A stretch of DNA of 23,713 nt from a virus. The translations under genes were made by a program, and so were the position numbers. Positions within the stretch are counted from its first letter, which is position 1; each line of letters opens with the position of its first letter. The stretch is taken from the IMG/VR virus record IMGVR_UViG_3300025146_000068, positions 1 to 23,713 of that record. The stretch is one strand, 5' to 3'. The notes under the pieces are model-generated. The model was not told the origin of the DNA and did not search any database. It saw only the letters and a program-made list of their open reading frames with translations. This document shows, in pieces, positions 1 through 23,713 of this stretch.

Positions 1-1161
1 CACTCCCGCCTCCAGATTGTCCAGCTTCTCCGGCGTCCAGCGGGTAGGTATAGCCTCAGGTGTCTGCTTGTGCCACCAGAAGTTGTCGTTGCTCTTGAGA
101 GGGGTAGAGTCCGGCACGGCCGAGCCAGCGACAGCAGTCTCACCGCTGATTCGCAGGGTGGGAAGGATATCCGCCGTGATGGAGCCTTGGTCTGCGTGCC
201 GTAGGACGTAGGCCACACCCTCGATGAGCCGCGCCTTGCCAGGGTTGGTGATGTTCCCGACCCCTCGGTTAGCTGAGCAGTCGACCATCTCAGCGCTGCC
301 CTGCATCGTTGACATCTGGCGATCCGTGCCGCCGGTGTCGGGGCTCTGGTTGAAGGTCGAGTCAGTGGCAGGGATGTTGTTCCACTGAGCATAGTCGCCA
401 TCGTCTGACCCGCCGGCAACGGAGTCCTCCCAATCGTTATCGGGAGCCCCCACGTTCCCGTTTGCCAGGGAGCACAGCACTCCCAGCCGTGCCACGGGCG
501 CATCGAGGGCCACTGCATCGTCCATGATACCCGCCCAAGCAGGCGGACTCTTGCCGCCCGAGATGATGTTCGCCTCTACGTCAAAGCGGTCTATCGTGCT
601 GATGTCGCTGGCGGAGGTGTAGACCAGCCTGGCGTGGTCCTTGGGCGTCCGCTCCAGGTAGCTATTGTCGTCGGTGCCGGTCACTCCGGTTGAATCCATA
701 TGGAAGATGTCGATGACGTGGTACTCAGGCGCCGTGGCCTTGAACTGCCAGATGATGTACCAGATGTCGTTCAGCAAAGTCCCACGGGGGACGGTCACGG
801 AAGCAAGGGAGTTGTTGCTGGCGTCGTAGAGATGCCAGGTATGTTTTAAGGTGGCCCGGATGAACCCCAAGCGGCGCTGAAAAATCCCTGCCTTGACCAG
901 CTTGCCGCACATATGCTTGTCCGCGCTGCTGCCCGCTGTGTCGAAGTCAACCATAAACTGGATGACGCTCCAGTCCTGGTTGAAGCCAGGGTCTTTGGAG
1001 ATACAGGTGGCGCCAGAGAGTTTCTTCCGGCGTGCTCCCGACCCTATCAGGGCCTCAGTGGTCTGGTAGGTGCCCCCTGTGTCGGTCGCCCATTCGTGCC
1101 CAACAGCCCCCGCCTCGAAGCCGGTGAACCAGTAGATGTTGGCCGGGGAGACGTAGGACAC
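1..1161 (-). CDS. Tail-tip or fibre-associated protein, lectin-like N-terminus (3' end outside window)
   Basis: Reading down from a GTG at 1161-1159 gives 387 sense codons without a stop to position 1, so the gene continues beyond the left edge. The GTG directly follows the TAG of the upstream gene, so no earlier start is possible, and a GAGGGAG Shine-Dalgarno-like stretch sits 8 bases before it. The protein begins MSYVSPANIYWFTGFEAGAV. The early IYWFTGFE stretch, then alternating beta-type segments such as VIQFMVDFDT, WHLYDASNN and IWYIIWQF, resemble the concanavalin-A-like folds often found in phage structural proteins. The last visible residues (WTPEKLDNLEAGV, about 375-387) are of the kind seen near module junctions in virion proteins. 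It is the last gene seen in the fibre cluster. Inference: a virion surface or adhesin protein. The open frame is certain; the role is not. Confidence 0.85.
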   Translation of the reverse strand, partial: MSYVSPANIYWFTGFEAGAVGHEWATDTGGTYQTTEALIGSGARRKKLSGATCISKDPGFNQDWSVIQFMVDFDTAGSSADKHMCGKLVKAGIFQRRLGFIRATLKHTWHLYDASNNSLASVTVPRGTLLNDIWYIIWQFKATAPEYHVIDIFHMDSTGVTGTDDNSYLERTPKDHARLVYTSASDISTIDRFDVEANIISGGKSPPAWAGIMDDAVALDAPVARLGVLCSLANGNVGAPDNDWEDSVAGGSDDGDYAQWNNIPATDSTFNQSPDTGGTDRQMSTMQGSAEMVDCSANRGVGNITNPGKARLIEGVAYVLRHADQGSITADILPTLRISGETAVAGSAVPDSTPLKSNDNFWWHKQTPEAIPTRWTPEKLDNLEAGV

Positions 1162-1917
1162 CTAGATAACTCCCTCGGCCTTCAGCCGGAGCAGCACGGC
1201 GTCGTAGTGCTCTATCAGGTTGGGCCACGGCCCCAAGATGCGGCGCATCATCTCGTCGAAGCCGGCAAACCCGAACTCGGTAATCATCTTCTTGCTTACG
1301 TCATACCAAGAGTGGAAGTACCTCTTGCCGTCCTCAATCCCCTCAACCCAGGAGAGCGTCTTCAGCATCGCGTTCCGGACTCTCGTCTTGATGTTGTTCG
1401 GCAGTCGCTGGTAGCCCTGCCGGAACGCCTCCTCAACCATCCCATACAGATCGGGCGGAACCTCGGATGGGAGCGTGCAGCCTGCAAAGCTGGTGTTGTG
1501 GGCCTGCACCAACGTCAGCTTGCCGGTGAACACGGCCCCGTCGCAGCTCGTGTCCACCAGGTCAACGTAAGTGAGGTTCCCGATAGTGGCCCCCGAGAAG
1601 TTGCAGCCGCTCGCGTAAACGTTCGCCCTGTTGCCCAGATTGCCGCTGGAGGTGAGCCCGTTCAGGTAGGCCCGCGCGGGCAAAGTGGGCGGACGTTCGA
1701 TGAACTCACCCCGGAAGAACGGGCCTAGCTCCACGATGAGCAGCGGCCCCACCTCCTCCGGTAGTTGGGAGGCGATGGTCAGCCGCGCCTCCTCTCTGTC
1801 CCAGGGTCGCAGGAGACTGGTCGCGATGACCTGAGTGTCAATTCGCACCTCACCAAGTTGGGCCTCTCTCAGGACGATGACATTACCTTCTATCTCCAGA
1901 CTCGTAATAGCGGCCAT
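1162..1917 (-). CDS. Pentapeptide-like repeat protein in the tail-fibre cluster
   Basis: 251 residues. The chosen start is the ATG at 1917-1915, which overlaps the TGA of the upstream fibre gene by one base (TGATG) and has a purine-rich AAGGAA stretch upstream. The longer open frame reaching to 2013 lies inside the fibre gene. Residues about 85-148 have short repeating steps (ANVYASGCNFSGATIGNL, then LVDTSCDGAVFTGKL) with small and hydrophobic residues at about five-residue spacing, which suggests a short pentapeptide-type or other right-handed beta-helix. The last 100 residues are helical and contain several Trp residues (SWVEGIEDGKRYFHSWYD, then GPWPNLIEHYDAVL). No enzyme motif is seen. Its position between two adhesin-like genes and its tight coupling suggest a fibre accessory, a chaperone or a small tail-tip component. 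The function is not recognised. Confidence 0.8.
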   Translation of the reverse strand: MAAITSLEIEGNVIVLREAQLGEVRIDTQVIATSLLRPWDREEARLTIASQLPEEVGPLLIVELGPFFRGEFIERPPTLPARAYLNGLTSSGNLGNRANVYASGCNFSGATIGNLTYVDLVDTSCDGAVFTGKLTLVQAHNTSFAGCTLPSEVPPDLYGMVEEAFRQGYQRLPNNIKTRVRNAMLKTLSWVEGIEDGKRYFHSWYDVSKKMITEFGFAGFDEMMRRILGPWPNLIEHYDAVLLRLKAEGVI

Positions 1918-4900
1918 CAGTCCCAGGTTCCTTTCGCTACGACCACCCAACCCATCGCTGCAGAGTTGTTGATCGTCGTGATGTCCAGCGTCAGATACTC
2001 GCTCTGCACCCATGCCCTGTTCGAGCCCAGAGCGGCGGCGGCGTATTGCGCGTCGGCGGCTATCGTGAACGATTCTCGCCAGACCAGCGTCTTGATCTCG
2101 TAGACTGTCGCTACAGTCGTCACCGTGCCCATCTTGACACGCACCCAGAAGAGACTAGCGGTCGAGCCGCCTGCATCCTTGGTGAGCGCGACTGCCGCCC
2201 AGTCTCCGGGTGGCGTCCAGGTCACCTGCCCATCCACGGAGAAGTTTGATGTCCCGTCCGTGACGGTCAGGCTAGCCCAGGCTGCCCCGTTCCAGTATTC
2301 CCAGGTGGGAGTGGCGTAGCTGCCAAGGGTGCTAAGGTCGAACTGGAGGCCGACAAACGCAGAGACGTAGCCGAAGCAGAAGTAGTCCGTGGAGTCCTCC
2401 AGCAGGTTGAACGCCGTCCCGATCTGAAGCCCCGCCTCAGTCGTATTGTCGGTGTTTACCTGCCCATCGCCGTCAGAGTCGAGCCAGGCTCCGTCCAGCT
2501 CGGCCATGTTGGTGATTCGCAGGGTCATGCTGCCGTTGTCGGTCAGCCTACCCCTGGCCTCGTAGTTCGTGAGGGTGATAGCCCCGCCAGGGTTGGGGAC
2601 ATGCAACGAGAGATCGTTGGCAGCGACAGAGGGCATGTAACCAGGCACGACCAGAGTGGCGGCGACAGCACTGGAACCGCCGCCACCGCCCGCAGCCTCC
2701 CAAGCTGCGCCCCCCAAGCCGTCAGAAGTGAGAACCTGTCCGTCTGTGCTCGCGCCTGAGCCTAGGCTTGCAGCATCCAATTCATCGGCAGCGTTCTCGG
2801 CGTGGGATGCAGCGTGGGCCTCGGCGTGTAGTTCAGAATCCAACGCCACCTCGCCAGAGGCGTCAGGGAAACTGATAGCCCTATCGGCGGTCTGGGCCGC
2901 GTGAGGGGTGAGCCTCAATGTGCCGGCGCCGCCGACGACGTAATCCAGCGCCAGGCCCGCGCCGATGCCCGGATAAACCAGAAGTTCCGTCACGTCCGCA
3001 CGAAGCTTGCCCGCACCGTTGTGCTGTATTCCCGCATCCGGGGCAATGGCCCCAGACCCGAACTTCATAACCCCAGCTGTGGCTCCGGCCTGCATCGTAA
3101 AGGATGGCTGCGCCAACCCGGCCCTCTGCACCTGGAACTTGGCGGAACCGGACGCTTCATGGACGACCTTGAATATGTCTACGTCATCTACCAGCAGGTC
3201 GCCTTTGGTTGCGTGGCTGGTAGGGATGAGGATTAGGTCATCGCCTGGCCCCGTGCCGCCAGTAATAGTGGACCCCCCGGCAGGACCAGTGATGCTTAGA
3301 ACACCCGTGATGTTCCCGGAAGCGTCACACACGACGACCGAGTTCTTGATGAGCCTGCCCGTAACACCATCGTAAAGCGCGACGGCCATATCGGTGGCGC
3401 TCGCGGGGCCAACTACATCACCAGAGCCGCCGCCCGCGCCATGGACTGTCTCCGCGCCTGCATCGTCCTTGGAGGCGATCGAGCCGTCCGTCTTCGCATA
3501 AAGTCGCACATGGCCTGCCGGTGGAGTCCCAGGAGCGGCGCCCTCGTCGAAGTCCTGATACAGAACATTCTCGATCGCGTTGCCGTCGGCATCGATGTCG
3601 ACGAACGGGGATAGACGCAGGTCGCCTGCAACCGTGGACAGGATCGTTTCCCGCTGATAAGCGACAGTGAGGATATCACTGGCCACAGACCAGATAATCT
3701 GGTCTGCGAGGCTGAAGCCACCGGTAGCAACCATCCTGAGCTTCATCTGGGTTCCCCAGACCGCGCCCCAGTTCTCCGATGCCTCAAAGACCAGCTGCCC
3801 GCCTGTCGCGAAGGCCCCAGTCCTGTAGCCTACGGCCTCCACAACAAGGATATCGTCGCCGGACAGAAGGACTGTGGGAGTGGCCTCGCTTCCCCTCGCG
3901 TGGCGCCCCACGAATTGCGCCCCACTAACCGAGTCCTGGTAGCGTGTGACGTAACTCCCCGCCGCACCGCCATCTCGTATGACACTAAAAATTCCCGTTG
4001 CCGGCCGGGTTATCTGGTCACCCGCCGCCGTGTCGAGCGAGGCAACTCGGAGTGTGTTCGCCAGAACGTCGATGTTACCGGCCGGATCAAGCGTTAAGTC
4101 GCCTGCAACTGTCGAGAGGATCGTCGCGCGCTCATGGGCGACGGTAATCACGCCGCCGGCGACAGACCAGATGATTTGGGTGCCGTTGCTGAAGGTTCCA
4201 ATGGGCACCAGGAGAAGCCGCATCTGGGTTCCCCAAGCAGCCCCTGCCCAGTTCTCGGCCGCCTCGAAGACCAGCTGGCCACCTGTTACGAAGGCACCTC
4301 CATGATGACCAGACGCCTCGATAACGACAAGGTCGTCGCCAGACAGGACAGCAGTCGGAAGGGCCTCAGTCCCGCGGGCGTGAAGGCCCTCAAACCAGGC
4401 TCCAGCGGTTCCGTCCTGATAGCGAGTGACGCGCATGCTCGCCGCACCGCCATCGTGTATGAGATCGATCACGCCGGTTGCTGGCCTGACTAGCAGATCA
4501 CCTGCTGCCGTGTCGATGTTCTTGAGACGGAGCGTGTCGTCTGCCGCAAGAGCCAGCACGTTGGCCGCAGCCCGCTGAAGCACGACATCGGCGGCTCCGC
4601 TACCACTCCCCCATTCCAGCTTGCCGTCTCTGTAGATCGACAGGCGAGGAGCGGCATCGCCGCTCTGCTGGAACCAGAGGAGGCCGTAGTCCGTAACACC
4701 CTCAAGGGTGACCGGTAAGCCGCTGTCGACGGTGATGACGCGACCAGCTCCTACGCCACCAAAGTCGTAGGCGTCATTAAGAGTGCCGCCAGCGCCACCA
4801 ACGGATCCACCAATCATCACCCACTTCGATAGCACACCATCATAGAAGCCTAGTGCGAAATCGTCTTGGCCCGACAGCACAAAGTCTGAGCCACCCGAGA

Positions 4901-5189
4901 CTAGAATGTTCCCGACATTGTGCTTGATCGTGATCGTGTCGGCAGCATCTTCGCAACGCAGCAGGATGATAGAACGAGCCGAAGGTGCGGCTATGGGCGT
5001 AATTGTCGCGAGATCGTCTGCGGTTCCAGTCTGGGGCTGCAGAACATGGTAGACCGTCGTCTGTGTGAATGCGTCAGAGGCAAGTGTCTTGGAGACGGGA
5101 GTGCCGACATCGATATCGATGAAATCGTAAATCTTGAAGGCGTTGGCTCCCGCAGAAGGAGTGAAGGATCCAGTGATGTCGATAGGCAT
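1917..5189 (-). CDS. Large tail fibre protein with tandem internal duplication
   Basis: 1090 residues, rich in Gly, Ala, Asp and Thr, with no enzyme motif. Residues about 1-200 form an N-terminal beta region. Residues 226-385 and 386-about 528 are two clear copies of one unit (both begin DTAAGD and share RPATG, DGGAA, VTRYQD, LSGDD, TGGQLVFEA, GTQM and ILSTVAGDL). Residues 788-803 hold the His-rich Ala segment HAEAHAASHAENAADE, of a kind widespread in phage fibres, followed by a Gly run at 835-838. The C-terminal part (about 945-1040) has STLGSYATPTWEYWNGAAW and WTPPGDWAAV, a domain familiar from tail fibres. The ATG lies one base after the TAA of the upstream gene without a good Shine-Dalgarno, suggesting reinitiation by terminating ribosomes. 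The likely role is a trimeric fibre binding the host surface. Confidence 0.9.
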   Translation of the reverse strand: MPIDITGSFTPSAGANAFKIYDFIDIDVGTPVSKTLASDAFTQTTVYHVLQPQTGTADDLATITPIAAPSARSIILLRCEDAADTITIKHNVGNILVSGGSDFVLSGQDDFALGFYDGVLSKWVMIGGSVGGAGGTLNDAYDFGGVGAGRVITVDSGLPVTLEGVTDYGLLWFQQSGDAAPRLSIYRDGKLEWGSGSGAADVVLQRAAANVLALAADDTLRLKNIDTAAGDLLVRPATGVIDLIHDGGAASMRVTRYQDGTAGAWFEGLHARGTEALPTAVLSGDDLVVIEASGHHGGAFVTGGQLVFEAAENWAGAAWGTQMRLLLVPIGTFSNGTQIIWSVAGGVITVAHERATILSTVAGDLTLDPAGNIDVLANTLRVASLDTAAGDQITRPATGIFSVIRDGGAAGSYVTRYQDSVSGAQFVGRHARGSEATPTVLLSGDDILVVEAVGYRTGAFATGGQLVFEASENWGAVWGTQMKLRMVATGGFSLADQIIWSVASDILTVAYQRETILSTVAGDLRLSPFVDIDADGNAIENVLYQDFDEGAAPGTPPAGHVRLYAKTDGSIASKDDAGAETVHGAGGGSGDVVGPASATDMAVALYDGVTGRLIKNSVVVCDASGNITGVLSITGPAGGSTITGGTGPGDDLILIPTSHATKGDLLVDDVDIFKVVHEASGSAKFQVQRAGLAQPSFTMQAGATAGVMKFGSGAIAPDAGIQHNGAGKLRADVTELLVYPGIGAGLALDYVVGGAGTLRLTPHAAQTADRAISFPDASGEVALDSELHAEAHAASHAENAADELDAASLGSGASTDGQVLTSDGLGGAAWEAAGGGGGSSAVAATLVVPGYMPSVAANDLSLHVPNPGGAITLTNYEARGRLTDNGSMTLRITNMAELDGAWLDSDGDGQVNTDNTTEAGLQIGTAFNLLEDSTDYFCFGYVSAFVGLQFDLSTLGSYATPTWEYWNGAAWASLTVTDGTSNFSVDGQVTWTPPGDWAAVALTKDAGGSTASLFWVRVKMGTVTTVATVYEIKTLVWRESFTIAADAQYAAAALGSNRAWVQSEYLTLDITTINNSAAMGWVVVAKGTWD
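3606..4034 (-). repeat. Internal repeat copy B of the large fibre gene
   Basis: Encodes residues 386 to about 528 of the fibre. It begins DTAAGDQITRPATGI and aligns with copy A through GGQLVFEA(A/S)ENW, GTQM and ATILSTVAGDL versus ETILSTVAGDL. There are small length differences, such as AGAAW against GAVW. Confidence 0.85.
4035..4514 (-). repeat. Internal repeat copy A of the large fibre gene (160 codons)
   Basis: Encodes residues 226-385 of the 1090-residue fibre. It begins DTAAGDLLVRPATGV and is followed directly by a second copy 480 bases later in transcription order. The similarity is plain at protein level and partly visible in DNA, for example gccgcaccgccatc at both 4440-4455 and 3960-3975. 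An old tandem duplication is inferred. Confidence 0.85.
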
Positions 5190-5190
5190 G

Positions 5191-7161
5191 TTACGTTACC
5201 GTGATATTCGTCCCCGATGGGAAGATGCCAGTGTTCGTGGAGCGCCAGCGCCGATAGGTCTCTTGGTATCCCCACTGGTTAGTATGCACAATATCAGACT
5301 GGTAGGCTCCATCAATACCAAAACCAGTCGCGTCATCCTTGATAGTCGCCAAGTCTGGGACGCGATCTGGATGGCAGAACCAGAGGTATTCCCCAGCCTC
5401 AATCTTGATGGCTGTGTATGTCCTTGCCACGCTCGATGAGACAACAGACTCCCCATCCACCGTATCGTCAAGAGTCAGTATCTGCGCATCGGTGATGTCC
5501 GCTCCTGTGTGCGGTCCCATGTAGATGCGATTGTTAGGCTGTGACGTCTGGGTAACTACTGTTACAGCGCCTAGATTTTGATTGGCAGAACGCCACTCGT
5601 GGAATGTCTCACCCCCTGCAGGACCATTAAAATCGTTGGTGAATCCTGCAAGAGTAGATAGATCATTGAAAGCTACTATCTCAGAGGCGATGGCAAAGTA
5701 TAGGGTACCGGTCACTGCCTCACGGTAGGCAAACCAGCAGTACTCGCCGGCACCTATCGTTACTGCAAAGCTGCCGGATCTGCTATTAGTAAGATCCGAA
5801 ACCCCACCCGCCCCATCCAAGGCTCGAACCTGCGCCACGGATAGCAGCGTTGCCTGTGCATTGGGCCCCATGTAACGACGCTGATTGTAGGTGATAGTAA
5901 CTGTTCGTTGCAATCCTCCCTGCCCCGCCACCGTTGCAGTTGCTGTGAAGATCCTAGTGCTGCCAACTGTCGTACCACGATAGAAGTTCGGAGAATCGGC
6001 ATACGCAAGAAATGGGGTGACAAGAGAGATAGGGTAGTCTGCTCCGCTTACCTCTCCCCCACTGATGTCAATAGAGCAAGCTGATGGTGTTCCCACATAA
6101 GTTAATGCATGGTCATGTAGTGTGGGAGCGGTCTCGAGCTCGCTCGCTCCGCCCACCTCATGTGTAGCCGACGAGAAACCGTCGACTGTATAACCAGAAA
6201 TCGAAGGTGTGAAAGTCTGCGGATTGAGAAGGTACTGCTCGATCCAGAACCCTATCGTCGCATCGTAAATCAGCTTCATCGTCCCACCTGGCTGGATAGT
6301 CAGAGTGTTTGCTGTCAGACGAAGTAGGGATCCGCCGAGAGCATTGACATCCTGCAGGGTGATATTGAATGAGCCTACATTTTTAAGGAATGCTGCTTGG
6401 CCGTCGCGCCCCGCAGCAATAGTTGGTTGGGAAGTGAGAGTATAGGCTGCATTGGCCGAGAGGAGACGATAGGGCGAACCATCCGTAACTGTAATGGTAT
6501 CCGAAGCTGCCGTGATATTCTGGACAGACTGCTTCGTATACAGTTCGGTGATGCCGCCGGCGCCGCCAGGAAGATTCCCGACTTGCACCCGCTTCTTGAC
6601 GTTCCCCGCCGCTGAGTCCTCGACGACAACCAAGTCCGCAGCGACAGGCGTCACCTTCTCGGCAATAGCCGCAATCTCCCCCGCTACGTCAACATGGATA
6701 GCATCAAGATCATTACCAGGATCGCCAGGGTGGCTGTGTAGGGTAGTTGCACCTCCACTTACCAGCTCGTCCAACTGACCCCCACCAGCACCTGTGTCTG
6801 TGTGTGAAGCAAGAGTGTGGCCTACTAGGGGTACACCGCCACCAGGCAAAAATGCAGGACGATAGGCCACAATGCGAAGGATGTCCTCAGTGCCCTTTTG
6901 AGCAGTAAATGTCACCCGTCCGGTAAGGTAATCAAACGTGTATCCAGTTGCTGGTAATCCGGACTCTGTGATTACTGCAACATAACCGCTTCCGTGGCCG
7001 GGATGGAGATAGTTGTCAAGAACAATGTCATTCCTAACAACAACCCAGACAAATCCACCAGGGTTATCCGGGTCGATCACGAGAAGCTGATCCACCTTCT
7101 CGATGATCGTGGTGGACTCCGTCGGAGGAGCTGCCGATATTGGTACCAGCCAGACGGCCAC
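5191..7161 (-). CDS. Tail fibre protein with duplicated C-terminal domain
   Basis: 656 residues. Residues 1-105 form an N-terminal beta domain. It contains FDYLTGRVTFT and looks like a virion attachment domain. Two His-rich sites follow: TTLHSHPG at 139-146 and TLHDHAL at 347-353, resembling the HxH metal-binding motifs known in phage fibres (family knowledge, not tested here). The C-terminus contains two related units of about 108 residues (429-536 and 546-656), each opening with R(Y/I)YMGP, with a central AGEY(C/L)WF and a later WRS(A/T)N. The gene starts 3 bases after the stop of the upstream fibre gene. Its base composition is visibly lower in GC than that of the 1090-residue gene. A receptor-binding or fibre role is inferred from composition, motifs and context; no enzyme signature is seen. 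Confidence 0.9.
   Translation of the reverse strand: MAVWLVPISAAPPTESTTIIEKVDQLLVIDPDNPGGFVWVVVRNDIVLDNYLHPGHGSGYVAVITESGLPATGYTFDYLTGRVTFTAQKGTEDILRIVAYRPAFLPGGGVPLVGHTLASHTDTGAGGGQLDELVSGGATTLHSHPGDPGNDLDAIHVDVAGEIAAIAEKVTPVAADLVVVEDSAAGNVKKRVQVGNLPGGAGGITELYTKQSVQNITAASDTITVTDGSPYRLLSANAAYTLTSQPTIAAGRDGQAAFLKNVGSFNITLQDVNALGGSLLRLTANTLTIQPGGTMKLIYDATIGFWIEQYLLNPQTFTPSISGYTVDGFSSATHEVGGASELETAPTLHDHALTYVGTPSACSIDISGGEVSGADYPISLVTPFLAYADSPNFYRGTTVGSTRIFTATATVAGQGGLQRTVTITYNQRRYMGPNAQATLLSVAQVRALDGAGGVSDLTNSRSGSFAVTIGAGEYCWFAYREAVTGTLYFAIASEIVAFNDLSTLAGFTNDFNGPAGGETFHEWRSANQNLGAVTVVTQTSQPNNRIYMGPHTGADITDAQILTLDDTVDGESVVSSSVARTYTAIKIEAGEYLWFCHPDRVPDLATIKDDATGFGIDGAYQSDIVHTNQWGYQETYRRWRSTNTGIFPSGTNITVT
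5194..5526 (-). repeat. C-terminal fibre domain copy 2
   Basis: Codes for residues about 546-656: RIYMGPHTGA, then ILTLDD, IEAGEYLWFCHPDRV and YRRWRSTNTGIFPSGTNITV. It matches copy 1 in the order and spacing of these landmarks, with clear divergence in between. Confidence 0.75.
5554..5877 (-). repeat. C-terminal fibre domain copy 1
   Basis: Codes for residues about 429-536 of the 656-residue fibre: RYMGPNAQA, then VRALDG, IGAGEYCWFAYREAV and FHEWRSANQNLGAVTV. It pairs with the copy downstream. Confidence 0.75.
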
Positions 7162-7164
7162 TAT

Positions 7165-8154
7165 CTATCCCCTAGCGCCCCAGAACCCGACCCAATCAAC
7201 GAGCCACGATCTGTTAGCCGAACCCTGATTCGTCAGACGCAGCGTGAATCCCAAGTTACTCGTAGGTAGGGTGACCGAGTGGGTTGCCTTGAGAACATCA
7301 TCGATGTAGAACTTGACTTCTGTTGTCGACATGATCTCTATCGACAAGAGGTTCACCCCAGTGAAGACAATCCCTGTATCAGTATTGACGAGATCGGCAC
7401 CACCGGATCGTGTTATAGCGTGCCAGTTGCCGTCTGTTTGGCCATCAGCAAAGAAGAAGATACCGGAGGTAGGCTTAACCGCCCCTCCCGGATACGTGTC
7501 CACCAGCCCGGTGTAGGCCCACGTAGAGCTTGTGGCATTGATTTGTATGCTCCTTGCCCGGATAAGAGCCGGGACATTAGCGGCCCCAATGGCATAGAAG
7601 TTGCTGGTTCTGACGAAAATAGAGCCACCAGAACCGGCACTAGTGACGAGAGATGCCTGCGACCTACTCGTATCTCCAATGTCAAACGTGCCACCAAGAC
7701 TTGTGATCCAGCGCCAACCGGATTGCCCCCCACTGCCAGCATCGGAACCTCCTTGCAATAGAGGAGAAGGACCAAGGAAGTCATCGAAGAAGTGCTCACA
7801 TGCCTCCGGGTTGTGCCCTATAAGGCGCCACTTACTACCGTCCCAGAGAAACTCGGCACCTAGGTCAGTCGTGTACCACCGCAGACCTGCCAGGGCAGGA
7901 GAAGAGGCTAGCATGGACGCATATGTGCCTTGAGCAAACAGCTCAGTGAACTGCTTACCCTCGAACTTATCCGCATCCAAGCCACTGGCAGCACCCTGCG
8001 GAGAGATACTAGCCGGAGGGATCAGCCTGCCATCCTCGGCCGCGCCGCCGTGTCTGTGACCTGTAGAGACATTCAGGACGTCGGCACGGAGGTTGTTGTA
8101 TTGGCTGTCTAGGATATTGTCGCCAGCGCTGACTGGACTGCTGATTGGTGGCAT
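7165..8154 (-). CDS. Tail fibre or spike protein with GHRHGG motif and lectin-like C-terminus
   Basis: 329 residues. The N-terminus (MPPISSPVSAGDNILDSQYN) leads into STGHRHGG at residues 30-37, a motif repeatedly found near the N-termini of phage fibre proteins. Residues about 50-110 include a short segment (LRWYTTDLGAEFLWDGSKW) seen as a small fibre repeat module elsewhere. From about 120 onward (CEHFFDDFLG to SWLVDWVGFWG) the pattern of beta strands resembles a concanavalin-A-like jelly roll of the type used to bind glycans. The start at 8154 has a GGGAGAG Shine-Dalgarno-like sequence just upstream, and the gene lies 11 bases after the previous stop. Inference: an adhesin of the tail tip. 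The exact structural position is unknown. Confidence 0.88.
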   Translation of the reverse strand: MPPISSPVSAGDNILDSQYNNLRADVLNVSTGHRHGGAAEDGRLIPPASISPQGAASGLDADKFEGKQFTELFAQGTYASMLASSPALAGLRWYTTDLGAEFLWDGSKWRLIGHNPEACEHFFDDFLGPSPLLQGGSDAGSGGQSGWRWITSLGGTFDIGDTSRSQASLVTSAGSGGSIFVRTSNFYAIGAANVPALIRARSIQINATSSTWAYTGLVDTYPGGAVKPTSGIFFFADGQTDGNWHAITRSGGADLVNTDTGIVFTGVNLLSIEIMSTTEVKFYIDDVLKATHSVTLPTSNLGFTLRLTNQGSANRSWLVDWVGFWGARG

Positions 8155-8165
8155 CTGATCTCTCC

Positions 8166-9755
8166 CTAGTCCTCTCCATATACGTAGAATCTACCCAAGG
8201 CGTAGAGTGCTGCGATCTCAGCATCAGACAGGACTCTGCTGAATGCCAAGGCAGGTCCTAGCTTGGCATTTGTAGTTACGAGACCGCTCCCCCCTCCCCA
8301 TGTGGGTTGAGCAGTTATGGCACTGATGAGAGTGGCGATCGCAACCTTGGACATCGCAGCACCATTAAGACTGAGACCAAGGCCATTGACATCCCAGCCA
8401 ACAACCAAGAAGGCGTAGTCATTGTTCGTCGGTGTGTCACCAGCTGTCCTAGTCACTGTCACACCACTACGCGTATACACCGCAGTCCATAGATTGCTAG
8501 CACTATCCCAATACAAGCTGATAGTGTTACTGCCGTCTTGGCGCCAGTCGAAGACCAGCGCTCCATTGGATGGTTCCACTGCCCCAAATCGAGCCCAGAC
8601 AGCGATACACCCGGCCTGCGAGTCCAACGCCAACAGACCACCAGTCATGTAGCCAGAAGCTGCTGGGAGCCACATTGAGGTGTAGGTCCACGGATGGCTT
8701 GTTACCGCAGGGAATGTGCCAGCGCCGGTCTCGGCTAGTTGAGCTGTCACGTCGGCGCTTACTGCCTGATCGTCATCCCCCTCCCACAAGAACGTATTGA
8801 TCTTGGATTCGTAGTCTGGACGTATGGTCCACGTGATGTTGAGCACACTACCTATCTGCTTCGTAAAGGCAGGTGTCAGCTCTGCCCGGGCGAGACCTGT
8901 CCCTGCCGGTTTGAAGGTTCGCAGGTTATCGATGCGAACAGTGACGGGGTGAGTCTTCGTGACAGATAGCTCGAAGCGAACGATGGCGGTCTTGTCCGGG
9001 CTACCGGTGATTGTGGCCGCTGTCAGATCTAGATCGAAGTAGTTCCAACCATTCACCAAGCCGGAAGCTGCCACCGTCCATGCCCACTGGTGCTGTCCGG
9101 TCGTGATGCTGGACGATAGCTGTATGGCAATATTCCCAGAGAGCTTGGTCTTGTCATCGACATAGAACCAGACCTGCAGAGCCGTGTCAGCCAAGGAGAT
9201 ATCGGCAGAGAGCGTGGTCTTCTTGAAAGTCAGATCAGCTGGTCCAGCTCCTGAGCTAGCAGACTCCAAGCTGCCCGTCCCCTGCATCCTGTCCGAAGTC
9301 TCCACAGATAAGGTTTGACCGGCGCCGGTGCTCCAACCAGTTATTGCATCGAGAGCGTCAAGGATTACAACAACTGCATCGGCACTGAAGAGCATGACCT
9401 CTTCAATATCCCCTGCGATCTCAGCCGCACCAAACACTGCTCGGTACCGAGTCCCATCGGACAGTACCTGTGGGGACGTAGCCAGATCCTTCCGGAAGAA
9501 CTCGTCCACCATCTCAGTCACTGTCTTCTGGTTCACGCTGGCAGCCTCTTGGCCGGCACCGATAGCCAAGAAGCCAGGCAGTACGGAACTCTGCCCTGCC
9601 AGCCACTTGGATATCTCGTTGCGGAAGGCGTATGTCACCACGTTGTCTAGCACTCTGGTCGTACGTAGAATCAGTCCCCCCGCAGTAACCTCCTCCAGCT
9701 CCAGTTCTATGGTGCCGCGGGGACGAGAGAGAGCTATCTGATCCGTTATTGCCAT
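8166..9755 (-). CDS. Tail-tip/adaptor protein with inserted CBM-like domain and C-terminal LamG domain
   Basis: 529 residues from the ATG at 9755-9753. That start has GGAGAAGGTG about 6 bases upstream and overlaps the end of the preceding gene by 10 bases. The open frame reaches back to 9818, but the extra 21 residues lack this support. Residues 1-126 (to IEEVMLFSAD) and 286-320 (GTGLARAELTPAFTKQ to NITWTIRP) look like two halves of one phage adaptor domain. Between them sits a beta-sandwich segment, about 131-280 (WSTGAGQTLS to VTVRIDNLR), similar to carbohydrate-binding modules. Residues about 355-529 match a LamG or concanavalin-A-like fold, including the ending AFSRVLSDAEIAALYALGRF. Role inferred: glycan-binding tail-tip protein connecting baseplate and fibres. 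Confidence 0.88.
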   Translation of the reverse strand: MAITDQIALSRPRGTIELELEEVTAGGLILRTTRVLDNVVTYAFRNEISKWLAGQSSVLPGFLAIGAGQEAASVNQKTVTEMVDEFFRKDLATSPQVLSDGTRYRAVFGAAEIAGDIEEVMLFSADAVVVILDALDAITGWSTGAGQTLSVETSDRMQGTGSLESASSGAGPADLTFKKTTLSADISLADTALQVWFYVDDKTKLSGNIAIQLSSSITTGQHQWAWTVAASGLVNGWNYFDLDLTAATITGSPDKTAIVRFELSVTKTHPVTVRIDNLRTFKPAGTGLARAELTPAFTKQIGSVLNITWTIRPDYESKINTFLWEGDDDQAVSADVTAQLAETGAGTFPAVTSHPWTYTSMWLPAASGYMTGGLLALDSQAGCIAVWARFGAVEPSNGALVFDWRQDGSNTISLYWDSASNLWTAVYTRSGVTVTRTAGDTPTNNDYAFLVVGWDVNGLGLSLNGAAMSKVAIATLISAITAQPTWGGGSGLVTTNAKLGPALAFSRVLSDAEIAALYALGRFYVYGED

Positions 9756-9997
9756 TTGGCACCTTCTCCCCAGAGAACGTTGTTGGAGACTCTTGACCAT
9801 GTAGTTACAGCACCCCACTTCGGCGTCAAGGAGGGCTGGGTGTCATCCATCACAACCCTGTCAGCTGTAGGCGGCTGCTCTGGCAAGTCCCTAATACGCA
9901 CAGTCGTGGAGTGAGGAGAGCGTTTGAAGGTCCGGTTATGACGATCAAACAGCTCTCTCAGAATTCTTGTCAGTTCGGAAGTACCACGAAGAGACAT
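9746..9997 (-). CDS. Small conserved-looking tail-cluster protein, function unknown
   Basis: 83 residues. The start at 9997 is preceded by GATAGGTGA, a plausible ribosome binding site, and lies 7 bases after the stop of the hub-like gene. Its last 10 bases overlap the next gene's start. The N-terminal 30 residues are helical and basic (SELTRILRELFDRHNRTFKR). The C-terminus is Trp-rich (PKWGAVTTWSRVSNNVLWGEGAKW), resembling small siphophage proteins encoded beside tail-tip genes. There is no signal peptide or membrane segment. Tight packing and overlap make it very likely to be real. A tail-tip assembly accessory is possible, but no family is recognised. Confidence 0.75.
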   Translation of the reverse strand: MSLRGTSELTRILRELFDRHNRTFKRSPHSTTVRIRDLPEQPPTADRVVMDDTQPSLTPKWGAVTTWSRVSNNVLWGEGAKWQ

Positions 9998-10004
9998 AGT
10001 TCAC

Positions 10005-11399
10005 CTATCCCATAATTGCCCTGTTGGCAAACTCAACGATAGTCTCGAAGACAACACCGTCTGGCTGATCCTCGGCTGGGAGAACCTGCTTGGTTACTTG
10101 CTGTACCCAGACTGGTATGTCCACCTTCACTGCTGTCTTCCAGAATGTCTCTGCATCGAAGAGATCACGCTTGGATGACTTCAGGTCAAAGGTCTGTCCA
10201 GCTTTCCAACCCTTCAGTTGCTGCGTGCGAAATGTGCCTGTAACCTCAGGCCAAGCTGTCTGTGTCAGTAGTATCAGCCCATAGGCCTCAGCTGACTCTT
10301 GGCTACCGAGCCTGGCACCATCCAAGGATTCCATGTGTTCGTATATGCCGGCGGTGCCTTGACCCCATGTCAGGCCCTCCCTGTCCGCCATCATCTTCTG
10401 GCTGTCGATGTCCTCAACCATGAAGACGATGTCCTCGCGCATAGGCTTGGTGGTCACCTCGATGATCTCGTTGGGTTCGAGCACGACCTTGTCCTCTGAG
10501 TCGAGAGGAAATCTGATACCAACGTTGAGCAAACAAACGTAAACTGTGTCTGGATCCCCACGCAGAGTGCCCTCAGCCGCGTCCAGAGGGTCAAGAGCGG
10601 GGTTCCACATCTTGGTGCTACCATCAGGCTTCTTGGAGACAACACTGGTGGTCCCTACGCCCTCAGGCTCTTGGAAGAGGGAGAAGAACGAGGCGACACC
10701 GTCACTGATAAAGGTGTCCTGCCTGCTGTCCGCGTCCGGTACAACCCCATCCTTGAGGAAGATCCTGTTCTTGACTTGGCTGGCATCTTCCTGCCACGCC
10801 ATGTCTCCTAGCTGCAGGTCGGTGTCCACATCGTACTGATTACCAGTCAGGGGAGAGATGAAGTCTGGAGGAGGGATGAAATGCAGGACTTTGTCCACAT
10901 CGATGTACCAGACGTAGCCGCTGAGAGTGGCCAGCTGGTCTAGGATGGATGACACGGTCGAGTAGTCATACTGCTGCTCCGGGATCAGCACCCCGTCTTG
11001 TATCTGTGTTAGATCCACGGCGAACTCTGGTGCGAAGTCGCCAAGCACCTCTTTGACGATGTCGCCGGCCAAGCTGGGGCCAATCTCTTGGATTACGACA
11101 AGCTGTCTGTCGAGCCGTCTGCTCCAATCGTTGCAGGTTATCTGGTAAAGATAAGCATCAGGGTTGATGAGACGAACCTCTTGGGCTGTTGTCACCTCTC
11201 CTGCGAACTCAATGGAGCCGTCGACGTCAATGGAGACCTCGTTGCCAGACACCGGCCGATTGGCTATATCTGCAGAGAGGATGATCATATCGAACTGAGC
11301 CGTATCCATACGGGCAGGGATGGAGTCTCGGATCTCAATAGTCTCCATCCGCACCCTCAAGGTTTGATCCACCCCATCGATGGTAATCGTGACAGGCAA
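10005..11399 (-). CDS. Tail hub-like protein (gpD/gp44-type), TTG start
   Basis: 464 residues. The codon before the TTG at 11399-11397 is TAA, so no start lies further upstream; AAGGAG at 11409-11414 is 9 bases before it. The TAA belongs to the 40-codon gene. The protein is beta-rich. Residues 1-100 (ITIDGV, IEFAGEVT at 63-70, YLYQITCNDWSRRLDRQLVV at 83-102) fit the first domain of phage hub proteins, in which a strand-rich barrel leads into a conserved W-x-R-x-L-D-R region. Residues about 120-180 (YSTVSSILDQLATLSGYVWY) fit the next hub subdomain. It follows the tape measure, as hub proteins usually do. Role inferred: the trimeric tail-tip hub closing the tube. No lysozyme or peptidase motif is seen. 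Confidence 0.8.
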   Translation of the reverse strand: MPVTITIDGVDQTLRVRMETIEIRDSIPARMDTAQFDMIILSADIANRPVSGNEVSIDVDGSIEFAGEVTTAQEVRLINPDAYLYQITCNDWSRRLDRQLVVIQEIGPSLAGDIVKEVLGDFAPEFAVDLTQIQDGVLIPEQQYDYSTVSSILDQLATLSGYVWYIDVDKVLHFIPPPDFISPLTGNQYDVDTDLQLGDMAWQEDASQVKNRIFLKDGVVPDADSRQDTFISDGVASFFSLFQEPEGVGTTSVVSKKPDGSTKMWNPALDPLDAAEGTLRGDPDTVYVCLLNVGIRFPLDSEDKVVLEPNEIIEVTTKPMREDIVFMVEDIDSQKMMADREGLTWGQGTAGIYEHMESLDGARLGSQESAEAYGLILLTQTAWPEVTGTFRTQQLKGWKAGQTFDLKSSKRDLFDAETFWKTAVKVDIPVWVQQVTKQVLPAEDQPDGVVFETIVEFANRAIMG

Positions 11400-11522
11400 T
11401 TAAGGAAACTCCTTGAGGCCTGTAGAGGCCACCAGAGGGCCGTAGGACAACAGAGGGCCACTCCACCTATCGGCTGTGATAAAGACGCCCGTATCGTCGC
11501 ACTCAGCTCGTCTGGGTAGCAT
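11400..11522 (-). CDS. Small 40-residue protein between tape measure and hub
   Basis: ATG at 11522-11520, then 39 further sense codons and TAA at 11402-11400. The protein begins MLPRRAECDDTGVFITADRW and ends LVASTGLKEFP. AGGAG at 11530-11534, inside the end of the tape measure gene, is 7 bases upstream. The gene fills the space between its neighbours almost exactly: 3 bases after the tape measure stop and directly abutting the TTG of the hub gene. No transmembrane segment or known domain is visible. The fit, the ribosome binding site and the coupling argue that it is translated. A small tail-tip or tape-measure accessory is conceivable, but this is only context. Confidence 0.7.
   Translation of the reverse strand: MLPRRAECDDTGVFITADRWSGPLLSYGPLVASTGLKEFP
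11409..11414 (-). promoter_or_regulatory. Ribosome binding site that fixes the TTG start of the hub gene
   Basis: On the minus strand AAGGAG ends 9 bases before TTG (11399-11397). Both lie within or directly after the end of the 40-codon gene, so translation of the two genes is likely coupled. Confidence 0.6.
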
Positions 11523-11525
11523 CAA

Positions 11526-14500
11526 CTAGCTCCTCACGAACCCTCTTCTGTACGTGCCGCGGAAGACTCGCATCTGGTGCTCGGTGACGATCTCAGCCAG
11601 CTGCTTCATCCCACCCTGGCCTACAACGTTGCCAATCTGGTAGGTGTTGACGAAGGTGACCGGAGCTTGGGCTCCAGTGTTGCCGGCAAGAGTACCCATC
11701 AGGCCCCTTGTCTGCTGATTGCTGAGCACGCGGCTGCCTGTAGGAACAGCGACAATCTCCTCGCCCTGCTCACCCACCTTGATGAGACCGCCAGCTAGAC
11801 CACCCAGTGCCTTGCTCTTCAGCCCCTCAAGCGACTTGATAGCAGTATCCAAGTTGGGGATTCCGATAGCACCCAAGATAAACTTGGTGAAGAAGCCACC
11901 CGGTATCTTGTTGAGAACCTTCAGCAGCCCAATGACTGCATCTAGCAGGGTGTTCTTAATAGACTTAACGGCACTACCAAACCCGCTGGCGATAGCACCC
12001 CCTAGACTGGATCCAACACCACTGAGTGTAGTCACCACACTACTTACCTTACGCGCCGTGCCTATGACAGCTACCTTGGCCGCATTCAGAGCCGCGACAA
12101 TCACTGCTCCCAAGTCTCCGAGACCTGACTTGAATCCGCCCAGCACCTTGCCTCCAAGCGTTACCGCTGTGTTGTAGACATCGGTGAACTTGTCCTTCAT
12201 CCCTTGGATCAGCCCGGCAACCTTGCCCGTAGCCCATGTCAGGAGATTGCCTACACCGGAGGCGAGACCAGACACGATCTTTCCTCCTAGTGTTACTGCT
12301 GCCGTGAAGACTGCGGCCACGGCGCCGGTAATCGCAGAGATGATCTTACCCATGGCAGTAGTTAGCAGAGCCAATAGCTTCTGCGGCAGCTTGGCGAAGT
12401 AACCGACGATATCATCGATCAGGTCTGGAATGATGGAGGCACCCACCAGCTCCCTTGCCAGCATCTTGAAGAAGTCGATTACAGCGTCAACCAGCTCAGA
12501 CACGTAACCAACAACCTTGCCTGGGAAGTCCTTGAAGTAGCCAAGAGCCGCATCGAGAGTGTTCGTAACTATTGCGACAAGGCTTCGGCGGAAGATATCC
12601 CAGACTGCCTCGATGTTATTGAGCCCTATCTCAAAGACGCCGGTTATGACATCCATGAACCCCGAGACCGTACGCTCTACCATGCGTAGGGGAGTAGTCA
12701 CGAGACGGACGAAGTCTCTCCAAGCCCTTCCCCACTCACCACTGAGCAGGTGTCCGACCAGCGAGACCATGGCTGCCAGGCCCTCCCCAAGGGCTATGAT
12801 CGGAGCCATAGCGACCTTGAAGAGTCCCCTAAGAACTTTCAGGGCCGGGGCCAGTGAGCTGGAGAGGAAGTCTACCAGCTCTTCGAATGCGATCACTACA
12901 ACATCGTTGACTGTCTTCGCTAGTAGTCTAAAGAGTACTATGTGGAAATCGAGTACGGGCTGAATCTCTGCCTTGAAGATCCTAGCTAGCCCGCCCAATG
13001 CAGCAATCAGGATTGGCAGCACCGGCCCCTTGCTGAAGTCGCTGATTCCCTTGAACAAGACACCGAACGAGGACAAGAGTTCAGATGTAGCCCCGCCCAA
13101 ATCACGCAGTGGTCCGAGGAAGCCAGAAAGTACACCCAACGAAGGACCCAGATCGGGCAGAGTCAGAGATGGCAGTGCCAGAGAGGGCAAGCTGATACCG
13201 CTTAGAGCCTCACGCAGCTGAGCCGGAAGCAATCCCTTCAAGAAGCTCCCTAGCTTTCCCACGCCCTCTGTGAATGCTTTCTTCACACGGTCGTCAAGGA
13301 AGATGTCCAAGGCCACGGAGGCAATAGCTCCGATTATGGCACCGGCGACGGCGCCTACGACGGTACCGACACCTGGGAATACCGCGGACCCAACAGCAGC
13401 CCCAGCCAACGCCCCACTGATGGCTCCGAAGATAACATCGGAGACGATCAGGGCCAGTCCTTGGAACTTACCCGGTACGAAAGCTTCAATCATGCTGCGA
13501 GTGAAGATCTCAGCTATCAGCAGACCTATGTTCAGCTTGGTGAACACGGCCCTCAGCATGGTCGGGATGTCCCGTATGACTAGCATCAGGCCAGCCTTCA
13601 GGCTGGAGCCGAGGATACGGAACGGGGTGGTAATCGGTGCCATCGCCAGTCGGCCGGGAGCAGTCATGCTTTTGAGGATCGTCTCGATGAGAGTGTCGGA
13701 TTCTTCCTTTGCTATCTTGGAGATGACGCGCAGGCGGAGCAGGTCACCCAGAGGATCAGTGAAGTCCTTCGTAAAGAACCTAACGACTCCCTTGCCTAGA
13801 CGCCCCGCGGCCGCTGCCCAGCGTCTGAGTCCACTCTCAGCTACCTCGTCGGCACTGGTACCAAACATCCGCGCCATGTCGTCAGTAAACTGACCGATAG
13901 CCCTTGCTGCTGGATTCAGTGCTCTCCCTATACGTCTGCCAAGAGCACTACCACCAGCTCCCACGAACCCCTTCACGAAGTCGGCGAAGGCCAAGGTCAC
14001 AGCGTGCAGTCCAATGACCGCCAAGTGCGAAGGCTTGCCCAAGGAGAGCAGACCATCTGCCAGGTCGACAGCGAAGTTCTTCAGCTTGGCGAACTGACCG
14101 CCGAGGTTCAAGGACTTGAGCATCTGAGCAAGAGCCCGGAGCTGGTCGATAACGGGCTTGATAAGTTGGAGGAAGCGGCGGAAGGCGCCGGCAGCCAGAT
14201 GGATGAAGGCAGCTAGCTTGACGAGAGCTGCCGACAGCAGCACTGCCAACTTCAGCGCTAGCAGAAGGCTGCCCACTACCAGAACTCCAATCGTCTTGCC
14301 AAACTTCTCTGTGTCAGGAACAAGGAGCTGCATGGCCGTACGCATGTTGGTAAGGAACTTGTTCCACAGCCTCTGCGCCGGCTCGGAAGCCTTTAGGCCT
14401 CGCACGAGTAGGGAGACTGTATTGAGAAGGTTAGCCAGACCATTCATGGCCGGCGCCAGCACGTTCCTTGCGAACGGCTCAGTGACATCCCTGACGAAGC

Positions 14501-17126
14501 CGTTGAAGGCCTCCCTGACCCTGTTCAGTGCGCCTGGCAGCGTTCTTGCATAGTCCTCAGCAGCACCCTTGTAGCGCTGAAGGAGGTTGATAACAAACTC
14601 AGCTCGCTCAGATCGGCTGGCCTCATTCAGCTTGTCCAGATTCTTGTTAAAGATCTCCGGGATGACACCCATGGTGTCACCAAGAGTCTCCAGTGATCCA
14701 CGCTGACGTCCAATTGCACTGGTAAGAGTATCTGTGGCCTGTTCGAAGCTAAGGCTGAAGGTACGAGCAAAGTCGGCTACGAGGTCCCGGTTGGCAAGCA
14801 GCGGACCGAGACCCTCTCTTTGCATCTTCGTCAGACCGGATGTGGTGTCGTCCAAAGCGAAGCCGAAGCGTCGCACGAGCACCTCGGCGGCTCTGAAGAA
14901 GGCACCCACCTCCCGGGCACTCCCCAGCTGCCGCATCATCTGGAAGCGAAGCACCTGCATAGCAGCACCGGCCCCCTTGGCGCCAGCAATGAAGCCGGTC
15001 CAGAGCTTCATCACTCCGCCAAGAACAAAGGTCAGTGCGGTGAAGGCAAGCATCACCCGGACGACAGTGAAGCGCATGAAGATAAGGCCAAAGCCCGCAA
15101 ACATGAGGTTACCGCGGAGAAGGGCCAGTGCTGTCATCACGCCCTGGGTTGCTGACTGGAGGAAGAGGAGAGCTTGGGCGCTAGTTCCCGTGTGCGAAGC
15201 AAAACCACGGTGGGCCATCTGTACTTCGCGCAGACGGTTCTTCTGTGCTTCCAGTAAATCACTGGTATCGGTCAGGATGGGCACCTGAGCAGCTAAGCTT
15301 GCTCGTACCCCAGCTGGCAGTCCTCTCTCCTGCGCCAGTCCCTGTGCTTGGGCTCGGAGACTCTCAACAGCCTCAGAGGAGATATCTCTACCTGACCGGG
15401 AGATCCTCTTGAAGGTGTTGTCCAGCTGAGTGAGAGGGGCAACAGCAGCCATCGCCTCCTGAGCTGTCTTGGCTAGCTCACTCCCCATGCTTTGCATTGC
15501 CGGTAGGGACCGCCTAGAGACCTCAGTGCTAACGCTGGCCAGTTTCTGGGCCATGGTGTCGAAGTTGCTGGCTATCGACTCCAGTGCCGGCGCCAGTTCT
15601 GGCTCCACGCCGGCCAAATTGCGAAGAGACAGAGAGAGCTTCTCCAGAGAGCCTTGTGTCACCGACCCGGACTGCTCGATGCGAGATAGCTGCTGGGCGA
15701 TGTCCTCAGCCATCTGCGCAGATTGTGGCGCCTCTGGCATAGAGATGGATGCAGGCACCTGCTGTAGCAAGTCTCGAAGGGCCGTGACTTCCGGCCGGAG
15801 TGCGGCAAAGGCTCTGGTGCCGGCTCTGTTGAACCTCTCGACCCGGTTACCAAGGAGATCTACATCCGCAGTCACTTGCTCGATCTCGCCAGAGACGCCT
15901 GCGAATTGATCCTCAGCCAAGCGGGCTAGGTTACCAAGTCCGGATATCTGGCTAGAGGAGACTCTGCCCTCTCGATTGAAGCCCCTCAGTATCTTCTCAG
16001 CAGAGGACAGCGTGTTGACATACGGAGCTAGAGCTTGGTGGGCACTCAGGAGAGATTTTATCTGGTCTTCAAGAACCGAAACGTTACGTCGATCCTCGTC
16101 TGTGAGTTGTCTGCCCGCTGTTGCAGCCGCATCCTGCTCATCTCGCAGACGTTGCAGCTCGCCACCTAGAACTTGGATGCTGCGGGAGACAGTCCGGTAC
16201 ACAGCATCAAGCGTCTCCCCCGGCTGTGCGAGACTCTCTATGGACTTACGGACAGCATCAGCGTTGATCGCACGAGTATCTATCCTGAAGCCACCCAAGC
16301 CGGCACGCACTCGCTCTAGGCTCTCTATGATCGCAGGATCAGCAGGAACCTGCTTGAGGGCATCCACTATCTCTTCCAACGAGTCCCGTATCTCAACCGA
16401 CTGCCGCCTCAGCTGCGGAGAGACGCGCTCGAGACCTCGTACGATATTACGGCCCAGATCTGAAGCAGCACTCGCCAGATCTGGTCTTCCTAGCTCACGC
16501 AGCGACTGCTGCACGTTGGCGACCATCGCATTGACACGCTCGGCGAGTCGTGGAGAGACCTGCCCGCCGGCAGAGATCCTGGCAAGCTCTCTCTCAAAGG
16601 TGCGTATTGGGACAAGGGACTGCTTCAGTCGCGCAGCTTCCTCAGCCACGCTGGCAGCCATATCTCGTAGAGGCTGAACGATCCCACCCGCACCCGTGAG
16701 AGTGCCACGTGTCATGCTCACAAGCCCGCGGGCCATGCGCTGGGCATTCTGCTCGACATCTGTGCTTATTCTGTCAAGCTCAGAGGCCAGACGAGCACCG
16801 AGATCTCGGACACGATCAGCTGCTTCCTTGTTACCCAGCTGTAGAAGTGACTGAACGATCTGTCCTGTCTGGGCCCTGACCTGCTCCGCTGTGCCTCGAG
16901 GGACAAGGCCCGTAGCAAAGATCCTGTTCAGGCGCCGCTGGAAGTCCTCTACAGGAACTGCAGCGGTTGCCAGCCCAGCAGTCATCTTGGAGATGTTCAC
17001 AGCAGGAGCAGCAAGCTTCTGCCTGCCGGCTGACTGGAAGGCACGGTTGACGTTGAGGACCTCACGAGCCATAGCCCGGAGGTTCTCGAGACCAGAGACC
17101 TGTGCGCCTATACGAAAGTCAGGCAT
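11526..17126 (-). CDS. Tape measure protein
   Basis: 1866 residues, the longest gene here, sited after the tail chaperones as is usual. It acts as the ruler and scaffold inside the tail tube and is ejected with the DNA. Residues 1-640 are mainly helical and hold several degenerate repeats. Strongly hydrophobic stretches lie at about 651-710, 945-985 and 1225-1277 (GALAGAAVGSAVF, then GAVAGAIIGAIASVAL), plausible membrane-interacting parts. Residues 1611-1675 hold two AVTLGGK(I/V) units. Near the end, GLIKVGEQGEEIVAVPTGSR (about 1781-1799) is the classic tape measure C-terminal motif. At roughly 1.5 angstrom per residue the tail would be about 280 nm. There is no recognisable lysozyme or peptidase domain. 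The start is 3 bases after the previous stop. Confidence 0.96.
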   Translation of the reverse strand: MPDFRIGAQVSGLENLRAMAREVLNVNRAFQSAGRQKLAAPAVNISKMTAGLATAAVPVEDFQRRLNRIFATGLVPRGTAEQVRAQTGQIVQSLLQLGNKEAADRVRDLGARLASELDRISTDVEQNAQRMARGLVSMTRGTLTGAGGIVQPLRDMAASVAEEAARLKQSLVPIRTFERELARISAGGQVSPRLAERVNAMVANVQQSLRELGRPDLASAASDLGRNIVRGLERVSPQLRRQSVEIRDSLEEIVDALKQVPADPAIIESLERVRAGLGGFRIDTRAINADAVRKSIESLAQPGETLDAVYRTVSRSIQVLGGELQRLRDEQDAAATAGRQLTDEDRRNVSVLEDQIKSLLSAHQALAPYVNTLSSAEKILRGFNREGRVSSSQISGLGNLARLAEDQFAGVSGEIEQVTADVDLLGNRVERFNRAGTRAFAALRPEVTALRDLLQQVPASISMPEAPQSAQMAEDIAQQLSRIEQSGSVTQGSLEKLSLSLRNLAGVEPELAPALESIASNFDTMAQKLASVSTEVSRRSLPAMQSMGSELAKTAQEAMAAVAPLTQLDNTFKRISRSGRDISSEAVESLRAQAQGLAQERGLPAGVRASLAAQVPILTDTSDLLEAQKNRLREVQMAHRGFASHTGTSAQALLFLQSATQGVMTALALLRGNLMFAGFGLIFMRFTVVRVMLAFTALTFVLGGVMKLWTGFIAGAKGAGAAMQVLRFQMMRQLGSAREVGAFFRAAEVLVRRFGFALDDTTSGLTKMQREGLGPLLANRDLVADFARTFSLSFEQATDTLTSAIGRQRGSLETLGDTMGVIPEIFNKNLDKLNEASRSERAEFVINLLQRYKGAAEDYARTLPGALNRVREAFNGFVRDVTEPFARNVLAPAMNGLANLLNTVSLLVRGLKASEPAQRLWNKFLTNMRTAMQLLVPDTEKFGKTIGVLVVGSLLLALKLAVLLSAALVKLAAFIHLAAGAFRRFLQLIKPVIDQLRALAQMLKSLNLGGQFAKLKNFAVDLADGLLSLGKPSHLAVIGLHAVTLAFADFVKGFVGAGGSALGRRIGRALNPAARAIGQFTDDMARMFGTSADEVAESGLRRWAAAAGRLGKGVVRFFTKDFTDPLGDLLRLRVISKIAKEESDTLIETILKSMTAPGRLAMAPITTPFRILGSSLKAGLMLVIRDIPTMLRAVFTKLNIGLLIAEIFTRSMIEAFVPGKFQGLALIVSDVIFGAISGALAGAAVGSAVFPGVGTVVGAVAGAIIGAIASVALDIFLDDRVKKAFTEGVGKLGSFLKGLLPAQLREALSGISLPSLALPSLTLPDLGPSLGVLSGFLGPLRDLGGATSELLSSFGVLFKGISDFSKGPVLPILIAALGGLARIFKAEIQPVLDFHIVLFRLLAKTVNDVVVIAFEELVDFLSSSLAPALKVLRGLFKVAMAPIIALGEGLAAMVSLVGHLLSGEWGRAWRDFVRLVTTPLRMVERTVSGFMDVITGVFEIGLNNIEAVWDIFRRSLVAIVTNTLDAALGYFKDFPGKVVGYVSELVDAVIDFFKMLARELVGASIIPDLIDDIVGYFAKLPQKLLALLTTAMGKIISAITGAVAAVFTAAVTLGGKIVSGLASGVGNLLTWATGKVAGLIQGMKDKFTDVYNTAVTLGGKVLGGFKSGLGDLGAVIVAALNAAKVAVIGTARKVSSVVTTLSGVGSSLGGAIASGFGSAVKSIKNTLLDAVIGLLKVLNKIPGGFFTKFILGAIGIPNLDTAIKSLEGLKSKALGGLAGGLIKVGEQGEEIVAVPTGSRVLSNQQTRGLMGTLAGNTGAQAPVTFVNTYQIGNVVGQGGMKQLAEIVTEHQMRVFRGTYRRGFVRS

Positions 17127-17129
17127 TGT

Positions 17130-18107
17130 CTACCTGCGCCTCCGCGGACGTAGCGCGGTTCTTACTGCTCGTATCGCCTCTCGCTCGCGTCTCGTACCTC
17201 GTACAGCAGGAGCAGCTATACCCTCACGAGCAACACGTCTGGCTGCTCTCCGACGGATAGCAATAGCAGCTATGGCGGCCGCACGACGCACTGCCTTGGG
17301 AACCACAAGCTCGGCTGCATGTGCCCGTTCGAACTCCTCATTGATACGCTGGTAAGCCTGGCGCCTGCGCTGGATAACAGGCTCAACACCTTGCGCCAGC
17401 TCACGCCACTCTTCATCCGGCGGGGGAGGGATGAGAGCAACCAGCTCGCGCTCCAAGACACGCTCTGCCTCTTGGATCAGCCTTTGTGCTTCAGGCGTAT
17501 CGGGAGACACCTCAGAGAGGAAGTCGTGAGGGGCCACGCCATCCCGGACTATCTTTCCGTAAATACCCCTGATGTGCTTGGCCCCCTCGGGGCTCGTGAA
17601 GTCAATATTCAACTTGTTCGCAGCCCAGTAGGCAATGCGAAGGAAGGGGGGCTGGCTGCCCTTGGCATACGGCGCTGTTCCGTAGAGGATGGGATAGACA
17701 TAGCTAACAGGAGCACGTATAGCTTCTGTCTCCACTCCAGCCTCGCCTGGGAAGGAGCCCACAACAAGGTCAGGAATGGTAACGCCACCCACTTGGGTAG
17801 ATCCAGGCACGAGCCGGTAGTCTATAGTCTGCTGCAACTGACCGGTGAAGATGAGATCCATGTCCTCCATCTTCTGCCGAATGAGGCCAACGTAGATCTT
17901 GCCGAGAGAAGTGAGGAGGCCTTCTATCGCACTCCGAACCTCACCGGGAACAAAGTCGAGCAGGCGGGCGTAGGCTTCGACACGTCCCAGCAGATCCTCA
18001 TTGAGGGTGACTGAGATAGTCGGTGCCTCGAAGTCAACTGGTACCGGTACTTGCGTACGACCGCCGGCGGCCAGACCACGACGTAGGATCTCGGAGGGCG
18101 CAGGCAT
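17130..18107 (-). CDS. HK97 gp10-like tail completion/neck protein with basic C-terminal extension
   Basis: 325 residues. An AGGAGG lies upstream, and the ATG is one base after the TAA of the frameshifted chaperone. The central part, about 85-165, has FTGQLQQTIDYRLV, LVVGSFP, YVYPILYGTAPYAKG and QPPFLRIA, which matches the layout of HK97-gp10-type tail completion proteins (TG.L...I, then Y...YGT, then PPFLR). Residues 265-325 are dominated by Arg and Ala and end RPRRRR, a long basic tail not needed by that family. The position between the chaperones and the tape measure is unusual, because gp10-like genes normally lie before the tail tube gene. The family call is moderate. Alternatives are a tape-measure partner or a protein that touches DNA or RNA through its tail. 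Confidence 0.7.
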   Translation of the reverse strand: MPAPSEILRRGLAAGGRTQVPVPVDFEAPTISVTLNEDLLGRVEAYARLLDFVPGEVRSAIEGLLTSLGKIYVGLIRQKMEDMDLIFTGQLQQTIDYRLVPGSTQVGGVTIPDLVVGSFPGEAGVETEAIRAPVSYVYPILYGTAPYAKGSQPPFLRIAYWAANKLNIDFTSPEGAKHIRGIYGKIVRDGVAPHDFLSEVSPDTPEAQRLIQEAERVLERELVALIPPPPDEEWRELAQGVEPVIQRRRQAYQRINEEFERAHAAELVVPKAVRRAAAIAAIAIRRRAARRVAREGIAAPAVRGTRREREAIRAVRTALRPRRRR

Positions 18108-18108
18108 G

Positions 18109-18755
18109 TTAGCCAGGACCTCCTACGACGCGTACAGTCGGCTTGGCTGGTTGGTAGCCCTCCTGCACCTTGGCAGACTTCTTCGAGAGTGTGTTGTAGA
18201 CACCAATCTGCTTGATGAAGCCTACGGTGTTCTCTTGCAAGAACTCACGCTCCGTCCAGCCGAACTGTTCGCACATGTTGATCTTCATCATCCAAGCGGG
18301 AGCACCCTCACCACCCGACGCTAGGGCCGCGAGCGCCTGCTCCCTTTCGTAGGGGGGACGGCTTCTTCCTCCGCCCGCTTCATCGTGCTCTCCATCATGT
18401 AGTACAGAATCTCGAGTGGCAGCCGGCGCCAACCTGTGGCAGAGTCCTTCGGTGGCGCAAGTGGCTCACCCGTCTTAGGATCGGTGATGTTCCACTCTCC
18501 CGGGAAGAGACGGAGTACGAGTCTCTGCAGCTCGTCCATCATCCCCGGATCCTGTGCCTTCTCCTGCATCACGCCGATCTCGTCGAGTTCTTCGACCATC
18601 AGGGAGTTGGCGTCAAGGGCGTCGTACCAGAGATCAGGCTGTCCGAACGACTCAAGGGTGAGCCGAATCGTCTTCTCCTTGTACCAGCCACCGGTGGTCG
18701 GTCTACTGTTGCTGCTCCGTGCAGCAGCTCTTCTGGTCGGTCTGTTGCTAGGCAT
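18109..18755 (-). CDS. Tail assembly chaperone, -1 frameshift product (gpGT-like)
   Basis: A predicted fusion of 215 residues. Ribosomes read 135 codons from 18755, slip back one base at 18357-18351 and continue through 80 codons to TAA at 18111-18109. The extension starts YEREQALAALASGGEG and contains WMMKINMCEQFGWTEREF, which resembles the second half of tail chaperone pairs. Such longer products bind both the tape measure and the tail tube protein and are not part of the finished virion (family knowledge). The downstream part has no convincing independent start: the ATG at 18432 lies inside the first gene without a ribosome binding site. The slippery site, the gene order and the protein boundaries agree well. 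Confidence 0.85.
18321..18755 (-). CDS. Tail assembly chaperone, unshifted product (gpG-like)
   Basis: 144 residues ending TKGSRRSRP. The ATG at 18755-18753 overlaps the end of the MerR-type gene by 8 bases (ATGCCTAG), and an AAGGAGG stands about 10 bases before it. The protein has a basic, Ser-rich beginning and a helical body (LVLRLFPGEWNI, then WRRLPLEILYYMMESTMKR), fitting the first chaperone. It normally coats the tape measure before tube polymerisation. Its overlap with a regulatory gene is not typical. Confidence 0.85.
   Translation of the reverse strand: MPSNRPTRRAAARSSNSRPTTGGWYKEKTIRLTLESFGQPDLWYDALDANSLMVEELDEIGVMQEKAQDPGMMDELQRLVLRLFPGEWNITDPKTGEPLAPPKDSATGWRRLPLEILYYMMESTMKRAEEEAVPPTKGSRRSRP
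18351..18357 (-). other. -1 ribosomal frameshift site C CCC CCT
   Basis: The minus strand reads GTC CCC CCT ACG in the first frame (codons 133-136). Slipping one base back keeps Pro codons paired in both sites (CCC then CCC), then continues TAC GAA AGG. Downstream there is a GGGAGC...GCTCCC pair with a long loop that could assist, but this is weak. Confidence 0.85.
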
Positions 18756-19116
18756 CTCTCATCTCCTCCTTGTGAACACGAACAACCAAGTCGCCATTAC
18801 CGAGATGAATCAACGTATAGGCGCCACACTCCTCCTTGCTGACAATATTGCTCTGAACACGCTGCCCATCCAGCTCGTACACGTACAAGCCCAGAGGCAC
18901 CGCATCCAGAACTGAGGAACCACCGTTACGCAAGACGTTGTCTATCACCTTCACCTTGTCAACCGCTTCTTCGTCCAGCTTCCCTGTAGGTCTTCCTGGA
19001 CCCTCACGAACCGGTACTGGTGTAGGAAGCCATCCCTTGGAGATGTAATACCGGAGCCTGCGGACTGAGACCCCGGTGCGGTGGCTGACCTCCTGCAAAG
19101 TGACAAGCATCGTCAT
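18748..19116 (-). CDS. MerR-type DNA-binding protein inside the tail operon
   Basis: 122 residues. The N-terminal half is a winged helix-turn-helix of MerR type: VTLQEVSHRTGVSVRRLRYY (6-25), then ISKGWLP and the wing region GRPTGKLDEEAVDKVKVIDN. The C-terminal half, about 62-122, is beta-rich (AVPLGLYVYELDGQRV, then YTLIHLGNGDLVVRVHKEE) and lacks the long dimerisation helix of classical MerR regulators. No signal peptide or Cys metal-site pattern is visible. The gene follows a terminator-like hairpin and a tandem palindromic repeat. Its start has no Shine-Dalgarno, but a -10-like element lies 5 bases before it. Its end overlaps the chaperone gene. A regulator of the downstream tail genes or of itself is inferred. 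A structural use of the fold cannot be excluded. Confidence 0.85.
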   Translation of the reverse strand: MTMLVTLQEVSHRTGVSVRRLRYYISKGWLPTPVPVREGPGRPTGKLDEEAVDKVKVIDNVLRNGGSSVLDAVPLGLYVYELDGQRVQSNIVSKEECGAYTLIHLGNGDLVVRVHKEEMRDA

Positions 19117-19151
19117 AAACTACAGTAGACGCTGGCTGGAAAAGGACGCAA
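19116..19151 (-). promoter_or_regulatory. Candidate promoter giving a leaderless transcript of the MerR-type gene
   Basis: On the minus strand TTGCGT (19151-19146), an 18-base spacer and TACTGT (19127-19122) are followed by five bases and the ATG at 19116. A start of transcription 6-7 bases after the -10 would fall on the A of ATG. The absence of a ribosome binding site supports a leaderless start. The motif match is moderate. Confidence 0.4.
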
Positions 19152-19160
19152 CTTCTGCTT

Positions 19161-19184
19161 CATATACATGTACATATACATGTA
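19161..19184. repeat. Perfect tandem 12-bp repeat with palindromic cores (candidate operator)
   Basis: catatacatgta occurs twice in direct succession (19161-19172 and 19173-19184). Each copy contains the palindrome tacatgta, and a further tgtaca lies at 19188-19193. The repeats stand 10 bases upstream of the candidate -35 of the MerR-type gene, in the only long noncoding stretch near it. An operator for that protein or another regulator is inferred. Confidence 0.65.
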
Positions 19185-19189
19185 TTGTG

Positions 19190-19228
19190 TACAAAGCAAA
19201 GCGATCGGCCCATTGCTGAGCCGACCGC
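19190..19228 (-). terminator. Rho-independent terminator after the tail tube gene
   Basis: The minus-strand RNA would fold GCGGTCGGCT (arm 19228-19219) with GGCCGATCGC (19210-19201) around an 8-base loop, 10 pairs including two G-U, followed by TTTGCTTTGT. The hairpin begins 22 bases after the tail tube stop. Confidence 0.65.
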
Positions 19229-19250
19229 CAGAAGGAGATGAGGTGGTTGT

Positions 19251-20264
19251 CTACGAGCCGATGGTGTATGCGGTGGCCAGAGCATTGCGCATGCGCATGC
19301 GGATGTTGCTCTCTACAGAGGCCTTCCACGAAGAGGACGACGTCCCGATCAGACCGCGGAAGTTGTAGGCGATCGTCATGTTGTTGCCGCTCCTGTCGAT
19401 CTCGGCCGGGCTGTCTCCATAGGAGGCCTTCGGGAACTCGAAGTCAATGGAGCGGGTTGCGGCGCCGGCACCGTAGGCGAACTCCAGGATCAGTGCCTCG
19501 TTGGTCAGTGCCCTGTACAGCTCCAAGTTGGCAAGGACGTCGAAGGAGGCTGTGAACCGACCCGTGACTGCGATAAGGCCCGGGATGAGCTTCACCGGGA
19601 ACTTGTTGTTGTTGGCGACGTAGAGTAGCTCCGCATCGCGGGCGATGGCGATCTCACCCTCGATCAGCCTGCCAGTGGCACCGGTGCCGAGGCCGGAGCT
19701 GGTGGCCACATTGGCGTGCCAACCGCGCAGAGGCTCGTCAGTGCTATCGGAGACGGCAGCCTGGGCAGTTGTGGTCACCATACCCTTGCCGAGGATGTTC
19801 GCCTCATAGGTGAGAAGGCCGGTAGATGAGTTGAAGCGGAAGGTCAGACCGGTTGCAACACAGCCTTGGTGGGTGTACGACTCGCCGCCAGCCAGCGCGT
19901 CGTCCAGAAGCTGGATCTGGAAGGAGCGGCCGCCGGCATCTGCCATGGACTGGATGTCGAATACGTGAGCGTACGGTGCAGCAGTGCCAACAGTGTCAGC
20001 ACCAATAATGCTGCGAATGAGGTGGCCGATCTCGTCCGGGTAGGCGGGACCTCCGATCGAGAAGTCGGTCCTGTGAACACCCTCCAGTTGCCGGAAGCCA
20101 ATGGCAGCTAGGCCGCGCCTGGCATCATCGAACAGCGTTTCGACCGTATCGACACCGGAGGTCGGATCGATCGGAAGCATCGCCCATGTCGGGGATGCTG
20201 GGAGCGACCCCCACGTTGCAGTTTCCGGGGTGATGAAGGCCTTAAAGCCTGCAGAAGTGGACAT
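19251..20264 (-). CDS. Major tail tube protein
   Basis: 337 residues. The start at 20264 is preceded by AGGAGGAGCAAGCA, the strongest ribosome binding site of the group. The protein forms the hexameric rings of the tail tube. The N-terminus (STSAGFKAFITPETATWGSL) opens like many tube proteins, and the strand-rich body (FSIGGPAYPDEIGHLIRSII, then LTFRFNSSTGLLTYEANILG, then IEGEIAIARDAELLYVANN) fits the tube beta-sandwich fold. It lies between the connector genes and the chaperones, as expected. It has its own strong ribosome site, a terminator after it and possibly one before, suggesting control of its very high output. No immunoglobulin-like C-terminal domain is evident. Confidence 0.85.
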   Translation of the reverse strand: MSTSAGFKAFITPETATWGSLPASPTWAMLPIDPTSGVDTVETLFDDARRGLAAIGFRQLEGVHRTDFSIGGPAYPDEIGHLIRSIIGADTVGTAAPYAHVFDIQSMADAGGRSFQIQLLDDALAGGESYTHQGCVATGLTFRFNSSTGLLTYEANILGKGMVTTTAQAAVSDSTDEPLRGWHANVATSSGLGTGATGRLIEGEIAIARDAELLYVANNNKFPVKLIPGLIAVTGRFTASFDVLANLELYRALTNEALILEFAYGAGAATRSIDFEFPKASYGDSPAEIDRSGNNMTIAYNFRGLIGTSSSSWKASVESNIRMRMRNALATAYTIGS

Positions 20265-20311
20265 TGCTTGCTCCTCCTATTCAGTTACGGGAAGGCAGAG
20301 TACCGGAGAGT

Positions 20312-20347
20312 AAAAACACCTTCCTGAATCAGATTAAGGTTCAGGTG
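20312..20347 (-). terminator. Possible weak terminator before the tail tube gene
   Basis: On the minus strand CACCTGAA (20347-20340) can pair with TTCAGG plus TG (20328-20317) with a 4-base bulge and an 11-base loop, followed directly by TTTTT (20316-20312). It begins 15 bases after the stop of the 173-residue gene. The bulge makes it weaker than the other two hairpins. Confidence 0.4.
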
Positions 20348-20362
20348 GCAATGGCGGCAACT

Positions 20363-20884
20363 TTAGACCCCAGTCTTGATCTCCACAGTACGTCTCTCCC
20401 TGAAGTCCATACGTATCTCGCACGAGTGGCAGGCATACGGCCCCAGTGTCGCGTGCAGTATCGAAGTCACCTGTGGAGCACTGACTTCCACGATATCTGT
20501 CCTCGCTTCGGTAAGCTGTATCTCTGTCAGACCTTCAAGCTCTACAATCACCTCGTCGATGAGACTCTGGAAAGTGTCCCACGTACCTTCGCCCATACCT
20601 AAGTAACCACGAACTACCATGTGGCTAACAACAAACCTCTGTTGCGGTGGTAGCTGCCCTCTCTCAATCGAGACCGACGTCCTACCCAGCTGCCACACGT
20701 TAACCGAGGCCTGCTGTTCAAGGACGTCGTCCTCCTCGCTGGGCTCGACTGCTAGCTCTGCCATCTCGAGCAGAGTACGTGCATCCTCCTCCCCGATGTA
20801 GACCTTACCTACCCCGTCTACCTGCTCCAAGAGAGAAGCGACCGCGGCCGCAGCAGCCATCCATTGGGGCATCGCATGGGCCAT
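20363..20884 (-). CDS. Probable tail terminator / tail completion protein
   Basis: 173 residues, starting 3 bases after the upstream stop, with GGGTAGGTAG as a modest ribosome site. A helical beginning (WMAAAAAVASLLEQVDGVGK) is followed by strand-rich parts (NVWQLGRTSVSIERG, then RFVVSHMVVRGYLG), a helix WDTFQSLIDEVIVELEG and further strands. This alternation and size, and the position just before the tail tube gene, fit tail terminator proteins that stop tube growth and join the tail to the head. The Cys pair ACHSCEI (about 153-159) is notable but isolated. The call rests on order and fold pattern rather than a recognised signature. Confidence 0.6.
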   Translation of the reverse strand: MAHAMPQWMAAAAAVASLLEQVDGVGKVYIGEEDARTLLEMAELAVEPSEEDDVLEQQASVNVWQLGRTSVSIERGQLPPQQRFVVSHMVVRGYLGMGEGTWDTFQSLIDEVIVELEGLTEIQLTEARTDIVEVSAPQVTSILHATLGPYACHSCEIRMDFRERRTVEIKTGV

Positions 20885-20887
20885 TGG

Positions 20888-21616
20888 CTACCTACCCAAG
20901 AACCGGCTCGTGCCTTGGCCATGAGTGAGTGGCGGCCTACCCCAGCTCATTGTGTTAGGGATCTCGCCGGCTACTGAAGCTGCGGGCTGCCTAGAGTCTG
21001 CTGGCACCCCAAGAAGGTCGTAGAACATGGAGAGGTGCTGCTCGGCCACTCGGAGGTACTCGTTTGTCTGAGACCGAAAGCCTACAGGATCGTCTCTGAT
21101 CGCAGAAGGAGTCAACTTCGCGGCCTCTGCCGCCATGCGCATAGCAAACCTGTGCGTAGCGAGATGGCCCAAAGCCTCCTTGTCACTATCAGCAATAGTT
21201 GTACCTGTAGCTTCTGTACCGAGAATGTGTAGGCGTGTGTAGGTGATCCTGGCAGTCTTCCCAGAGGCTGGAGTGGTTGATTGGAACCGAATGACCGTGC
21301 CACCCGTGTCGTCGTAGGCAGTGACCTCGAGCATATCCAAGAAGGTGGGAATACGGTCACCCTGCGGATACTCGACACTCACTACAGCGCTGAAGCCATC
21401 TTGCCAGTCCGAGGGAACAGCAAAGTCATAAGCGGCACCATCACCCGCCTCGTCAAAGAACGCAGTGTCTGGCTTGATCAGACTGTAGAATGCGACAGCA
21501 TCCTGGATCAGGGCCTCAAGGTCTGGATCCTCCACCCCTCCCATACGCGAGGGGATGCCATGGCTACCAAAGTGCGCCAGAACAAGCTCTTGGATTGAGG
21601 CAAGATCAAAAGACAT
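20888..21616 (-). CDS. Probable head-tail adaptor/connector protein
   Basis: 242 residues, starting 3 bases after the preceding stop. Helices at both ends (FDLASIQELVLAHF, then LEALIQDAVAFYSLIKPD, and later DKEALGHLATHRFAMRMAAE and LRVAEQHLSMFYDLLG) surround a beta-rich centre (VVSVEYPQGDRIPTFLDM, then GTVIRFQSTTPASGKTARI). Helical bundles with a central strand insertion are typical of adaptors below the portal. Its place between the capsid and tail terminator genes agrees. The C-terminus is probably flexible (AGEIPNTMSWGRPPLTHGQG). No specific family signature is recognised. Confidence 0.6.
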   Translation of the reverse strand: MSFDLASIQELVLAHFGSHGIPSRMGGVEDPDLEALIQDAVAFYSLIKPDTAFFDEAGDGAAYDFAVPSDWQDGFSAVVSVEYPQGDRIPTFLDMLEVTAYDDTGGTVIRFQSTTPASGKTARITYTRLHILGTEATGTTIADSDKEALGHLATHRFAMRMAAEAAKLTPSAIRDDPVGFRSQTNEYLRVAEQHLSMFYDLLGVPADSRQPAASVAGEIPNTMSWGRPPLTHGQGTSRFLGR

Positions 21617-21619
21617 CGT

Positions 21620-21985
21620 CTAGGTTTTGCCTTCGTAGACCCCGTTGATAACGATGCTAGGGGTGGCACCGGCAGGAGTGATCGAGACTCTGATGCGGCT
21701 TCCCAAGTTGTCTATGGTAACCATCTGCTTTTGGTTCTGGCCATCGCCGAGGGGACCGCCAGTAGTGGTAAAGGCAGACATTGAAATATCGCCGCGGTCA
21801 AACCACTGACCGGTCTTCGGGTCCTGCTGCTGAATCTTTGGTGTCCACGTACCAGCAGAAACGTCGGCGTCGAGAAAGACACGGCCCTCGATGTGACTGC
21901 CGACTGGAATGGTGGCACTATCCGTAGTTTGGGTCAGCGTGACCCCATCCCAGAACTTCCTGGCGGACGTGACGTGTAGGGCCAT
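21620..21985 (-). CDS. Small beta-rich protein, possibly head decoration
   Basis: 121 residues with a strong AGGAGG 7 bases before the ATG. The sequence consists mostly of short strands (VTLTQTTDSATIPVGSHIEG, then VFLDADVSAGTWTPKIQQQD, then SRIRVSITPAG, then SIVINGVYEGKT) without helices or Cys. Its position directly after the major capsid gene, its size and its own ribosome site suggest a capsid decoration or stabilising protein. An alternative is a small connector component. There is no recognised family signature. Confidence 0.55.
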   Translation of the reverse strand: MALHVTSARKFWDGVTLTQTTDSATIPVGSHIEGRVFLDADVSAGTWTPKIQQQDPKTGQWFDRGDISMSAFTTTGGPLGDGQNQKQMVTIDNLGSRIRVSITPAGATPSIVINGVYEGKT

Positions 21986-22004
21986 GTCTCTACCTCCTAC
22001 CTAG

Positions 22005-22034
22005 AGATTAAGGTCTAGCTGCCAGAGGACACAA
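22005..22034 (-). promoter_or_regulatory. Weak candidate promoter between capsid and decoration genes
   Basis: Minus strand TTGTGT (22034-22029), an 18-base spacer and TAATCT (22010-22005) directly follow the terminator-like hairpin. Transcription would begin near 21998, at the ribosome binding site. The match to the consensus is modest. Confidence 0.25.
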
Positions 22035-22075
22035 AATCCAAGAGGGGAGACTGCCCCGCAACAGCCTCCCCCCTC
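22031..22075 (-). terminator. Terminator-like hairpin after the major capsid gene
   Basis: Minus-strand arms GAGGGG(GG)AGGCTG (22075-22062) and CAGTCTCCCCTC (22053-22042) form 12 pairs with a two-base bulge and one G-U around TTGCGGGG, followed by TTGGATTTTG. The U tract is interrupted, so leaky termination is plausible. It begins 22 bases after the capsid stop. Confidence 0.6.
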
Positions 22076-22097
22076 GTACACCCCCCTAGAAGGACTA

Positions 22098-23713
22098 CTA
22101 GAGGCTAGAGAATGTGGCTCCGACCAACCCCCTGTGGTCAATTGGGTTCGCGCCCCAGAAGTGGCGGACCTTGTACGTGATGCGGTCGTTGGTGAACATC
22201 GCCCCGACCAGCTCCGTGCTCTGGTCCTGTGCGAAGATCTCGGGCTCCTCGCGGCCGTTCAGGAAGCCGACCTCGATCATCGGGATCTCGGTAGGACCTG
22301 CGGCCAGAACCCAGATGTTCTTCGGTGCTTGGGTGTCACCACCAGCGTTACCACGATCGGCTGCTGTCTCCCAGTACGGGATGATGAGCAGCTCGAACAT
22401 GCCACGGTGGATGTTCACCTCATGGCTTCCTGCGCCCACCTTCGTCTCGGAATTGAGCAGCGCGAGCCCCATGGCCCTGTTCGTCGGAGCGACGACCAGA
22501 GTCTTCGGAGAGCTCATGATGAAGCTGTGTGCGACAGCTCCAGAGTACGGCGCCGAAGCGCTGACCGCTGCCTGCTGGATCTGGAAGCGCATGAAGGCAT
22601 CGGACAGGTTGGCATCGTTAAGGGCCACGATCGCGGACAGGATGCTGTGCGTGTCGGTCACGATGTTGCCCGGGGAGCGAGCAGCTGCCACATCGAACAG
22701 CCTGTCAGCGCCACCGCTGGTCAGGTAGGTGGACTCGGCAGGGTTGTCGATGAGGAAGTCGAACACCGTGATGTAGATGGTACCGGCAGCCGCACGACCC
22801 AGCTTCTGGGGAAGCGCACGGAACTTGCCGATGTCATCGTTGATGATCATCTCCAGGGTCAGGCTGGCCTGGCCGTGTGCCTTGACCGGCTGGTAGATGG
22901 CCTCCTCTTCCGGCAGCGCTGCACCGGTGAGGTCGGCGTAGGTGATGTCTTGGTTGGACGCACCCACACCACTCTCACGCTTCAGCAGGTAGAACTCGCC
23001 GAGGCGCTCCCTCTTCTGCTCACGCAGGTCGGAGGTAGGCGCCACAGTTGCGATCTTGCGCCAGTCCTGGAGCATCGGGTAGCGGTACTCTATGAGAGCC
23101 CGGCGCGTGATGCTATCGCCGAGGATCTTGCCGAAGTCGGAGGTCTTCATCGCCGTGGCCTCTACGACCCGATCCAAGCCGCGGTTGGACACGCCGGAGT
23201 CGTAGCGCCCAGCGGACTCGAGGACTTCGTATCCGGTCAGGTCGAAGACGTGCGATCCAGTGATGACGCAGAAGGCTTCCTTCAGCGAGCGGAAGGCCTT
23301 GACGCCATCGACGTCCTCGCCCGCCAGAAGCCCGTCCATGGCCTTGACGTAGCGATCCTGTGGGGCGTCTGCCGCAGCAGCCCACGGAACTGTGGAAGGT
23401 GGCTGGGCCACCATCACGGCCGCCAGAGCAGCCTGCTGTGCGGTCACCTCTTCCTCGAGAGCGACTCGCTCGAAGATCTTGCCAGCCCAGCGGGCACGGA
23501 TCATGTTCGCGATCGGCTCTGGGAGGCGACTCGCAGACAGGATCTCGTCCAGAGCGCGTGCGGACTGCTCGACAGCCCGCTCCTCTTGGATAGTTCGGAG
23601 AGACTCAGTGAGTTGCTGGATGCTCTCCGCAGAGGCAGCCTCAACTGCTGGTGCCTGATCAGCAGCCGGTGCCGGACTTGGGTCCGGTGGCGCCGGTGCC
23701 GGGTCGGGAGCAT
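22098..23713 (-). CDS. Mu gpT-like major capsid protein, C-terminal part of a larger fusion (5' end outside window)
   Basis: The frame stays open from the window edge to TAG at 22100-22098, giving 537 visible residues. The first 69 form a Pro/Ala linker (APDPAPAPPDPSPAPAADQ) and a charged helix (SIQQLTESLRTIQEERAVEQ). An ATG at 23504 has no ribosome binding site and is treated as internal. The capsid core has TSDFGKILGDSITRRALIEY, WRKIATVAPTSDLREQKRER and TLEMIINDDIGKFRALPQKL, the pattern of Mu gpT-type capsid proteins. Members of this group are often encoded as fusions with a prohead protease or scaffold upstream (established for related phages), which would fit the linker and helix. The protein builds the icosahedral head. 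Whether the gene carries a protease lies outside the window. Confidence 0.88.
   Translation of the reverse strand, partial: APDPAPAPPDPSPAPAADQAPAVEAASAESIQQLTESLRTIQEERAVEQSARALDEILSASRLPEPIANMIRARWAGKIFERVALEEEVTAQQAALAAVMVAQPPSTVPWAAAADAPQDRYVKAMDGLLAGEDVDGVKAFRSLKEAFCVITGSHVFDLTGYEVLESAGRYDSGVSNRGLDRVVEATAMKTSDFGKILGDSITRRALIEYRYPMLQDWRKIATVAPTSDLREQKRERLGEFYLLKRESGVGASNQDITYADLTGAALPEEEAIYQPVKAHGQASLTLEMIINDDIGKFRALPQKLGRAAAGTIYITVFDFLIDNPAESTYLTSGGADRLFDVAAARSPGNIVTDTHSILSAIVALNDANLSDAFMRFQIQQAAVSASAPYSGAVAHSFIMSSPKTLVVAPTNRAMGLALLNSETKVGAGSHEVNIHRGMFELLIIPYWETAADRGNAGGDTQAPKNIWVLAAGPTEIPMIEVGFLNGREEPEIFAQDQSTELVGAMFTNDRITYKVRHFWGANPIDHRGLVGATFSSL

Follow-up and report, generated by a model that had tools for sequence, protein, structure and literature searches.

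The order of tail tube, tail assembly chaperone and tape measure genes is among the most constant parts of long-tailed phages. In most siphophages two tail assembly genes lie between the major tail and the tape measure genes, as the accessible part of a survey states (PMC6070908), and the lambda analogy by which such genes are named gpG and gpGT is taken here from the accessible part of PMC6316719. Insertions at this junction are nevertheless on record: a tRNA in Gordonia phages (accessible part of PMC4982279), likewise a tRNA in GMA7, unnamed genes in Microbacterium cluster EI (accessible part of PMC7302621) and, in THSA-485A, a gene of about 271-276 aa (phrog_888). The original prediction that there is normally nothing between tube and chaperone genes thus agrees with the survey but not with these insertions.

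CbpM is the MerR-fold partner of the CbpA co-chaperone. Another MerR-like protein, BldC, binds direct repeats head to tail and has neither the classical dimerisation helix nor a further domain; the BldC family has the conserved hydrophobic contact residues Leu43 and Trp31 (accessible part of PMC5859096). In mycobacteriophage Kashi-VT1 a MerR-like gene is located outside the tail block (accessible part of PMC10400892). In the literature searched, from which subscription papers were mostly absent, no MerR-type gene was described for the tube-chaperone junction. Here we describe a MerR-like gene that is kept at exactly this place in two diverged phages.

Gene order in the window

The window, as we call the whole stretch of 23,713 nucleotides analysed, is a fragment of a virus record, to which the records G001 (52,948 bases), G002 and G003 are near-identical; L008 and G006 are near-identical to the window phage in part only. 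The minus strand carries, in this order, the capsid gene, three small genes of the head-tail region, tube gene, hairpin, 2 x 12 repeat, gene of the 122-aa protein, chaperone pair, gene of a 325-aa protein and tape measure gene. The features discussed below are as follows (L026 is a locus of a second phage lineage).

22039-22076, minus strand: stem-loop after the major capsid gene, parallel to the one after the tube gene (folding; L026 has a counterpart)
19251-20264, minus strand: tail tube protein gene, 337 aa (PF18906, E 2.8e-17; phrog_290, E 9.9e-26)
19200-19229, minus strand: stem-loop just 3' of the tube gene, 13 bp, terminator-like, with a modest T-rich tail (folding and conservation)
19161-19185, no strand: strictly alternating pyrimidine-purine tract of 25 nt with the 2 x 12 bp repeat TACATGTATATG (19161-19172 and 19173-19184), lineage-specific
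18748-19116, minus strand: 122-aa protein with a MerR-type winged helix-turn-helix (Pfam; orthologue L026:10181-10540)
18919-19104, minus strand: winged helix-turn-helix part of this protein, residues 5-66 (model matches CadR)
18778-18891, minus strand: predicted beta-rich C-terminal part, residues 76-113, replacing the MerR dimerisation helix (model, moderate confidence)
18321-18755, minus strand: tail assembly chaperone, gpG-like, 144 aa (place between tube and tape measure; L026 relative 45%)
18109-18432, minus strand: frame-shifted, gpT-like chaperone extension, named by analogy (slip site; comparison with L026)
11526-17126, minus strand: tape measure protein gene, 1866 aa (matches listed from the phages collection mostly annotated tape measure, covering 14% of the query)

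The chaperone was assigned by its place and by comparison with L026; the 144-aa open reading frame had no match in Pfam or PHROG. At the frame change of the chaperone a C-rich slip site, GTCCCCCC, is common to both lineages (18352-18359 in the window, L026:10918-10925).

The capsid open reading frame (22098-23504) is truncated at the window end; in G001 the frame extends further upstream (L018:6192-8000) and may encode a protease-capsid fusion. The capsid block of G001 is preceded by glycosyltransferase-like genes and a fused acetyltransferase-aminotransferase-like gene (L018:438-5123), named by sequence appearance. Two inteins are present in G001, one inside a Sak4-like AAA protein and the other inside a DEAD helicase (L015:14087-15973 and L016:3093-5684); in the second lineage the matches to both helicase parts lie no more than 42 nt apart, which leaves no space for an intein. 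No tRNAs were found in L015, L016, L018 and L026, and Rfam at its gathering threshold gave 0 matches in the window, L015, L016 and L026.

A second lineage with the same tail block

In a capsid alignment with Microcystis phage Mae-JY22, 80 loci were kept out of 194, namely four of the window's own phage, two (L025 and L026) of a second lineage with a capsid identity of 56% (records G004, G005 and G053) and 74 less closely related ones. Over the sequence compared, L025 does not differ from L026. The latter carries the entire tail block in the same order as the window, the identities being 56% for the tube, 53% for the MerR-like protein, 45% for the chaperone, 58% for its extension, 27% for the 325-aa protein and 40% (best stretch) for the tape measure protein. 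Conservation at this place in related phages had been proposed as a check of the original prediction, and the second lineage indeed keeps the gene. Within residues 1-30 of the MerR-like pair 24 of 30 are identical; the L025 contig stops within the gene, and its 30 residues match at 80%. The gap between tube and MerR-like gene is 134 nt in the window and 125 nt in L026, whose MerR-like protein has 119 residues. The predicted overlap of the latter gene with the chaperone gene (open reading frame 18755-18321) was found as described, 8 bases in the window, and is 4 bases in L026. In the 118 codons compared between the two lineages the MerR-like gene agrees at codon positions 1, 2 and 3 to 0.64, 0.73 and 0.34, as expected for selection on the protein.

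Further relatives were sought in several ways. A hidden Markov model (HMM) of the two MerR-like proteins found none in the other loci (best in another phage, E 0.44; one frame in the window's own phage at 0.03 resembles a chance frame). The absence of the gene from the 74 more distant loci is weak evidence, since many of these loci are short contigs and the tube HMM recognises this tube family only in THSA-485A, L025, L026 and the window's records, leaving the tubes of the 74 loci unrecognised. Alignments of tube and tape measure proteins, made in search of a third lineage, returned only the window phage and the second lineage; from these scans came G053, the early half of the second lineage, which has 6,560 bases in common with G004 at 99.97%. 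The gene is present in two of two lineages of this tail module and, given the same place and an equally strong hairpin after the tube gene in the second lineage, appears to be a stable part of it.

A moron, that is a single foreign gene inserted together with its promoter, useful to the host or the phage and not to tail assembly, would be an unlikely explanation of the gene. The missing relative in the 74 capsid-related loci, the hairpin in front of the gene and its GC content of 54% versus 58% in the window would suit such an insert, but the gene overlaps that of the chaperone and has no promoter of its own (see below), so that the promoter and terminator typical of a moron are both wanting, and its 53% identity falls within the range of its tail neighbours.

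The MerR-type protein

The original prediction of a 122-residue protein with a MerR-type helix-turn-helix (open reading frame 19116-18748) was borne out by Pfam, in which both proteins exceed the curated cut-offs: with PF00376 (cut-off 28.2 bits) the window protein scores 30.2 and its L026 relative 33.5 bits, with PF13411 (cut-off 21.6 bits) 28.1 and 27.0 bits. Across 51 records PF13411 matched five with E up to 0.01 (G001, G004, G043, G044 and G046), and its cut-off was exceeded in two, G001 and G004, which are the two lineages. A further weak MerR_1 match (E 0.001, under the cut-off) lies in the early region of G001 at 49574-49642 (L115). Around the recognition helix the helix-turn-helix parts of the two proteins hardly differ (VSVRRLRYYI versus VSVRSLRYYI).

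AlphaFold2 from the single sequence was useless (pLDDT 33.5). From the two sequences it gave a model with a mean pLDDT of 67.7, in which the winged helix-turn-helix of residues 5-66 is followed by a C-terminal part of four predicted strands (76-82, 85-97, 100-105 and 108-113; block pLDDT there about 50-68), in line with the beta-rich half that had been foreseen. After residue 64 the model has no helix of more than three residues and hence not the long MerR dimerisation helix. CadR headed the VIA-align 2 list (Z 10.1, 57 residues, rmsd 1.2); below it came numerous MerR proteins as well as CbpM (Z 8.4), where rows differing by no more than 1 count as ties. Of the 50 matches listed, 42 end by residue 66. 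Foldseek with the model gave no match at E <= 0.001; its rows include the Xis of phage Pukovnik, and in PHROG excisionase families were weakly matched (E 0.0035 and 0.025). A sequence search of the PDB gave as best match the putative transcriptional regulator 2dg6 (E 0.066), the phages collection one weak match (E 0.3) at a gene that bears the annotation primase C, and Genome_contigs no relative in two scans.

The best Foldseek row was CbpM (E 0.023), and both lineages have the overlap with the chaperone gene. The MerR-type fold might hence serve protein contacts, helping or restraining the tail chaperone as CbpM does with CbpA. The CbpM match, however, is not significant and is tied with many DNA-binding MerR proteins, and the sequence matches the Pfam MerR models; we hold such a role to be quite improbable.

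Hairpins, promoters and Shine-Dalgarno sequences

The hairpin after the tube gene (19229-19200) has a folding energy of -23.6 kcal/mol (z -4.41; 0 of 200 shuffles equally good), and the stem-loop at the same place in L026 one of -33.6 kcal/mol (z -5.60). The flank shared by the two phages has an alignment score reached in 0 of 1000 shuffles; the alignment of the stretch from hairpin to start codon was not significant (P 0.24). The stem-loops after the capsid gene have z values of -3.61 and -5.44 in the two lineages. A terminator scan alone was not above chance (6 found versus a mean of 4.7 in shuffles), so that of the terminator claimed after the tube gene there remains a hairpin that is supported by folding and conservation and not by the scan. 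Termination at the L026 hairpin is doubtful because there is no T tract. The hairpins after tube and capsid genes look like ordinary end-of-message or stabilising elements after abundant virion proteins.

The promoter-like pair that had been read in the leader did not hold up. A tool for sigma-70-type promoters found 0 sites in 14000-23713, and our own scan of the leader was no better than 300 shuffles with spacers of 16-18 (P 1.0); with spacers of 19-20 the best site of the window has 8 of 12 matches (P 0.50 versus 300 shuffles) and that of L026 has 9 of 12 (P 0.06). With no detectable promoter a separate transcript is unsupported. The MerR-like gene has no clear Shine-Dalgarno sequence upstream in either phage. 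AGGAGG-like sites are present before the window genes tube, chapG, g325 and g121; the absence before the MerR-like gene is not special, since g242 and g173 (242 and 173 aa) of the window are likewise without a clear one.

The tandem repeat

The perfect 2 x 12 bp repeat of the original prediction is present at 19161-19184, is unchanged as a 24-mer in the three near-identical records G001-G003, and has no counterpart among 200 shuffles of G001 pieces, in which no perfect tandem 12-mer occurred. As RNA the repeat stretch would fold, though weakly, with a z of -2.49 that 2 of 200 shuffles equalled. Its 8-mer core TACATGTA was not found in the second-lineage sequence (G004, G005, L122, L123, L124, L125, L026 and L025). 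In G001 the 20-mer TACATGTATATGTACATGTA occurs once more, within a 37-nt alternating run of the early region, in the gap before an unrelated leftward early gene. The product of this gene matches phrog_5706 (E 2.8e-34), and relatives of it occur in 49 phage records, of which 26 are Caulobacter phages; the gene has no copy in the second-lineage records searched (G004, G053 pieces). Two TTGACA promoters adjoin the second 20-mer copy, TTGACA-18-TACCAT just past it and TTGACA-17-TAGATT further up, and on their account we rejected an archaeal TATA box as an interpretation of the repeat.

Alternating runs of at least 16 nt number 11 in G001 versus a mean of 0.56 in 200 shuffles, and a run of at least 24 nt occurred in 1 of the 200. 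Ten of the 11 lie in three places, the tail repeat, the second copy and an array near the helicase gene, in which eight runs of 16-17 nt form 17-bp units; the 11th lies inside the tube gene. The AT-rich array has 8 copies in G001 (L016:5862-5996, G001 50862-50996) and 2 copies in G053 (L125:851-884), and lies 83 nt beyond the end of a 245-aa gene in G001 and 89 nt beyond that of its counterpart in the second lineage. The place of the 17-bp array is kept between the lineages, unlike the tail-region repeat. In G001 copies of a repeat of the CTTACATT type flank the array in inverted orientation; the array may represent an origin or a set of operators.

The original prediction had taken the repeat for the operator of the gene beside it: the MerR-like protein would bind there and switch the chaperone and tape-measure part separately from the tube. 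A repeat far above chance between hairpin and gene fits this proposal, as do the binding of direct repeats by MerR-like BldC (accessible part of PMC5859096) and a near-dyad 20-mer that would also suit a dimer. The repeat is, however, missing in the relative that retains gene and helix-turn-helix, and a near-unchanged helix should read much the same DNA; the repeat is therefore unlikely to be a general operator of the MerR-like protein, and at best it would be a site gained in one lineage. Together with the same 20-mer before an unrelated early gene and the lack of a promoter, this makes a switch with its own operator unlikely. Because the element is absent from the second lineage and recurs in the early region, with similar 17-bp units in the array, it is lineage-specific and genome-wide, not an operator private to the tail genes.

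Another protein of the phage or the host may instead use the repeat, its second copy and the array as sites, for example in replication or early transcription, or they may be tracts grown by slippage, in either case unrelated to the MerR-like protein. We consider this somewhat more probable than not: the excess of alternating runs is concentrated in just these three places, the AT-rich 17-bp repeat follows the 245-aa gene at nearly the same distance in both lineages, and just beyond the second copy there is the TTGACA-18-TACCAT promoter. Against it stands the first copy, directly before the gene of a DNA-binding protein, the usual autoregulatory position. Were the tail-module regulator to read the alternating sites in its own leader, before the early gene and beside the helicase gene, it could link tail production to early shut-down in a late-to-early feedback switch, which we regard as distinctly unlikely.

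Proposed function

Of the self-contained switch for the tail genes a MerR-type gene conserved in place has stood up, whereas the operator, the promoter and the attribute self-contained have not, the switch being weakened by a repeat that is lost in the relative and recurs, as an identical 20-mer, in the early region. We prefer, at slightly better than an even chance, to see in the protein a phage DNA-binding regulator, in which a winged helix-turn-helix of MerR type is joined to a separate C-terminal part rich in beta strands, that is a stable member of the tail module. For this count the MerR helix-turn-helix in both proteins, the same place in L026, the CadR-like fold and hairpins with z of -3.61 to -5.60; against it count that two lineages only are known, that the structural model comes from two sequences and that no promoter is detectable. 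The hairpin after the tube gene would end or trim the abundant tube message. The regulator would then be made at a low level only, from read-through or a weak start, without a clear Shine-Dalgarno sequence, and might repress or activate phage promoters elsewhere, at a late stage and in low copy number; the 2 x 12 repeat would at best be a lineage-specific site of it.

Retention of a MerR-type protein between tube and chaperone genes in two diverged phages suggests regulatory signals to, or from, virion assembly, which are absent from textbook late operons. The remaining interest is in this conserved protein of the tail block with its C-terminal part of, as modelled, unfamiliar structure. The locus also illustrates that a striking repeat beside a regulator gene need not be the operator of that regulator.

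Comparison with known systems

With the classical MerR regulators (CadR, CueR, SoxR and NmlR) the 122-aa protein has the N-terminal winged helix-turn-helix in common, by sequence and by model. These regulators have a long dimerisation helix and a metal or effector part, neither of which is seen in the 122-aa protein, where the model predicts a beta-rich C-terminal part instead, and they act on a long-spacer promoter, of which the scan before the 122-aa gene found none better than in shuffles.

Like BldC, the protein has a MerR-type winged helix-turn-helix without the classical dimerisation helix, and a direct repeat lies upstream of its gene. BldC, however, with 68 residues, consists of the winged helix-turn-helix only, whereas the 122-aa protein has the additional C-terminal part; and the BldC repeat is AATTXXXX(C), from which the window repeat differs in sequence and in its 12-bp step, besides not being kept in the relative. 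The excisionases of the Cox/Xis type belong to the same winged helix-turn-helix superfamily and are weakly matched in PHROG, but the 122-aa gene is in the tail block. CbpM shares the winged helix-turn-helix fold and is not among the sequence matches of the protein.

The chaperone pair of the window and L026 with its slip site resembles the frameshift pairs of SPP1, as given in the accessible part of PMC6316719. At the junction itself no MerR-type gene has been reported or seen in Gordonia phages, GMA7, THSA-485A or cluster EI (the last by description), as far as the accessible parts of the sources go, whereas in the window and L026 the insert is a MerR-type gene.
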